This document shows, piece by piece, positions 1 through 64,000 of a stretch of 64,000 bases of DNA (position 1 is the first letter of the stretch; every line of letters begins with the position of its first letter). The position numbers were made by a program, and so were the translations under genes. The notes under the pieces are model-generated. The model did not search any database. It was given only the letters and a program-made list of their open reading frames with translations, and had not been told where the DNA came from. The DNA comes from Dorea sp. AM10-31. Its GTDB lineage: Bacteria; Bacillota; Clostridia; Lachnospirales; Lachnospiraceae. The stretch is from assembly GCF_003435815.1 (NCBI RefSeq), contig NZ_QTUV01000004.1, positions 62,001 through 126,000 of the forward strand. The letters are read 5' to 3'.

Positions 1-1
1 G

Positions 2-28
2 AATAAGCAGCCGGAAAAAAACGAATAA
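2..28 (+). CDS. Possible 3' end of an upstream coding region
   Basis: An open frame entering from the left edge ends in TAA at 26-28 after a short polar tail (NKQPEKNE). A hairpin and an intrinsic terminator follow within 140 bases, as expected after a gene end. Only eight codons are visible, so this is a guess about context and not a protein identification. Confidence 0.2.
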   Translation, partial: NKQPEKNE

Positions 29-125
29 TCTGCAGAGCTTGTTCCTTGAATGTTTTAGGAACAATGAAAATAGAATTTTCGGTTAGAATTTGTATGTATT
101 AGAAAAATATTAGAACTGTGGTAAG

Positions 126-165
126 AAAAGACCTGAATCATAATATAAATGTTTCAGGTCTTTTT
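126..165. terminator. Bidirectional intrinsic terminator
   Basis: A 12-bp inverted repeat (AAAAGACCTGAA at 126-137 with TTCAGGTCTTTT at 153-164) has A- and T-runs on its two flanks, so it can end transcripts from either side: the one entering from the left and the minus-strand YcxB-like gene. Confidence 0.8.
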
Positions 166-203
166 CGCTCTTGTAAAATATCGCATAAAATTGCAAAAAA
201 TAT

Positions 204-746
204 CTATTTGTCATATGCCGGATGAATTGGTCCGTAAGGGATATCCGGATGATGTTCCTGCATCCAGGTTTTAAACTGTTCAGAATCACCTTCTGTAAAA
301 GAATCCTTGTCTAGCATAACACCTTCGTTTTGATCTCCAGAAGCAAGTTTGTAATAGGATTTTGCCTCTTCAAATCTGTTAATATCTTTCCAGTCCACTT
401 TGTTGTTTAGCTTATTGTTGATATAAAGGGTGATATTTTTGTCGCCGATAATTACTTTGCAGGTCCAGTCTTTTCCGTTAAAGTATTGACCGCGTGTTAC
501 GCGAAATGTTTTATCAGCGTGCATCCATTTGAAAAATACACCGCGGTAAACGGATATAAAGACAAGAAATGCACATACGGTTTTCCATCTGAGCGGTACA
601 GTTATTGTATTGAAGTAAATCCAACTCAGAGTTCCGACGATAAAAATAAAACACCAAATGAAAAACATAGGACCTGATTTCCAGAACTTTGGAACAGACC
701 ATTTGTCATAACGCTTGCGAGTCATTGTATACTCATTAATAAACAT
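204..746 (-). CDS. YcxB-like membrane protein
   Basis: A 180-residue protein with two predicted membrane segments (about residues 26-46 and 52-72) followed by a soluble C-terminal half. That half has the YcxB-like pattern: a short beta-rich stretch, a conserved W-x-D-I-x-x-F/V element (WKDINRFEEA, near 119-128), then an L-D-K-x-S-F-x-E-G-D stretch before a final helix. YcxB-like proteins are small bacterial membrane proteins with no known biochemical role. The start at 746 has GGAG nine bases upstream; an in-frame ATG seven codons later is the alternative. It stands alone between terminators. Family call is moderate; function unknown. Confidence 0.7.
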   Translation of the reverse strand: MFINEYTMTRKRYDKWSVPKFWKSGPMFFIWCFIFIVGTLSWIYFNTITVPLRWKTVCAFLVFISVYRGVFFKWMHADKTFRVTRGQYFNGKDWTCKVIIGDKNITLYINNKLNNKVDWKDINRFEEAKSYYKLASGDQNEGVMLDKDSFTEGDSEQFKTWMQEHHPDIPYGPIHPAYDK

Positions 747-892
747 GTAAATAATCTCCGTAGTTTTATTATTGTATTTTTAAAGAAGTTTAAGCAATAA
801 GACTTATAAAAAAATATTGCTAAAATATATAAGGCAGTTCTTAATTTAAGAACCGCCTTATATTATTGTTGTAATTAATATTCAATTATTGT

Positions 893-1783
893 TTAAGCAA
901 CACCTGCTTTAGCGTCTTTTCTAGCTGAGCTTAACAGTGTGTAAGATGTCCACAGAAGAACAACACAGATCAGGTTGATCAGCCAGAACATCGGAAGTCC
1001 TGTAACCACTTTCCAGGCAATAAATACACCGATACATCCGCCGAGAGCGTTACCGATTGTATGTGGAACATCGTATCTCTTTGTCTTAATAAACTCGATA
1101 GAGCAAGCTGGCATCAGACATGCACAAGATCCCATGAATACAGGGAAGCAAGCCTGCGCATCAACTCCGAGCAGAAGACAAGTAGCCATACACGGAGCAT
1201 ACAGACCAAATCCGATATCCATCAGAGCACCCCACAGAATATTAAGAACTGCGGCTACGATTAATTTCCAGCCTGTAAGACCTGTTAAAGTTCCTACGAG
1301 ACCGAAAGGTCCAACACCTGTATTCTTGCAGAGCATAACAGCAGCAAGTGGAATCATAACTGTACCAAGAGCGATTCTGATTTTGTTACGAGGCCATTTG
1401 GTAACAATAGAAGCAAAACCAAACGAACCAACTGCAGCACAAACATACATTACGATCAGAAACATAGGATCACAATTAACTGATGTTGTGAAGATGAATG
1501 CCTCGAAAATAACAGGGAAAGTATCTCCAACATTCAGTGTACCAGGAATATCGATATCATCAATCTGGTTGAATAACTTATACATGAATGTAGATGGTGC
1601 ATAAGAACCACATCCTAACGTATCAAGGAAGTTGGCAATGATACCTACTACGAAAGCAGAAGCCCACTGTTTACCAGTCGCATCTTTGATTTTGTCCATT
1701 CGATTCTTGGCAACGTCAACAACGAGTCCGACACCTGTACCTGCGAATAAGACACCGAGTAAAATTTGGATAGCTAATAACAT
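893..1783 (-). CDS. TSUP-family (TauE/SafE) permease, copy 1
   Basis: A 296-residue polytopic protein with about eight membrane segments. Two glycine-rich loops recur in the two halves (FLDTLGCGSYAPSTF near 53 and MDIGFGLYAPCMAT near 190), which is the internal repeat pattern of the TauE/SafE, or TSUP, permeases. Family members move sulfite, sulfonates, sulfoacetate or other small organic anions; the substrate here cannot be told. A paralogue with the same loops lies at 2557-3429. The start has AGGAGG close upstream. The gene has its own promoter (1917-1945) and a short upstream reading frame (1801-1839). Confidence 0.85.
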   Translation of the reverse strand: MLLAIQILLGVLFAGTGVGLVVDVAKNRMDKIKDATGKQWASAFVVGIIANFLDTLGCGSYAPSTFMYKLFNQIDDIDIPGTLNVGDTFPVIFEAFIFTTSVNCDPMFLIVMYVCAAVGSFGFASIVTKWPRNKIRIALGTVMIPLAAVMLCKNTGVGPFGLVGTLTGLTGWKLIVAAVLNILWGALMDIGFGLYAPCMATCLLLGVDAQACFPVFMGSCACLMPACSIEFIKTKRYDVPHTIGNALGGCIGVFIAWKVVTGLPMFWLINLICVVLLWTSYTLLSSARKDAKAGVA

Positions 1784-1800
1784 ATTACTCCTCCTTCAGA

Positions 1801-1839
1801 TTATAAAATAATATTAAATTGTAAATGTACTACAGACAT
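1801..1839 (-). CDS. 12-codon upstream reading frame before the TSUP gene
   Basis: ATG at 1839 is preceded by GGAGGG at a seven-base spacing and encodes MSVVHLQFNIIL, then stop, 17 bases before the permease start. The ribosome site is as strong as that of the permease itself. It lies in the transcript from the promoter at 1917-1945. It could be a leader peptide, or a chance frame using a stray Shine-Dalgarno sequence. Confidence 0.35.
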   Translation of the reverse strand: MSVVHLQFNIIL

Positions 1840-1916
1840 AATACGTCCCTCCAGTTGAATTGAACACACCCCGATTTGTATTACAATTCATATTCCGTAA
1901 AATGCCTCTTTTCACT

Positions 1917-1945
1917 AGTTTATCAGTTAATTTGTTAAAAGTCAA
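1917..1945 (-). promoter_or_regulatory. Promoter for TSUP copy 1
   Basis: On the minus strand TTGACT (1945-1940) and TAAACT (1922-1917) are separated by 17 bases, a good housekeeping sigma-factor match. The predicted transcript has a leader of about 125 bases holding the 12-codon frame. Confidence 0.65.
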
Positions 1946-2013
1946 TCAATGGGATAGAAAAGTATGAAAAAATATGAACAAAATAACAAAACAACCGACA
2001 GAATATGGCAAAG

Positions 2014-2046
2014 AAAAAACACAGCACCGATGCGCTGTGTTTTTTC
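2014..2046. terminator. Intrinsic terminator, usable on both strands
   Basis: AAAAAACACAGC (2014-2025) pairs with GCTGTGTTTTTT (2034-2045) around an eight-base loop. On the minus strand it would end the small transcript starting near 2320. Confidence 0.75.
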
Positions 2047-2140
2047 TTTTTGGTATGTCATTGAGAGGTTTTCCTCGTTGCATTGCAGTTTTGTTAATAT
2101 ACAAAGCTGGGGAATGCTCCTTCCTTCCGGAAGGTATATA

Positions 2141-2266
2141 TTAATTGGAGTTTATCTCTGCAGGATTGTTCTTGGGGGAAACAATCGGCATCGACATAAC
2201 TGCAATAACAACCATAATGGTTATCAAACTTAAAAGTACTCGATATTCTAAAATAGCAGTTCCCAT
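2141..2266 (-). CDS. Small single-span membrane protein (41 codons)
   Basis: ATG at 2266-2264 opens a frame of 41 residues ending in TAA at 2141. Residues 10-29 are continuously hydrophobic (VLLSLITIMVVIAVMSMPIV), followed by a polar tail (SPKNNPAEINSN), so it looks like a one-pass membrane peptide. A near-consensus promoter lies about 60 bases upstream (2326-2354) and a terminator follows (2014-2046), giving a self-contained transcription unit. The ribosome site is poor (purine-rich GAAGAAG directly before ATG). A longer frame from ATG at 2291 overlaps but has an unconvincing composition. No family recognised. Confidence 0.45.
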   Translation of the reverse strand: MGTAILEYRVLLSLITIMVVIAVMSMPIVSPKNNPAEINSN

Positions 2267-2325
2267 CTTCTTCGCTATAGGAAACCGCCATTGGTTATCA
2301 AGTTATGTTCTTTTAAGTTGTTTTT

Positions 2326-2354
2326 AATATACCACTTTTGTGTATTAACGTCAA
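2326..2354 (-). promoter_or_regulatory. Promoter of a small minus-strand transcript
   Basis: TTGACG (2354-2349) and TATATT (2331-2326) are spaced by exactly 17 bases on the minus strand. The only things downstream before the terminator at 2046 are the short frames in 2141-2291. Confidence 0.6.
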
Positions 2355-2482
2355 GAATTAATAATATTTTTATGAATTGTAACGAATAAATATTAAAATG
2401 AAAAGAGATATTGTGCAATTTTCAAGAACAAAACTTGCAAATAAAGATATGCCAAATAATAGGGATGGTTTTCGGTAAACGC

Positions 2483-2510
2483 AAAGAAGCGCATTTTCAT
2501 GCGCTTCTTT
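2483..2510 (-). terminator. Stem-loop ending the symporter/TSUP unit
   Basis: AAAGAAGCGCA (2483-2493) pairs perfectly with TGCGCTTCTTT (2500-2510). It lies 47 bases beyond the stop codon of the second TSUP gene. The T-run after the stem is short, so termination may be partial. Confidence 0.65.
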
Positions 2511-2556
2511 GAATGATTCCCCTGTTCAATTGTACCAAAAATCTTATCGTTTAGAA

Positions 2557-3429
2557 TTATCTCGCTGCTTTTCTTGCATCATGGAAGAACATACATGCAC
2601 AAACTACCATAACTACACATACCAAATAAGTAAGTACGGTAAGTGGCAGGCTAGTAACGATGAGTCCTGCAATCAATACACCGATAGATCCACTAATAAC
2701 CATCGGGATTGCAGCTCCGCGGTGATATTTACCACTCTTGATAAATTCAAAACCGGAAGCAGGACACAGATAAGCACAAGATCCCATCATAATCGGGAAA
2801 GCTACATCTGTACTCATACCCAATAACAGGACAACAGCCATACAAGGTGCGTACAGTCCGATACCTACAGTCATCAGAATGCCAAGAATGAAGTTCGCTA
2901 CGATACCGATCACAAGTTTTGTGCCAGTAAGTCCTCGTGCTGTCCCGATGATACCGAAAGGACCAAAAGCATTGATCTTGCATAAAGTGATGATTGCTAC
3001 CAGAATCAGTGCAACACCCATAACTGTACGGATCTTCGTAATGTCGAGCTTGGATACCATCTTAGCACCAATGACTGCGCCGACAACAGATGCAGCGATC
3101 ATAAGGACCAGTGTCAAGGAGTCGGCTTGCACTTTCTTAATGAAAATGGTTGCCTCCACACAGATCGGAATAGCAAAGCTTACATTCAAGGATCCTGGAA
3201 TCAGGTCATCGCTATTAGATTTGGTGAACTTCCAGGCAGAAGTTGCAATTGCATAACTTCCAATCCCCAGCGTGTCGAAGAAGTTTGCTACCAGACTGAT
3301 GATAATGTTGTGTGGCAGTTTTTCGTTGTTGATTTCGTCTTTGTGTGCGATAACATCTTTAAGCAGAAAGATAAAATAAACTGCTGCGTATACCCACATA
3401 ACGACGAGTAAGATTGTTGCTACGTTCAT
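2557..3429 (-). CDS. TSUP-family (TauE/SafE) permease, copy 2
   Basis: A 290-residue polytopic protein, paralogous to the product of 893-1783: both carry the paired loops FFDTLGIGSYA (near 52) and GIGLYAPCMAV (near 190) and a matching M-G-S-C-A motif (MMGSCAYLCPASGFEFIK) in the sixth segment region. Expected role is passive or proton-coupled movement of a small anion such as a sulfur compound across the cell membrane. The ribosome site is AAGGGGGAT. It lies 29 bases behind the sodium-symporter gene on the same strand with no terminator between, so the two are probably co-transcribed. Confidence 0.85.
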   Translation of the reverse strand: MNVATILLVVMWVYAAVYFIFLLKDVIAHKDEINNEKLPHNIIISLVANFFDTLGIGSYAIATSAWKFTKSNSDDLIPGSLNVSFAIPICVEATIFIKKVQADSLTLVLMIAASVVGAVIGAKMVSKLDITKIRTVMGVALILVAIITLCKINAFGPFGIIGTARGLTGTKLVIGIVANFILGILMTVGIGLYAPCMAVVLLLGMSTDVAFPIMMGSCAYLCPASGFEFIKSGKYHRGAAIPMVISGSIGVLIAGLIVTSLPLTVLTYLVCVVMVVCACMFFHDARKAAR

Positions 3430-3458
3430 AAGAATCCCCCTTTTGGAAAAATATATAT

Positions 3459-4829
3459 CTATTGGATAAATCCAAAGACATTCAAAATGACAATTACCAT
3501 AAAAGCAGGTACAACTACAATTGTTAATATCTTATCATATAATGATAGTTTACCATATTTTCCATCATTTGTTAATTCTTTTTCGTAATTTTTAAATCCC
3601 CAAATTTTAGCTACGAAAACACAAACTAACCAGCACCCAAGTGGTAGTAAGATATATCCTGTGAATGTATCCAGCCAGTCGTAAAGACCAAGATGTGAAA
3701 TGCCGGTTGCGTCGATCCATGGAAGCTTCACACCGCTTAACACACCAAAGCCGAGAGATACGATGATATTGCCGATACCGATAATCAGTGCAGTTACAAC
3801 AGTTGCTTTCTTACGTCCCATTTTACAGTTGTCTTCGAATGTTCTTGTAGAAATCTCGAAGAATGTAAATAAAGAAGAAATAACGGCAAATATCAGCGCG
3901 AGGAAGAAACAACATCCAATAATACGTCCGCCTGGAAGTTTGCCGAAGATGCCAGTCATAACAAGGAACACAAGTCCCGGACCGCTCTGCACGTCAACGC
4001 CGCCTGCAAATGCAGAAGGAATAATAACGAATCCAGCTAAAATAGCGGCTCCGGTATCGCAGATGGATACGAGGATTGCGTCGCTTTTTAAGTTATTTTC
4101 TTTCGGAATGTTAGCTCCTAAAGTTTCGTATATACCCCAGCCAATACCAACAGAAAAGAGCACCTGTGTAGCAGCTTTGGCAAATACGGAAAAACTGAAT
4201 TTGCTAAAGTCTGGAAGAAGGTAGAATTTTAATCCTTCCATTGCATTATCGGTTACAAATAATGCCCATATACCACAGACGATTAGAAATACAAACAACA
4301 GTGGCATGATGAACTTAGTAAGCTTTTCAACAATATTTGTAATTCCAAATAAAAGCATTATGGATACAAATACTAATATAACCAGTGCCCAGATGATTGG
4401 TTCAACAGTAGAAGATGTAAAATTGTTGAAGTACGCCTGTTTGTCTTCACCGAAGTCACCGCTGATGATATACTGTACAGCATATTTTAATACCCAGCCG
4501 CCGACAACAACATAGTACATATTAATCATCCATGTACAGATGTTGGCAATCCAGCCGATGAAGCCCCATTTCTTGTTGATCCGCTCAAAACAGGTGACGG
4601 TGTCAGAAGCGCTGTGGCGACCGATTGCGGTTTCCATCTCGACCATTGGGTGTGCCATCAATGCAATAACAATTATGTAAACGATCAGAAAGATTCCACC
4701 GCCGCCTTGGTAAGCAAGATACGGAAATTTCCAGATGTTTCCGAGACCGATTGCAGCTCCGGCAGCAACCATAATATAGCCAAAGCGGGAGTTCCATTGT
4801 TGAGGTGCTTGATTTGTATTGTTACCCAT
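3459..4829 (-). CDS. Sodium-dependent NSS/SNF-family transporter
   Basis: A 456-residue membrane protein of the LeuT-fold neurotransmitter:sodium symporter family. The first helix region has the signature RFGYIMVAAGAAIGLGNIWK around residue 15-34, with the unwound G-x-G-N-x-W-x-F-P-Y segment that forms the sodium sites, and about 11 membrane spans follow, the usual bacterial number. Bacterial relatives import amino acids such as leucine, tryptophan, tyrosine or methionine with Na+. It is first in a two-gene unit with the TSUP permease. A promoter with a terminator hairpin just after the start site precedes it, suggesting attenuation. Substrate unknown. Confidence 0.92.
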   Translation of the reverse strand: MGNNTNQAPQQWNSRFGYIMVAAGAAIGLGNIWKFPYLAYQGGGGIFLIVYIIVIALMAHPMVEMETAIGRHSASDTVTCFERINKKWGFIGWIANICTWMINMYYVVVGGWVLKYAVQYIISGDFGEDKQAYFNNFTSSTVEPIIWALVILVFVSIMLLFGITNIVEKLTKFIMPLLFVFLIVCGIWALFVTDNAMEGLKFYLLPDFSKFSFSVFAKAATQVLFSVGIGWGIYETLGANIPKENNLKSDAILVSICDTGAAILAGFVIIPSAFAGGVDVQSGPGLVFLVMTGIFGKLPGGRIIGCCFFLALIFAVISSLFTFFEISTRTFEDNCKMGRKKATVVTALIIGIGNIIVSLGFGVLSGVKLPWIDATGISHLGLYDWLDTFTGYILLPLGCWLVCVFVAKIWGFKNYEKELTNDGKYGKLSLYDKILTIVVVPAFMVIVILNVFGFIQ

Positions 4830-4944
4830 AATTTCACGCTCCTATCTTTATTAATTACTGGACGATCATCTAAATTGTCCTGAAGTTTCTGCTGAGATTC
4901 CACATGACAACCGGGATCCGGATCTTCTTTTTGGGTGTCATGGA

Positions 4945-4984
4945 TATAAAAAAAGGTACTCTGCATGTATGCGAGAGCACCTTT
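4945..4984 (-). promoter_or_regulatory. Promoter-proximal terminator hairpin in the symporter leader
   Basis: On the minus strand AAAGGTGCTCT (4984-4974) pairs with AGAGTACCTTT (4962-4952), one mismatch, followed by a long T-run. It starts only about 15-20 bases after the predicted transcription start and about 115 bases before the symporter start codon. An upstream GAGAG can pair with the CTCTC inside the stem, giving an alternative fold. Attenuation is an inference; no known riboswitch class was recognised. Confidence 0.55.
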
Positions 4985-5006
4985 GCCTATCTCAATCCTC
5001 TCTTTT

Positions 5007-5035
5007 ATTGTAACCACAGGAGAATAGAAAGTCAA
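5007..5035 (-). promoter_or_regulatory. Promoter of the symporter/TSUP unit
   Basis: TTGACT (5035-5030) and TACAAT (5012-5007) on the minus strand with a 17-base spacer. Transcription would start near 5000, leaving a leader of roughly 170 bases. Confidence 0.75.
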
Positions 5036-5212
5036 TACAAATATTACAAATACTTATACCTACATTAGAAATATTTATGCTAATAATATGAATAATGCTG
5101 TATAAAATCTGAATCAATGATTGAAAAACGGACAATATGTATAGGGGAGGAAGCACAATCATAAAAACGGGAAGGTATAAGAAACTGTAATAGGAATATA
5201 AAGAATACTCGT

Positions 5213-5241
5213 TTCACAAACAGTGAAAAAAGGGCTATACT
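5213..5241 (+). promoter_or_regulatory. Promoter of the 25-codon gene
   Basis: TTCACA (5213-5218) and TATACT (5236-5241) with a 17-base spacer; five of six and five of six consensus matches. It lies 52 bases before the ATG at 5293. Confidence 0.65.
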
Positions 5242-5292
5242 CAAGGCAGATAAAGAAATAAAACATTCTTGGTTATGTGGGAGGTGTAAGAA

Positions 5293-5370
5293 ATGATCGG
5301 ATGGACAATCGTTGGAGCAGTAGCGCTTTACGGAGTAGTAACTGTAGCACAGGATGAAATGCATAAATAA
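5293..5370 (+). CDS. Small membrane peptide (25 residues)
   Basis: ATG at 5293 encodes MIGWTIVGAVALYGVVTVAQ, then DEMHK and TAA at 5368-5370. The first twenty residues are hydrophobic enough for one membrane span; the tail is charged. The ribosome site GGGAGGTG ends eight bases before the ATG, a promoter stands upstream and a strong terminator downstream, so it is a complete single-gene transcription unit. I recognise no family. Toxin-like, regulatory (membrane-complex subunit) or stress peptide roles are all possible and none is shown by the sequence. Confidence 0.65.
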   Translation: MIGWTIVGAVALYGVVTVAQDEMHK

Positions 5371-5431
5371 TCATTTTCTAAAAAGCGAATTTTCAGAAAA
5401 ATCAAGTGAATAATAAAGAAATGTTATATAA

Positions 5432-5478
5432 AAACAAGGAGCAACTTTCCTCGCAGTAAAGGTTGCTCCTTGTTTTTT
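5432..5478 (+). terminator. Strong intrinsic terminator
   Basis: AACAAGGAGCAAC pairs with GTTGCTCCTTGTT around a short loop, and a T6 run follows on the plus strand. It ends the 25-codon gene; its A-rich left flank may also serve the convergent LysR gene. Confidence 0.85.
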
Positions 5479-5534
5479 GTTATGGCGACAAGGAAAGTGC
5501 ACGCGTTTGCGTAAATGCATTTGATGACAAATAC

Positions 5535-6410
5535 TTACTCATCATCCAGTAAAAAGTCCTTCGCATATTCAAGAAAGATCTTCGATGCCGGAGAGAGTTC
5601 TTCTTTGGAGGTGTATGCGAGTCCGAGCTGGCGTGATACCGTTGGCTTGATCGGGCGTGTTATAAAGTCGCCGACCTGACCACGCAGAAGCAGTCCTGGA
5701 AGAATAGAAAGACCAAGTTCATGTTCTACCATGGAAATGATAGAGAACTCATTGATAGTGATATAACGGATATCCGGTTTGACTTTCGCTTGTTTCAGAA
5801 TCCGGTGAACATCACTTCCCGGAGTATATTCTGTAATGATAAATGGCTGCCCTTCAAAAGCTTCGATTGGCACAGCATCACATTCAGCAAAAGGATGGTT
5901 CTTTGGAATGACTGCAAAGAGTTCATCGTCCATTACCGGGAGAAATTGATAATTATGTCCCTTCTGATGGCTGATAAAGCCAATGTCTACACGCCGCTCC
6001 TGGATCCAGTCGGCAAGTTCACCCTCGACTCCTTCTACTATTTTAAAATGAATATCCGGATGCTCATGCTGGAATTCCCGGATGATCTTCGGGATCCAGT
6101 GAATAGAACAGCTCAAATAGGTTCCTATTTTAATAGTACCAACCTGTGCGCCTTTCAAAGAAGCGATTTCCTGATTGATCACTTCATCTGCATTGAGCAG
6201 TGCACGAATGGAAGGAATCAGTGATTTGGCATCTGCGGTCAGAGTCATTCCGTGATTGTCTTTGACAAACAGAGAAAATCCGACTTCTTTTTCCAAGGAT
6301 TTCATCATCTGTGTAATGCCAGACTGTGTATACCCCAATTCTTCGCCTGCGCGCGTGAAACTTCCGTAGTCATCCACTGCAAGCATAACTTTCCATCTTT
6401 TTATATCCAT
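5535..6410 (-). CDS. LysR-family transcriptional regulator
   Basis: A 291-residue DNA-binding regulator. The N-terminal winged helix-turn-helix is plain (VDDYGSFTRAGEELGYTQSG, residues 12-31), then the linker helix and a type-2 periplasmic-binding-like effector domain from about residue 90, usual length for the family. I chose the ATG at 6410 because GAGGA stands eight bases upstream and the protein then begins right at the HTH; an upstream in-frame ATG at 6500 would add 30 residues with no match to the family. It is transcribed away from the YczE-like gene at 6752, so that gene may be a target. Effector unknown. Confidence 0.92.
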   Translation of the reverse strand: MDIKRWKVMLAVDDYGSFTRAGEELGYTQSGITQMMKSLEKEVGFSLFVKDNHGMTLTADAKSLIPSIRALLNADEVINQEIASLKGAQVGTIKIGTYLSCSIHWIPKIIREFQHEHPDIHFKIVEGVEGELADWIQERRVDIGFISHQKGHNYQFLPVMDDELFAVIPKNHPFAECDAVPIEAFEGQPFIITEYTPGSDVHRILKQAKVKPDIRYITINEFSIISMVEHELGLSILPGLLLRGQVGDFITRPIKPTVSRQLGLAYTSKEELSPASKIFLEYAKDFLLDDE

Positions 6411-6543
6411 ATAGTCATTCCTCATTTCTGCATTAAAAAACGTTATGTAAGTATTTATATTTCTAATACTAAAGCAAAAGGGTGGGGAATACAAGGGCAA
6501 TGAGGAAAAAACATAGGAAAAACATGATATGTCAAAGAAAAGG

Positions 6544-6623
6544 TTGCTGAGATAGAAGATGTCTATATATAATATAGAAAGAATTAAAGTGCGTAAGCCT
6601 GTGTGAAACAGGGAACGCTCAGC
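6544..6623 (+). promoter_or_regulatory. Structured region or promoter upstream of the YczE-like gene
   Basis: GCTGAG (6546-6551) can pair with CTCAGC (6618-6623), enclosing a stable hairpin in which GCGT (6591-6594) pairs with ACGC (6615-6618) and CCTGT with ACAGG inside it. Alternatively TTGCTG (6544-6549) and TATAAT (6568-6573), 18 bases apart, form a promoter, which would put the hairpin at the start of the transcript. The two readings compete. No riboswitch consensus was recognised. Confidence 0.4.
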
Positions 6624-6751
6624 AGGTATTTTTATATAATAGTGCGAATCTGTTTGTTTTTATTTATAAGGAAAAAAAGACGGAGCAGAGTGCATGAGAG
6701 AGTGAATATACTATGAATGTATTAATATAAGGAAGAAAAGGATGAGAGAAA

Positions 6752-7423
6752 GTGGAAAAGAGAAAAAATATAGCGACAAAGAAGAGCATGGTTGTACAGT
6801 TTGTGCTACTTGGTATCTGCACGGCTGGAACAGCATTTTCACAGACGTTGGCGTTGAAAGCGAATATTGGTGTCTGCGCATGCTGGGATGCGGTGGGATT
6901 GAATGTTTACCAGATATTTGGAATTAAGGTCGGAACGGTCAGCATGTGCCTACATGCAATCTGTGTACTGGTACAGTTTCTGATTCAGAGAAAGGATTTT
7001 GAAAAGAGAAAGATTCTCCAGCTTCCTTATGTTATTGTATTTGGAATGTTGTTGAATTTCTTCTATTATAATGTACTTACATTTGAAGTACATGCTTATG
7101 TGGCAAAAGTCTTACTTGTGATCACGTCTTATCTGGGACTGGGTCTGTTCCTTGGACCTATGCTGCTGCTTAATCTGATCACTATTCCGAGTGAAGCAAT
7201 GTGTAATGTGCTCAGCGGATATGCAAAGGTGGATTACGCAAAGGTTCGGATTGGACTGGACGGAGTATGTATCGCAGCTTCTCTGGCGTTGTCGTTCCTC
7301 GGTGGCGTGTCCCTTAAAGTAAGAGAAGGTACTGTGATGGGAATGCTGCTTCTTGGACCGTTGGAAAAGCTGAGCATGAAAGTATTTGAACCACAGATTG
7401 AGCGTGTAAAAGATATAAAATAA
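6752..7423 (+). CDS. YczE/YitT-like integral membrane protein
   Basis: A 223-residue protein with about five membrane helices. It follows the YczE pattern: a first helix ending in A-L-x-x-x-A-x-x-G-V (QTLALKANIGVCACWDAVGL, near 31-50), a G-x-x-x-G-T-V helix, and a C-terminal Y-x-K-V-R-x-x-x-D plus R-E-G-T-V motif (REGTVMGMLLLG, near 193-204). YczE-like proteins have no established transport activity. Translation likely begins at GTG 6752, with AAGGA nine bases upstream; an ATG at 6742 is in another frame. It is divergent from the LysR gene. Function unknown. Confidence 0.75.
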   Translation: MEKRKNIATKKSMVVQFVLLGICTAGTAFSQTLALKANIGVCACWDAVGLNVYQIFGIKVGTVSMCLHAICVLVQFLIQRKDFEKRKILQLPYVIVFGMLLNFFYYNVLTFEVHAYVAKVLLVITSYLGLGLFLGPMLLLNLITIPSEAMCNVLSGYAKVDYAKVRIGLDGVCIAASLALSFLGGVSLKVREGTVMGMLLLGPLEKLSMKVFEPQIERVKDIK

Positions 7424-7461
7424 ATTGTATGCGAAAAAATACAATAAAATAGAAAAAGAGC

Positions 7462-7490
7462 TTGCAAAACATATAAACATCTTGTATACT
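7462..7490 (+). promoter_or_regulatory. Main promoter of the ribosomal superoperon
   Basis: TTGCAA (7462-7467) and TATACT (7485-7490) are 17 bases apart, about 250 bases before rpsJ. The space between holds the structured leader. Confidence 0.75.
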
Positions 7491-7496
7491 AAGAGA

Positions 7497-7737
7497 GCTG
7501 TGACATGATAGCAAAGAAGCGCGAGGTTGCTGCCACAATGTGGCAGGTTTTCCGTGGAGCGAATGTCAAGTTAGGAAACTGGCGACAAGTCACTGTACGA
7601 ATCAAAACTGATTACTGCTTACCAACTGGTAAAAGGTATGAAACAACGTGTGAGTTTCTCACGACACACACGGGAGAGTGTACAGTCACCGCTTGTCGTA
7701 CTGAAGTTAAAAGTACGAAAAGGAGGCGACTTTTTTT
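7497..7737 (+). ncRNA. Structured 5' leader of rpsJ (S10-operon leader)
   Basis: About 240 untranslated bases with nested helices. A long-range stem joins GACAAG (7584-7589) and ACTGTAC (7592-7598) to GTACAGT (7680-7686) and CTTGTC (7692-7697). Smaller hairpins form at GCCAC/GTGGC, ACC/GGT, GTGAG/CTCAC and GTAC/GTAC (7698-7716). The rpsJ ribosome site AGGAGG (7721-7726) lies in a weak hairpin (AAAAG 7718-7722 with CTTTT 7730-7734). Leaders before the S10 operon are autoregulated by ribosomal protein L4 in several bacteria; that the same protein acts here is inference. Confidence 0.65.
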
Positions 7738-8055
7738 ATGGCAAGTCAAGTAATGAGAATCACTTTGAAAGCGTATGATCATCAGTTAGTAGATGCATCC
7801 GCTAAGAAAATCATCGAAACTGTAAAGAAAAATGGAGCAAAGGTGAGCGGACCGGTACCGCTTCCGACTAAGAAGGAAGTAGTAACAATCTTAAGAGCGG
7901 TTCACAAATACAAAGATTCCAGAGAACAGTTCGAACAGAGAACTCATAAGAGACTGATCGATATCGTAACACCAACACAGAAAACTGTTGATGCATTATC
8001 AAGATTAGAGATGCCGGCTGGTGTTTATATCGACATCAAGATGAAGAACAAATAA
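7738..8055 (+). CDS. rpsJ: Ribosomal protein S10
   Basis: 105 residues, full family length. S10 sits in the head of the 30S subunit next to S3, S9 and S14 and also takes part as NusE in antitermination. The extended loop is seen at residues 37-44 (SGPVPLPT), and HKRLIDI and a [11 protein letters not shown]-terminus are typical. The start is the ATG after the AGGAGG site and T7 run; an ATG five codons in is the alternative. First gene of the operon. Confidence 0.98.
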
Positions 8056-8144
8056 GACTTCATCGACACAATAACGACACAGTAATTCCTATATTTAGGA
8101 TGAACGCGTAAGCGTTCCGCTGTAAATCACAGGAGGTAATTATA

Positions 8145-8825
8145 ATGAAGAAAGCTATTTTAGCTACAAAAGTCGGAATGACACAGATCTTCAGCGAAGA
8201 CGGAACACTGACACCGGTTACAGTTCTTCAGGCTGGTCCTTGTGTAGTAACACAGATCAAGACAGTTGAGAATGACGGTTATGAAGCTGTTCAGGTTGGA
8301 TTCGTTGACAAGAAAGACAAGATCATCAACAAAGACAAGAACGGTAAGAAAGAGATCGTTCATCGTCACGGTGTAACAAAGGCTGAGCAGGGACATTTTG
8401 CAAAAGCTGGAGTATCCGGAAAGAGATTTGTAAAAGAGTTCAAACTTGAGAATGCAAGCGAATATACACTTGCACAGGAGATTAAAGTTGATATTTTTGA
8501 AGCAGGCGACAAGATTGACGCTACTGCAATTTCAAAAGGTAAAGGATTCCAGGGTGCGATTAAGAGACATAATCAGCACAGAGGACCTATGACACACGGT
8601 TCTAAGTTCCACCGTCATGCCGGTTCTAACGGAGCTGCATCTGATCCGAGCAAGGTATTCAAAGGAAAGAAGATGCCGGGACACATGGGAAGCAAGAAGA
8701 TCACAATCCAGAATCTTGAAGTTGTCCGCGTAGATGCTGAGAACAATCTGCTCTTAGTAAAAGGTTCTGTGCCGGGACCGAAGAAATCTTTAGTAACTAT
8801 TAAAGAAGCAGTAAAAGCTAACTAG
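8145..8825 (+). CDS. rplC: Ribosomal protein L3
   Basis: 226 residues. L3 binds 23S rRNA near the peptidyl-transferase centre and helps start 50S assembly. The rRNA-reaching loop ([19 protein letters not shown], near 130-148) and the [10 protein letters not shown] stretch are intact. It is about 15 residues longer than common bacterial L3 because of a lysine-rich insert around residues 56-75 ([16 protein letters not shown]). Ribosome site AGGAGG. A hairpin with a GTAA loop (8102-8117) lies in the 89-base gap after rpsJ. Confidence 0.98.
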
Positions 8826-8851
8826 GCTTAGACGAGGAAGGAGGACTTAAG

Positions 8852-9472
8852 ATGGCAAACGTATCTGTTTATAATATCGAAGGTAAAGAAGTTGGAACAA
8901 TCGACTTAAACGATGCGGTATTTGGTGTTGAAATTAACGAACACCTGGTACACATGGCAGTTGTTAACCAGCTTGCAAATAATCGTCAGGGAACACAGAA
9001 AGCAAAGACACGTTCTGAAGTTTCTGGTGGCGGAAGAAAACCGTGGAGACAGAAAGGTACCGGTCATGCAAGACAGGGATCTACAAGAGCTCCGCAGTGG
9101 ACAGGCGGTGGAGTAGTATTCGCTCCAGTACCGAGAGATTATTCTTTCAAGATGAATAAGAAAGAAAAGAGAGCTGCTCTGAAATCTGCGCTTACAGCTA
9201 AGGTTGAAGAGAAGAAATTTGTAGTAGTTGACGAGATCAAATTCGACGAAATCAAGACTAAGAATTTCGCAAACATTTTAAAGAACCTGGAAGTATCCAA
9301 AGCATTAGTAGTATTAGAAGATGGAAATGACAACGCAGTAATCTCTGCCAAGAACATTGCAGATGTTAAGACTGCTGCTATCAATACAATTAATGTGTAC
9401 GATGTCTTGAAATACAACACAGTAATCGCTACGAAAGCTGCTGTTGCAAAAATTGAGGAGGTGTACGCATAA
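8852..9472 (+). CDS. rplD: Ribosomal protein L4
   Basis: 206 residues, normal length. L4 lines the peptide exit tunnel through a long basic loop, visible here around residues 51-80 (GGGRKPWRQKGTGHARQG). In enterobacteria L4 also represses its own operon through the leader RNA, making it the candidate ligand of the leader at 7497-7737. The stop codon overlaps the next start by one base (TAATG at 9470-9474), so translation is coupled to rplW. Confidence 0.98.
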   Translation: MANVSVYNIEGKEVGTIDLNDAVFGVEINEHLVHMAVVNQLANNRQGTQKAKTRSEVSGGGRKPWRQKGTGHARQGSTRAPQWTGGGVVFAPVPRDYSFKMNKKEKRAALKSALTAKVEEKKFVVVDEIKFDEIKTKNFANILKNLEVSKALVVLEDGNDNAVISAKNIADVKTAAINTINVYDVLKYNTVIATKAAVAKIEEVYA

Positions 9473-9777
9473 TGGCAAACGTTCAGTATTATGATGTAAT
9501 CCTTAAACCGGTAGTAACTGAGAAGAGTATGGAGCTTATGGGAGAGAAGAAATATACATTCCTTGTACATCCAGAAGCTAACAAATCTCAGATCAAAGAA
9601 GCTGTTGAGAAAATGTTCGAAGGAACAAAGGTTGCTAAAGTCAACACAATGAACTGCGAAGGTAAGAAGAAAAGAGTTCGTGGAACTATGCAGTTTGGTA
9701 TGACAGCTAAAACTAAAAAAGCAGTTGTTCAGCTTACAGAGGACAGCGCTGATATCGAGATCTTCGAAGGTCTCTAA
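9472..9777 (+). CDS. rplW: Ribosomal protein L23
   Basis: 101 residues. L23 stands at the tunnel exit and docks the signal recognition particle, trigger factor and SecY. Typical motifs are KPVVTEKSMELM at residues 12-23 and the KVNTMNCEGKKKR loop near 60-72. Starts one base inside the rplD stop. The 99 bases before rplB hold no feature I could support beyond the rplB ribosome site AAAGGAG. Confidence 0.97.
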   Translation: MANVQYYDVILKPVVTEKSMELMGEKKYTFLVHPEANKSQIKEAVEKMFEGTKVAKVNTMNCEGKKKRVRGTMQFGMTAKTKKAVVQLTEDSADIEIFEGL

Positions 9778-9876
9778 AATTAACGAGGGTGTGCATGCCG
9801 GATGAGACGTGGCTGTAAGACGCACAAAGCATACGGACAGAAACCGTGACAATAAACAATCGAAAGGAGAACAATC

Positions 9877-10719
9877 ATGGGAATTAAAACATACCGCCCA
9901 TATACGCCTTCCAGAAGACAGATGACTGGTTCTGATTTCTCAGAAATCACAAAGACAACACCAGAGAAGTCTTTACTTGCTTCAAAGAGCAGACAGGCAG
10001 GACGTAACAATCAAGGAAAAATCACTGTTAGACACCGCGGAGGCGGAGCTAAGAAGAAATATAGAATTATCGACTTCAAGAGAAGAAAAGATAATGTTCA
10101 CGCAACTGTAATTGGTATCGAGTACGATCCGAACAGAACAGCTAACATCGCACTGATCTGTTATGAAGATGGTGAGAAGGCATACATCCTTGCACCAGAA
10201 GGACTGAAAGACGGAATGAAAGTTATGAACGGACCGGAAGCCGAAGTTAAGATCGGTAACTGCCTGCCACTTTCTGAGATTCCGGTAGGTACTCAGATCC
10301 ACAATATCGAGCTTTATCCTGGAAAAGGCGGACAGCTTGTTCGTTCCGCAGGAAACAGCGCACAGTTAATGGCTAAAGAAGGAAAGTATGCTACACTGAG
10401 ACTTCCGTCAGGAGAGATGAGAATGGTTCCGATCATTTGCAGAGCTTCTATCGGAGTTGTAGGTAATGGAGATCACAACCTGATCAACATTGGTAAAGCA
10501 GGACGTAAACGTCACATGGGTATCAGACCAACAGTTCGTGGTTCTGTAATGAACCCGAATGACCATCCGCATGGTGGTGGTGAAGGTAAGACAGGAATCG
10601 GTCGTCCGGGTCCGTGTACACCTTGGGGTAAACCAGCACTTGGTCTTAAGACAAGAAAGAAAAACAAATCTTCTAACAAGATGATCGTAAGAAGAAGAGA
10701 TGGTAAAGCAATCAAATAA
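9877..10719 (+). CDS. rplB: Ribosomal protein L2
   Basis: 280 residues, full length. L2 is needed for subunit joining and peptidyl transfer. The conserved histidine loop [13 protein letters not shown] (near 227-239) and the C-terminal [18 protein letters not shown] stretch are intact, as is the N-terminal OB-fold with [19 protein letters not shown]. It is in the standard order rplB-rpsS-rplV-rpsC. Confidence 0.98.
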
Positions 10720-10737
10720 TTAAGGAGGTTAGAACCT

Positions 10738-11019
10738 ATGGCACGTTCAATTAAAAAAGGACCATTCGCAGACGCAAGCCTGCTTAAGAAGATCGACGCA
10801 ATGAACGCTGCGGGAGAAAAATCTGTTGTTAAAACATGGTCTCGCCGTTCTACAATCTTCCCAAGCATGGTTGGACATACAATTGCCGTTCATGACGGAA
10901 GAAAACATGTACCTGTATATGTAACAGAGGATATGGTAGGACACAAACTCGGTGAGTTCGTAGCTACCAGAACTTATAGAGGACATGGAAAAGACGAAAA
11001 GAAATCAAAAGTTAGATAA
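10738..11019 (+). CDS. rpsS: Ribosomal protein S19
   Basis: 93 residues. S19 sits in the 30S head with S13 and touches the A-site tRNA. Family markers: RSIKKGPF at the N-terminus, [20 protein letters not shown] (about 40-59), and [13 protein letters not shown] at the end. Ribosome site AGGAGG. Confidence 0.98.
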
Positions 11020-11045
11020 TTAGATTGTGAAAGGAGGGTTCATCC

Positions 11046-11432
11046 ATGGCTAAAGGACATAGATCCCAGATTAAGAGAGAAAGAAATGCTAACAAAGATA
11101 CAAGACCTTCTGCTAAGTTATCTTACGCAAGAGTTTCTGTTCAGAAAGCATGCTTCGTATTAGATGCCATCAGAGGTAAGGATGTAACAACAGCACTTGG
11201 TATTTTGACATACAATCCAAGATATGCTTCTAGTTTAATAAAGAAATTATTAGAGTCTGCAATTGCTAATGCTGAGAACAATAACGGCATGAATGCTGAG
11301 AACCTGTATATTGCAGAGGCTTATGCAAACAAAGGACCAACAATGAAGAGAATCAGACCGAGAGCACAGGGCAGAGCTTACAGAATCGAGAAGAGAATGA
11401 GCCACATTACACTTGTGCTTGATGAAAGATAA
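11046..11432 (+). CDS. rplV: Ribosomal protein L22
   Basis: 128 residues, slightly longer than the roughly 113 of many L22 proteins because of a basic N-terminal extension ([20 protein letters not shown]). L22 reaches the narrow part of the exit tunnel with its beta-hairpin, seen here as [18 protein letters not shown] near 99-116, the region where macrolide-resistance changes arise. Eleven bases separate it from rpsC. Confidence 0.97.
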
Positions 11433-11443
11433 GGAGGGCAAAC

Positions 11444-12097
11444 ATGGGACAGAAAGTTAATCCTCATGGCTTGAGAGTCGGTGTTATCAAAGACTGGGAC
11501 TCAAGATGGTATGCAGAAAAAGATTTCGCAGACTACTTAGTAGAAGACCATGAAATCAGAACGTATCTTAAGAAAAGATTATACAGCGCCGGTGTTTCTA
11601 AGATCGAGATCGAAAGAGCATCTGACCGCGTTAAAATTATTATTTATACAGCAAAACCTGGAGTAGTAATCGGTAAAGGTGGAGCAGAGATTGAAAAAGT
11701 AAAAGGTGAACTTACACAGTTTACTGACAAGAAGTTAATCGTAGACATCAAAGAGGTTAAGAGACCGGATAAAGATGCTCAGTTAGTAGCAGAAAATATC
11801 GCTCTTCAGCTTGAGAACCGTATTTCTTTCAGACGTGCTATGAAATCCTGCATGTCAAGAACTATGAAATCAGGAGCTCTCGGAGTTAAGACATCTGTTT
11901 CTGGACGTCTTGGTGGAGCTGATATGGCTCGTACAGAGTTCTACAGCGAGGGAACAATTCCTCTTCAGACACTTAGAGCAGACATCGACTACGGATTCGC
12001 CGAGGCAAACACAACTTACGGAAAAGTTGGTGTTAAAGTATGGATTTACAAAGGCGAGGTTCTTCCGGAAAAAGCACATAAGGAAGGAGAGAAATAA
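11444..12097 (+). CDS. rpsC: Ribosomal protein S3
   Basis: 217 residues, normal length. S3 forms the mRNA entry tunnel with S4 and S5. The KH-type RNA-binding domain has its GxxG loop at [14 protein letters not shown] (about residue 75-88). The C-terminal S3 domain with [18 protein letters not shown] is complete. Confidence 0.98.
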
Positions 12098-12100
12098 ATC

Positions 12101-12538
12101 ATGTTAATGCCAAAAAGAGTAAAACGTCGTAAACAGTTCCGTGGTACCATGAAAGGTAAAGCACTTCGCGGAAATAAGATTACAAACGGTGAATATGGTA
12201 TTGTTGCAATGGAACCATGCTGGATCCGTTCCAACCAGATCGAAGCAGCCCGTATCGCTATGACACGTTACATCAAGCGTGGTGGTAAAGTTTGGATCAA
12301 AATATTCCCAGATAAACCTGTAACTACAAAACCAGCTGAAACACGTATGGGTTCTGGTAAAGGAACCTTAGAGTACTGGGTAGCTGTTGTAAAACCGGGA
12401 CGCGTAATGTTCGAGATCGCCGGTGTATCAGAAGAAGTTGCAAGAGAAGCTCTTCGTCTGGCAACACACAAGCTTCCTTGTAAATGTAAAGTAGTTTCTC
12501 GCGCAGACTTAGAAGGCGGTGATAACAGTGAAAATTAA
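12101..12538 (+). CDS. rplP: Ribosomal protein L16
   Basis: 145 residues. L16 organises the A-site side of the 50S and is essential for late assembly. N-terminal [15 protein letters not shown], the GxxRGNKIT segment and [19 protein letters not shown] (about 82-100) identify it. The next gene starts inside its final codons, giving an 11-base overlap. Confidence 0.98.
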
Positions 12539-12731
12539 TGCATTTGTAGAAGATTTAAAAACAAAATCAGCTGCAGAGCTGAATGAAGAATTAGTAGCTG
12601 CTAAAAAGGAACTTTTCAACTTAAGATTCCAGAACGCAACAAATCAGTTAGATAATACAAGCAGAATCAAAGAAGTAAGAAGAAACATTGCCAGAATTCA
12701 GACAGTAATTACTGAAAAGGCAGCTCAATAA
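12528..12731 (+). CDS. rpmC: Ribosomal protein L29
   Basis: 67 residues of two antiparallel helices; L29 lies beside L23 at the tunnel exit. The [20 protein letters not shown] segment and [14 protein letters not shown] are family hallmarks. I place the start at GTG 12528, eight bases behind AGGCGG and giving the usual MKINAF opening; GTG at 12519 would overlap the ribosome site. Confidence 0.95.
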
Positions 12732-12760
12732 GCATCCAATAAAAGAAAGGAGCAGAGACT

Positions 12761-13015
12761 GTGGAAAGAAATCTTAGAAAAACCAGAGTTGGTAAGGTTA
12801 TCAGCAATAAAATGGATAAGACCATAGTAGTTGCAGTTGAAGATCATGTAAAGCATCCTCTTTATAAGAAGATCGTAAAGAGAACATACAAATTAAAAGC
12901 ACATGATGAAGCAAATGAATGCAACATTGGTGACAAAGTAAAAGTTATGGAAACAAGACCATTATCTAAAGATAAGAGATGGAGACTTGTTGAAATTATG
13001 GAAAAAGCAAAATAG
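12761..13015 (+). CDS. rpsQ: Ribosomal protein S17
   Basis: 84 residues with an OB fold that binds 16S rRNA early in 30S assembly. [20 protein letters not shown] near the start and [19 protein letters not shown] in the middle are typical. Translation starts at GTG 12761 behind AAAGGAG. Confidence 0.97.
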
Positions 13016-13034
13016 TATAAGGAGGGAAACCTGC

Positions 13035-13403
13035 ATGATACAGCAAGAAAGCAGACTGAAAGTAGCAGACAATACAGGTGCGAAAGAGTTACTGTGTATC
13101 CGTGTACTTGGTGGATCTACAAGAAGATATGCAAGTATCGGAGACGTGATCGTTGCTACTGTTAAAGATGCAACACCAGGCGGCGTTGTTAAAAAAGGTG
13201 ACGTTGTAAAGGCAGTTGTTGTTCGTACTGTAAACAGCACTCGTCGTAAAGATGGTTCTTACATTCGTTTTGATGAGAACGCTGCAGTTATTATAAAAGA
13301 TGACAAGACACCAAGAGGAACCCGTATCTTTGGGCCTGTAGCAAGAGAGCTTCGTGACAAACAGTTCATGAGAATTGTTTCCTTGGCTCCGGAAGTACTG
13401 TAA
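13035..13403 (+). CDS. rplN: Ribosomal protein L14
   Basis: 122 residues, exact family length when started at ATG 13035 after AGGAGGG. L14 joins the intersubunit bridge and is the docking site of silencing factor RsfS. Markers: [20 protein letters not shown] at residues 5-24 and [20 protein letters not shown] near the C-terminus. An upstream in-frame ATG at 12987 lies inside rpsQ and is not credible. Confidence 0.97.
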
Positions 13404-13419
13404 GGAGGTGCGAACGAAG

Positions 13420-13731
13420 ATGTCAATGTTAAAGATTAAAAAAGGCGATACAGTTAAAGTTATCGCTGGTAAAGATAAAGACAAAGAAGGAAAAGTTCTT
13501 TCCGTAGATCAGAAAAACGCAAGAGTTGTTGTTGAAGGCGTAAACATGGTTACAAAGCACACAAAACCTAGTGCAACAAACCAGGCTGGTGGAATCATCC
13601 AGCAGGAAGCTGCTATCGACGTTTCTAACGTAATGTACATCCACAAAGGAAAAGCTACAAGAGTTGGAATCAAGATGGACGGAGACAAAAAAGTACGTTT
13701 CGCTAAATCAACAGGCGAAGTGATCGATTAA
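13420..13731 (+). CDS. rplX: Ribosomal protein L24
   Basis: 103 residues with a KOW motif at the N-terminus ([20 protein letters not shown], about residues 7-26). L24 starts 50S folding near the tunnel exit. [20 protein letters not shown] is the typical middle segment. Start at ATG 13420, 11 bases after AGGAGG; the ATG two codons on is also possible. Confidence 0.96.
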
Positions 13732-13754
13732 TTCTGGAAAGGAGGGTATACACT

Positions 13755-14294
13755 TTGAGTAGACTGAAAGAACAGTATCAGAACGAGATCGTTGATGCAT
13801 TAACGAAAAAGTTCGGATATAAGAATATTATGGAAGTACCGAAGCTCGATAAAGTTGTTATCAACATGGGTGTAGGTGAAGCAAAAGACAATGCAAAACT
13901 GTTAGATTCTGCAATCGCTGATATGGAGAAGATTACAGGACAGAAAGCAGTTATCTGCCGTGCTAAAAAATCTGTAGCGAACTTCAAATTAAGAGAAGGA
14001 ATGGCTATCGGATGTAAAGTTACTTTAAGAGGAGAAAAGATGTATGAGTTCGTTGATCGTCTGATCAACCTTGCACTTCCTCGTGTACGTGACTTCAGAG
14101 GTGTTAATCCAAACGCATTTGACGGAAGAGGAAACTACGCACTCGGAATTAAAGAGCAGCTCATCTTCCCTGAAATCGAGTACGATAAAGTAGATAAAGT
14201 AAGAGGAATGGACATCATCTTTGTTACAACAGCAAAGACTGATGAAGAGGCTCGTGAATTGTTAACACAGTTCAACATGCCGTTCACAAAATAA
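13755..14294 (+). CDS. rplE: Ribosomal protein L5
   Basis: 179 residues, full length. L5 binds 5S rRNA in the central protuberance and contacts P-site t[21 protein letters not shown] (about 26-43), [15 protein letters not shown] and the [19 protein letters not shown] segment are present. The start is TTG at 13755, ten bases behind GGAGGG, a rare start codon that is conserved-looking here because the protein then begins MSRLKEQY. Confidence 0.97.
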
Positions 14295-14305
14295 GGAGGT
14301 AAATT

Positions 14306-14491
14306 ATGGCTAAGACAGCAATGAAAGTAAAACAGCAGCGTAAGCAGAAATTCTCCACAAGAGAATATAATCGTTGCAAAATCTGTGGTCGTCCACATGC
14401 ATATTTGAGAAAATATGGAATCTGCCGTGTTTGCTTCCGCGAATTGGCATACAAAGGACAGATCCCAGGCGTTAAGAAAGCAAGTTGGTAA
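14306..14491 (+). CDS. rpsN: Ribosomal protein S14, zinc-binding (short) type
   Basis: 61 residues, the short zinc form. Two CxxC pairs at C24/C27 and C40/C43 bind one zinc ion. S14 sits in the 30S head between S3, S10 and S19. AGGAGG ribosome site eleven bases after rplE. Confidence 0.97.
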
Positions 14492-14506
14492 AGGAGGAAA
14501 CAATTC

Positions 14507-14908
14507 ATGACTATGAGCGATCCAATTGCAGATATGCTTACAAGAATTCGTAATGCAAATACTGCGAAACACGATACAGTTGATGTACCGGCATCTAAAA
14601 TGAAACTTGCGATTGCAAACATCCTGTTAGATGAAGGATATATCACAAAATATGATGTCATCGAAGACGGAATCTTCAAGACAATTCATATTACACTGAA
14701 ATACGGTGTAGACAAGAATGAAAAGGTAATCACAGGTCTTAAGAGAATTTCTAAGCCAGGTCTTCGTGTTTACGCTAACAGCGCAGACATTCCGAAAGTA
14801 ATGGGCGGACTTGGAACAGCGATCATCTCTACTAACAAAGGCGTGATCACAGATAAAGAAGCTAGAAAACTTGGCGTAGGTGGAGAAGTACTCTGCTACG
14901 TTTGGTAG
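14507..14908 (+). CDS. rpsH: Ribosomal protein S8
   Basis: 133 residues, normal length. S8 binds the central domain of 16S rRNA and in enterobacteria also represses the spc operon. [20 protein letters not shown] at the N-terminus and [20 protein letters not shown] near the end identify it. A GAGTG/CACTC stem-loop with a GTAA loop (14928-14947) follows in the 68-base gap to rplF. Confidence 0.97.
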
Positions 14909-14976
14909 TAACTGCAAACTGAAAACAGAGTGGGCGTAAGCTCACTCCGAGAATCTAAGTTAAGGAGGAACAGGAT

Positions 14977-15519
14977 ATGTCACGTATCGGAAGACATCCA
15001 GTTGCTATTCCTGCAGGCGTTGAAGTAACAATTGCAGAGAATAACTATGTGACCGTTAAAGGTCCAAAAGGAACACTTGAAAAAGCTCTCCCTGTAGAGA
15101 TGGAAATCAAACAGGAAGGCGACGAAATCGTCGTAACAAGACCGAATGACTTAAAGAAAATGAAATCTTTACATGGTCTTACAAGAACACTGATCAACAA
15201 CATGGTAGTAGGTGTTACAGCAGGATATGAGAAAGTTCTGGAAGTAAACGGAGTTGGTTACAGAGCAGCTAAATCCGGAAACAAATTAACACTGAACCTT
15301 GGATATTCTCATCCGGTAGAGATGGAAGATCCAGAAGGTGTTGAGACTGTTGTTGAAGGTCAGAACAAGATCACTGTTAAAGGTATTGATAAAGAAAAAG
15401 TAGGCCAGTATGCAGCTGAGATCAGAGATAAGAGAAGACCGGAGCCATATAAGGGCAAGGGAATCAAATATGCTGATGAAGTAATTAGACGTAAAGTCGG
15501 TAAGACTGGTAAGAAATAA
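14977..15519 (+). CDS. rplF: Ribosomal protein L6
   Basis: 180 residues, two repeated alpha-beta domains. L6 lies near the GTPase centre and the sarcin-ricin loop. [15 protein letters not shown] opens the protein; the C-terminal signature [20 protein letters not shown] spans about 150-169. Confidence 0.98.
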
Positions 15520-15536
15520 GAAAGGAGAGTGTGAAA

Positions 15537-15905
15537 ATGGTTAGCAAAAAATCTAGAAGTGAAGTACGTGTAAACAAACACAGAAAGTTACGTAACCGTT
15601 TAAGTGGTACAGCACAGTGCCCACGTCTGGCAGTGTTCAGAAGTAACAATCATATGTATGCACAGATCATCGATGACGTAGCACAGACAACTCTGGTTTC
15701 CGCATCCACTCTTCAGAAAGATGTGAAGGCAAACTTAGAGAAAACAAACAACGTTGATGCAGCAGCATATCTTGGAAAAGTAATCGCTGAGAAAGCTCTT
15801 GAAAAAGGAATCAAAGAAGTAGTTTTCGACAGAGGTGGATTTATTTACCAGGGTAAAGTACAGGCATTAGCAGATGCAGCTAGAGAAGCTGGATTGAATT
15901 TCTAA
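15537..15905 (+). CDS. rplR: Ribosomal protein L18
   Basis: 122 residues. L18 binds 5S rRNA with L5. KSRSEVRVNKHRKLRNRLSG near the start and FDRGGFIYQGKVQALADAAR near the end are typical. Start chosen at ATG 15537, nine bases behind AAGGAG; a GTG two codons upstream is too close to the ribosome site. Confidence 0.96.
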   Translation: MVSKKSRSEVRVNKHRKLRNRLSGTAQCPRLAVFRSNNHMYAQIIDDVAQTTLVSASTLQKDVKANLEKTNNVDAAAYLGKVIAEKALEKGIKEVVFDRGGFIYQGKVQALADAAREAGLNF

Positions 15906-15920
15906 TAAGGAGGAGCACAC

Positions 15921-16430
15921 ATGAGACAGGAACGTATTGATGCTAGTCAGTTAGAGTTAAATGAAAAAGTGGTATCAATCAAGCGTGTAACCAAAGTTGT
16001 TAAAGGTGGCCGTAACATGAGATTCACAGCTTTAGTAGTTGTCGGAGACGGAAATGGTCATGTTGGTGCAGGCTTAGGAAAAGCTACAGAGATTCCGGAA
16101 GCAATCCGTAAAGGAAAAGAAGATGCAGCAAAGAATCTTATCAATGTAGCATTAGATGAAAATGAAAGTATTACACACGATTTTATCGGTAAATTCGGAG
16201 GAGCTTCCGTATTACTTAAGAAAGCTCCGGAAGGTACTGGAGTTATCGCCGGTGGTCCGGCGCGTGCCGTAATCGAGATGGCAGGAATCAAGAACATCCG
16301 TACAAAATCTCTTGGTTCTAACAACAAACAGAATGTTGTTCTTGCTACAATCGAAGGATTACGTCAGGTTAAGACTCCGGAAGCAGTAGCTAAGCTTCGC
16401 GGTAAATCTGTTGAAGAGATCTTAGGCTAA
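15921..16430 (+). CDS. rpsE: Ribosomal protein S5
   Basis: 169 residues. S5 lines the mRNA entry and controls decoding fidelity (spectinomycin-site protein). The double-stranded RNA-binding S5 motif [20 protein letters not shown] occupies about residues 28-47, and the C-terminal domain with [20 protein letters not shown] is intact. Confidence 0.98.
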
Positions 16431-16444
16431 GGAGGGAGAACCAA

Positions 16445-16624
16445 ATGGCAAATTTAAAAGTTACATTAGTAAAATCTACAATTGGTGCTGTACCGAAGCA
16501 TAAGAAAACTGTAGAAGCACTTGGACTGAAGAAAGTCAACAAAACAGTTGAACTTCCGGATAATGCAGCTACCAGAGGTATGGTAAAACAGGTACAACAC
16601 CTGGTAAAAGTTGAAGAAGCGTAA
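16445..16624 (+). CDS. rpmD: Ribosomal protein L30
   Basis: 59 residues from ATG 16445 to TAA 16622-16624. Opens [20 protein letters not shown], followed by [19 protein letters not shown], the classical L30 pattern; L30 is a small 50S protein near the central protuberance. The ribosome site is AAGGAGG and the gene sits in its usual place between rpsE and rplO. Confidence 0.97.
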
Positions 16625-16655
16625 GAATTTAGATATCAGATAAGGAGGTGTTACA

Positions 16656-17096
16656 ATGGATTTATCTAACTTAAGACCAGCTGATGGATCAAAACAGAGT
16701 GATAATTTCAGAAAAGGACGTGGACACGGATCTGGAAATGGTAAAACAGCCGGTAAGGGACACAAAGGTCAGAAAGCTCGTTCAGGAGGCACAAGACCAG
16801 GTTTCGAAGGTGGACAGATGCCGTTATACAGAAGAATTCCGAAGAGAGGATTTACAAACAGAAATTCTAAGACAATCGTTGGAATTAACGTAGATGCTCT
16901 TGAAGTATTCGAGAACGATGCAGTTGTTTCAGTAGAGACACTGATCGAACAGGGAATCGTTAAAAATCCTAGAGATGGAGTTAAGATTCTTGGAAACGGA
17001 GAGTTAACTAAAAAGCTTACAGTACAGGCTAATGCATTCAGCAAAGGAGCAATTGCTAAGATTGAGGCTTTAGGTGGAAAAGCAGAGGTGATCTAA
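16656..17096 (+). CDS. rplO: Ribosomal protein L15
   Basis: 146 residues, normal length, with the long glycine- and basic-rich N-terminal arm ([20 protein letters not shown], about 21-40) that threads into 23S rRNA. L15 is a late assembly organiser. Its stop overlaps the secY start by one base (TAATG). Confidence 0.98.
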
Positions 17097-18412
17097 TGTT
17101 TGATACATTGCGAAGAGCATTTAAAATTAAGGATCTCCGGAGAAGAATCGGATATACATTTTTAATGTTAATCGTGATTAGACTCGGTTCAGAACTGCCG
17201 ACACCGGGAGTTAACCCAAGCTATATCAAAGAGTTTTTTGCACAGAACACAGGTGAAGCGTTTAATTTATTTAACGCTTTCACCGGTGGATCTTTTGAGC
17301 AGATGTCCGTATTTGCTCTGAGTATTACACCATACATTACATCATCCATCATTATCCAGCTTCTTACAATTGCGATTCCGCAGTTGGAAGAGATGCAGAA
17401 AGATGGTGAAGACGGAAGAAAGAAACTTACAAAAATTACCCGTTATCTTACAGTTGTACTTGCTCTGATCGAATCAATTGCGATGTCAGTTGGATTTGGA
17501 CGTCAGGGACTTCTGAAAGAATACAACTTTGTAAATGCTGCAATCGTAGTATTAACACTGACAGCCGGATCCGCATTCTTGATGTGGGCAGGTGAACAGA
17601 TTACAGAGAAGGGCGTAGGAAATGGTATTTCCATCGTTCTGGTGATTAATATTCTTTCCCGTGTACCGAATGATATGACAACACTTTACAGCCAGTTCGT
17701 AAAAGGCAAGAGCATTGCCAAAGGCGGACTCGCGGCAGTAATTATTCTTGCAATCATTCTTGCACTTGTAGTATTTACTACATTGCTTCAAGATGCTGAA
17801 CGCAGAATCGCGGTACAGTATTCACAGAAGGTGACAGGAAGAAGAACATACGGTGGACAGACAACACACATCCCGTTGAAAGTAAACACCGCAGGTGTTA
17901 TTCCGATCATCTTTGCATCATCTCTGATGCAGTTTCCGATTGTCATTGCTTCACTGGCAGGCAAGGGAAACGGTAACGGAATTGGAAGTCAGATCTTAAA
18001 GGGAATGAATCAGGGTAACTGGTTGAATCCGGATCAGATTCAGTACAGCTGGGGATTAGTCGTATACATTATATTGACAGTATTCTTTGCTTACTTCTAT
18101 ACATCCATTACATTCAATCCATTAGAGATTGCAAATAATATGAAAAAAAGCGGTGGATTTATCCCGGGTATCCGTCCTGGTAAACCAACCGTAGAATATT
18201 TGACAAAGAGACTTAACTATATCATCTTTATCGGAGCATGCGGACTTGTCATTGTACAGGTTATTCCGATTTTCTTTAATGGATGGTTAGGTGCAAAAGT
18301 ATCCTTTGGTGGTACATCACTGATCATTATTGTCAGCGTCGTACTTGAAACACTCAAACAGATTGAGTCACAGTTATTAGTACGTAACTACAAAGGATTT
18401 TTGAACAGTTAA
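17096..18412 (+). CDS. secY: Protein translocase subunit SecY
   Basis: 438 residues with ten membrane helices. SecY is the channel of the SecYEG translocon. LGSELPTPGVNPSYIKEFF after helix 1 corresponds to the plug region; the long cytoplasmic loops with QYSQKVTGRRTYGGQTTHIP (about 241-260) and NPLEIANNMKKSGGFIPGIR contact ribosome and SecA. A GC-rich stem-loop CGCGGAT/ATCCGCG (18432-18448) follows, without a T-run, so read-through to adk is likely. Confidence 0.98.
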   Translation: MFDTLRRAFKIKDLRRRIGYTFLMLIVIRLGSELPTPGVNPSYIKEFFAQNTGEAFNLFNAFTGGSFEQMSVFALSITPYITSSIIIQLLTIAIPQLEEMQKDGEDGRKKLTKITRYLTVVLALIESIAMSVGFGRQGLLKEYNFVNAAIVVLTLTAGSAFLMWAGEQITEKGVGNGISIVLVINILSRVPNDMTTLYSQFVKGKSIAKGGLAAVIILAIILALVVFTTLLQDAERRIAVQYSQKVTGRRTYGGQTTHIPLKVNTAGVIPIIFASSLMQFPIVIASLAGKGNGNGIGSQILKGMNQGNWLNPDQIQYSWGLVVYIILTVFFAYFYTSITFNPLEIANNMKKSGGFIPGIRPGKPTVEYLTKRLNYIIFIGACGLVIVQVIPIFFNGWLGAKVSFGGTSLIIIVSVVLETLKQIESQLLVRNYKGFLNS

Positions 18413-18476
18413 GCATATAAGCAATTTGACTCGCGGATTTTATCCGCGGGTTAAAATGCTATAAGGAGGAACTCAT

Positions 18477-19121
18477 ATGAAAATTATTATGTTAGGAGCC
18501 CCTGGAGCGGGCAAGGGAACTCAGGCAAAGAAAATTGCCGCAAAATATAACATTCCTCATATTTCAACCGGAGACATCTTTAGAGCAAACATTAAAAATG
18601 GTACGGAATTGGGTAAACAAGCGAAAACGTACATGGATCAGGGACTTCTTGTTCCGGATGAACTGGTTGTAGATCTCGTTGTAGACCGCGTGAACCAGGA
18701 AGATTGTAAAGAAGGATATGTTCTGGACGGATTTCCGAGAACAATCCCGCAGGCAGAAGCATTGGATGTTGCACTTGAAAAACTGGGACAGAAAATAGAT
18801 TATGCGATTGATGTAGATGTCCCGGATGAGAATATAGTTCATCGTATGGGTGGCCGCCGTGCATGTGTAGGTTGTGGCGCAACATATCATCTGGAATATG
18901 CTCCGACCAAAGTAGATGGTATCTGCGATACATGCGGAAAAGAGCTAATTTTAAGAGATGATGACAAGCCGGAGACAGTGAAGAAACGTCTTGGGGTATA
19001 TCATGAGCAGACACAGCCGTTGATTGACTATTATACAAAAGCCGGAATACTGACTACAGTCGATGGAACGATTGATATCGAGGATGTATTCCAGACAATC
19101 GTAAAGATTTTAGGAGAATAA
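18477..19121 (+). CDS. adk: Adenylate kinase, zinc-lid type
   Basis: 214 residues; catalyses ATP + AMP to 2 ADP in the cytoplasm. P-loop [11 protein letters not shown] at residues 7-17, NMP-binding TGDIFR at 31-36, and a long lid with a zinc knuckle formed by C130, C133, C150 and C153, the form usual in Gram-positive bacteria. Its place between secY and map is the normal clostridial order. Ribosome site AGGAGG. Confidence 0.98.
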
Positions 19122-19125
19122 GAAC

Positions 19126-19887
19126 ATGCCAATTACAGTAAAATCGTCCAGAGAAATTGAATTAATGACAGAAGCCGGACGTATATTGGAAATTGTTCAT
19201 AAGGAATTAGAAAAAGCACTTCATCCGGGAATGACGACCAAGGCAATCGACCGCCTTGGTGAAGAGATCATCCGCAGCTATGGATGTATCCCGTCATTTC
19301 TGGATTACAATGGATATCCGGCATCAATCTGTGTGTCAGTGAACGATGAAGTGGTTCACGGAATTCCGAGTGAACACAGGATCATCAGAGAAGGCGACAT
19401 TGTCAGCCTGGATGCAGGAGTTATTTATAAAGGATATCACTCGGATGCAGCACGTACACATTGCGTTGGAGAAGTATCCAAAGAGGCGCAGGATCTGGTA
19501 CGCGTGACAAGAGAGTGTTTCTTCGAAGGTATAAAATACGCGAAAGAAGGCAATCATTTATTTGATATATCCGGGGCAATCGGAAGATACGCTGAAGAGA
19601 GAGGATACGGCGTTGTGCGTGACCTGTGCGGCCATGGCATAGGAACAGCACTTCATGAGGCACCGGAGATACCGAATTATGAGATGAAGCGTAAAGGTGT
19701 ACTGTTAAAAGCCGGAATGACACTTGCTATTGAACCTATGATTAACATCGGTGGATGGGAAGTTGACTGGATGGATGATGACTGGACTGTAGTAACAAGA
19801 GACCATTCGTTATCTGCACATTATGAGAATACGGTATTGATCACAGAAAACGAACCGAAACTTCTTTCTTTAACTGAGGGCATATAG
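19126..19887 (+). CDS. map: Methionine aminopeptidase, type I
   Basis: 253 residues of the pita-bread fold; removes initiator methionine from nascent proteins. Metal ligands are seen in SLDAGVIYKGYHSDAARTHC (two Asp), GHGIGTALHEAP (His), LAIEPMINIGG (Glu) and the closing YENTVLITE (Glu). No N-terminal zinc-finger or SH3 linker extension. It starts four bases after adk. Confidence 0.97.
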   Translation: MPITVKSSREIELMTEAGRILEIVHKELEKALHPGMTTKAIDRLGEEIIRSYGCIPSFLDYNGYPASICVSVNDEVVHGIPSEHRIIREGDIVSLDAGVIYKGYHSDAARTHCVGEVSKEAQDLVRVTRECFFEGIKYAKEGNHLFDISGAIGRYAEERGYGVVRDLCGHGIGTALHEAPEIPNYEMKRKGVLLKAGMTLAIEPMINIGGWEVDWMDDDWTVVTRDHSLSAHYENTVLITENEPKLLSLTEGI

Positions 19888-19888
19888 T

Positions 19889-20149
19889 ATGGACAGATTT
19901 GAAAAAGGAATGCTTGTCAGATCGAAAGCCGGACATGATGCGGGAGAGATCTTTATCATAACCGGAACAGAAGATGCATATGTATATCTGGCGGATGGAA
20001 GACTACGCACGTTACAGAAACCAAAAAAGAAAAAGAAGAAACATGTGCAGATCATATTGCAGCAATATGATATACAGGATGCAGACGATGTAAAGATCAG
20101 ACGGATCATAAAGGAATGGAATAAGAAAGAAGAAAATCAGGAGGATTAG
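19889..20149 (+). CDS. KOW-domain RNA-binding protein (L14e-like)
   Basis: 86 residues. The N-terminal half matches the KOW fold ([20 protein letters not shown], residues 6-25), as in archaeal and eukaryotic L14e; a lysine run (PKKKKKKH near 50) and a charged tail follow. Such proteins occur in clostridia between map and infA and are presumed to bind RNA or the ribosome, though their task is not established. It starts one base after the map stop and ends two bases before infA, so it is a true operon member. Confidence 0.85.
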
Positions 20150-20151
20150 AG

Positions 20152-20370
20152 ATGTCAAAAGCTGACGTAATTGAAATTGAAGGAACTGTAGTAGAAAAAT
20201 TACCTAACGCAATGTTTCAGGTAGAACTGGAAAATGGTCACCAGGTACTTGCACATATCAGTGGAAAGCTCAGAATGAACTTTATCAAGATTCTGCCAGG
20301 TGACAAAGTAACTTTAGAATTATCCCCATATGATCTTTCAAAAGGAAGAATTATCTGGAGAGATAAATAA
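20152..20370 (+). CDS. infA: Translation initiation factor IF-1
   Basis: 72 residues, one S1-like OB domain. Binds the A site of the 30S subunit during initiation. [39 protein letters not shown] and the [10 protein letters not shown] end are the standard motifs. Ribosome site AGGAGG inside the preceding gene. Confidence 0.98.
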
Positions 20371-20385
20371 ATTATAAAAAGTCTA

Positions 20386-20415
20386 TTGACTTTGCTGGAC
20401 AAATGATGCTATACT
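20386..20415 (+). promoter_or_regulatory. Internal promoter before rpmJ
   Basis: TTGACT (20386-20391) and TATACT (20410-20415) with an 18-base spacer, in the 157-base gap after infA. It would drive rpmJ-rpsM-rpsK-rpsD-rpoA-rplQ separately from the main promoter. Confidence 0.7.
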
Positions 20416-20527
20416 ATATAAGCGCGTTTTCGGGCATTTCTATGTGTAAAGACGAATGAGTTGCGGTTTTTACAGCGAAAAAGCGCAAGATACAAAAGGC
20501 AGAGCAATGGATGAAAGGAGGATCCCC

Positions 20528-20641
20528 GTGAAGGTTAGATCATCAGTAAAACCAATTTGCGAAAAATGCAAAGTAATCAAAAGAAAAGGAAGCGTTCGCA
20601 TTATCTGCGAGAACCCGAAGCATAAACAGAGACAGGGTTAA
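20528..20641 (+). CDS. rpmJ: Ribosomal protein L36
   Basis: 37 residues from GTG 20528, behind AGGAGG. The zinc ribbon is complete: C11, C14, C27 and H32. L36 is a tiny 50S protein that stabilises late rRNA folding. A longer frame upstream from 20456 has no family match and overlaps the promoter-proximal leader. Confidence 0.97.
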
Positions 20642-20872
20642 TTAAGGCGGCTGATAGACGACACACCAGGAGGTGTGTAGACTATTTGAAATATACAAGG
20701 AAACACCTGTAGCCGGTGACTATCCTCGTATATTGCTTCTAATGCCGGCTCGTCATTGCCGTTTTATGAAGCGGTGGCCGGAAAGGGTGTGGATACCGAC
20801 ACACCTGGGATTTCATTAAGAGAATCCCCTATTAAAGACAATGAAAACTAAGTAAAAAGAAAATGGAGGAAC
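20642..20872 (+). ncRNA. Structured leader between rpmJ and rpsM
   Basis: About 230 untranslated bases rich in helices. CACACC (20662-20667) pairs with GGTGTG (20672-20677); a second copy, GGTGTG (20786-20791) with CACACC (20800-20805), forms later. AATATAC (20690-20696) pairs with GTATATT (20728-20734) around an inner CACC/GGTG hairpin. GGGATT (20807-20812) pairs with AATCCC (20823-20828) before the rpsM ribosome site. Position before rpsM-rpsK-rpsD makes it a likely autoregulatory leader, with S4 the best candidate ligand by analogy with other alpha-operon leaders. Confidence 0.6.
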
Positions 20873-20878
20873 AATCAC

Positions 20879-21247
20879 ATGGCTCGTATAGCAGGTGTAG
20901 ACTTACCAAGAGACAAACGTGTCGAGATCGGATTAACTTATATCTATGGAATCGGCAGAGCAAGTGCAACACGTATTTTAGCAGAAGCAGGCGTTGATGC
21001 TGATATCCGCTGCAGAGATCTGACAGACGAAGACGTTAAGAAGATCAGTGCAGTAATCGATGAGACACAGACAGTAGAAGGTGATCTTCGTAGAGAGATC
21101 GCTCTGAACATTAAGAGACTTCAGGAGATCGGATGCTACAGAGGTATCCGTCACAGAAAAGGACTTCCGGTTCGTGGTCAGAAGACTAAGACAAATGCAA
21201 GAACAAGAAAAGGTCCTAAGAGAACAGTAGCAAACAAAAAGAAATAA
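20879..21247 (+). CDS. rpsM: Ribosomal protein S13
   Basis: 122 residues. S13 lies at the top of the 30S head and bridges to L5. [20 protein letters not shown] at the start and the basic tail [19 protein letters not shown] that reaches the P-site tRNA are intact. Confidence 0.98.
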
Positions 21248-21277
21248 TTAAAAAGGAAAGTGTAGGTTAGTTTTATT

Positions 21278-21673
21278 ATGGCAAAGAAAGTTACAAAAAA
21301 AGTGACAAAGAGACGTGTCAAGAAAAACGTTGAACATGGACAGGCTCACATCCAGTCATCTTTTAATAACACAATCGTTACATTAACAGATGCTCAGGGA
21401 AATGCTCTTTCATGGGCAAGTGCAGGCGGTCTTGGATTTAGAGGTTCAAGAAAATCTACCCCTTATGCAGCTCAGATGGCAGCTGAAACAGCAGCTAAAG
21501 CAGCATTAGTACATGGTTTGAAATCAGTTGACGTTATGGTTAAAGGACCAGGTTCAGGTAGAGAAGCAGCAATTCGTGCCCTGCAGGCATGCGGAATTGA
21601 CGTAACAAGTATCAAGGATGTTACTCCGGTACCACACAATGGCTGCCGTCCGCCGAAACGCAGAAGAGTGTAA
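21278..21673 (+). CDS. rpsK: Ribosomal protein S11
   Basis: 131 residues. S11 shapes the platform of the 30S near the E site and Shine-Dalgarno helix. [20 protein letters not shown] (about 23-42), [20 protein letters not shown] and [17 protein letters not shown] at the end are the canonical motifs. The N-terminus is a lysine-rich tail. Confidence 0.98.
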
Positions 21674-21735
21674 TACTTATTTTAGATTTATTATACGCTT
21701 ACCGTAAACTGATTGAAATTAGGAGGAAATAAAAC

Positions 21736-22329
21736 ATGGCAGTAAATAGAGTTCCGGTTCTTAAAAGATGCCGTTCTCTCGGAATGGATCCGGTATATTT
21801 AGGAATTGATAAAAAGTCCAACAGACAGTTAAAAAGATCCAATAGAAAAATGAGCGAGTATGGTCTTCAGTTACGTGAAAAACAGAAAGCTAAATTCATC
21901 TATGGTGTATTAGAGAAACCTTTCAGAAACTACTACAAGAAAGCTAAACAGATGTCAGGTATGACTGGTGAAAACCTGATGGTTTTTCTTGAGTCCAGAC
22001 TGGACAACGTAGTATTCCGTATGGGACTTGCAAGAACAAGACGTGAAGCAAGACAGATCGTTGACCACAAACATGTACTTGTTAATGGTAAACAGGTAAA
22101 CATCCCATCTTACCTTATCAAAGCTGGTGATGTGATCGAAATCAAAGAAGCTAAGAAGAGCTCAACAAGATATAAAGAGATCGTAGAAGTTACAGGCGGA
22201 CGTATGGTTCCGGATTGGTTAGAAGTTGACGCTGAAGCTCTGAAAGGAACAGTTAAAGAACTTCCAAACCGTGAAGCAATCGATGTTCCAGTAGACGAGA
22301 TGTTAATCGTCGAGTTGTATTCTAAATAA
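21736..22329 (+). CDS. rpsD: Ribosomal protein S4
   Basis: 197 residues, zinc-free form (a single Cys at position 12, no Cys knuckle). S4 starts 30S assembly and lines the mRNA entry; in several bacteria it represses the alpha operon. The S4 RNA-binding domain starts at RLDNVVFRMGLARTRREARQ (about 89-108), with HKHVLVNGKQVNIPSYLIK after it. AGGAGG ribosome site. Confidence 0.97.
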   Translation: MAVNRVPVLKRCRSLGMDPVYLGIDKKSNRQLKRSNRKMSEYGLQLREKQKAKFIYGVLEKPFRNYYKKAKQMSGMTGENLMVFLESRLDNVVFRMGLARTRREARQIVDHKHVLVNGKQVNIPSYLIKAGDVIEIKEAKKSSTRYKEIVEVTGGRMVPDWLEVDAEALKGTVKELPNREAIDVPVDEMLIVELYSK

Positions 22330-22359
22330 TAACCCGTAACACCACAGGAGGTGGACTTA

Positions 22360-23319
22360 GTGTTTGATTTTAATAAACCCAATATTGAAATAACTGAGAT
22401 TTCAGAAGATAAGAAATATGGAAGATTCGTTGTAGAACCACTCGAAAGAGGATATGGTACAACATTAGGTAACTCCCTTAGAAGAATCATGCTTTCATCT
22501 TTACCGGGTGCTGCAATCAGCCAGGTGAAGATTGATGGGGTACTTCATGAGTTCAGCTCCATTCCAGGGGTGAAAGAGGATGTTACAGAGATTATCATGA
22601 ACTTGAAATCACTGGCTATCAAGAATACATCCGAGACAGATGAGCCTAAGACAGCTTATATCGAGTTCGAGGGTGAAGGTGTTGTAACAGCAGCAGACAT
22701 TCAGGTGGATCAGGACATCGAGATCATGAATCCTGAGACAGTAATCGCTACACTGAACGGCGGTGCAGACAGCAAGCTTTACATGGAATTAACCATCACG
22801 AAAGGAAGAGGATATGTAAGCTCTGATAAGAATAAGAACGACGATTTGCCGATTGCGGTAATTCCGATTGATTCTATCTACACACCGGTTGAACGTGTAA
22901 ATCTTACCGTTGAAAATACTCGTGTTGGTCAGATTACAGATTTTGACAAATTAACATTAGATGTATACACAAACGGAACACTGCTCCCGGATGAAGCAGT
23001 AAGTTTGGCAGCTAAGGTACTCAGCGAGCACCTGAAACTGTTCATTGATCTGTCAGAAGTAGCTCAGGCTGCAGAAGTAATGATCGAAAAAGAAGATGAC
23101 GAGAAAGAGAAAGTGCTTGAGATGAGCATTGACGAATTAGAGTTATCTGTACGTTCTTACAATTGTCTGAAGAGGGCTGGTATTAACACGGTTGAAGAAC
23201 TGACAAACAGAACACCGGAAGACATGATGAAAGTTCGTAACCTTGGACGTAAGTCCTTAGAAGAAGTACTTGCTAAGCTTGATGAATTAGGATTAAGCTT
23301 AAGCAAAGGAGAGGAATAA
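22360..23319 (+). CDS. rpoA: RNA polymerase alpha subunit
   Basis: 319 residues. The N-terminal domain dimerises and nucleates RNA polymerase assembly ([20 protein letters not shown], about 27-46); the C-terminal domain for activators and UP elements is complete ([20 protein letters not shown], with [11 protein letters not shown] after it). Start chosen at GTG 22360, eight bases after AGGAGG; GTG at 22351 overlaps that site. Confidence 0.97.
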
Positions 23320-23441
23320 ATCGGGTTTCCACGGTTTTTCCTAAAAGTGCCTTCTGCTGATAAGTCTGAAAGTGCACAGCAGAGCATTTGGCTAGTAAGC
23401 CCGAAGAGTATAACCAAGTGTAAATATGGAGGATATGAATA

Positions 23442-23978
23442 ATGGCAAAGTATAGAAAACTCGGCAGAACATCAAGCCAGAGAAAAGCTTTATTAAGAAA
23501 CCAGGTAACAGCATTACTTAACAATGGTAAGATCAAGACTACAGAAGCTAAAGCTAAAGAGATCCGCAAGATCGCTGAAGGTCTGATCGCTATGGCTGTC
23601 AGAGAAAAAGACAACTTTGAAGAAGTAACTGTTAAAGCTAAAGTTGCTCGCAAAGACAAAGACGGAAAACGTGTAAAAGAAGTTGTAGACGGTAAGAAAG
23701 TTACAGTATACGATGAAGTTGACAAGACAATCAAGAAAGATATGCCTAGCAGACTTCACGCACGTCGTCAGATGTTAAAAGTTCTCTATCCTGTAAAAGA
23801 AGTTCCGACAGCACAGGCTGGAAGAAAGAAAAATACAAAAGATGTTGACCTTGTTGCAAAACTCTTTGATGAGATTGCACCAAAATATGCTGATCGTAAT
23901 GGTGGTTACACAAGAATCATCAAGATCGGACAGCGTAAAGGTGATGCAGCAATGGAAGTTCTGATCGAACTGGTTTAA
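23442..23978 (+). CDS. rplQ: Ribosomal protein L17 with an internal insert
   Basis: 178 residues against about 113-130 usually. The N-terminal half ([20 protein letters not shown], residues 3-22) and the C-terminal signature ([20 protein letters not shown]) are standard L17. Between AMAVREKDN and the LHARRQ helix lies an insert of about 45 charged residues, and a second shorter insert ([12 protein letters not shown]) follows. L17 lies at the bottom of the 50S near the tunnel exit. Last gene of the operon, followed by a strong terminator. Confidence 0.96.
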
Positions 23979-24004
23979 TTATCAGATTGCTGAAAGAATA
24001 TCGG

Positions 24005-24041
24005 AAGACTATGAAGCAGAGTTGTTTCATAGTCTTTTTTT
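24005..24041 (+). terminator. Terminator of the ribosomal superoperon
   Basis: AAGACTATGAA (24005-24015) pairs with TTCATAGTCTT (24026-24036) and a T7 run follows, 27 bases after the rplQ stop. Confidence 0.9.
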
Positions 24042-24261
24042 GCATAAAAAAGTGAAAGGGTTGAAATTGTAGGTGTTCTTGTGAAAATCATTACGCAGGG
24101 AATTGTAATTGTCTTCAACTATATTATTGCTAAATGTTACTTATTCGAAGATTAATTTAGAAAAAGTTAAAGAAAACTGTACAAGTAAGTATAGATGAAA
24201 TAAATAAATTGTGACAAAATCATCAATAAATCGTTAAATTATCTACTTTTGCTGTGCATGA

Positions 24262-24289
24262 TTACAAATGAGAAAAAAAATGCTATAAT
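24262..24289 (+). promoter_or_regulatory. Promoter of the hydrogenase pair
   Basis: TTACAA (24262-24267) and a perfect TATAAT (24284-24289) with a 16-base spacer, 44 bases before the flavoprotein start. The AT-rich gap from 24042 holds nothing else I could support. Confidence 0.6.
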
Positions 24290-24332
24290 AAGAAAACTGC
24301 ATCAATAATAATACAAAGAAGGGATGTATGAA

Positions 24333-26165
24333 ATGAGTAGGTTAGAAATTGCCTCTCCAAAAAAGGCGAAAATCGTTATGGAAGGCCTTTACAAAGATCT
24401 GGAGAGAAGAATCGAATCAAGCCCTCCGGGCTTATGTCCGGTTGATATGGCAAGAGCATTTTTGGAGTTATGTCACGCACAGACATGTGGAAAGTGTGTA
24501 CCATGCCGTATTGGATTGGGACAGTTAAACCAGTTCATCAAAGATGTACTGGATGGTAAAGCAACAATGGAGACATTAGACACTATGGAGCAGACAGCAT
24601 TGTCTATTATGGAATCAGCGGACTGTGCGATTGGTTACGAAGCTGCGAACATGGTATACAAAGGACTGATCGGATATCGCGATGATTATGTAGAGCATAT
24701 TCAGAGAGGACGTTGTACCTGTACATATAATCAGCCGGTACCTTGTGTGTCTTTATGTCCGGCACATGTTGATATTCCGGGATATATTGCATTAGTAGGA
24801 GAAGGAAGATATGCGGATGCAATCCGCCTGATCCGTAAGGATAATCCATTCCCGACGACATGTGGATTTATCTGTGAGCATCCTTGTGAGGCAAGATGCC
24901 GCAGAAACATGGTAGATGATTCTGTAAATATCCGCGGACTGAAACGTGTTGCGGCTGATTTCGCAGGAGAAGTAGAGCCGCCGAAGTGTGCAAAGAGCAC
25001 AGGTAAGAAGATCGCAGTACTCGGTGGAGGACCGGGAGGATTAAGTGCAGCATATTATCTTCAGTTAATGGGGCATCAGACAACTGTATATGAGATGCTT
25101 CCGAAACTGGGAGGAATGTTACGTTATGGTATTCCAAACTATCGTCTGCCGAAAGAGAGACTCGAAGATGACATTAACGCAATTCTGAAGACCGGAGTAG
25201 AAGTCAAATACGGTCTGAAGATTGGTCAGGATATCAATATTCAGGAATTAAGAGAACAGTACGATGCAGTGCTGATTACAATCGGAGCTAGTACAGATAA
25301 GAAACTGGGCCTTGACGGGGAAGACGCAGATGGAATCTTATCCGCAGTGCAGTTCTTACGTAATGTAGGAAAGAACGAGATCATGGATTTGACCGGAAAA
25401 GAAGTTGCTGTCATCGGTGGCGGTAACGTATCCATGGATGCAGTTCGTACAGCTAAGAGACTGGGCGCTAAGAAGGTAAGTATCGTATATCGTAGACGAG
25501 TAGCAGATATGACAGCTCTTCCGGGGGAAATAGAAGGCGCTGTAGCAGAAGGTATCGAATTACAGACACTCAAAGCACCTGCTTCACTCGATATTGATGA
25601 GAAGCACCATATTAAGGGAATTTATGTAACTCCGCAGATGATCAGTTCTATCAAAGATGGAAGAGCAAGCATCAAACCGACCGGAGAAGACGACATTTAT
25701 ATCCCATGTGATGTACTGATCGTAGCAATCGGACAGAATATCGAGACACGTCATTTTGAAGAAGCAGGTATCCCGGTTGAGCGTGGTAAGATCGTTACAA
25801 AGAGTACAGGAACATTTGAGAATATGCCAGGTGTATTTGCCGGTGGAGACTGTGCAAGTGGTCCGGCATCTGTTATTAAAGCAATTGCTGCTGCAAAAGT
25901 TGTTGCTGCCAATATTGATGAATATCTGGGATACCATCACGAGATTTCCTGTGATGTTGAGATTCCGGAAGCAGCCCTTCGTGACAGAACTCCATGCGGA
26001 AGAGTCAATCTGACAGAGCGTGAAGCATGTGAGAGAGTCTGTGATTTTGAAGGCGTAGAAAACTGTATGACAGAGAAGGAAGCAAAACAGGAGGCAAGCA
26101 GATGCCTTCGCTGCGATCACTTTGGATACGGAATATTTAAAGGAGGCAGAGAGACATTATGGTAA
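24333..26165 (+). CDS. NuoF-tail/GltD-like NAD(P)-binding flavoprotein, hydrogenase partner
   Basis: About 610 residues in three parts. Residues 1-115 resemble the C-terminal iron-sulfur domain of NuoF/HydB (TCGKCVPCRIGLGQL, then SADCAIG for a 4Fe-4S cluster). Then comes the N-terminal iron-sulfur region of the GltD/NfnB class (CGFICEHPCEARCRR). The rest is a two-dinucleotide oxidoreductase with FAD motif (AVLGGGPGGLSAAYYL) and NAD(P) motif (AVIGGGNVSMDAVRTA), ending with extra cysteines (EASRCLRCDHFG). It should pass electrons between NAD(P)H and the hydrogenase. It overlaps hydA by seven bases. I preferred ATG 24333, nine bases after AAGGG; ATG 24324 is the alternative. Confidence 0.88.
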   Translation: MSRLEIASPKKAKIVMEGLYKDLERRIESSPPGLCPVDMARAFLELCHAQTCGKCVPCRIGLGQLNQFIKDVLDGKATMETLDTMEQTALSIMESADCAIGYEAANMVYKGLIGYRDDYVEHIQRGRCTCTYNQPVPCVSLCPAHVDIPGYIALVGEGRYADAIRLIRKDNPFPTTCGFICEHPCEARCRRNMVDDSVNIRGLKRVAADFAGEVEPPKCAKSTGKKIAVLGGGPGGLSAAYYLQLMGHQTTVYEMLPKLGGMLRYGIPNYRLPKERLEDDINAILKTGVEVKYGLKIGQDINIQELREQYDAVLITIGASTDKKLGLDGEDADGILSAVQFLRNVGKNEIMDLTGKEVAVIGGGNVSMDAVRTAKRLGAKKVSIVYRRRVADMTALPGEIEGAVAEGIELQTLKAPASLDIDEKHHIKGIYVTPQMISSIKDGRASIKPTGEDDIYIPCDVLIVAIGQNIETRHFEEAGIPVERGKIVTKSTGTFENMPGVFAGGDCASGPASVIKAIAAAKVVAANIDEYLGYHHEISCDVEIPEAALRDRTPCGRVNLTEREACERVCDFEGVENCMTEKEAKQEASRCLRCDHFGYGIFKGGRETLW

Positions 26166-27898
26166 ATCTTACAATAGATGGAAAAAAGATCTCAGTAGAA
26201 GAGAATACCACAATTATGGAGGCTGCCGCATCAAATGGAATTCCGATTCCAAAACTCTGTTATCTCAAAGGAATTAATGAGATTGCAGCCTGTCGTGTTT
26301 GTGTTGTTGAATTAGAAGGAAAAGAAAAACTCATCACATCCTGTAACAATGTTGTAAAGGAAGGCATGGTGATCTATACAAACAGCCCGAAGGTACGTAG
26401 ACATAGAAGAACAACAGTGGAACTGATCTTATCTCAGCATGATTGCGAGTGTGTGACATGCTCAAGAAGTGGCAACTGTAGTTTACAGACAGTGGCGAAT
26501 GATCTGAATATTTTTGATATTCCGTTCAAGATGCAGCTGGAGAAACAGCCATGGGACAAACATTTCCCGTTGATCCGCGATTCTTCCAAATGTATCAAGT
26601 GCATGCGTTGCGTACAGGTTTGTGATAAGATCCAGGGACTTGGAATCTGGGATGTAGAAGGTACCGGTTCCAGAACAACGATCAATGTTGCAGGTCACAG
26701 AAGTATTGATGAAGCAGACTGTGCACTTTGCGGTCAGTGTATTACACATTGTCCGGTAGGAGCGCTTCGTGAGCGTGACGATACAGAGAAAGTATGGAAA
26801 GCAATTGAGGATAAAGACAAGATTGTAGTAGCTCAGGTTGCACCGGCTGTTCGTACAGCATGGGGTGAAGAGTTAGGTCTTGCACCGGAAGATGCCAAAG
26901 TTGGAAAAATTCTGGATGCTTTGAAGAGAATGGGCGTTGATTATGTATTTGATACCACATTCTCAGCAGATCTTACGATCATGGAAGAAGGAACGGAGTT
27001 CCTGAAACGTTTCACATCCGGAGAGTTAAAAGAACGTCCGATGTTCACATCCTGCTGTCCGGGCTGGATTCGTTTCATTAAGTCACAGTTCCCACATCTG
27101 GTAAAACAGCTCTCAACTGCAAAATCACCACAGCAGATGTTCGGTGCTGCTATGAAGACGTATTTCGCAGAAAAACTGGGTGTAGAGCCGGAGAAGATCT
27201 ACACACTGTCTGTAATGCCGTGCGTGGCTAAGAAGGGCGAGCGTGAGATGGAACTGTATTATGAAGAGTATGCAGGACATGATATTGACGCAGTTATTAC
27301 AACAAGAGAGCTGGTAAGAATGATCCGTTCTGCTCATATCAGTCCGGATACATTAGAAGATATTGCAAGTGACAGACCGATGCAGGAAGGTTCCGGAGCA
27401 GGTGTGATCTTCGGAGCAACCGGTGGAGTTATGGAGGCTGCACTTCGCAGCGCTTACTACCTGCTTAAGAATGAGAATCCGGAAGCTGACGCATTCAAAG
27501 TTGTCAGAAGCCAGGGATTCCAGGAGAACGACGGTGTTGTAGAAGCTGATTTTGCCATTGACGATATCACTGTAAAGACGGCAGTTGTCAGTGGACTTGC
27601 AAACACAAGAGCCTTGCTTGAGAAGATCGAGCGCGGAGATGTCCATTACGATTTCGTAGAAGTTATGGCTTGCCCAGGCGGATGCGTAGGCGGTGGCGGA
27701 CAGCCGATCCACGATGGAGAAGAGCTTGCGTTTGAGCGAGGAAAGAATCTGTATTATCTGGATAAGAATGCAGATATCCGTTTCTCACATGAGAACAAAG
27801 ATGTACTTAAGATGTATGAAGAATATTTTGAGAAACCAAATTCTCACAAAGCACATATGCTGCTTCACACAGACCACATCGCAAGTATGGAAAGATAG
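26159..27898 (+). CDS. [FeFe] hydrogenase catalytic subunit
   Basis: 579 residues; reduces protons to H2 or oxidises H2 in the cytoplasm. N-terminal 2Fe-2S domain (C34, C45, C48, C62), a His-Cys 4Fe-4S site (H94, C98, C101, C107), two ferredoxin-type clusters (CIKCMRCVQVC at 145-155; CALCGQCITHC at 188-198), and the H-cluster with all three signatures: TSCCPGW at 297-303, MPCVAKKGE at 353-361 and ACPGGCVGGGG at 504-514. With the GltD-like partner this matches the group A type described as glutamate-synthase-linked. No maturase genes (hydE, hydF, hydG) lie in the window. Confidence 0.95.
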   Translation: MVNLTIDGKKISVEENTTIMEAAASNGIPIPKLCYLKGINEIAACRVCVVELEGKEKLITSCNNVVKEGMVIYTNSPKVRRHRRTTVELILSQHDCECVTCSRSGNCSLQTVANDLNIFDIPFKMQLEKQPWDKHFPLIRDSSKCIKCMRCVQVCDKIQGLGIWDVEGTGSRTTINVAGHRSIDEADCALCGQCITHCPVGALRERDDTEKVWKAIEDKDKIVVAQVAPAVRTAWGEELGLAPEDAKVGKILDALKRMGVDYVFDTTFSADLTIMEEGTEFLKRFTSGELKERPMFTSCCPGWIRFIKSQFPHLVKQLSTAKSPQQMFGAAMKTYFAEKLGVEPEKIYTLSVMPCVAKKGEREMELYYEEYAGHDIDAVITTRELVRMIRSAHISPDTLEDIASDRPMQEGSGAGVIFGATGGVMEAALRSAYYLLKNENPEADAFKVVRSQGFQENDGVVEADFAIDDITVKTAVVSGLANTRALLEKIERGDVHYDFVEVMACPGGCVGGGGQPIHDGEELAFERGKNLYYLDKNADIRFSHENKDVLKMYEEYFEKPNSHKAHMLLHTDHIASMER

Positions 27899-27942
27899 AA
27901 TTAATTATAAACTCATTTATAAAACTCCTAAAAAACTAACTG

Positions 27943-27981
27943 AACGCATCAGGCAGGAAATCTGTCTGGTGCGTTTTTTTC
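27943..27981 (+). terminator. Terminator of the hydrogenase operon
   Basis: AACGCATCAG pairs with CTGGTGCGTT (one G-T pair) followed by a T7 run, 45 bases after the hydA stop. Confidence 0.85.
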
Positions 27982-28009
27982 ATTGGATTTTCCGGCATGA
28001 TTTGTTAGA

Positions 28010-29068
28010 ATGATATTAAGATCAAAAAATATTACGAAAGCGGATGTCGAAATGGGGTTATTAAATACATTTGATATGTTGGAGGAATTACTGGCACAGA
28101 ACCAGTTTGAGCTGTTGCCTCCGAATGAAGAGAAAAAAGAAATTCGACTTGTTTATCTGATGAATGATGCAGTCGAGAGCTTTCTTGTATTCAAAGAAGC
28201 AAAGATGACCGGATTTTATGAAGAAGGTTATGAAGGTTCGGTTGATGCAACCTTGAAGCGGGACAAGGACCGTTATATTCTGGCGGTACTTTGCGGCGAT
28301 TCAATGGTAACGATATTTTTTCAGCGGCTGGAATTTGAATATATGCTGTATGATTACGGAGAAATCGGGCATTTCTGGGTGAGAGGCTATGAATATCTCA
28401 GACAGTTGGAATATAAAATTGCTATTTTACAGGACAAATGGAAATACCTGGGTGATACCTACTGCACAGAAAGAGAGCAGTGGCTTGTGAAACTTGCCGG
28501 ATTTCCACCGCTTAGTTATGGCTGTTATCCTTCAGCGCCGAAGAAATATATTGTTCCGAAAGAGCATTTGTGGGTTCCGGACGAAGAAGGAATCAAAGTT
28601 CTGGAAGAGATCGCGGCAGAGGCAGAGGATATGAGCCTCGTGCACAGTCTTAAGACTTACCGGAAATATGCATCCGAATGTGTATCGAATCCGGTTCTTG
28701 CACGCGTGATGGCAAAATGGATTGCTGTGAAACTGCACCGCAAAAGCCACGCCAAGACAATTGATATCTTGATGCGGAAGTTCCGTCATGCAGGCGCTGT
28801 TTATCCAAAACGTAAATACGATGAAGCGTCGATGGAAAAATATAAGCTCATCATGGATGCAGCAAGAAAGCGCAAAATGGAATTAAAAAGAGAAGGAAGA
28901 GAAACGGTGATTCTCCGGGAAGAGCCTTTTATTACAGCAAGAGACAGTATTGAATTTCATGTGTACCTGATGATATGGAGAGAAGGAAGACTGAATCGGA
29001 TGGTGGATATAGAGACATTTGCGCTACCGGGAGATGATTCCGTAGCTCATCAGGTGGAGCAGAGGTAA
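28010..29068 (+). CDS. Uncharacterised 352-residue cytoplasmic protein
   Basis: A soluble-looking protein without signal peptide, membrane segment or recognisable catalytic motif. The N-terminal part is acidic and mixed alpha/beta; residues 110-160 are rich in aromatic residues (FEYMLYDYGEIGHFWVRGYE); residues 220-300 form a basic helical part. It has the length and composition of an orphan family I associate with Lachnospiraceae (possibly DUF3878), an uncertain recollection. No clear Shine-Dalgarno precedes ATG 28010; ATG 28052 is another possibility. It stands just after the hydrogenase terminator. Function unknown. Confidence 0.7.
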   Translation: MILRSKNITKADVEMGLLNTFDMLEELLAQNQFELLPPNEEKKEIRLVYLMNDAVESFLVFKEAKMTGFYEEGYEGSVDATLKRDKDRYILAVLCGDSMVTIFFQRLEFEYMLYDYGEIGHFWVRGYEYLRQLEYKIAILQDKWKYLGDTYCTEREQWLVKLAGFPPLSYGCYPSAPKKYIVPKEHLWVPDEEGIKVLEEIAAEAEDMSLVHSLKTYRKYASECVSNPVLARVMAKWIAVKLHRKSHAKTIDILMRKFRHAGAVYPKRKYDEASMEKYKLIMDAARKRKMELKREGRETVILREEPFITARDSIEFHVYLMIWREGRLNRMVDIETFALPGDDSVAHQVEQR

Positions 29069-29084
29069 TAGTGAGGTACATAAA

Positions 29085-29454
29085 ATGAAGCAGGCAGAGA
29101 ACAAAAGCGAAAAGATGAAGTATCGTCTGGCAGAGGCGATGAAAATCTGTATGAAAAAGAAAAATTATTTTTTCGTGCAGCATTTAAAACAGATGAACAG
29201 AATTGTCTGCGGCAGCATGATTTTGAACTGATATTGGAATTTTATACGAGACAGATAGAATCCAGAACCGGTCAGAAACTTAATGAAAAACTTAAATTTC
29301 TGCTGGAAATGTATTGCCAGGGCTTCGTGTATATGACAACGCAGTGGGTATTGGGATATAGAAAATCTACACCGGAGAAGATGCATGCTGTCCGGGTAAC
29401 CCGAAAGATACAAATGTAGAAGAGTTGAAAGACCTCTTTAGAAAATTAATGTAA
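29085..29454 (+). pseudogene. TetR-family regulator remnant, deletion plus frameshifts
   Basis: The first frame from ATG 29085 gives the start of a TetR helix-turn-helix (KMKYRLAEAMKICMKKK) and then diverges. In the next frame a typical TetR C-terminal domain follows at once (RAAFKTDEQNCLRQHDFELI, later YCQGFVYMTTQWVLGYRKS), and the last stretch (NVEELKDLFRKLM, stop at 29452-29454) lies in yet another frame. About fifty residues carrying the rest of the HTH are missing. No functional product is expected. Confidence 0.75.
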
Positions 29455-29488
29455 TTTCGATATCTGTAATTTGCAATATATAAGAAAT

Positions 29489-29525
29489 GAGCAGGCAAAA
29501 TGAATGCCTGCTCGTTTCTTTTTTT
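29489..29525 (+). terminator. Intrinsic terminator
   Basis: GAGCAGGCA (29489-29497) pairs with TGCCTGCTC (29505-29513), followed by a T-rich tract. It closes the unit with the TetR remnant and, read on the other strand, lies just beyond the cell-wall hydrolase gene. Confidence 0.8.
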
Positions 29526-29557
29526 ATAATTAGATTATTGAATATATAGTATTAAAT

Positions 29558-30622
29558 CTACCAGAATACATTGCCACCTACATTAATCCCGGCATGTCCG
29601 GTAAAGGCAGCCCAGAAGAAATAACAATTCCGGACTTTGTTATGTCTGGCTCCGCCGAGCACTGCTTTGGCAGCAGAATAAGCGGAAGAGGAAGGTCCAC
29701 GTCCAAGTACACGGTTCAATGCACCATTCCATGTCGGTGCAAACTGACCGGATTGATAAACAACACCGGAAATCGTATTTGGAAAACGGGAACTCTCCAC
29801 ACGGTTCATAATGACTGTTCCAACTGCAAGCATGCCTTCATAAGTAGCACCGGCTTCACATTCCAGAATACCGGCGAGGAGCGCAACATCGGAAGTGTTC
29901 GCATTGAACTTCTTGCCGGAATTGGAAGTACCGCCGCCATTGCCGGAACTTTGCTTACCGGTGTTGCCGGATACATCGTTGTTGCGGGCAGTACGCATCG
30001 CTTCTTCGGCAGCCTTTGCCTTCTTAAGCTGTGCATTATAATCAGACAGTTTACTCGAAGTATTGGAAATCTTATCACTTAAGTTACTTTTCTGTTCGTT
30101 CAGAGAACTCTGCATAGAAGCCAGATCAGCCTGCTGCTTTTTCAATCCGGATTCCTTTTTTGCAACTTCTTCGCGCGCAGTCTGGAACTTATCCAGCATG
30201 TTGCGGTCATAGTCACTGATGTTAGAAACGTACTCTGCCTTGTTCAGAAAATCTGCCATATTCTCAGAAGTTAGCAGAATCTCTAATAGAGATACACTCC
30301 CACCTTCATACATAAATTTGATACGTTCTTTCATAGACTTGAACTGTGCCTCTTCGTTTAGCTTCGCAGCGGCCAGATCAAGTTTGGCTTTCTCGACCTG
30401 TTCGGACATCTTCTCAATCTTACCAGATGTTTTATCCAGCTTCTTGCTAAGTGAAGCAAGATCACTGTTCATGCTATGCAGATCATCCTTGAGATCCGAT
30501 GTCTTTTTTTCAAGATCTTTTGTAGAAGGGGCAGCATATACGAAAGTCTGGGCAGAAGCAATGGATACGGCACACAGAAGCCCTGTAGCTGCCAGTAAGA
30601 CTCGTTTCTTTCTATTATTCAT
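29558..30622 (-). CDS. Secreted coiled-coil/SleB-like cell-wall hydrolase
   Basis: 354 residues from ATG 30622 (AAAGGA ten bases upstream; an earlier in-frame ATG at 30652 is less likely). A signal peptide (RKKRVLLAATGLLCAVSIAS, cleaved near VYA-A) is followed by a long coiled coil to about residue 210, as in PcsB/CwlO-type N-termini, a Ser/Gly/Asn linker, and a C-terminal SleB-type hydrolase domain (LLAGILECEAGATYEGMLAV, with ARHNKVRNCYFFWA near the end). The glutamate in ECEA is the likely catalytic acid. It probably cuts peptidoglycan in growth, division or spore germination. Confidence 0.85.
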   Translation of the reverse strand: MNNRKKRVLLAATGLLCAVSIASAQTFVYAAPSTKDLEKKTSDLKDDLHSMNSDLASLSKKLDKTSGKIEKMSEQVEKAKLDLAAAKLNEEAQFKSMKERIKFMYEGGSVSLLEILLTSENMADFLNKAEYVSNISDYDRNMLDKFQTAREEVAKKESGLKKQQADLASMQSSLNEQKSNLSDKISNTSSKLSDYNAQLKKAKAAEEAMRTARNNDVSGNTGKQSSGNGGGTSNSGKKFNANTSDVALLAGILECEAGATYEGMLAVGTVIMNRVESSRFPNTISGVVYQSGQFAPTWNGALNRVLGRGPSSSAYSAAKAVLGGARHNKVRNCYFFWAAFTGHAGINVGGNVFW

Positions 30623-30851
30623 TATATACATATCCTTTCTGTTTCTGTGCAAGTGTCAGTATATTATACCGTAACACAGAGGAAGCGTCAAGGCAGTGAG
30701 AAGAGGAAAAGGCGGATGTAATTGCTTTCTATAAGAAACTTTGGTAAAATAAAAGATAATGGAAATTTATATATTATTTAACTAATCTAAAGAAAATATT
30801 CCAAATTAAGAGATAAACTATATTTGTATAAAGAAGAAAGGGATTCATAAG

Positions 30852-31433
30852 ATGCGCAAATATGAAGAAGAACACTATCAATATGATAAGATCAAAGACA
30901 AGATTTATCCATGGGTGAAAAATGAGCTGACAGATCAGCAGGCACTTAATGGTAAGAATTTCTCAGAGAAAGATACACCGGTGATTGGGTTTGCCGGAGA
31001 TCTGAAGATCATTTTTGTAATTAAGAGAGGCGAAGAAAGCTACGAAGTATTAAAAGATGCTATGCTCCCACCGGAGATCGCAGTGGAGGAGCTGTATCAC
31101 ACAGCATGCGAGAATCTGGTGCGTGACGTAGAATTTGTCATTGGAAATACATGGTACGGCGGATTTGGAATTATTGCGGATGGCGTACATGAGGCAAGTT
31201 CTGTGTGCTTTCGCCATATCTGGCAGGTGTGTGCTGACAAATTAAAAGACGATCTGGTTATCTATGTGCCGCACAAAGATACCGTAATCTTTGCACCGGC
31301 GAGCCAGCAGAAGGTTGTAGAGCAGCTTCGCGATCATGCAAAAGGAGCCTATGAAGCAGAAGGCGATAAGATCAGTCTGCAGCCGTATTTCTTTTCAAAA
31401 GAGAGAAAGGAACTGACAACCTATGAAAATTAA
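30852..31433 (+). CDS. YtpQ/DUF5688-like protein
   Basis: 193 residues, soluble and without signal peptide. The pattern of an N-terminal helical part, a V-I-G-F-A-G-D-L-K strand, a central helix with EIAVEELYHTACENL, and a strand-rich end (YVPHKDTVIFAP near 140) recalls the YtpQ/DUF1444 and DUF5688 groups of Firmicutes; none has a known activity. AAGGG is the ribosome site. It overlaps the next gene by 11 bases, so the two are translationally coupled. Family call moderate. Confidence 0.65.
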   Translation: MRKYEEEHYQYDKIKDKIYPWVKNELTDQQALNGKNFSEKDTPVIGFAGDLKIIFVIKRGEESYEVLKDAMLPPEIAVEELYHTACENLVRDVEFVIGNTWYGGFGIIADGVHEASSVCFRHIWQVCADKLKDDLVIYVPHKDTVIFAPASQQKVVEQLRDHAKGAYEAEGDKISLQPYFFSKERKELTTYEN

Positions 31434-32250
31434 GTGCAGGATTATCGGATTTGATCTGGATGGGACATTGCTGAACAGCGAGAAGCATATCGCAGAGCAT
31501 ACAAGAGAAGTACTGACAAGAGCAGTCGAACAGGGAATCTGGATTCTGCCGGTCACAGGAAGACCACTTGGCGGACTGCCAAAAGAAGTCGTAGAATTTC
31601 CGGGAGTCCAGTATGCGATTACAGCGAACGGCGCAAGGATCATGGAGACACAGACAGGTGGATGTCTCTATGAACGGCTTGTACCTGTGAAGACAGCTGA
31701 GCAGATCATGGAGATTTTCAGTGACTATGACGCACTGCGCGAAGTTTATTATGGTGGAAAAGGATATGCAGAAGCAGAAGAATTTTCCAGAGTCGGAGAA
31801 TATATGCGTTCTCCGCAGATGGCGGCATATGTACGTGCGACCAGAACACCGGTGCCGGATATTTTACAACTGATTCGTGAAAAAGGGCAGGACACAGACA
31901 AAGTACAGGGAGTATTTAAGATAGATGAAGAGCGGACAGAAGCACGTAAGCGTCTGGAAGCAGTAGAAGGTATCGAAGTGACCGGAGCACTTTCCAATAA
32001 TATAGAAGTAAATGCTGTCGGCGTAGATAAAGGCAACGCAATTTTGTGGTTTGCAGATCATCTGGGAATCCCGCATGAGGAAGTGGCCGGTTTCGGCGAT
32101 GGCAATAATGATATCCAGCTGCTTAAGAAAGCAGGGGTTGGAGTTGCAATGGCAAATGCGACCGATCAGGTAAAAGCAGTTTCCGATTATATTACCGGAA
32201 CGAACGACGAAGACGGTGTCGCAACATTTATTGAAAAATACATATTGTAA
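31423..32250 (+). CDS. Cof-type HAD-IIB phosphatase
   Basis: 275 residues. The nucleophile motif is GFDLDGTLLNSEKHI (D at residues 9 and 11), motif II is PVTGRPLGG, and motif IV is GFGDGNNDIQLLKKAGVGVA. A C2B-type cap of about 100 residues is inserted between motifs II and III. Such enzymes dephosphorylate sugar phosphates, flavin mononucleotide or pyridoxal phosphate; the substrate is not predictable here. Overlaps the preceding gene. Confidence 0.9.
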   Translation: MKIKCRIIGFDLDGTLLNSEKHIAEHTREVLTRAVEQGIWILPVTGRPLGGLPKEVVEFPGVQYAITANGARIMETQTGGCLYERLVPVKTAEQIMEIFSDYDALREVYYGGKGYAEAEEFSRVGEYMRSPQMAAYVRATRTPVPDILQLIREKGQDTDKVQGVFKIDEERTEARKRLEAVEGIEVTGALSNNIEVNAVGVDKGNAILWFADHLGIPHEEVAGFGDGNNDIQLLKKAGVGVAMANATDQVKAVSDYITGTNDEDGVATFIEKYIL

Positions 32251-32333
32251 AACACGAAGAAATTAACAGGTGGCAAAGTTTGGAGCTTTTCCACCAGACA
32301 TTACTATATATTATAGTAGAAAGGAAAGAAACT

Positions 32334-33161
32334 ATGTTAGACGCATTAAAAGTTATTATTCTCGGAATTGTAGAAGGAATTACCGAGTGGCTTCCGGTCA
32401 GCAGTACCGGACATCTGATTCTGGTAGGTGATGTATTGTCACCGAATTTAAGTCATGATTTTATGGAAATGTTTAATGTCGTGATCCAGCTTGGAGCGAT
32501 TATGGCGGTCGTTGTATTATATTTCCACAAATTGAACCCATTTTCACCGAAGAAGACTCATAAGCAGAAATTGCTGACATGGCAGATGTGGATCAAAGTA
32601 GCCATTGCATGTGTACCGGCAGCAGTTGTTGGTATTTTGTTAAATGACTGGCTGGATTCTGTATTTTATAAACCACTTCCGGTTTCAATCATGCTGATCA
32701 TCTATGGTATTCTGTTTATTGTTGTTGAAAATCGTAATAAAAACAGAAAACCAGAGGTTACGAAGATTTCAGAACTGGATATCCGTATGTTGCTCTGGAT
32801 CGGTGCCTTCCAGATGCTTGCACTGATTCCGGGGACATCCAGATCCGGTGCAACAATCGTCGGAGCATTGCTAATCGGTGTGTCCAGAGAAGTGGCAGCA
32901 GAATTTACATTTTTCCTTGCAATTCCGGTTATGTTCGGAGCAAGTTTACTGAAGCTTGTCAAATTTGGATTTGCATTTACAGGAGCTGAGTTTGGCTATC
33001 TGATGCTCGGATGTATCGTATCCTTCGGACTGTCCATCGTAGCGATCAAGTTCTTAATGAATTATATTAAGAAAAATGACTTCAAAGTATTTGGATATTA
33101 CCGTATCATTCTCGGTGCAATCATCATAATTATGACGGTTGTAAAAGCATTTCTTGCATAA
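32334..33161 (+). CDS. uppP: Undecaprenyl-diphosphatase (BacA type)
   Basis: 275 residues, about eight membrane helices. Removes one phosphate from undecaprenyl diphosphate so that the lipid carrier for peptidoglycan and surface polysaccharide can be reused. The two active-site regions are present: EGITEWLPVSSTGHLILVGD (about 17-36) and IPGTSRSGATIVGALLIGVS (about 163-182). Start at ATG 32334 after AAAGGAAAG; an earlier in-frame ATG at 32280 gives a tail with no match. Confidence 0.96.
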   Translation: MLDALKVIILGIVEGITEWLPVSSTGHLILVGDVLSPNLSHDFMEMFNVVIQLGAIMAVVVLYFHKLNPFSPKKTHKQKLLTWQMWIKVAIACVPAAVVGILLNDWLDSVFYKPLPVSIMLIIYGILFIVVENRNKNRKPEVTKISELDIRMLLWIGAFQMLALIPGTSRSGATIVGALLIGVSREVAAEFTFFLAIPVMFGASLLKLVKFGFAFTGAEFGYLMLGCIVSFGLSIVAIKFLMNYIKKNDFKVFGYYRIILGAIIIIMTVVKAFLA

Positions 33162-33167
33162 AAATAC

Positions 33168-33195
33168 TTGCCTTTTATTTGAAACATGGTAAAAT
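33168..33195 (+). promoter_or_regulatory. Promoter of the amino-acid ABC transporter
   Basis: TTGCCT (33168-33173) and TAAAAT (33190-33195), 16-base spacer, about 90 bases before the binding-protein gene. Confidence 0.5.
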
Positions 33196-33283
33196 GAAGG
33201 TTATAGCTGTATGATTATACAGAATCTTGTTTAATACGATACAAGTTGTATGAATGAGAAAGATCATTTTAGGAGGAAGAAAT

Positions 33284-34087
33284 ATGAAGTTCAAGAAGTT
33301 AGTAAGTGTTGTTTTAGTAGCTGCCTGTGTATTTTCACTTGCAGCATGCGGAAGTGACAAGAAAAGCGAAGACAAAAAAGTAGAAGTAACAAAAGCAGAA
33401 GATCTGAAAAATCTTACAATTGGTGTTCAGCAGGGAACAACCGGAGATCTGGAGAGTTCTAAGATCGTAAAGAAAGATACACAGATGAAACGTTATCCAA
33501 AGGGTGCAGCAGCAGTACAGGCTTTGGAATCTGGGAAATTAGACTGTGTTGTTATCGATGCTCAGCCGGCTAAGAAGTTTGTTGAGAAGAATGACAATCT
33601 GAAGATCATTGACGGTATCTTTGATGATGAGCAGTATGCAATCTGCGTGAAAAAAGGTAATTCCAAACTGTTAAAAGAAATGAATGCAGCATTAGAAGAA
33701 CTGAAAAAAGACGGAACAGTTGATAAGATCATCGGTAACTACATCGGTGATGATGCAGGTAAATATCAGTACAAAACTCCAGAAGGAACAGATACTTCCA
33801 AAGGAACACTTGTAATGGCAACAAATGCTGAGTTTGAACCATATGAATATCACGAAGGAGATGCTATTGTAGGTATCGATGTTGATATGTCACAGGCAAT
33901 CTGCGATAAGATGGGATACAAATTAAAAGTAGAAGATATGGAATTTGATTCTATTCTCCCGGCAGTTGCAGCAGGAAAAGCTGATTTCGGTGCAGCAGGT
34001 ATGACAGTAACAGATGAGAGAAAAGAAAATGCCGATTTCACAGATACATATGCTAACGCTTCACAGGTAGTGATCGTTAAGAAATAG
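33284..34087 (+). CDS. Circularly permuted amino-acid-binding lipoprotein
   Basis: 267 residues with a lipoprotein signal (lipobox LAAC, lipidated Cys at 21) and a solute-binding domain whose halves are swapped. Right after the linker comes what is normally the second half: AEDLKNLTIGVQQGTTGDLE (near 37-56), AVQALESGKLDCVVID, and the usual C-terminal MNAALEELKKDGTVDKIIGN. Only then follows what is normally the N-terminus: GTLVMATNAEFEPYEYHEGD (about 174-193), DSILPAVAAGKADF, and the hinge strand ASQVVIVKK, where the protein ends. It should bind a polar amino acid outside the membrane. Start at ATG 33284 after AGGAGG. First of a three-gene transporter operon. Confidence 0.9.
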   Translation: MKFKKLVSVVLVAACVFSLAACGSDKKSEDKKVEVTKAEDLKNLTIGVQQGTTGDLESSKIVKKDTQMKRYPKGAAAVQALESGKLDCVVIDAQPAKKFVEKNDNLKIIDGIFDDEQYAICVKKGNSKLLKEMNAALEELKKDGTVDKIIGNYIGDDAGKYQYKTPEGTDTSKGTLVMATNAEFEPYEYHEGDAIVGIDVDMSQAICDKMGYKLKVEDMEFDSILPAVAAGKADFGAAGMTVTDERKENADFTDTYANASQVVIVKK

Positions 34088-34095
34088 GAGTAATC

Positions 34096-34785
34096 ATGGC
34101 AGATTTTTCAGCAAAGTTTTATGCGAACTTTATAAAGGATGACCGTTGGCTCGGTCTTGTGAGCGGTCTCAAGGTGACAATTATTGTCACCTTAGAGGCT
34201 TTGCTTTTAGGTGTTATCATTGGTTTTATTGTAGCGATCATTCGTTCTTACCATGATAAGACAAACAAATTAAAGATATTAAATGCAATCTGTAAAGTGT
34301 ACCTGACAGTGATCCGTGGAACACCGACGATGATCCAGATCTTGATCATGTATCTGGTTGTGTTCGGCTCTTCTTCACTGGATTCCATTATCATCGGTGG
34401 TATTGCCTTTGGTATTAATTCCGGTGCATATGTTGCAGAGATTGTGCGTTCCGGTATTATGTCTATTCCAATCGGACAGACAGAAGCGGGACGAAGCCTG
34501 GGACTTAATTATGCACAGACAATGCGTCTGATCATTGTTCCGCAGGCATTTAAAAATGTGCTTCCGGCGCTGGTAAATGAGATGATCGTGCTGATCAAAG
34601 AGACAGCGATCATCGGTTATATCGGGGAGCAGGATTTGACAAAGGCGGCAATGATTATTCAGAGCCGTACATTCGATGCATTTATGCCTCTTCTGGCGGC
34701 AGCAGTCATTTATCTGGCACTTGTTATGCTGCTGACATTCTTTATGAATAAGCTGGAAAGGAGGTTGAGAAACAGTGAGCGATAA
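34096..34785 (+). CDS. Amino-acid ABC transporter permease
   Basis: 229 residues, five to six membrane spans, of the His/Glu/Gln/Arg/opine group. The N-terminal signature with [16 protein letters not shown] and the ABC-contact EAA loop ([20 protein letters not shown], about 133-152) are intact, as is [15 protein letters not shown]. It forms the membrane channel for the binding protein upstream, nine bases away, and overlaps the ATPase gene by 11 bases. Confidence 0.95.
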
Positions 34786-35518
34786 TAAGGATACAATGAT
34801 CCAGGTCAAAGACCTGCATAAATCATTTGGAAAAAATAATGTACTCAACGGTATCTCAACAGATATTAAAAAAGGTGAAGTGGTTGTAGTTATCGGACCA
34901 TCCGGTTCCGGTAAATCTACATTTCTCCGTTCTTTAAATCTTCTGGAGCAGCCAACAAGCGGTTCGATCATTTTTGACGGAGATGAGATTACAGATCCGA
35001 AGACCAATATCGACCTGCACAGACAGAAGATGGGAATGGTATTCCAGCATTTTAATCTGTTTCCACACAAGACGATCCGTGAAAATATTACGCTGGCTCC
35101 GGTCACACTGAAAAAAATGACAAAAGAAGAAGCTGATAAAAGAGCGGATGAGTTACTGGAACGAGTAGGACTTGCTGACAAAGCAAATGCTTACCCGGAG
35201 CAGTTATCCGGTGGACAGAAACAGCGAATTGCCATTGTAAGATCACTGGCGATGGATCCGGAAGTGATGCTTTTCGATGAACCGACTTCCGCACTTGATC
35301 CGGAGATGGTTGGAGAAGTTCTGGATCTCATGAAGCAGCTCGCGAGAGAAGGAATGACAATGGTCGTTGTCACACATGAGATGGGATTTGCCAGAGAAGT
35401 TGGAACACGAGTTGTGTTCATCGATGAAGGCAAGATTAAAGAACAGGCAGAACCGGAGGAATTTTTCAGTAATCCAAAAGATGAGAGACTGAAAGAATTT
35501 TTGAGTAAGATATTATAA
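34775..35518 (+). CDS. Amino-acid ABC transporter ATP-binding protein
   Basis: 247 residues. Walker [16 protein letters not shown] (about 41-55), Q-loop [11 protein letters not shown], signature [11 protein letters not shown] (about 147-157), Walker [15 protein letters not shown], and the switch His in [10 protein letters not shown]. GlnQ/PAAT type. Translation starts at GTG 34775 after AAGGAGG. It completes the operon. Confidence 0.96.
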
Positions 35519-35549
35519 ATAATAACTATTCAGAACTCTTATGAATAAG

Positions 35550-35587
35550 AAAACTGATACTTCATATTTATGGAGTATCAGTTTTTT
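35550..35587 (+). terminator. Terminator of the amino-acid transporter operon
   Basis: AAAACTGATACT pairs with AGTATCAGTTTT around a 12-base loop with a T6 run, 31 bases after the ATPase stop. Confidence 0.88.
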
Positions 35588-35698
35588 GTTAGGAAATGTT
35601 TTTACAAAATGTTTTCTTTGGAAGCGATAGTAGTTTATAATAGTGAATAACAGAAAATAGCAATTTATATCATACAACAGGAAAGAGAGTATAAACTA

Positions 35699-36625
35699 AT
35701 GACGCAAAAACAAAGCACATTAACCAGAACCGGCATCGTGGCGCTTCTTGCCTGCGTTTGCTGCATTTTATGGGGCAGTGCAATACCAATGATAAAAACA
35801 GGATATCACTTTATGCAGATGGATTCAGCAGATACGGCAAGCCAGATTGTCTTTGCCGGAATACGGTTTACGCTGGCGGGACTGCTGGTTCTGGCATTTA
35901 CATCAATAAGAGAGAAAAAGGTGATGTTTCCTGATAAAGAAGTCCTGAAATACGCGATACCGGTTTGCCTGGCGCAGACAGTCGGACAGTATTTTTTCTT
36001 CTACATAGGTGTTGCAAATACATCAGGTGTGAAAGGTGGCATTATTACCGGACTTGGCAATTTTATTGCAATTTTGCTATCCTGTCTGATATTTAGAAAT
36101 GAACGTATGACAGTACGAAAATCAGCAGGCTGCATACTGGGATTTGCAGGAGTTGTTGTGATCAACATCATGGGAAATTCTCTGGACATGGGATTTAAGC
36201 TGACTGGTGAAGGGTTTATTCTGATCGCACAGCTTTCCTATGGAATTTCTACCGTATTGATCAATATATTTTCAAGAAAAGTTTCTCCGGTAATATTAAG
36301 CGGAACACAGTTTACAATGGGCGGAATCGTGCTGACATTGATCGGCACCGGAATGGGCGGACACCTTGGAAATGTCACGATTGGCGGTGTAGCAATTATT
36401 TTCTATCTTGCAATGGTTTCGGCGGTTGCATATACGCTCTGGTCGGTGCTTCTTGCATGGAATGATGTCTCAAAAGTTGCGATTTTCGGGTTTGTGAATC
36501 CATTGTGCAGTGTGATATTATCTGCGCTGATATTAGGAGAGGTACGTCAGGCATTTAATATTGGAAGTCTGGTGGCTTTACTTTTGGTCTGCACCGGAAT
36601 ATATATTGTCAATCATAAGAAATAG
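35699..36625 (+). CDS. EamA/DMT-family exporter
   Basis: 308 residues with ten predicted membrane helices as two EamA repeats; each half ends in the typical glycine-rich helix (CILGFAGVVVINIMG near 142; LLVCTGIYIVN at the end). The first helix carries CCILWGSAIPMIKTGY. Family members export amino acids, nucleobases or other metabolites by drug/metabolite-transporter exchange. Substrate unknown. ATG 35699 follows GAAAGAGAG. Single gene. Confidence 0.9.
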   Translation: MTQKQSTLTRTGIVALLACVCCILWGSAIPMIKTGYHFMQMDSADTASQIVFAGIRFTLAGLLVLAFTSIREKKVMFPDKEVLKYAIPVCLAQTVGQYFFFYIGVANTSGVKGGIITGLGNFIAILLSCLIFRNERMTVRKSAGCILGFAGVVVINIMGNSLDMGFKLTGEGFILIAQLSYGISTVLINIFSRKVSPVILSGTQFTMGGIVLTLIGTGMGGHLGNVTIGGVAIIFYLAMVSAVAYTLWSVLLAWNDVSKVAIFGFVNPLCSVILSALILGEVRQAFNIGSLVALLLVCTGIYIVNHKK

Positions 36626-36756
36626 TAGGATATTAAAACCACAAAGAAAGGAACACGCATGGGAAATGAATCAGGTGAATGGATCATTTCATAGAAGAGA
36701 CGGAAGACACAGAGATTTTCTCGAACGAATTGAAGAAATTAGGAAATATTTTATGA

Positions 36757-36888
36757 TTATTATTAGGTGGCATTTTAATGGGGCTTTTATGGCTTGCCAT
36801 CAGCTGCATCTGGTGCATTACGATTGTGGGAATTTCGATGGGATTACAGTGCTTCCGGTGTGCGGGCATTTACTCTGCGCATTATTGA
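36757..36888 (+). pseudogene. YccF-family membrane protein remnant
   Basis: The frame from 36757 reads LLLGGILMGLLWLAISCIWC and then ITIVGISMGLQCFR, close to the first helix and C-I-T-I-I-G-I-P-F-G-x-Q motif of YccF-type (DUF307) inner-membrane proteins. It has no start codon behind a ribosome site, a stop (TGA 36754-36756) lies directly upstream, and it ends at TGA 36886-36888 after one motif instead of two. The remaining bases between the EamA gene and the helicase gene hold nothing else recognisable. Confidence 0.65.
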
Positions 36889-36970
36889 AAGAAAATAATG
36901 TGGCGAGAACAACAGTTCTGTGCTATACTTAAATGCGAATATATGTTCGAGGACAGAGGGCTGGAAATAC

Positions 36971-39688
36971 ATGACAGAAGAATTCAGAGATTATATTATT
37001 CATACAAGAAAGATACCGGCAAAAGAGGCGGTTTGTGAAGCATATCCAGAATCGCTTAAGGATGAGCTGAGAGATTATCTTAAAGAGAACGGATATCAGC
37101 AGCTTTATTCGCATCAGGTGGAGATGTTCAAAACTGCGGAAGCGGGAAAGAATGTCGTGATCACAACTTCAACGGCGAGTGGTAAGACGCTGGCATTTCT
37201 GCTTCCGGTTTTGCAGGAGATTCTTGAGAATCCGCTGGCGAGAGCGATTTTTGTTTACCCGACGAAGGCACTGGCAAGCGACCAGTATCGTGCCCTGCAG
37301 CCGGCGATTGAGTTTTTCGGTGACGGGAAGATATCTGCCGGGATATACGATGGAGATACGAAACCGGCAGAGCGTACGAGAATCAGACAGAGCGCAAATA
37401 TTATCCTGACGAACCCGGAGATGTTAAATGGAGCTTTTTTGCCAAATCACAGCAATTACGGGTTTGATACGATTTTCGCAAATCTTAAATATATTGTCAT
37501 TGATGAATTACATTCTTACCGCGGAGCGTTTGGAGCGCATTTGTCGAATATTTTCCGGAGACTTCATCGGATATGCACATATTACCGCTCAGAACCGCAG
37601 TTTCTCTGTAGCTCTGCGACGATTGCCAATCCGATAGAGCTTGCAGAGAAGATCTGTGGTGTACCGTTTTCGCTGATCGACCGGAACGGTGCTCCGGCAC
37701 CGGATAAAATCTATCAGATTGTCCAGCCGCCGGAGATCAAAGGAAAGAATGATAAAGTATATGGACGAATCGCGGCATCGGCAGTAGCGGCAAAATTAAT
37801 CCCGAATCTTGTGGCAGAAGACAGACACTTCATTGCATTCGGACGTTCCAGAAGGAATGTGGAAGTCATTTTAAAAGAAGCCAGAGATAAGATGAGTGCT
37901 GCAGGATTTCTTGGCGCATTCGGAAGAGCAGGGAAACAGCCGGAAGAGTTGATTGCCGGATACCGGAGTGGTTATACGCCACTTGAGAGAAGAGAGATTG
38001 AACGAAAGATGACACATGGAGAACTGGCGGGGCTGGTATCCACCAATGCGCTGGAACTTGGAATTGACATCGGTAAGCTGGATACGACCGTGATCGTTGG
38101 CTATCCGGGAACAAGAGCTTCGTTCTGGCAGCAGAGCGGACGTGCCGGAAGAAGTGGTGTCTCCTGCGTCAACTACCTTCTTTTGGAGAACCGCCCTTTT
38201 GATCAGTATATTGCGATTGATCCGGAATGGCTTTTCTCAAATGAGAGTGAGAATGCAATCGTTGATCCGGACAATCTTCTCATTGAGCTGGCGCATCTGC
38301 GTGCGGCGGCAGCAGAACTACCATTGTCGCTGGATGATATTGCACTGTTCCCGGATCTGGGAGAGATGATTCCGGTTCTTTTAAGTGCAGGAGAAGTGAA
38401 GAGCCTTGGAGGACGGTTCATATGGGCAGGACAGGCATATCCGGCAGGTGACTACAGCCTCCGCAATATGGACAAGACGAGATTCAAACTTCTTGCGAAG
38501 AAAGACGGACATGAGATCACGGAGATGGATGAATTGCAGGCGTATCATGAGATCCACCCAGGTGCAGTTTATATGCATGAGGGAACACTGTATGAAGTTG
38601 TGAAGATGGATCTGGTCGGAAGAACCGCAGAGGCAGTTGATTTTGATGGAAATTATTACACAGTCCCGTCAGGAACAAAAGAGACGCGCATTTTACGATG
38701 CTTTGAAGAAGAGGAATATAAGAGGACAGAATTTCATTTTGGGGATGTGAATGTCAATGAAGTGATTTCCATGTTCCAGAAATTACAGTTTCACAATCAC
38801 CAGAATCTTGGCTATGTAACACTGACTCAGCCTTTAAAGAAAGACTACGACACAGAAAGTGCATGGATCACACTGCCGGAGAATGTAGTGCGTGCTTACC
38901 GGAGTCTGCTGGTTCCGAACCGTCAGGGGCAGTATATACTTAATGACCATTTTGAAGGAATGAAATATGCGATAAAGAACGCATCTATGATGATTACGAT
39001 GACAGAGCGTGATGATATAGATGTTGCGGTGTCAAACAATGCGACGATCCCGGATGATTATTATCATGAAAAAGTCTCTCTTTTTATTTATGATAAATAC
39101 GAAGGCGGTCTTGGGTATTCGGAGAAGATCTATGGACTGGTGCCGGAGATCCTGTACAATGCGATCAGGATGGTGAAAGGTTGTCCATGTGAAGACGGCT
39201 GCCCAGCATGCGTGGGCGATTATACGCTGGATAAAGGAATGATACTCTGGGGACTTGAGAATCTTCTGGAAGAGACAGAAGCACCGGAGTATGTGCGTAA
39301 GAACATAAAAGAGCCACATCCTGCAATAACGAAAGAATTTTCCTTTTTTGAATTGCCGGAGAAATGGCAGAGTTTCTGTGCGGCAGTTCTGAAAAACGGG
39401 GAAAGTGGCGGTCGTTTCCTTAAAACAGTAAAAGCAGTGTGTGTAGAAGAGCACAAACTGATTCTTACTGTGGAGAATGCATTTTATGCCGGATGGATAC
39501 AGGAAGCGGAGAATCGGAAGAGCCTGGAGAATATTCTCAGATACTATGCAATCTGTCCGGGTGATATGAAGATAGAAGTTATTCTTGAAAACAGACAGGG
39601 AGAGAAGGAAGAGAAAGAGCGGGAACGAAAGAAAGCCCGCCTGCAAAGGAAATATGATGAACAGCTTGGAAAGGAAAAGACTGAATAG
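36971..39688 (+). CDS. DEAD/DEAH-box helicase with C-terminal DUF1998 zinc site (MrfA/YprA-like)
   Basis: About 905 residues. Helicase motifs: I STASGKTLAFLLP (near 55-67), II IDELHSY, III CSSATIANP, and V-VI STNALELGIDIGKLD and GRAGRSG. The C-terminal region has the four-cysteine site CPCEDGCPACVGDY of DUF1998. Relatives include B. subtilis YprA/MrfA (mitomycin repair) and Hrq1; 3'-5' DNA translocation in DNA repair is expected. After the cysteine site comes a further domain and a charged tail (EKEEKERERKKARLQRK). Its stop overlaps the next helicase start by 32 bases. Start at ATG 36971; ATG 36920 is possible. Confidence 0.9.
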   Translation: MTEEFRDYIIHTRKIPAKEAVCEAYPESLKDELRDYLKENGYQQLYSHQVEMFKTAEAGKNVVITTSTASGKTLAFLLPVLQEILENPLARAIFVYPTKALASDQYRALQPAIEFFGDGKISAGIYDGDTKPAERTRIRQSANIILTNPEMLNGAFLPNHSNYGFDTIFANLKYIVIDELHSYRGAFGAHLSNIFRRLHRICTYYRSEPQFLCSSATIANPIELAEKICGVPFSLIDRNGAPAPDKIYQIVQPPEIKGKNDKVYGRIAASAVAAKLIPNLVAEDRHFIAFGRSRRNVEVILKEARDKMSAAGFLGAFGRAGKQPEELIAGYRSGYTPLERREIERKMTHGELAGLVSTNALELGIDIGKLDTTVIVGYPGTRASFWQQSGRAGRSGVSCVNYLLLENRPFDQYIAIDPEWLFSNESENAIVDPDNLLIELAHLRAAAAELPLSLDDIALFPDLGEMIPVLLSAGEVKSLGGRFIWAGQAYPAGDYSLRNMDKTRFKLLAKKDGHEITEMDELQAYHEIHPGAVYMHEGTLYEVVKMDLVGRTAEAVDFDGNYYTVPSGTKETRILRCFEEEEYKRTEFHFGDVNVNEVISMFQKLQFHNHQNLGYVTLTQPLKKDYDTESAWITLPENVVRAYRSLLVPNRQGQYILNDHFEGMKYAIKNASMMITMTERDDIDVAVSNNATIPDDYYHEKVSLFIYDKYEGGLGYSEKIYGLVPEILYNAIRMVKGCPCEDGCPACVGDYTLDKGMILWGLENLLEETEAPEYVRKNIKEPHPAITKEFSFFELPEKWQSFCAAVLKNGESGGRFLKTVKAVCVEEHKLILTVENAFYAGWIQEAENRKSLENILRYYAICPGDMKIEVILENRQGEKEEKERERKKARLQRKYDEQLGKEKTE

Positions 39689-41378
39689 TTACCAGAAAGA
39701 AGCCGTATTAGATGAAAGCCCGGCATGTCTTGTGAATGCGAATGTCGGCAGTGGCAAGACGACAGTATTGACGGAAAAAGTACGCTATCTGCATGAGGAG
39801 AGACTTGTTCCTTATGAGAAAATGATGGTGCTTACATTTACGAATAAGGCAGCGGACGAGATCGCGGAGCGGCTAGGTATTGAAAAATCTATGTGGGGAT
39901 TCGGCACATTCCACAGTGTAGCAAGACAGCTTCTCTGTAAGTATCTTCCTGAAAAATGTACAGTCGAAGGCACAGATAGAGCAGTGAATCAGAATGAGAC
40001 AACTGACTGGAATCGTGAATTTGAAGTGATAGAACCGGAAGAAGAGCTGCAGATGTTGCTTGACCTTGCAGATGCGAACGGATATAAGATCAAGTATAAG
40101 AACCGTCTGCAGGCGAGGCTGGAGAATGACTATGAAGCATATCTGCAGGGAAAACCAAAGGGAAAATATAAGGATGATCTGTTTCGGGTATTTCCGCTTC
40201 TTGATCGAAAGAAACGTCAGGAGAACAAGATGTCTTTCGCAGATCTTATCCGTGAGGGAACGAAATGTGCAGAGGAACACAGAAAAGAGTTGGGACTTCA
40301 GTGGATTATTGTAGATGAAGTGCAGGATAGCGACCAGAAGCAGCTGGATTTTATCGAAGCACTGAAAGATGCACAGACCCGGTTTTTCGCAGTAGGAGAT
40401 CCGAATCAGGTGATCTACAGCTGGAGAGGAACCGCACCGAATATGTTCTTCATGATCAAGCACCGGTTTGAAGCAAAAGAACTTTCCCTGCCGGTTAATT
40501 ATCGTTCAAGTGATGTGATCCTGGAAGCTGCGAACCGTTTTCTGCAATTTGGAGGAAAGATTGAGGGCAGCGGTGTGAAAGGTGATAAGATTCTGATAAA
40601 GAATCATTATGATCCGTTTATAGAGGCAGAATATCTGACAGAACGAATCCGGAAACTTCACGAAGATGGTCTGCCATACAGCCAGATCGCAGTTTTTTAC
40701 CGTGTGCAGAAGCAGGCGGAGATTTTGGAAAAGGTATTTGAAAGAGCGGAATTTCCAGTTACATTTTCCAATGTCGGAAAAGAAGGAGAAGTACTACATT
40801 TTATGACGTTGCATGCATCAAAAGGTCTGGAATTCGATTATGTATTTATTGTCGGATTGAATCAGGGACTGATTCCCCTTCGGTGCACCGGTATGGAGCA
40901 GGAAGAAGAGGAGATGCGTCTGTTTTTTGTAGGGCTTACCCGTGCGAGAAAGAATCTGGAATTATCTTATTACACGAATCCGACAATTCCCGGTGTGTTC
41001 GAAGCACCGAGCAGATATCTGAAGCGTCTGCCGGAGCATCTGCTTGACTGGGAAGAAAAACCGGGAAGCGAAGAGCGAAAAGCAAATTTACAGAGTTTAA
41101 GACGGCAGGCAGTAGAAACGATAAGGAGAAAATCTGCGGAGGAAAATATGGCAGAAACAGAGCCTGTAAAACAAGAAGAAAGACAGACAGAAACAGAGTC
41201 TGTAAAACACGAAGAAAGACATACAAATACAGAAGAGCGGGTTGTACGGAGAGGCAGACATCCAAAGTACGGTGAAGGCATCATCACATCAGAAGATGAT
41301 ATGACGATAGAAGTGGAATTTCCGGGATATGGAAAGAAACAGTTTCTGAAAGCATTCGGAGAAATAGAAGTATTATAA
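39657..41378 (+). CDS. UvrD/PcrA-like helicase lacking the 2B domain, with C-terminal Tudor-like domain
   Basis: 573 residues. Superfamily 1 motifs: Q NSYQKEAVLD; I NANVGSGKTTV; Ia LTFTNKAADEI; II WIIVDEVQDSD; III AVGDPNQVIYSWRG; IV LPVNYRSS; V LHASKGLEFDYVFIVG; VI FVGLTRARKNLELSYY. Between IAVFYRVQKQAEILEKVF and TLHASKGLEFD there are only about 25 residues, where UvrD, Rep and PcrA carry the 2B domain of 150 or more. After motif VI comes a charged linker with a 12-residue tandem repeat, then a PcrA-type C-terminal Tudor-like fold (RHPKYGEGIITSEDD). It likely works with the upstream helicase in repair. Start at ATG 39657, six bases after AAAGGA. Confidence 0.9.
   Translation: MNSLERKRLNSYQKEAVLDESPACLVNANVGSGKTTVLTEKVRYLHEERLVPYEKMMVLTFTNKAADEIAERLGIEKSMWGFGTFHSVARQLLCKYLPEKCTVEGTDRAVNQNETTDWNREFEVIEPEEELQMLLDLADANGYKIKYKNRLQARLENDYEAYLQGKPKGKYKDDLFRVFPLLDRKKRQENKMSFADLIREGTKCAEEHRKELGLQWIIVDEVQDSDQKQLDFIEALKDAQTRFFAVGDPNQVIYSWRGTAPNMFFMIKHRFEAKELSLPVNYRSSDVILEAANRFLQFGGKIEGSGVKGDKILIKNHYDPFIEAEYLTERIRKLHEDGLPYSQIAVFYRVQKQAEILEKVFERAEFPVTFSNVGKEGEVLHFMTLHASKGLEFDYVFIVGLNQGLIPLRCTGMEQEEEEMRLFFVGLTRARKNLELSYYTNPTIPGVFEAPSRYLKRLPEHLLDWEEKPGSEERKANLQSLRRQAVETIRRKSAEENMAETEPVKQEERQTETESVKHEERHTNTEERVVRRGRHPKYGEGIITSEDDMTIEVEFPGYGKKQFLKAFGEIEVL
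41155..41226 (+). repeat. Two-copy 36-base tandem repeat inside the helicase gene
   Basis: Copies at 41155-41190 and 41191-41226 agree at 32 of 36 positions and encode TEPVKQEERQTE-like 12-residue units in the linker before the Tudor-like domain. Length keeps the frame. Confidence 0.8.
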
Positions 41379-41436
41379 TAAGAAAACTTAAAGAAATATT
41401 AACTATTTAAGAAAGCGCAGAGGAAGGAGCATATGT

Positions 41437-41442
41437 TATAAT
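41437..41442 (+). promoter_or_regulatory. Extended -10 promoter before the acyltransferase gene
   Basis: TGTTATAAT (TG, one base, then TATAAT at 41437-41442) forms an extended -10 element about 54 bases before the ATG at 41496; no good -35 box is seen. Confidence 0.45.
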
Positions 41443-41495
41443 CAATAGATAAAACGACAACATACGAAAGACAGCATACGAATGAGGAAAAGAAA

Positions 41496-43361
41496 ATGGA
41501 AAAGAAAATACAGAAAAAGAGAAAGTATATCAAAGAAATTGACGGATTAAGGGCACTTGCTGTAATCATGGTTCTGGCATATCATCTGAAGATGCCATTT
41601 GCGAAGAGCGGGTTATTGGGAGTAACCGTATTCTTTGTAATATCCGGCTACTTGATCACAGGAATTCTGATAAATGAGATAGAAGAAAGCGGCGGCGTGG
41701 ATCTGAAGAACTTCTGGCTGCGGCGAATCCGAAGACTGCTGCCGGCAGTACTCTCCATGGCAGTTGTGATGATCTTCGTCAGCGCAGTCGTGAACCGGGT
41801 TGTATTTACGAAAGGTTGTAATGATTTGTTATCCGCAGTGTTTGGGTATAACAACTGGTGGCAGATTTTCAGAAAAGTATCCTATTTTGAAAATGCAGGA
41901 GCGCCTTCTCCATTTACCCACTGCTGGTCATTGGCGATTGAGACACAGTTTTATTTGATTTATCCAATCCTTTTGATTCTGTTATCGAAGGCAAGAAACA
42001 GAGGAAAAGTATTTGCGGCAGTCACAGCAGTGCTTGCGCTGATCTCAGTAGTATTGATGGGCGTGCTCTATAGCCCGGACGGAGATCCGAGCCGCGTATA
42101 TTATGGAACAGACACAAGAGCATTTTCTCTTCTGATCGGAGCGTTGGCTGCGATCCAGAAGGAATATCATATTATAAAGGTAAAGCTGCGGGGAAAACTA
42201 TGGGCAGTGATCGGAAGTATTTCTGTATTGATCCTGATCGGAATGATGATGCTCATCAGCTCCTACAGCAGTTTCTTATATTATGGAGGTCAGGCAATCG
42301 TATCTGTCCTGGCGGCATTTGTCGTATATGCAGTGACAGTAAGCAGAAGCCTTTTAAATATAATATTAGGCTCCAGCATACTGAAATGGATCGGAGACCG
42401 CTCTTACAGTATTTATCTGTGGCACTATCCGATTATTGTGCTGATGAGCGGCGGAAAGAGAGCGGCATGGTGGATTGTGATTTTAGAAGTAGTCTTAAGT
42501 GTGGGGCTTGCAGAACTTTCCTATCGTTTTATTGAGACGCCGGTCCGTCATGGAATCATCGGAGAATATATCGGAATCATCAACAGCAGACCGCATAACA
42601 GAAGAGAACGTCACAGACAGATCCAGGTGGCACGGAGAAGTCTTAAGGCGATGGCAGCAGTATTAGCCACAGGACTTGCATTAAGCTTATGTATTGCATT
42701 TGTTCCGAAGAAGACAACACTGGATACGGTAGCAAAGCGTGAAAAGAAAGCAACCGAAGTAACAAAGCTGACGAATCAGAAATTAAAAGAACAGAAAGCG
42801 AAAGCAAAAAAGACAGCAAAGACCAGCAAGAGTACAATGACGGATGAAGAACTACTGAAAAATGTACAGATGCTGCTGATCGGTGATTCCATTACTGTAG
42901 ATGTAACAGATTATTTTTACAAAGTACTTCCAAACAGTATCAGCGATACGAAGATCGGACGTTCTACCCTGACAGGAGTGAAAGTATTTGACGAATACCA
43001 GACACAGAAGAAATGGGACGGCGATGGCGTGATCTTTGCACTTGGAACAAATGGTCCAATGTACGATACACTTGGACGAATAAGACAGAAAGTCGGAGAC
43101 AAACCACTGTTCCTGACCACTGTCCATGCTCCGAAGGAAGATTTTGAGAGTTCTAATAATGAAGAAATCCGCAAGTTTGTCAAAGAACACGAGCATACCT
43201 ATCTGATTGACTGGTATACGGCAAGTGCAGATCATCCGGAATATTTTGACCAGGACGATACACATTTGCTTCCGAAAGGGGCAGAAGCTTATGCACAGTG
43301 CATCAAAGATGCTGTTTTAAAGGCAATGCGCGCGGAAGAAAAGGTGAATGATAAAGTATAA
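41496..43361 (+). CDS. OatA-like membrane acyltransferase with SGNH domain
   Basis: 621 residues. The first 380 form an acyltransferase-3 membrane domain: EIDGLRALAVIMVLAYHLKM at about 14-33, with the catalytic His, FFVISGYLITGIL and the WLRRIRRLLPA motif. A basic linker follows, then an extracellular SGNH esterase-fold domain with LLIGDSITVDVTDYF (Ser), ALGTNGP (Asn) and DQDDTHLLPKGAEAY (Asp-His). This is the design of peptidoglycan O-acetyltransferase OatA, which confers lysozyme resistance; other cell-wall or polysaccharide acetylation is possible. Confidence 0.92.
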   Translation: MEKKIQKKRKYIKEIDGLRALAVIMVLAYHLKMPFAKSGLLGVTVFFVISGYLITGILINEIEESGGVDLKNFWLRRIRRLLPAVLSMAVVMIFVSAVVNRVVFTKGCNDLLSAVFGYNNWWQIFRKVSYFENAGAPSPFTHCWSLAIETQFYLIYPILLILLSKARNRGKVFAAVTAVLALISVVLMGVLYSPDGDPSRVYYGTDTRAFSLLIGALAAIQKEYHIIKVKLRGKLWAVIGSISVLILIGMMMLISSYSSFLYYGGQAIVSVLAAFVVYAVTVSRSLLNIILGSSILKWIGDRSYSIYLWHYPIIVLMSGGKRAAWWIVILEVVLSVGLAELSYRFIETPVRHGIIGEYIGIINSRPHNRRERHRQIQVARRSLKAMAAVLATGLALSLCIAFVPKKTTLDTVAKREKKATEVTKLTNQKLKEQKAKAKKTAKTSKSTMTDEELLKNVQMLLIGDSITVDVTDYFYKVLPNSISDTKIGRSTLTGVKVFDEYQTQKKWDGDGVIFALGTNGPMYDTLGRIRQKVGDKPLFLTTVHAPKEDFESSNNEEIRKFVKEHEHTYLIDWYTASADHPEYFDQDDTHLLPKGAEAYAQCIKDAVLKAMRAEEKVNDKV

Positions 43362-43492
43362 AGCCTTCTTGCGAACCGGCGTCTGACAGGGTATACTGAC
43401 TCTAACTATAGATAAATATTCAGACTGCCATAGCATTTCTAAGAGATCTGCTCCCGGAGCATCAGAAGAACCAGCAGGAAATCTTAAAGATT

Positions 43493-43903
43493 ATGAACGC
43501 ATCCAGTGCGGAAAATGCCTACACGCACTGGGAGATCTGTTTTCCGGATGAGAGTGGCGTGCGGACAAATGGAGAAACCTTTAAGTTGCTGCCGAAGTAT
43601 TCGTTCAGGGTTCGTGTTAAAAAGGGTTTCACAGTATCGGAGCGCAGAACATCCTTGAAAGACGACAAGACACAGATCATCATGCTGTCGAATCCTATAT
43701 TTAAAGATGGAAAATGTGTTGGAATCATATCAGCAGTTATTGAACTGAAAGGGTTTGCAAGAGCATTTCACAGTAATACAGCAAATGCATTTGCAGAAGA
43801 TATCCGCAAGAGTAAAGAAGCAGGAATGAATGCACATATTTCCAAGCCGATACAGTTAGATAAGATGGTCTGTGTAATCGCAGGACTGGTACAGGATAAC
43901 TGA
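43493..43903 (+). pseudogene. Remnant of a sensor hybrid kinase
   Basis: Residues 1-88 (ENAYTHWEICFPDESGVRTN and later SNPIFKDGKCVGIISAVIEL) look like the end of an extracellular or PAS-like sensor, and the frame runs straight into the C-terminal end of a response-regulator receiver domain (TANAFAEDIRKSKEAGMNAH, then the conserved KP of SKPIQLDKM). Everything between, including the kinase and most of the receiver, is missing. Sensor-like codons continue upstream of the ATG to a stop near 43400, so the N-terminus is lost too. An in-frame deletion product, probably not functional. Confidence 0.65.
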
Positions 43904-43962
43904 TTACAGTAGATGAAATTAGGACTGGATAACAGTACGAGAAGACCACCGCCGGCAGTGTA

Positions 43963-44841
43963 TTATATAAGAAGCTGGTGTTCCTGGCTCCAGAGTGCGG
44001 CAAATTCCATGAACTGCTTCAAAGCCGGAGTCGGCTCTGCCGATGGAGAATGTGCCACAACAAGAATTCGTTTGCAATGTTCTGTAAATGGACGTACACA
44101 TACATCAAAAGGAATATGGAGCAGAAGAAGCTTTGGGAGAATGGCGATGCCAAACCCCTGCTCCACCATTTTGACTACGGTATAATCTTCGTTGATGTGA
44201 AAACGGACATTTGGCTGAATCTGATGGATGCGGAACAGTTCTCCGGTTTCATAGTCGGTATTATCCGCGGACATAATAAAGTCCTGCCCATTTACATCGG
44301 AAAGAGAAACGGAAAATTTATTGGCAAGTGGATGATCTTTTGATGTAACAAGCATTAATTCATCCTTACCTAACGTTATACAGGGAAGGTTTCCCATAAT
44401 ATATTTTGAAGTGAAAATACAGTCCAGTTTTCCTTCTTTTAATTTTGCACTCAATTCCTGAAAACCGCCGACATAGAGGTTGAACGTGATATTCGGATAT
44501 TCATCTGTAAATTTTTTTAAAATTCCGGGTAACCAGTGGTAAGAAATACTCTGGATAGTACCAATGCGGATCAACCCGCTTTCTAATCCATTGATATGTG
44601 CTGCAATCTGTTCAATATGATTTTCGGAAGCCCGAATTTTCTTTAATTCTTCAAAAATGCTGTCTGTTCCGGTAAGTGGAGACATACCGGTTTTAGAACG
44701 TTTGAATAAAGTCACTCCGATTTCTTTTTCATAATTACGGATTGCCTGGCTGACAGCCGACTGTGTGTATTTCAGTCTGCCTGCCGTTTTGGAAATACTA
44801 TGTGTTTCATATACATCTAAAATTATATTGATTTTTGACAT
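43963..44841 (-). CDS. LysR-family transcriptional regulator
   Basis: 292 residues. The N-terminal winged HTH is clear (YETHSISKTAGRLKYTQSAV, residues 11-30), and the effector domain starts near residue 90 (LIRIGTIQSISYHWLPGILK). The pattern is close to the LysR protein at 5535-6410 (both with a SCSIHW/SISYHW-PGI-type segment), so they may be paralogues. GGAGG precedes the ATG. It is divergent from the dehydratase/OCD pair at 45242-47923 and is its likely regulator. Confidence 0.93.
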   Translation of the reverse strand: MSKINIILDVYETHSISKTAGRLKYTQSAVSQAIRNYEKEIGVTLFKRSKTGMSPLTGTDSIFEELKKIRASENHIEQIAAHINGLESGLIRIGTIQSISYHWLPGILKKFTDEYPNITFNLYVGGFQELSAKLKEGKLDCIFTSKYIMGNLPCITLGKDELMLVTSKDHPLANKFSVSLSDVNGQDFIMSADNTDYETGELFRIHQIQPNVRFHINEDYTVVKMVEQGFGIAILPKLLLLHIPFDVCVRPFTEHCKRILVVAHSPSAEPTPALKQFMEFAALWSQEHQLLI

Positions 44842-44889
44842 GGATATCAGCCTCCGGTGCTGTCACTTGTTTACCTGTATGATGTCAGG

Positions 44890-44966
44890 GTCAAAAGATG
44901 CCATACGAATTGTTCCGTACTTCGTACTACCACAATTCGTAGTTTTAGGCTTTTGACTCTGGCATC
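44890..44966. repeat. Compound inverted repeat in the LysR/dehydratase intergenic region
   Basis: TACGAATTGT (44904-44913) pairs perfectly with ACAATTCGTA (44932-44941). Outside it GTCAAAAG (44890-44897) matches CTTTTGAC (44950-44957), and GATGCCA (44898-44904, starting one base early) matches TGGCATC (44960-44966) in swapped order. It may be a dispersed repeat element, a terminator relic or a regulator site. The rest of the 400-base gap (44967-45230) shows no promoter I could defend. Confidence 0.6.
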
Positions 44967-45241
44967 TTATATTTTAGTAAAATTTGAAAAGTTATGCAAT
45001 AGATGAGCGGCAGTGTATATAAGAAAAAGTGCATATATCCATCAGATAATGTGAATGTAATCTTAAAATCTTTCGATGTCTGGTATCGTTCAGAAAAAAT
45101 GAACATAACTATCAATTTCCTGTTCTATCCAATGTTAAAAAAATGACATATGATGTAAGAAATAGGAAAACGGTAGACAAGATTAGAAAAGTGCATGGCA
45201 TAGAACAATCTACAGGAATTATAAAATAAGGAGGTTGTAAG

Positions 45242-46921
45242 ATGGGAGAGAGCTATTGGAACGGAGCGCAGGCGGCACATCGACGTGTTATGATGAAGGC
45301 AGCAGGGTATTCAGATGAGGACATTCGCAAAAAGCCACATATCGGCGTGCCAAATTCTTATATGGCTGGTTCGCCGGGAACAGCACATTTAAGACAGGTG
45401 ACAGAGGCTGTTAAGGAAGGCATCTGGGCAGCGGGCGGAATCCCGGTAGAATTTGGAATCCCGGCAACATGTGGAAATATGGCAAATGGCGCAGATGAGA
45501 TGAAATATGAACAGGTCGGCCGTGACATTGTTGCGATGTCGATAGAGTTTGTATCGAGAGTACATAATTTTGATGCAATCTGTTGTGTCGCATCCTGTGA
45601 CCTGATTATTGCGGGATGTTATCTGGCAGCATGCCGGCTAGATATTCCGGCGATGGTCGTGACAGGTGGTTCGATGCAGGCAGGAAATCATTGTGGACAG
45701 ACGGTTGTAGAAGCAGATCTGGACGCAGCAAGATTTTCCGGCGCATCGGAAGAGGAACTCTTTGACATGGAAGAGTGTGTATGTCCGTCTTTTGGAGCCT
45801 GTCCTTCTATGGGAACTGCGAACACGATGCAGATGCTTGGAGAAGTCCTGAATCTGGTAATGCCGGGTACTTCAACAATTCCGGCATCCGATAATGCGAG
45901 ACTCCGTGCGGCAAGAACAGCAGGAAAATACATGGTTCAGCTTGCAAAATCCGGAAGAACGCCGAAGGATCTCATTACAAAAGAAGTATTGGAAAATGCA
46001 ATCATGTTTGATATGGCAGTTGCCGGATCTACGAATGCGGTACTTCATATTCTGGCATATGCATATGAACTAGGAATTAAAATTACATTGGCAGATTTTG
46101 AAAAATATGCGAAAGAAATTTATTGTATTAACGCGGTTATTCCAAGCGGACCATATACGGTTGTTGATTTTCATTATGCCGGCGGCGTGAAAAATGTAAT
46201 GAAACAATTGGAGAGTAAATTACATACAGAAGCTCCTACAATTTATGGAAATACATGGGGAGAATTGCTGGAAACAGTGAAAGGCGAACCCAATAAAGTG
46301 ATTCACTCGCTGGAAGATCCGGTTGCAAAAGAACCGGGCCTTAAGATTTTACGCGGAAATATTTCCCCGGCAGGAGCAATCGTACGTCCAACGGCTGTAT
46401 ATGAAGAAGTAAAATACATCAAAGGCGCGGCAAAAGTATACGAATGTGACCAGGATGCTTATAAAGCAATTATGAATGGTGAGATCGTTCCGGGAGACAT
46501 TCTGGTCATCCGCTATGAAGGCTGTAAAGGTGCACCGGGTATGAAGGAACTGATGCTCAGTATTGATGCGTTGATCGGGCTTGGGTTGGACAAGAAAGTC
46601 GGACTGATCACAGATGCAAGGTTTTCAGGATTCAATTATGGAGCAATTGTCGGACATGTTTCTCCGGAGGCGTATGACGGAGGTGTGATCGCGTTGATTA
46701 AAAACGGAGACCAAATTGAAATGGATATTGCAGGAGGAACGGTAAATTTACTTGTTTCAGACGAGGAACTTGCCGAAAGAAAGAAATCCTGGGTACGTCC
46801 ACCGTTAAAACAGCAGAAGGGTGTATTGAATATTTATGCACAGAACTGCAGACCGGCCGAAGAGGGCGGAGCTATGCAGCCATGGGCACTGGATGCAGAG
46901 TATGGATATCATCATGAATAG
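45242..46921 (+). CDS. Divergent IlvD/Edd-family dehydratase
   Basis: 559 residues, full length for the family that dehydrates dihydroxyacids and sugar acids. Conserved parts: PGTAHLRQVTEAV, CPSFGACPSMGTANTMQMLG (about 181-200), AGSTNAVLHILAYA, GDILVIRYEGCKGAPGMKEL, and the catalytic-Ser motif TDARFSGFNYGAIVGHVSPE (about 459-478). Two usual Mg ligands are changed: the D-D-G-I-A segment is TCGNMANG, and the carbamylated Lys of the C-D-K motif is Leu (VASCDLIIAG). It is therefore unlikely to be the ordinary dihydroxyacid dehydratase of valine synthesis. Nineteen bases separate it from the next gene. AGGAGG ribosome site. Confidence 0.85.
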   Translation: MGESYWNGAQAAHRRVMMKAAGYSDEDIRKKPHIGVPNSYMAGSPGTAHLRQVTEAVKEGIWAAGGIPVEFGIPATCGNMANGADEMKYEQVGRDIVAMSIEFVSRVHNFDAICCVASCDLIIAGCYLAACRLDIPAMVVTGGSMQAGNHCGQTVVEADLDAARFSGASEEELFDMEECVCPSFGACPSMGTANTMQMLGEVLNLVMPGTSTIPASDNARLRAARTAGKYMVQLAKSGRTPKDLITKEVLENAIMFDMAVAGSTNAVLHILAYAYELGIKITLADFEKYAKEIYCINAVIPSGPYTVVDFHYAGGVKNVMKQLESKLHTEAPTIYGNTWGELLETVKGEPNKVIHSLEDPVAKEPGLKILRGNISPAGAIVRPTAVYEEVKYIKGAAKVYECDQDAYKAIMNGEIVPGDILVIRYEGCKGAPGMKELMLSIDALIGLGLDKKVGLITDARFSGFNYGAIVGHVSPEAYDGGVIALIKNGDQIEMDIAGGTVNLLVSDEELAERKKSWVRPPLKQQKGVLNIYAQNCRPAEEGGAMQPWALDAEYGYHHE

Positions 46922-46939
46922 AGAAAAAGGAGGAAGAGT

Positions 46940-47923
46940 ATGTTATTACTTTCAAGAGAAGATATTAAAAGTGTAGTTACAATGAAAGATATGATCGAGG
47001 CAGACAAAACTGCGTTTAAAATGACAGTTGACGGAACAGTAAAAACGCCTCTGCGTACAGTTATTGACGGCAAATATGATGGAGCATTTTTGTTTATGCC
47101 TGCATATGCGCCGGAATTAGATGCGGCAGCTATGAAGGTAATCGACATTTTCCCACACAATGTGGATAATGGGAAAATGACATCACCGGCACAGGTGATG
47201 TTGATTGACGGAAAAGACGGATACGTGATCGCATTGCTGGATGGAACTTATGTTACACAGCTCAGAACGGGTGCGTCTTCCGGTGCAGCATTTGATCTGC
47301 TTGCAAAAAAAGAGTGCAAAAAAGGAGCAATGATCGGAACCGGAGGCCAGGCAGCGACACAGCTAGAGGCGATGCTTGCAGCAAGAAAGCTGGATGAAGT
47401 AAAAATCTATGATCTCAATGCAGAAAGATGCCAGGCATTTGCCGAACAGATGCAGAAAGAGTTAGCCGATTACGGGGCAAAGATTATAGCAGCAGAAAAT
47501 TCAGATGCATGTATAGAAGATGCAGATCTGATCATTACCGTTACTCCATCGGCAAAGCCGGTATTTGATGGGACAAAAGTCAAAGCCGGAGCAACGATCA
47601 GTTGTGTCGGCACTTATGAGCCACATAAGCATGAAATGGATCCGGCGATCCTTCCAAGAGCGTCTAAAATCATCTGCGATTCTAAAGAGGCGGCGCTTTC
47701 TGAGACCGGAGATTTATTGATTCCGATAAAGGACGGTATCATTTCAGAAAAGGATATACTTGGAAGCCTTGGTGATGAAATAAACGGTACAATAAAAGGA
47801 AGAGAAAATGATGATGAAATCATTGTTTATGAAACAGTTGGCGTAGCGGCACAGGATCTGGTGGCAGCAAAAGTTATTTATGACAAGGCTCTGGAAGCAG
47901 GAAAAGGAATGAACTGGGGTTAA
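46940..47923 (+). CDS. Ornithine cyclodeaminase/mu-crystallin-family protein
   Basis: 327 residues. N-terminal dimerisation part with AMKVIDIFPHNVDN, the substrate-side arginine and threonine in DGTYVTQLRTGASSGAA (about 103-119), and a Rossmann NAD(P) motif GAMIGTGGQAATQLEAMLAA (about 132-151). The family includes ornithine cyclodeaminase, alanine dehydrogenase and several imine (ketimine) reductases. Next to the dehydratase it could reduce an imine formed after dehydration of a hydroxy amino acid; this is inference. A terminator follows. Confidence 0.9.
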   Translation: MLLLSREDIKSVVTMKDMIEADKTAFKMTVDGTVKTPLRTVIDGKYDGAFLFMPAYAPELDAAAMKVIDIFPHNVDNGKMTSPAQVMLIDGKDGYVIALLDGTYVTQLRTGASSGAAFDLLAKKECKKGAMIGTGGQAATQLEAMLAARKLDEVKIYDLNAERCQAFAEQMQKELADYGAKIIAAENSDACIEDADLIITVTPSAKPVFDGTKVKAGATISCVGTYEPHKHEMDPAILPRASKIICDSKEAALSETGDLLIPIKDGIISEKDILGSLGDEINGTIKGRENDDEIIVYETVGVAAQDLVAAKVIYDKALEAGKGMNWG

Positions 47924-47948
47924 GGCAGACATATAACATAGAGATATT

Positions 47949-47996
47949 AAGAGGTACAGCAACAATGAAAAATGGTTGCTGTACCTCTTGACTTTT
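47949..47996 (+). terminator. Terminator of the dehydratase/OCD unit
   Basis: A 15-bp perfect stem (AAGAGGTACAGCAAC at 47949-47963 with GTTGCTGTACCTCTT at 47975-47989) is followed by a moderately T-rich stretch. Confidence 0.8.
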
Positions 47997-48160
47997 AAGA
48001 TTATTCCTGACAGGAACGGGATAAAATATATGAATTATAGACAAAAGAGAAAGTGCTTATTAATAAAAATGATACTATAGGGCAGTGATTTTTCTTGAGA
48101 GAATGAAAGGTTAGTGCTATTATGAAGAGGTTAGAACAATTTCAGAAAGGAAATAGAAAC

Positions 48161-49489
48161 GTGACTTATAAAGAAGCAAGGGTATATCTGGATGCAATGT
48201 CCAGATACGGAAGTGTACTTGGCTTGGATACGATTCGGGGACTGCTTGAGGAACTGGGGAATCCACAGGAGGATTTAAAGTTCATTCATATTGCCGGAAC
48301 AAACGGAAAAGGATCTGTGCTTGCGTATACTTCAACAATATTAAGTAAAGCAGGATACAGGACAGGACGATATGTTTCACCGACAGTGCTCTCCTATCGT
48401 GAGAAGATTCAGGTGGATGGAGAATGGATCTCCGAAAACGAACTTACAGAGTTGACGGAAGAGATAAAAGAAGCGATTGCCGGATTAGAAACAGCAGGTG
48501 CACCGATACCGACGCTGTTTGAAGTTGAGACGGCAATGGCTTTTTTATATTTTAAGAAAAAAAGCTGTGATCTGGTTGTGCTGGAATCCGGACTCGGCGG
48601 AAGACTGGATGCAACGAATATTGTAAAGACAACTGTGTTGGCGGCATTTGCAACAATCAGTATGGATCATATTGGGATTTTGGGAAATACAATCGAAGAA
48701 ATTGCAGCAGATAAATGTGAGATTATTAAATCGGGATGTAAAGTTGTGTCTGCAAAACAGAAGCCGGAAGTGAAAAAGATACTGGAAGAAAAGGCAGAAA
48801 GAACAGGGTGCCCGTTTACGGAGGCAAAACCGGAACTTTTGATAATACAAAAAGAAACATACAAAGGAATGGATGTAGAAACACCGGATTTTGGAAACCT
48901 TCATAGCGGACTTACAGGTGAATATCAAAAAGAAAATCTGGCAACAGCGCTGGAGATAGTTTGTGCGCTTCGAAAAGAAGGATACAAAATACAGGAAGAA
49001 GCTGTGCAAATTGGTGTGGCAGAGACAAAGTGGCCGGGAAGATTTACCAGTCTGCGGGAGAATCCACCTTTGATTGTTGATGGCGCACACAATGAAGATG
49101 CAGCAAAAAAGCTCGCTATATCAATAAGACGATATTTTCCGAATTACAGGATCCACCTGGTCATGGGCGTTTTTAAAGATAAAGAATATAAAAAGATCAC
49201 AGCATTGTTGTGTCCGGACGCAGAGTGTGTATATGCGATTCATCTTCCGAATGAAGAACGCACATTATTGGCAGGAGTGCTTGCGGAAGACGCAGCGAAA
49301 TATTGTGAGAACGTAATTGCATTTGAAAAAGCGGACGCACATAGTGATTTGGAAGAGGCATTGAAGACTGCATATAGAAATGCAAAAAAAGAGACAGAAG
49401 AGAATCAGAAATCCGTTGTGATTGCCTGCGGTTCTCTATCTTATCTGGGAGATGTGATTCAGATTGTGGAAACATGGGATAAAGCATGA
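48161..49489 (+). CDS. folC: Folylpolyglutamate synthase / dihydrofolate synthase
   Basis: 442 residues from GTG 48161, eight bases behind AAAGGAA; ATG 48122 would add 13 residues. It ligates glutamate to dihydropteroate and further glutamates to folates. ATP-binding loop FIHIAGTNGKGSVLAYTSTI, folate-site DLVVLESGLGGRLDATNIV, SMDHIGILG and the C-terminal Mur-ligase region (LIVDGAHNEDAAKKLAISIR) are all present. First gene of the folate operon. Confidence 0.95.
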   Translation: MTYKEARVYLDAMSRYGSVLGLDTIRGLLEELGNPQEDLKFIHIAGTNGKGSVLAYTSTILSKAGYRTGRYVSPTVLSYREKIQVDGEWISENELTELTEEIKEAIAGLETAGAPIPTLFEVETAMAFLYFKKKSCDLVVLESGLGGRLDATNIVKTTVLAAFATISMDHIGILGNTIEEIAADKCEIIKSGCKVVSAKQKPEVKKILEEKAERTGCPFTEAKPELLIIQKETYKGMDVETPDFGNLHSGLTGEYQKENLATALEIVCALRKEGYKIQEEAVQIGVAETKWPGRFTSLRENPPLIVDGAHNEDAAKKLAISIRRYFPNYRIHLVMGVFKDKEYKKITALLCPDAECVYAIHLPNEERTLLAGVLAEDAAKYCENVIAFEKADAHSDLEEALKTAYRNAKKETEENQKSVVIACGSLSYLGDVIQIVETWDKA

Positions 49490-49562
49490 AAGTGATATAT
49501 TTGCAGAAAATAACATTTTTGATAGAATAAAACAGATAGTAGAACTATAGAGGGAGAGAGAC

Positions 49563-50120
49563 ATGATCGATCATGAGAAAATAGAACAGGCAGTCCGTTT
49601 ATTACTGGAAGGTATGGGAGAGGATGTAACAAGGGAAGGCCTTAAAGATACACCGGACAGAATTGCCAGAATGTACGAGGAAATTTATGGCGGAATGGAC
49701 GAAGATGCAGGAGTCCATCTGGCAAAAACATTTACCGTAGACAGCAGCGAGATGGTTATCGAAAAAGACATCACATTTTATTCAACCTGTGAACATCATC
49801 TGCTTCCGTTTTATGGGAAAGCACATATCGCTTATATTCCGGACGGAAAAGTTGTAGGACTTAGCAAACTGGCACGAACAGTAGAAGTGTTTGCAAGAAG
49901 GCTGCAGTTACAGGAACAACTGACCGGACAGATTGCCGATGCGCTGATGCAGTATATGTGTCCGAAAGGCGCAATGGTTATGGTAGAAGCAGAGCATATG
50001 TGTATGACAATGCGCGGCATTAAAAAGCCGGGAAGTCAGACCGTGACAATTGCAAGAAGAGGCGTATTTGAAACTGATCCGACTCTGGAAGAGCGGTTCT
50101 TCCGGATGCTTGGGAAATAG
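49563..50120 (+). CDS. folE: GTP cyclohydrolase I
   Basis: 185 residues; converts GTP to dihydroneopterin triphosphate. [15 protein letters not shown] near 37-51, the zinc-binding cysteine and histidines in [20 protein letters not shown] (about 76-95) and GVFETDP at the end are conserved, and SKLAR with the second zinc cysteine in MCMTMRG is intact. Five bases separate it from the HD-domain gene. Confidence 0.96.
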
Positions 50121-50125
50121 ATGAA

Positions 50126-50662
50126 ATGGTGAAGATGAAGTCAATGGAACATGCAGAGAAAGAACAGAAGATGGAACGACTAAATACAGTACTCAGACAT
50201 CCGTTATATCAGCAGTATTACAAAGAACTGAGAGAAGAAGAAAGAGACAGGATCTTCTGCTGTCATCAGATGGAACATTTGTTAGATGTTGCAAGAATTG
50301 CATATATTTGGAACTTAGAAAACAATCTTGGATATTCGAAGGAATTGCTGTATACGACAGCGATTTTACATGATATCGGAAAAGCATTGCAATACAAAGA
50401 AAAAATTCCGCACGAGATTGCCGGAGCGCAGATTGCAGAGAAAATTCTGGATTCACTGCCAGAGGCAGTCGCCTATACGGAAGAAGAAAAAAAAGAAATT
50501 TTGACAGCCATCCGTGGGCATCGCAGGGAACGAAAAGATATGACAAAGTTGGAAAGACTTTTATACGAAAGTGATAAATGTTCCAGAAATTGCTTTGCCT
50601 GCCCAGCGAAAAAAGAATGTAACTGGAGTGAAGAAAAGAAAAACAGGGAGATACAGATATGA
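50126..50662 (+). CDS. HD-domain hydrolase in the folate operon
   Basis: 178 residues. An HD metal site is visible: CCHQMEHLLDVARIA (His) and TTAILHDIGKALQYK (His-Asp), with HEIAGAQIAEKIL and IRGHRRERKD continuing the superfamily pattern. The C-terminus has a compact cysteine cluster (CSRNCFACPAKKEC, spacing C-x3-C-x2-C-x5-C) that may bind zinc or an iron-sulfur cluster. It overlaps folP by four bases. As a metal phosphohydrolase between folE and folP it is a candidate for removing phosphate from dihydroneopterin monophosphate; this is inference. Confidence 0.85.
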   Translation: MVKMKSMEHAEKEQKMERLNTVLRHPLYQQYYKELREEERDRIFCCHQMEHLLDVARIAYIWNLENNLGYSKELLYTTAILHDIGKALQYKEKIPHEIAGAQIAEKILDSLPEAVAYTEEEKKEILTAIRGHRRERKDMTKLERLLYESDKCSRNCFACPAKKECNWSEEKKNREIQI

Positions 50663-51474
50663 TCATCGGGAAAAAAGAGTTTGATGTTAAAAATGAAACG
50701 TATGTAATGGGAATTTTAAACGTAACGCCGGATTCGTTTTCGGATGGAGGAAAATATAACGGTATGGATAGAGCACTTGCACATGCAAAACAGATGATAG
50801 ACGAAGGTGCTACGATCATTGATGTAGGGGGCGAATCGACAAGACCGGGGCATGTACAGATTACGGAGGATGAAGAGATTGCAAGAGTAACACCGGTTAT
50901 CGAAAGACTGAAACAGGAGTTTGCTGTTCCTGTTTCCATCGACACTTACAAGAGCAGAGTTGCCGAAGCGGCACTTCAGGCGGGTGCTGATCTGGTGAAT
51001 GACATCTGGGGATTAAAATACGACCCGAAGATGGCAGGAGTGATTGCAAAGTATGATGTGGCATGCTGCCTGATGCATAACCGGGAAAAAGCAGAATATA
51101 CAGATTTTCTGACGGATTTCATGACAGATATGGAGGAGTGTGTGACACTTGCAAAAAAAGCAGGTATTTCAGAGGATAAGATTATTCTTGATCCGGGTGT
51201 AGGATTTGGAAAAACTTATGAGATGAATCTGGAAATCATTGATAAAATGGAATGCCTGAACAAGCTCGGCTATCCGGTACTTCTCGGTACGTCGCGCAAA
51301 TCTGTGATCGGACTTACTCTTGATCTTCCGGTAGAAGAAAGAGAAGAAGGAACGCTTGTTACAACTGTATATGGTGTACAGAAGGGTTGTGCGTTTGTGC
51401 GTGTGCATGATGTACAGAAAAATCTTCGCGCAATCCGCATGACGCAGGCAATTATGCGTGAGCATGAAGTGTAA
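50659..51474 (+). CDS. folP: Dihydropteroate synthase
   Basis: 271 residues, TIM-barrel enzyme joining p-aminobenzoate to the pterin; sulfonamide target. Both signatures are present: GILNVTPDSFSDGGKYN (about 18-34) and DVGGESTRPGHVQIT (about 55-69), then DPGVGFGKTYEMNLEII and the C-terminal RVHDVQ. Ribosome site GGAGA. Operon member. Confidence 0.97.
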   Translation: MIIGKKEFDVKNETYVMGILNVTPDSFSDGGKYNGMDRALAHAKQMIDEGATIIDVGGESTRPGHVQITEDEEIARVTPVIERLKQEFAVPVSIDTYKSRVAEAALQAGADLVNDIWGLKYDPKMAGVIAKYDVACCLMHNREKAEYTDFLTDFMTDMEECVTLAKKAGISEDKIILDPGVGFGKTYEMNLEIIDKMECLNKLGYPVLLGTSRKSVIGLTLDLPVEEREEGTLVTTVYGVQKGCAFVRVHDVQKNLRAIRMTQAIMREHEV

Positions 51475-51577
51475 AATATGGAAAACAGGTAACGGATTAG
51501 GACAATAATACTCATGAAGTTTTGCAAACAGGAAAGCAGACTGGCAGAAAGAGTGACAGGTGTGAGGAATAATAATT

Positions 51578-52432
51578 ATGAAATATATAAATAAAAAAAC
51601 AAGTCAGGATTATGACCAGATAAAAATTACAGATCTGGAAGTATTTGCCAATCACGGTGTATTTTCAGAGGAAAACAAACTGGGACAGAAATTTCTTGTG
51701 TCAGCAGTGCTTTATACAGATACAAGAAAAGCCGGGAAGACAGATGATCTGACGGCATCTATCCATTACGGTGAAGTCAGTGCATTTATCACAAAATATA
51801 TGAAAGAACATACCTACCAGTTGCTAGAACGGGTGGCAGAAACCCTTGCGGAAGAGATGCTTAAGAGCATATCGGGACTTTGCAAGATCGATCTGGAGAT
51901 CAAGAAACCATGGGCACCGGTAGGACTTCCGCTGAAAACAGTCAGTGTGAAGATTTCGCGCGAATGGCATACAACATATATCGCACTTGGCTCTAATATT
52001 GGTGACAGTGAAACTTATCTGAATGAAGCAGTCGAAAAAATAGGACAGATTCCTACTTGTACAGTTGAAAAAGTTTCTTCTTATCTTGTAACAGAGCCTT
52101 ACGGAGTGACAGATCAGCCGGATTTTTTAAATGCATGTCTGAAAATGCGGACGCTATTATACCCGGAAGAATTGTTAAAAGAATTAAACCGGATCGAGAA
52201 AGAAGCGGGCAGGGAGCGGATTATACACTGGGGACCGAGAACACTGGATCTGGATATTCTGCTGTATGATGACATCGTACTGGAAGAAGATAATCTCTGT
52301 ATTCCACATGTTGAAATGCACAAAAGAAGCTTTGTGCTGGAACCATTGGCTGAAATTGCACCGTACAAACGCCATCCGGTATATGGAAAAACAGTGCGGG
52401 AAATGTTAGAGGAAATTCAGGCACAGTTATAG
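51578..52432 (+). CDS. folK: Bifunctional dihydroneopterin aldolase / HPPK (FolB-FolK fusion)
   Basis: 284 residues in two domains. Residues 14-125 are FolB: ITDLEVFANHGVFSEENKLG, FLVSAVLYTDT and the typical HTYQLLERVAETLAEEML helix. Residues 130-284 are FolK: TYIALGSNIGDSETYLNEAV, SSYLVTEPYGVTDQPDFLNA and the signature RTLDLDILLYDD. The two steps from dihydroneopterin to its pyrophosphate are thus on one polypeptide. A 103-base gap after folP has no terminator. Confidence 0.95.
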   Translation: MKYINKKTSQDYDQIKITDLEVFANHGVFSEENKLGQKFLVSAVLYTDTRKAGKTDDLTASIHYGEVSAFITKYMKEHTYQLLERVAETLAEEMLKSISGLCKIDLEIKKPWAPVGLPLKTVSVKISREWHTTYIALGSNIGDSETYLNEAVEKIGQIPTCTVEKVSSYLVTEPYGVTDQPDFLNACLKMRTLLYPEELLKELNRIEKEAGRERIIHWGPRTLDLDILLYDDIVLEEDNLCIPHVEMHKRSFVLEPLAEIAPYKRHPVYGKTVREMLEEIQAQL

Positions 52433-52505
52433 TATAATAACCAGGGGGCAATGAGGTAGAGAAACTGCAGACAGTAATATCAAGACAGAAGGAGGAGGCA
52501 GAAGA

Positions 52506-53006
52506 ATGGAACTTTGGGATATTTATGACAAAGACAAAAATCCAACCGGTCGCACGATGAAGAGAAATGACTGGTGCTTGAAAGATGATGAATATCATCT
52601 GACAGTACTTGGAGTAGTTGCAAGATCAGATCACACGTATCTTATCACAAAACGTGTAATGACAAAAGCGTGGGCACCGGGATGGTGGGAAGTATCCGGA
52701 GGCGCAGCACAGGCAGGAGAAACTTCGGAAGAAGCTGTTATACGCGAAGTGAAGGAAGAGACAGGGCTGGATGTAAGGAATGCGGAAGGTGGATATTGTT
52801 TCACATATCACAGAGAGAACCCGGGAGAAGGAGATAATTACTTTGTAGATGTTTATCGCTTTGTTCTGGATATTGATGAGAGTGATATACATTTACAGGA
52901 AGAAGAAACAGCGGGATACCGTTTCGCGACAAAGAAAGAAATTGAAGATCTTGCCGGAGAAGGCATTTTTCTGCATTATGACAGTATCAAAGAAGTTTTT
53001 AGATAG
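52506..53006 (+). CDS. Nudix hydrolase at the end of the folate operon
   Basis: 166 residues. The Nudix box is complete: GGAAQAGETSEEAVIREVKE then ETGL (about residues 62-85, G-x5-E-x7-R-E-V-x-E-E). The N-terminal WDIYDKDKNPTGRTM resembles the IPP-isomerase-like/YfcD branch. It follows folB-folK by 73 bases without a terminator. In Lactococcus a Nudix enzyme in the folate cluster removes pyrophosphate from dihydroneopterin triphosphate, so the same role is possible here; nucleotide clean-up is the alternative. Confidence 0.85.
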   Translation: MELWDIYDKDKNPTGRTMKRNDWCLKDDEYHLTVLGVVARSDHTYLITKRVMTKAWAPGWWEVSGGAAQAGETSEEAVIREVKEETGLDVRNAEGGYCFTYHRENPGEGDNYFVDVYRFVLDIDESDIHLQEEETAGYRFATKKEIEDLAGEGIFLHYDSIKEVFR

Positions 53007-53085
53007 ATTATCTATAAAATTGATAACTCTATAGATATAATAAATGCACAAAAAATTGATAAAAAAATAACTTATTTTGTAATTA

Positions 53086-53114
53086 TTGACTAAAACAAAA
53101 GCATTGTGTATACT
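53086..53114 (+). promoter_or_regulatory. Promoter of the glyA transcript
   Basis: TTGACT (53086-53091) and TATACT (53109-53114), 17-base spacer, 25 bases upstream of the first glycine aptamer. Confidence 0.75.
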
Positions 53115-53139
53115 AAAGGCAGTTGATAAGTCGGCAGAT

Positions 53140-53352
53140 GAATTCGTGAGATACCGTATGGATAAAGAACAGGGGCTAGGCTTTATCCGAAACGGAGCCG
53201 AAGGGGTAGGCAGAAACTCTCAGGTAAAAGGAATGGATTCGGACGACACTCTGGAGAACAATATTTTTAATTGTACCGAAGAAGTAAACTGGTAGTTATA
53301 TGGGGAAAAACGATCAGCAATCTTTCAGGTAAAAGGACAGAGGCAGACAAAA
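53140..53352 (+). ncRNA. Tandem glycine riboswitch
   Basis: Aptamer 1 shows GCCGAAGGGG and ACTCTCAGGTAAAAGGA with its closing stem (GAATTC at 53140-53145 with GGATTC). The characteristic linker GGACGACACTCTGGAGA joins it to aptamer 2, which shows ACCGAAGAAG and ATCTTTCAGGTAAAAGGACAG. These are the paired cores of the gcvT-type glycine riboswitch. It lies directly before glyA, with a terminator-like hairpin between. Confidence 0.92.
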
Positions 53353-53395
53353 GATCTTTAGTAAATGAAGCAAAGGTTTTTTGCCTGTTTTTTAT
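53338..53395 (+). terminator. Riboswitch expression platform / terminator
   Basis: GCAAA (53370-53374) pairs with TTTGC (53380-53384), and the flanking AGGCA (53341-53345) can pair with TGCCT to lengthen the stem; T6 follows. The left arm overlaps the 3' edge of aptamer 2, so glycine binding and termination can compete. Confidence 0.6.
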
Positions 53396-53430
53396 TGGGG
53401 GAAACAGGCGTATCGAAGGAGGACAATAAG

Positions 53431-54678
53431 ATGAACAGAATTGAAGATGTAACAAATTATATCAAAGAGTACGATGACGAAGTTGGAAAAGCACTGGAGC
53501 TGGAACTTGGAAGACAGAGAAGAAATCTCGAACTGATTGCTTCAGAGAATATCGTAAGCCCTGCGGTTATGCTCGCAATGGGAACCGTTCCAACAAACAA
53601 ATATGCAGAAGGATATCCGGGAAAACGTTACTATGGTGGATGCGAAGACGTAGATATTCTGGAGAATATTGCAATCGAACGTGCGAAGAAGTTATTTGGC
53701 GCAGAGCACGCAAATGTACAGCCACATTGCGGAGCAAATGCTAATACAGCAGTTTATCAGGCACTCATCAAACCGGGCGATACAGTTATGGGACTGAACC
53801 TGGCACATGGCGGACATCTGACACATGGTTCACCGGTAAACTTATCAGGACTCTTATATAATTTTGTACCTTACAATGTAAATGATGAAGGATTTTTGGA
53901 TTATGACGAGATTCGTAAGATTGCACATGAATGCAAACCTAAATTAATCGTAGCAGGAGCATCTGCTTATCCAAGAGAGATCAAATTTGATATTTTCGCT
54001 GATATCGCAAAAGAAGTTGGCGCATATCTGATGGTTGATATGGCTCACATTGCAGGACTGGTGGCAGCAGGACTTCACCAGAGCCCGGTTCCGTATGCAG
54101 ATGTTGTAACAACAACAACACATAAGACACTGCGTGGACCAAGAGGTGGACTGATCCTTTGCAAAGAAGAGCATGCAAAAGCAATTAACAAAGCTATTTT
54201 CCCAGGAACACAGGGAGGACCGCTTGAGCACATCATCGCTGCAAAAGCTGTATGTTTCGGAGAGGCTCTGAAACCAGAATTCAAAGAGTATCAGCAGCAG
54301 GTTGTTAAGAATGCAAAAGCACTTGCAGATGCTATGGTAGCAGAAGGATTTAACCTTGTAAGTGGTGGAACAGATAACCATCTGATCTTAGTTGATCTTC
54401 AGAATATGAACATTACAGGAAAAGAATTACAGAATCGCCTGGATGAAGTATATATTACTGTTAATAAAAATGCAGTACCGAACGATCCTGCAAGTCCGTT
54501 TGTAACAAGCGGAGTTCGTATCGGAACACCTGCAGTTACAACTCGTGGACTGAAAGAAGAAGATATGAAGACAATTGCAAAACTGATCAAGATGACAGTC
54601 ACAGATTTCGATACAAAAGCAGATGAGATCCGTGAAGAAGTTAATAAGATCTGCGCAAAATATCCGCTGTATGAATAA
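53431..54678 (+). CDS. glyA: Serine hydroxymethyltransferase
   Basis: 415 residues; PLP enzyme interconverting serine and glycine with tetrahydrofolate. [18 protein letters not shown] near 29-46, [13 protein letters not shown], and the PLP-lysine motif [20 protein letters not shown] (about 221-240) are intact. Start at ATG 53431 behind AAGGAGG. It uses the folate made by the operon just upstream and is preceded by a glycine riboswitch. Confidence 0.97.
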
Positions 54679-54735
54679 GAGCTGAAAACGCTTCATAGAT
54701 GAATGGAATAGATCCCTTACTCAATTATAAACAGA

Positions 54736-54772
54736 AAAGTCCGGTGCGTTATGGAGAAGCACCGGATTTTTC
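54736..54772 (+). terminator. Terminator of glyA
   Basis: TCCGGTGC (54740-54747) pairs with GCACCGGA (54759-54766) and T5 follows, about 60 bases after the stop. Confidence 0.88.
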
Positions 54773-55020
54773 TGTGGCTTTTTTCGCACCGCTGTGATAA
54801 AATACATCTACAACATATGTTGATTCATAAAAATCTAAGAGTACTTAATTTCAAAAAAATCAAAAACCATTATCAAAAGAATATCAAAACATATTCAAAA
54901 GGTTCGAGTCGAACAGGAGAATCCAAACTAAATTTACTTTCTAGCATATTAATAGAAAAGGGCGGACTGTGTAGATGTAGACGATTTTTCACTAATCCGT
55001 TATACTTAAGGAGGAAACAT

Positions 55021-55649
55021 ATGATTAAAAACGAAAAAATAAATATGGAAAATGATGCAATGCTTCAGAAGAATCAGGGTGGGAAGAAAGGTCGTACATT
55101 GAAAGATCTTAACTTGATGGACGATTTCCTGTTTGATGTTGCAACAGAAGATTTGGAAACATGTAAGACAATTATTGAGTTTGCAACAGGAAAAAGATTA
55201 AAAAGCCTGCGCTGGAAAGAAGGACAGAAAGTAATACATAATCTGCCGGGAAAACGAGGAATCCGTATGGACTTTGTTGCAGAAAAATATTCCTTAACAC
55301 GAACGGAACAAATGCCGAAGAAGTAGAGCCGGAGCTAGTGGATTTTCTGCATTATATTACAGAAAGCAATGATACAGGATTGCGTGAAAACAGTGACCAT
55401 CGGCTGAAGGACTTGCATCATAAAATTCAACAAATAAAAGCCAGCGATGAGATGGAGGCGAGTTTTATGAAAGCAGAGGAACGCGAAAGACTGATTAGGG
55501 AAAAAGGAAGAGAAGAGGGAAGAGAGGAAGGACGAAGACAAGTAGAATTGATAAAATTACTATTAGAAAAGAAACAGTATGATGACGCAAAGCGAGTAAC
55601 GGAAGATGAAGAGTATTGTGAACAGTTATGTGAAGAATACAACATATAG
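55021..55649 (+). pseudogene. Rpn-type PD-(D/E)XK nuclease gene, internally deleted and frameshifted
   Basis: ATG 55021 has a strong AGGAGG site. The first frame gives the normal N-terminus of the Rpn / PD-(D/E)XK transposase-like nucleases (LNLMDDFLFDVATEDLETCK) and GIRMDFVAEKYS, then stops at 55326. The next frame carries the C-terminal part (TNAEEVEPELVDFLHYITES, then the usual REKGREEGREEGRRQVELI helix) to 55649. Roughly a hundred residues of the middle are absent. The AT-rich 54780-55010 region before it shows nothing I can support. Confidence 0.75.
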
Positions 55650-55732
55650 ATAATGCCTATAATAGAAAAAATCAATTAGACGGTCCGGAAAATGTTCTCT
55701 ATAATTAATAAGATATAGAAAATGGAGATACT

Positions 55733-55768
55733 ATGTCTAAAATAAGAATCCAGAGGAGAAAGCGGTAA
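55733..55768 (+). CDS. 11-residue reading frame before the first glycosyltransferase
   Basis: ATG 55733 behind GGAG at a good distance encodes MSKIRIQRRKR and stops seven bases before the glycosyltransferase start, which itself lacks a well-placed ribosome site. It may couple translation or be the broken start of a lost gene. Confidence 0.3.
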   Translation: MSKIRIQRRKR

Positions 55769-55775
55769 ATCAGAT

Positions 55776-57326
55776 ATGGAAGATAGAAGAAAACTGGCAA
55801 ACGGAAAAGAAATATGGGTCATCAAAGCCGGATTCCCGAATAATGCATCGAAGAAGAACTGGTCTGACTATTTTTTTGCCTGTACATTAAAAAAATATCT
55901 GAACAGAGCAGGCGTATATACAGTTATAGAATCCAGAGATGAATGGGAAAACGAAGGTGCAGCGGATGTTGTAGTTGCATTGCGGGGACCGGAAGCATAT
56001 TATCCGGACAGAAGGGATCCGGATACCATTTACATTATGTGGAATTTAAGCCATCCGGACAGAGTTACGGTGGAAGAGTATAATGCCTATGACCTGGTCT
56101 GCATTGGTTCCGCAAAAGAAGAGTATCTGGAAGAGATCTGTAGGAAAGTGCAGGTTCCGGTACGTCAGTTGTTAATCTGTGCAGATATGGAGATCTTTCA
56201 CCCGGCAAGAGTGGAGAAAGAAAAAAAATATGACTGGGTGTTTGTAGGTAATTCCAGAGGAATTAAAAGAAAAAGTGTTGTTTGGGCGCTGGAGCATCAT
56301 ATCCCGCTTAAGATATGGGGAAAAGGATGGGATAAGTTACTGCCGGAGCACGCCGATGCAGTCATGGCAGAGAACATTCCTAATTATATGCTGCCGGAAT
56401 TGTACTGGGAGACGAAGATTACATTGAACGATCATTATGAAGATATGACGGAACATGGCTTCATGAACACTAGGATACTGGAAGCAATGGCATGTGGAGT
56501 TCCGGTTCTTTCCGATTATGTAGATATTATAGAAAAATTATTTGGAGATTCGGTACTGTTTTATACTAATGAAGAACAATTTGTAGAACAGGCAGAAAAA
56601 ATACAGGTTGATTATCCTGCAATCCGGGAACGAGTAGAACAGATGTGGCAGGTGTTGCAAGAAGAATATTCCTTTGAAAGCCGTGTAGAGCAGCTGCTGG
56701 CATTAAGAGAAGAATTGCAGGGAGAAAATCAAGGGATATTTGATATGTTTTATAAGAAGTTTGAGCAATTACAAAGCGAAGCGGATACACTGGATTATGA
56801 GACATGGCATGATAAATATACAACAATAAAGGAAGCGTATATGCAGCTCCCGTGGATGGCGCAGAGGTCTGAAGAGCTTTTGGAAGATAAGAAGCGGATT
56901 CAATTTGAATCTTGCTTTCCGGGACTGAAAGAAAGAATAAAGGTTGCTGAAAGACAAAGAAGAGAGAGAACCTGGAAAGAGCAGGAACAGCATCTTCTTG
57001 ATGAAACGGCTAAAAAAATAAAAGAAAATGACAAATTAAAAGAACGGAATCAATTTCTGGAAGAATGGAAAGACAGATTGGTGCGTGAAAGAACGGAGCT
57101 TCAGGAAAAGTTACAGCGGACTTATGATGAAAAATCGGAGATTAACAGGAAATTGCAACAGACTTATAGTGAGAAATTCGACCGTGGTGTGGAAATTAAA
57201 GAATTAAAACAGATCAACAGAGAGCTGAAGAAGAAGATTGACGGAATCAAAGGGTGTAAAACATACCGCCTTGCAAGATGCATAGGTTTTCCGGTCAGAA
57301 TGTGGAGAAAATTGATAAGAGGATGA
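55776..57326 (+). CDS. CgeB-like glycosyltransferase with coiled-coil tail
   Basis: 516 residues. Residues 1-320 have the two-Rossmann GT-B pattern of the CgeB/glycosyl_transferase_1_2 group, with YDWVFVGNSRGIKRK near 151 and the donor-site segment EHGFMNTRILEAMACGVPVL (about 229-248). From about 390 on the chain is charged and coiled, ending in a module shared with the next gene (residues 444-516: EKSEINRKLQ, EKFDRGVEIK, TYRLARCIGFP). Likely adds a sugar to a surface glycan or protein. It overlaps the next gene at ATGA. Confidence 0.85.
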   Translation: MEDRRKLANGKEIWVIKAGFPNNASKKNWSDYFFACTLKKYLNRAGVYTVIESRDEWENEGAADVVVALRGPEAYYPDRRDPDTIYIMWNLSHPDRVTVEEYNAYDLVCIGSAKEEYLEEICRKVQVPVRQLLICADMEIFHPARVEKEKKYDWVFVGNSRGIKRKSVVWALEHHIPLKIWGKGWDKLLPEHADAVMAENIPNYMLPELYWETKITLNDHYEDMTEHGFMNTRILEAMACGVPVLSDYVDIIEKLFGDSVLFYTNEEQFVEQAEKIQVDYPAIRERVEQMWQVLQEEYSFESRVEQLLALREELQGENQGIFDMFYKKFEQLQSEADTLDYETWHDKYTTIKEAYMQLPWMAQRSEELLEDKKRIQFESCFPGLKERIKVAERQRRERTWKEQEQHLLDETAKKIKENDKLKERNQFLEEWKDRLVRERTELQEKLQRTYDEKSEINRKLQQTYSEKFDRGVEIKELKQINRELKKKIDGIKGCKTYRLARCIGFPVRMWRKLIRG

Positions 57327-59542
57327 AAAAAGTAGGAAAAACAGACGTATCGGTGATTATGCCGGTATATAACACAGAACCTTATTTAAGAGAAGCGCTG
57401 GATTCGCTTCTTAAACAGACGAATCCGAATATAGAAATCATATGTGTGGATGATGGATCGACGGATGCCTCGGCTTCCATTTTGAAAGAGTATACAGAAA
57501 AGGATCCGCGTGTGCAGATACTAAGGCAAGATCATCAAGGCGCCGGAGCAGCACGGAATCTGGGAATGGAGAGTGCGCAAGGCGAATATCTGTTGTTTCT
57601 GGATGCAGATGATTTTTTCACAGATACACTTGTGGAAGAGATTGCCAAAAAAGGTAATAAAACAAATGCGGACGTGATTCTTTTTGGAGCAAGGAAGTAT
57701 GATGATCTGACAGGGAGATCAGAGCACGTACCGCGTTATCTCTGGAGAAAATTACTGCCGGTACAGGAAGTGTTTTCGAGAAAGACCATGGAGGGGGAAC
57801 TGTTTACACTGACAACACCTGCTCCGTGGAACAAGTCTTTCCGGCGAGAATATATTCAGGAGCAGAAACTTAAGTTTCAGAATCTTCCGAACAGCAATGA
57901 TGTCTATTTTACATTGACGGCACTTGGAGCAGCGGAGCGTGTGGCGGCTGTGAGAGAAGATCTGGTATATTACAGAGTCAATTATGGTGGAAGCCTGCAG
58001 AACAGAAAGGATCAGAACCCGCTTTGTTTTCTTGAAGCGTATGAATCGGTTTATAAAGAGCTGACAAGAAGAGGTATTTATGAAGAACTGGAGATAGGAT
58101 TCTGCAATATGGTGGCATCCGGCTGTGTTTATAATCTCCGGACACTTCATTCGGAACAGGTGCGCCAGAAAGTGATCGATAAATTATGTTCGGACAGATT
58201 TCTGGATATGCATTTGTTGGAGCATGCGGATGAAGAATACGATATGCCTGAAAATATTAATTATCTGCGTGGACTTCCATATGCCAGAGAGGTGAGAAAA
58301 GAACGGGAACGCAGACAGAATTATGGAGATATACGTTGCATAAAGGAAGGAAAGTCAACCGGGCATCCGGTAGTTACTGTTGTGATTGCCGCTTATAATG
58401 TGGAAAAATATCTGGAAGAGTGTCTGGACAGCATTACAGGACAGACTTTAAAAGAGTTGGAGATTATCTGTATTGATGATGGTTCCACGGATTATACACT
58501 GGGAATTTTGAAGCATTATGCAGAAGAAGATGAGAGAATTTCTGTATATACACAGGAAAATTGCGGATTGTCTGTAACAAGAAACAGAGGAATGAAAGCA
58601 GCATCCGGAGATTATATTTATTTTATGGACAGTGATGACTGGCTGGAACGGGAGGCACTGGAACAGCTTGCCGGAAGATGTCAGGAACATGATTTGGAAG
58701 TTTTATACTACGATGGCTGTGCATTCTTTGAAGAGAAAGACATGGAGGCTGTGCACAACGAATTTGACGGATATTACCAGAGAAAGGGCAACTATCCTGC
58801 CTGTTGTGATGGGAAAGAAATGTTTCAAAGGATGCAGAAGACAAAAGAGTACCGCACAAATGTAGGCATGCAGTTTTTTAAACGCCGGTATCTTGAGGAA
58901 CATCATTTTGCTTTTCAGCCGGGTATTTTGCATGAGGATATTGATTTTACATTTATGACAATGCTGATGGCAGAGAGATGTGGATATTGGAAGAAGGAAT
59001 TCTTCCACCGCAGAGTGCGATCGGGTTCTATTATGACGGCAAAGGCCAGTTTTGAACATATTTACGGACTGATGAAGAGCTATGTGGCGATGGAACATTT
59101 TCTGGAAATCCATTCCATGCCGGAAGAGATGGCAGATGTTCTTTATGATACAATGCATACTGTATTATGGCGTGCGGCAAAACAATATTCCGAGATGCCG
59201 GAGGCACAGAAGTACGCATATGAAGGATTGTGGGGGCTGGATAAGATCCAGTTCCAGACGCTGGTGAGAGAGCATACACGGATCACGGAAAAACTGTTCC
59301 GGACATATAAGGAAAAATCCGAGATCAACCGTAAACTTCAGATCACATATGGAGAGAAATTTGACCGTGGAGTGGAGATTAAGAAGCTGAAAAAAGAACT
59401 TGCGGAAACCAGAAAAGAGCTTACAAAGACACAGAAAAAGTTGTCGGGCATCCAATATTCGACTACTTACCGTGTAGCCAGAGTGATTGGATTTCCCATC
59501 CGTATGATACGCAAACTTTTCAAAAAAGCGAAGGAACAATAA
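57323..59542 (+). CDS. Double-domain GT2 glycosyltransferase
   Basis: 739 residues with two GT-A domains. The first begins VSVIMPVYNTEPYLREAL with CVDDGSTDAS and FLDADDFF; the second, from about residue 350, begins VVTVVIAAYNVEKYLEECLD with CIDDGSTDYT and YFMDSDDW. The C-terminal 84 residues repeat the tail of the preceding protein (EKSEINRKLQ, EKFDRGVEIK, TYRVARVIGFP). Two active sites suggest a processive or alternating sugar transfer. I chose ATG 57323 (overlapping the previous stop); ATG 57278 would add 15 residues. Confidence 0.9.
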   Translation: MKKVGKTDVSVIMPVYNTEPYLREALDSLLKQTNPNIEIICVDDGSTDASASILKEYTEKDPRVQILRQDHQGAGAARNLGMESAQGEYLLFLDADDFFTDTLVEEIAKKGNKTNADVILFGARKYDDLTGRSEHVPRYLWRKLLPVQEVFSRKTMEGELFTLTTPAPWNKSFRREYIQEQKLKFQNLPNSNDVYFTLTALGAAERVAAVREDLVYYRVNYGGSLQNRKDQNPLCFLEAYESVYKELTRRGIYEELEIGFCNMVASGCVYNLRTLHSEQVRQKVIDKLCSDRFLDMHLLEHADEEYDMPENINYLRGLPYAREVRKERERRQNYGDIRCIKEGKSTGHPVVTVVIAAYNVEKYLEECLDSITGQTLKELEIICIDDGSTDYTLGILKHYAEEDERISVYTQENCGLSVTRNRGMKAASGDYIYFMDSDDWLEREALEQLAGRCQEHDLEVLYYDGCAFFEEKDMEAVHNEFDGYYQRKGNYPACCDGKEMFQRMQKTKEYRTNVGMQFFKRRYLEEHHFAFQPGILHEDIDFTFMTMLMAERCGYWKKEFFHRRVRSGSIMTAKASFEHIYGLMKSYVAMEHFLEIHSMPEEMADVLYDTMHTVLWRAAKQYSEMPEAQKYAYEGLWGLDKIQFQTLVREHTRITEKLFRTYKEKSEINRKLQITYGEKFDRGVEIKKLKKELAETRKELTKTQKKLSGIQYSTTYRVARVIGFPIRMIRKLFKKAKEQ

Positions 59543-59561
59543 GAAACGAGGAACTTGAAAT

Positions 59562-60707
59562 ATGAAGAAAGTATCGGTGATCATACCGGTTTATAATGTA
59601 GAAGAATATCTGGAAGAATGTATGGAGAGCGTGATTCATCAGACACTGAAAGAGATTGAGATTCTCTGCGTTAATGATGGATCAACGGATCATTCGCTGC
59701 AGATTCTAGAGCAGTATGCGAAAAAAGATGACAGGATCCGCATTATTTCACAGAAAAATGGTGGCTATGGGAAAGCGATGAATCAGGGATTGGATGCGGC
59801 ATCCGGTGAATATATCGGTATTGTCGAGCCGGATGATTATGTTCCGTTAAATATGTATGAAGATTTATATAAGAAGGCAAAAGAATATGAGCTTGATTTC
59901 GTAAAAGCTGATTTTTATCGTTTTGTAACCGCAGAGAATGGAAATAAAGAATTATATTATAATCATCTGAGTGTGAATCCGGAAGATTATAATCATGTGT
60001 TCAATCCGAGTGAAAAACCGGATGCAATCCGCTTTATCATGAATACATGGAGCGGCATTTACAGAAGAGAATTTCTGGAACAGCATAAGATCCGGCATCA
60101 CGAGACGCCGGGAGCTTCTTTCCAGGATAATGGATTTTGGTTTCAGACGTTCATTTATGCGAAAAGGGCGATGATCCTTGATACGCCTTACTATATGAAT
60201 CGTCGGGATAATCCGAATTCATCGGTAAATAATCGCGAAAAAGTATATTGTATCAATCAGGAATACGACTATATTAAAGATATTCTAATGCAGGATGAAG
60301 TGCTGTGGAAGCGGTTTCGCCATGTATACTGGTTTAAGAAATATCATAATTATCTTGGAACGCTTTGGAGGATCGCAGAAGAATATCGCTATGAATATCT
60401 GATGCGGTTCAGTGAGGAGTTAAAAAGAGGGATTGCATTGGGAGATGTGATTCCGGATACATTTACAGATAAGACATGGAATAACATCGAACGGATAGTG
60501 CAAGATCCGGAACATTACTATAAAATGTGCGTGTATCCAAGAACCATCAATCAGCAGGTGTTCGAACAGATTACGAAGCTGGAAGAAGAAAATCAGGAAC
60601 TTCGCCAAGAGATTAAAAAGATCAGGAGTTCCAAAACATTTCGTGTTGGAAAACTTCTCCTTGGAGCACCGAGTCTTTTAAAGAAGAAACTTCGTGGAGG
60701 CAGATAA
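59562..60707 (+). CDS. GT2 glycosyltransferase
   Basis: 381 residues. One GT-A domain: KVSVIIPVYNVEEYLEECME at the N-terminus, CVNDGSTDHS, and an EPDDYVP segment in the DxD position. The acceptor half carries the TWSGIYRREFLEQHK motif of the GT2 surface-polysaccharide group. A short coiled coil and a SSKTFRVGKLLLGAP tail end the protein, a looser version of the module in the two preceding enzymes. Two bases separate it from the next start. Confidence 0.92.
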   Translation: MKKVSVIIPVYNVEEYLEECMESVIHQTLKEIEILCVNDGSTDHSLQILEQYAKKDDRIRIISQKNGGYGKAMNQGLDAASGEYIGIVEPDDYVPLNMYEDLYKKAKEYELDFVKADFYRFVTAENGNKELYYNHLSVNPEDYNHVFNPSEKPDAIRFIMNTWSGIYRREFLEQHKIRHHETPGASFQDNGFWFQTFIYAKRAMILDTPYYMNRRDNPNSSVNNREKVYCINQEYDYIKDILMQDEVLWKRFRHVYWFKKYHNYLGTLWRIAEEYRYEYLMRFSEELKRGIALGDVIPDTFTDKTWNNIERIVQDPEHYYKMCVYPRTINQQVFEQITKLEEENQELRQEIKKIRSSKTFRVGKLLLGAPSLLKKKLRGGR

Positions 60708-60708
60708 A

Positions 60709-61686
60709 ATGTGCAAAGTATCGGTGATCATTCCGGTTTATAATGGAGAAACATATCTTGCGCAATGTCTGGACAGTATCATCGGACAGACGTTAAAAGA
60801 GATTGAGATCATATGTGTAAATGACGGATCGAAAGACCGGACACAGCAGATTCTTGAAAAATATGCGGAAAAAGACAGCCGTATCCAAATAATCAGTCAG
60901 GAGAACGGCGGCGCCGGAGCGGCGAGAAATGCAGGACTTCGCATTGCAAGAGGAGAATATTTATCCATTCTGGATGGAGACGATTTCTTTGAACCGGATA
61001 TGCTGGAAAAAGCATATAAAAAAGCAAAAGAAAGTCGGGCAGAGCTTCTGGTGTTTGGATCAGATCAATACTACGAAACAACCGGCGAGTACAAAAGTGT
61101 GGCATGGACGATCAGGCGGCATGCACTTCCTCCATACCGCCCGATGAATTACCGACAGTTTACCGATAATGTATTCAAAGTATTTGTCGGATGGACATGG
61201 GACAAGCTTTTTCTTCGAAGCTTTGTAGAGGAACAGAGGCTTTATTTCCAGGAACAGCGCACATCAAACGATCTGCTATTTACCTTCCTTGCTATTGTGA
61301 CCGCAAAGAATATAGAGATTCTGGATGAAGTACTCATCCATCAGCGCAGAGACAATCAGAATTCGCTGTCTAACACAAGAGAACAGTCATGGACCTGCTT
61401 TTATGAAGCACTTCTGGAACTTCGAGAGGAGTTGAAAAAAAGAGGACTCTATCATGAACTGGAGCAGGACTATATCAATTATGCATTGCATTTTTCGCTC
61501 TGGAATCTGGAGACGCTGAATGGCCCAAAGAAGAAAGAACTGTACCAGATATTAAAGAAAACCTGGTTTCACGAACTGGGAATAGACGGAAAAAAAGCGT
61601 TTTATTTTTACCAGAAGGGAGAATACCGCAAGTATCAGAATATTCGAAAGAAAAGCTGGAGAGTTTATGAACAGGAGCAGAGATAA
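60709..61686 (+). CDS. GT2 glycosyltransferase
   Basis: 325 residues. KVSVIIPVYNGETYLAQCLD at the start, CVNDGSKDRT and LDGDDFFEPD (DxD), and a WDKLFLRSFVEEQRL acceptor segment. It lacks the long coiled tail of its neighbours and ends shortly after the GT fold. Start at ATG 60709, eight bases after GGAGG. The next gene overlaps its end by 20 bases. Confidence 0.92.
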   Translation: MCKVSVIIPVYNGETYLAQCLDSIIGQTLKEIEIICVNDGSKDRTQQILEKYAEKDSRIQIISQENGGAGAARNAGLRIARGEYLSILDGDDFFEPDMLEKAYKKAKESRAELLVFGSDQYYETTGEYKSVAWTIRRHALPPYRPMNYRQFTDNVFKVFVGWTWDKLFLRSFVEEQRLYFQEQRTSNDLLFTFLAIVTAKNIEILDEVLIHQRRDNQNSLSNTREQSWTCFYEALLELREELKKRGLYHELEQDYINYALHFSLWNLETLNGPKKKELYQILKKTWFHELGIDGKKAFYFYQKGEYRKYQNIRKKSWRVYEQEQR

Positions 61687-62866
61687 GAACGAAGATAAAA
61701 AAATGATACAAGTGAATAATGTCAGAGAAGAGTCGGGAGAGCATGTGCCGAAGGTATCAGTGATCATTCCTTTTCATAATGCGCAGAGTCACCTGGAAGA
61801 GATGATGGATTCTGTAGAAGCGCAGACATTCCGGGAGATTGAGATTCTGTGCGTCAGTGACGGATCAGAAGATGACTCCATTAAGATTATACGTGAGCGC
61901 ATGGAGAAAGATCCGAGAATCCATCTGATCGAGCAGGAAAAGCACAATGCCGGAGTTGCAAGAAACAAAGGTTTGGAATGTGCAGTGGGGAAATATGTTG
62001 TGTTCTGGGATGCAGATGACCGGTTTCATCCAAAAGCACTGGAGGAACTGTATCACAAATCCGAGCAGGTGCAGGCAGACATCTGTGTCTGTGAAGTGTG
62101 TGAATTTCGCGGGGACGGCAAATTATATGAAACAGGCGGATATCTGCAAAAAGATAAATTGCCGGAGAAAGATCCATTTAATAAATATGACATACCGGGG
62201 GATATCTTTGGCTTTGCATCGAACATGCTGTGGAATAAAATGCTTCGCAGAGCGTTCATTGTGGAAAATGAGATTACATTCCAGGATATCCGGCAGGGAA
62301 ATGATACTGCATTTGTCATGCAGGCAATGTATCAGGCAGAGCGGATTACAACGGTCAGTAAAGAGCTTGCTTATTATAGAATGAACAATCCAGGAAGTTT
62401 AACGTCACAGGCATCAGAGACATGGAAATGCCCATTTGAATCGTATCGTTATACATGGGAACAGTTGAAAAAGCAAGATGATTTTGCGTTGGTAGAGAAA
62501 AGTTTTCGCAATAAGATGATAAGAGGATTGTTTCGGTCTTTGAATATACAGACTTCTTTTGCTGCTTATCAAGAATTGTATGATTTTCTGAAAGAGGAGG
62601 GAATGCGTGCGGTTGATCTGGAGGACGTGACAGAAGATATGGTAGAAGAACCATGGATGTATGCGGATCTCATGCGAATGAAGTCGATGTCGGCAGGAGA
62701 CTTTCTTCTATGTAAAGCAACGGAACGGATGAATGACAGAGACCAGTTAAAATATACGCTTCGCAGGGTGCGCAGGAGACTGGCATTCCTACTGACTCTT
62801 AATGAGAAAATAAAGCGATTAAAGAAGAAAATTAAAGGGGAATCTAAGAAAAGTATCGGTGAATAA
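61667..62866 (+). CDS. GT2 glycosyltransferase
   Basis: 399 residues. After a polar N-terminal extension of about 26 residues the GT-A domain starts at KVSVIIPFHNAQSHLEEMMD, with CVSDGSEDDS and WDADDRFHPK (DxD), and ends with the family's NKMLRRAFIVENEI segment. The C-terminus is strongly basic (KIKRLKKKIKGESKK), likely touching membrane lipids or other enzymes. GGAGAG precedes ATG 61667 inside the previous gene. Last gene of the glycosyltransferase unit. Confidence 0.92.
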   Translation: MNRSRDKNEDKKMIQVNNVREESGEHVPKVSVIIPFHNAQSHLEEMMDSVEAQTFREIEILCVSDGSEDDSIKIIRERMEKDPRIHLIEQEKHNAGVARNKGLECAVGKYVVFWDADDRFHPKALEELYHKSEQVQADICVCEVCEFRGDGKLYETGGYLQKDKLPEKDPFNKYDIPGDIFGFASNMLWNKMLRRAFIVENEITFQDIRQGNDTAFVMQAMYQAERITTVSKELAYYRMNNPGSLTSQASETWKCPFESYRYTWEQLKKQDDFALVEKSFRNKMIRGLFRSLNIQTSFAAYQELYDFLKEEGMRAVDLEDVTEDMVEEPWMYADLMRMKSMSAGDFLLCKATERMNDRDQLKYTLRRVRRRLAFLLTLNEKIKRLKKKIKGESKKSIGE

Positions 62867-62909
62867 GGAAACAGATAGAAAATCTATTGATTAAAACGAC
62901 AAAAATATA

Positions 62910-62954
62910 AAATATGGCTTATTTATTGATATAAATGATAAATAAGCCATATTT
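62910..62954. terminator. Long AT-rich stem-loop after the glycosyltransferase unit
   Basis: AAATATGGCTTATTTA (62910-62925) pairs with TAAATAAGCCATATTT (62939-62954), and outer TTGAT/ATCAA bases can extend it. The T-tract is interrupted, but the position, 44 bases after the stop, fits a terminator. Confidence 0.7.
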
Positions 62955-63034
62955 ATTGGATTTATCAATTAGTGAAAAGCCGGAAAATATGATACGCTAC
63001 ATAATAGACTATCAGGTCATTTAGGAGGAAAAAC

Positions 63035-64000
63035 ATGAAAAACAACAGATGGAAGAAGGCACTTTCTGTTGCTCTCGTCTGCTGTATGCTGGCTGGAACA
63101 GGACAGGGATTCACTGTTCATGCACAAGACGAAGCAGCGCAGGAAGAGGCAGTAGTAACAGCTGTTAAAGCTACGCCAGACACGCTTCCGGAGGACGGAG
63201 GGACGATTACGGTTAAAGCAACCGGAACAGGTCTCACATCCGAAAACTGGGGAGTAGAATTTGATGCGACTTTGAAAGAGGGAGGAATGTCTGTATCGAA
63301 CAAGATACAGCCTACAGTCAAAGAAGTGAAAAAAGACACTGCAATCATCGAAGTTCCGGAGAACCCGATGAGGAATGATATTGACTTAAAGATCAAAGCA
63401 GGTGTCAAAAACGGGGAAACAATTGAGGAACAGGCTGAGACAACAGTCTTACTGGAAAAGAAGACAAGAGATATGGTGGAATTTCCAGTAGAGCAGATCG
63501 CACAGACAGGTTCCAATGCGATCACAGCAACCTTCAAGGAAGATATCCAGTTTGGATATGCGGATATGGAGAGAGTTAAGAGCAAAATCTATATTGCGAA
63601 AATGCACGGTACATTCGAGAAAATCCGTACGGTTTCAGATGAAGATGAAGTGATCATCGAAGGAAATCAGCTTATCGTTCGCTTCAAAGAAGATTTTACG
63701 AAAAACGAACTTGGAGTGGATTCCGGCCTTTATGTCGGAGCCGGTGCATTAAAAAATGACGACAACAAATATAACAAAGAAGTATCATGGTCAATCACTA
63801 CAAAACCAACGATCAGCCAGATTGATCTCAGTAAAGAGGTTCTTGACTATCAGGGTGGAACAGTAACTGCCACACTCAAAGGTGTACGTGTAGATGAGAT
63901 TGATATTGAGAAGGATGTAGAAGCGTATTTAACCGGAGCAGGAGAAACAGATGCGGCAGTCGGAACAACGCTTGATGTTGTAAAGACAGAGAATGGTCTG
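63035..64000 (+). CDS. Secreted surface protein with Ig-like repeats (partial, runs off the window)
   Basis: At least 322 residues, still open at the right edge. ATG 63035 is preceded by TTAGGAGG. A signal peptide (KKALSVALVCCMLAGTGQGF, cleaved near VHA-Q) leads to beta-rich domains that repeat loosely: PDTLPEDGGTITVKATGTGL (about 48-67) and EVLDYQGGTVTATLKG (about 268-283). Such folds occur in adhesins and in the stalks of cell-wall-anchored enzymes. No catalytic motif is visible in this part. Being next to the glycosyltransferases it may be a substrate; this is a guess. Confidence 0.8.
   Translation, partial: MKNNRWKKALSVALVCCMLAGTGQGFTVHAQDEAAQEEAVVTAVKATPDTLPEDGGTITVKATGTGLTSENWGVEFDATLKEGGMSVSNKIQPTVKEVKKDTAIIEVPENPMRNDIDLKIKAGVKNGETIEEQAETTVLLEKKTRDMVEFPVEQIAQTGSNAITATFKEDIQFGYADMERVKSKIYIAKMHGTFEKIRTVSDEDEVIIEGNQLIVRFKEDFTKNELGVDSGLYVGAGALKNDDNKYNKEVSWSITTKPTISQIDLSKEVLDYQGGTVTATLKGVRVDEIDIEKDVEAYLTGAGETDAAVGTTLDVVKTENGL

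Follow-up and report, generated by a model that had tools for sequence, protein, structure and literature searches.

The gene at 33284..34087 (+) of the analysed window, a 64,000-nucleotide stretch of the Dorea sp. AM10-31 genome, encodes a 267-residue lipoprotein of the SBP_bac_3 family, which is very probably a circularly permuted polar-amino-acid binding protein. Judged from its sequence and a structure model, it is predicted to fold into an ordinary two-lobed trap and likely feeds the permease and the ATPase encoded downstream. The parts of the gene and its neighbors are listed in Table 1.

Table 1 Parts of the binding-protein gene and neighboring genes in the window.
Feature	Position	Strand	Basis
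HAD hydrolase gene (PF08282), address marker	31423..32250	+	ORF, Pfam
BacA gene (PF02673), address marker	32334..33161	+	ORF, Pfam
Signal peptide and lipobox Cys22 (LAAC), unpermuted	33284..33349	+	Translation; residues 1-27 are 85% identical to L078 1-27
First segment D2C, residues 39-156	33398..33751	+	HMM positions 1-118; 32-156 = TmArgBP 125-247, 1.8 Å
Linker, residues 157-172, from old C-terminus to old N-terminus	33752..33799	+	Interval between the two HMM matches
Second segment D1N, residues 173-267	33800..34084	+	HMM positions 1-94; 171-262 = TmArgBP domain 1 residues 6-98, 2.5 Å
Permease (PF00528), start 8 bp after the binding-protein stop	34096..34785	+	ORF, Pfam
ATPase (PF00005), listed GTG start, 11-bp overlap with the permease	34775..35518	+	ORF, Pfam

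Segment order and predicted fold

The preliminary description had proposed that the two halves of this solute-binding lipoprotein stand in swapped order, and the sequence alignments bear this out. The protein matches PF00497 in two stretches with 121.9 bits (gathering score 26.4), and the best stretch places residues 176-267 on positions 1-92 of the 132-position profile. The profile therefore begins at residue 176 and not at the mature N-terminus, where the canonical order would place it. The best sequence match in the PDB, 4zv1 (AncQR), is likewise covered in two parts, with residues 173-267 corresponding to 9-104 (i-Evalue 9.1e-22) and residues 36-155 to 110-232 (i-Evalue 3.6e-22). Against the canonical relative L078, residues 29-158 align with 132-258 at 50% identity and residues 164-267 with 29-132 at 68% identity, and the signal peptide aligns with its counterpart, which indicates that the permutation is confined to the mature part and spares the signal peptide.

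Profiles of the two segments, built from residues 171-267 (D1N) and 35-158 (D2C) of the window protein and their matches, are covered end to end (D2C 1-118, D1N 1-94). Both halves are thus complete, as claimed, and joined by a short linker of 16 residues, so truncation is ruled out. Linkers in 59 stand-alone permuted proteins measure 15-23 residues, with a median of 17. The bulk of lobe 2 belongs to the D2C segment, which comes second in canonical proteins, together with hinge crossing 2 and the C-terminal lobe-1 helices. The D1N segment supplies the N-terminal portion of lobe 1 along with hinge strand 1 and the first lobe-2 strand, and now forms the free C-terminus. The 'two halves' of the preliminary description are therefore right as swapped segments but not as the two lobes, as each segment contains parts of both.

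Both alignment of the separate segments to known structures and fold prediction had been suggested as checks; the former gave the swapped order on 4zv1 and on the arginine-binding protein of T. maritima (TmArgBP). The AlphaFold model (pLDDT 87.6) is an ordinary two-lobed type II trap, whose pieces superpose on TmArgBP in swapped order at 1.8-2.5 Å; the lobes were assigned by superposition with the isolated TmArgBP domains. In the model, the cut is predicted to lie in a loop of lobe 2 just after hinge strand 1, with both lobe crossings kept and hinge strand 1 ending as a free C-terminus, in line with the earlier remark that the protein stops at the hinge strand. With a cut at this place, lobe 2 and not lobe 1 is the predicted point of entry for the lipid-anchored N-terminus. 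Canonical proteins in sequence order also superpose on the model (about 160-170 residues, 3.3-3.7 Å, 10-19% identity) because the two lobes are alike, so structure alone argues less strongly than sequence and structure together. The end-to-end Foldseek alignment is poor, with TM-scores by query length of at most 0.47 among the 50 matches listed, as expected of a permutant. Sequence order, model, and superposition agree on a circular permutation.

Assembly error, fusion of two proteins, and decay

A scan of GTDB species genomes yielded 12 loci. Ten of them (L001-L010), three of which lie in named Blautia strains and one on a 3.5-Mb contig, encode the complete permuted protein in a single frame at 53-85% identity in the best segment; the remaining two (L011 and L012) have the canonical order. 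This search for the same order in other genomes, also suggested earlier, widens the picture from one odd protein to a permuted order that many genomes share. The same ten loci exclude a local misassembly at 33780, the error that the preliminary description had named and that was looked for here. Relatives 81-85% identical over the whole length exist as well. Misassembly of the contig as the source of the swapped order is therefore a negligible prospect, even though the related metagenome proteins do include likely chimeras. A protein search with the linker region returned 125 proteins; the order is D2C-D1N in 104 of the 120 listed and D1N-D2C-D1N in 7. P0005 and P0018 (D1N-D2C-D1N) and P0104 and P0109 (D2C-D1N-D2C) were considered as duplication intermediates and rejected, since their parts match different relatives, and we take all four as likely assembly chimeras. 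No match spanning all 400 residues of P0005 was found among the matches listed in 397 genomes, and neither these matches nor the four linker-search proteins just named gave a credible duplication intermediate. Two further predicted proteins of 446 residues, P0113 and P0116, combine a MerR-type regulator with a permuted binding protein and are perhaps, by analogy, products of chimeric contigs.

The two segments could also derive from two different binding proteins rather than from one permuted protein. Similarity to canonical proteins reaches 73% for D1N and 56% for D2C, and the best canonical matches of the two segments differ. Such a fusion is nevertheless improbable, because the segments meet end to end on L078 (29-132 and 132-258), the rank orders of canonical relatives for the two segments are correlated (rho 0.51, p 0.003), and both segments are far from outgroup proteins. 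Still less credible is a degenerate, non-functional protein, given the intact frame and operon, the purifying selection (dN 0.069 against dS 0.80 for the window gene and L001 over 241 codons), and the conservation across relatives of positions that correspond to the presumed ligand contacts of GlnBP.

Operon and ligand

As stated at the outset of this work, lipid anchor and transport partners are normal: the lipobox is of the ordinary kind, and the neighboring genes match PF00528 and PF00005. R246, D92, F184, and G239 are invariant in 47 relatives, and F221 is conserved in at least 90% of them. These residues align with what we take to be the ligand shell of GlnBP, which makes a polar amino acid the probable ligand. 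In the proposed mechanism, extrapolated from the family, the lobes would close on the amino acid; the loaded protein would then dock on the permease dimer and ATP hydrolysis would drive import, as in GlnPQ-type importers. The window protein reached none of the curated NCBIfam cut-offs, and the Rfam search gave no match at the operon. Elsewhere in the window, Rfam matches comprise an S10-Clostridia leader at 7506-7588 (+), an S4-Clostridia leader at 20781-20836 (+), and a glycine riboswitch aptamer at 53241-53350 (+).

Distribution among genomes

The three-part query P0005 matched 335 of 397 genomes of the family of G001 at 1e-30. Matches covering about residues 163-400 were counted as permuted and those ending near residue 290 as canonical, with at most four candidates scored per genome. 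The permuted kind occurs in at least 67 and the canonical kind in at least 78 of the 397 genomes. Among the matches listed, no genome has both, against 13.2 expected (p = 9e-8, kinship ignored). A general mutual exclusion of the two forms fails outside this sample: in the order of G007 (245 genomes), a permuted single-domain match is listed in 20, three of which (G408, G433, and G643) also list a canonical one. A phylum sample of 299 genomes has a permuted single-domain match in at least three, two of them also in the family sample. Taken together, these counts indicate that the permuted order is concentrated in Lachnospiraceae and a second group of genomes.

Three topologies behind the HAD and BacA genes

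The window gene stands behind genes for a HAD hydrolase and BacA. Among 158 distinct binding-protein genes (183 records), 19 lie directly behind BacA, and these include eight in the window order, eight in canonical order, and three with a second cut. Signal peptides were compared in 125 of the 158 genes, those for which both the lipobox was recognized and the address known. Among genes at the BacA address, these 21-residue peptides show 61% identity within a topology (59 pairs) and 62% between topologies (112 pairs). Within one topology, signals at this address are 31-32% identical to signals at other places, and identity among genes elsewhere is 26-33%. Where the BacA proteins are less than 65% identical, the signals are still 55-56% identical for any topology (48 pairs), so host relatedness alone is an unlikely cause. 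As a control, seven lipoprotein-like signals of other genes, a small set that includes some doubtful ORFs, have a mean identity of 29% to the window signal, the highest being 48%.

By these identities, the signal peptide tracks the address and not the topology, and the body of the protein does not track the address. The second-cut body is 42-45% identical to others at the address and 68% to its own kind elsewhere (two and three rows), and here the body, permease, and ATPase appear to have come as a unit. The first-cut body is 60% identical to canonical genes at the address and 62% to its own kind elsewhere, which would fit a permutation in place; the first cut may have arisen in this way. We put forward tentatively, as a possibility on the doubtful side, that the HAD-BacA address in Lachnospiraceae is a topology-exchange site, where an importer occurs in three orders (canonical, cut A, and cut B) behind one conserved signal peptide because the anchored lobe would be a selected and repeatedly changed property.

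Permease fusions, tandems, and the second cut

Fusions of a permuted binding domain to a permease form open frames of 501-597 residues (e.g. L055-L071). In 20 such proteins the C-terminal hinge strand reaches the permease after 12-16 residues, compared with 23-39 residues in four canonical fusions. Tandem arrangements occur in both orders: a 1224-residue frame in L140 (617-4291, +) holds four permuted domains followed by a permease, a 973-residue frame in L054 (2410-5331, -) has three canonical domains fused to a permease, and L141 is a canonical tandem of two domains. Two adjacent permuted binding-protein genes share one operon in L072 (2924-3724 and 3869-4687, +). In L092 (2771-3673, +) and L093 (2392-3988, +) the matches are split over two frames and the genes are apparently broken, the latter being a permease fusion shorter than the range given above.

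A second permuted form (cut B), with another cut site within lobe 2, is found in Dorea and relatives. The ATPase beside the second-cut proteins in L086-L090 and L138 matches its profile in two pieces, in an insertion-like manner. The lipobox pattern is present in 55 of the 59 stand-alone permuted proteins, 31 of the 32 canonical ones, 14 of the 20 permuted fusions, and all five second-cut proteins. L006, L007, L008 (Blautia), and L050 have no lipobox cysteine, and their signal resembles the signal peptidase I type. With four of the 59 stand-alone permuted proteins devoid of a lipobox, lipid anchoring of lobe 2 is not universal.

Origin of the permutation and the question of neutrality

In the binding-protein tree, a main permuted group of 52 rows, stand-alone and fused, lies on one side of a branch with an unstarred SH-aLRT value of 89, and adding L073 to it changes the likelihood by +31.8. 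L021, L137, L140, L011, L012, and the first genes of L067 and L036 were left out of the grouping tests as long branches or near copies. A grouping of the main and divergent cut-A rows (58) is not rejected (p-AU 0.355), nor is one of all 64 permuted rows with both cuts (p-AU 0.525). Several independent origins of cut A, as in a first quick tree that scattered the divergent rows, were set aside on the latter result. In the permease-ATPase tree, permuted and canonical operons are intermixed, and there the main permuted group is weakly rejected as a single clade (p-AU 0.042). One origin, with the cut moved later, is possible. The permutation would likely have arisen when the mature part was copied in tandem and in frame and the outer segments were later lost, while the signal peptide kept its position. 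Fusion of the permuted protein to the permease would have followed in some relatives, and in a different line the cut sits deeper in lobe 2.

There is close to an even chance that the permutation is real and the protein works, and yet the order is neutral, having arisen once by chance with no effect on anchoring, hinge motion, or docking. The unrejected single origin of all permuted rows speaks for neutrality, as do the equivalent neighbors and signals of canonical and permuted forms and the four stand-alone proteins in which there is no lipobox to move. Against it stand the several cut sites, all of those seen being in lobe 2 (the searches started from the window protein and could miss cuts in lobe 1), and the short path from hinge strand to permease in the permuted fusions. 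The cut sites and fusions suggest, without showing, that the position of the chain ends matters.

Relation to known binding proteins

Known permuted binding proteins have been described from a few structures, and the role of chain topology in importers is usually approached with engineered permutants. Compared with canonical SBP_bac_3 proteins (TmArgBP, GlnBP, and the GlnPQ SBDs), the window protein shares the PF00497 family, the fold of the segments, the neighboring permease and ATPase, and the lipobox. It differs in its swapped order and new linker, and in the predicted places of the chain ends, with the N-terminal anchor on lobe 2 and the C-terminus at the lobe 2 end of hinge strand 1. In GlnPQ-type importers, binding domains are fused before the permease, as are permuted domains singly (L055-L071) or in fours (L140); in the permuted fusions, however, the chain enters the permease from the hinge strand and not from the C-terminal helix of lobe 1.

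OpuAC and other glycine betaine binders are type II proteins related among themselves by circular permutation (PMC2395249), and have a permuted type II topology in common with the window protein. Their sequence family and ligand class are different (16% identity), and the tryptophan cage that holds the quaternary ammonium group in glycine betaine binders, as described in PMC9732360, is absent from the window protein, which contains no tryptophan. TpMglB-2 of Treponema pallidum is a circularly permuted glucose-binding lipoprotein placed in 'Cluster Bc', and its authors regard the topology as a possible adaptation to membrane anchoring (PMC4990184). Both it and the window protein are natural circular permutants among lipid-anchored binding proteins, the anchor of the latter being predicted. 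Unlike the window protein, TpMglB-2 is described as having a type I (cluster B) fold, a sugar ligand, and a cut that adds a fourth hinge crossing. The window protein falls outside Cluster Bc: its sequence places it in the type II amino acid family (PF00497), with 39% identity to TmArgBP, and no type I family appeared in its Pfam search at E <= 0.001.

Permuted binding proteins are thus already known (TpMglB-2 and the glycine betaine binders), and the alternative topologies at one address are the newest part of our findings. We found no report of a permuted SBP_bac_3 protein in the open-licence literature, which is weak evidence of absence. In related species, the same genes precede both permuted and canonical relatives, which are up to 73% identical in one segment and mostly carry a lipobox. 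This amounts to a natural experiment on the importance of the anchored lobe, hinge, and permease link in amino acid importers. Where database names are given for such proteins, those encountered are of the type 'transporter substrate-binding domain-containing protein' or 'polar amino acid transport system substrate-binding protein', names under which the topology has gone unnoticed even in common gut bacteria (Blautia and Dorea).
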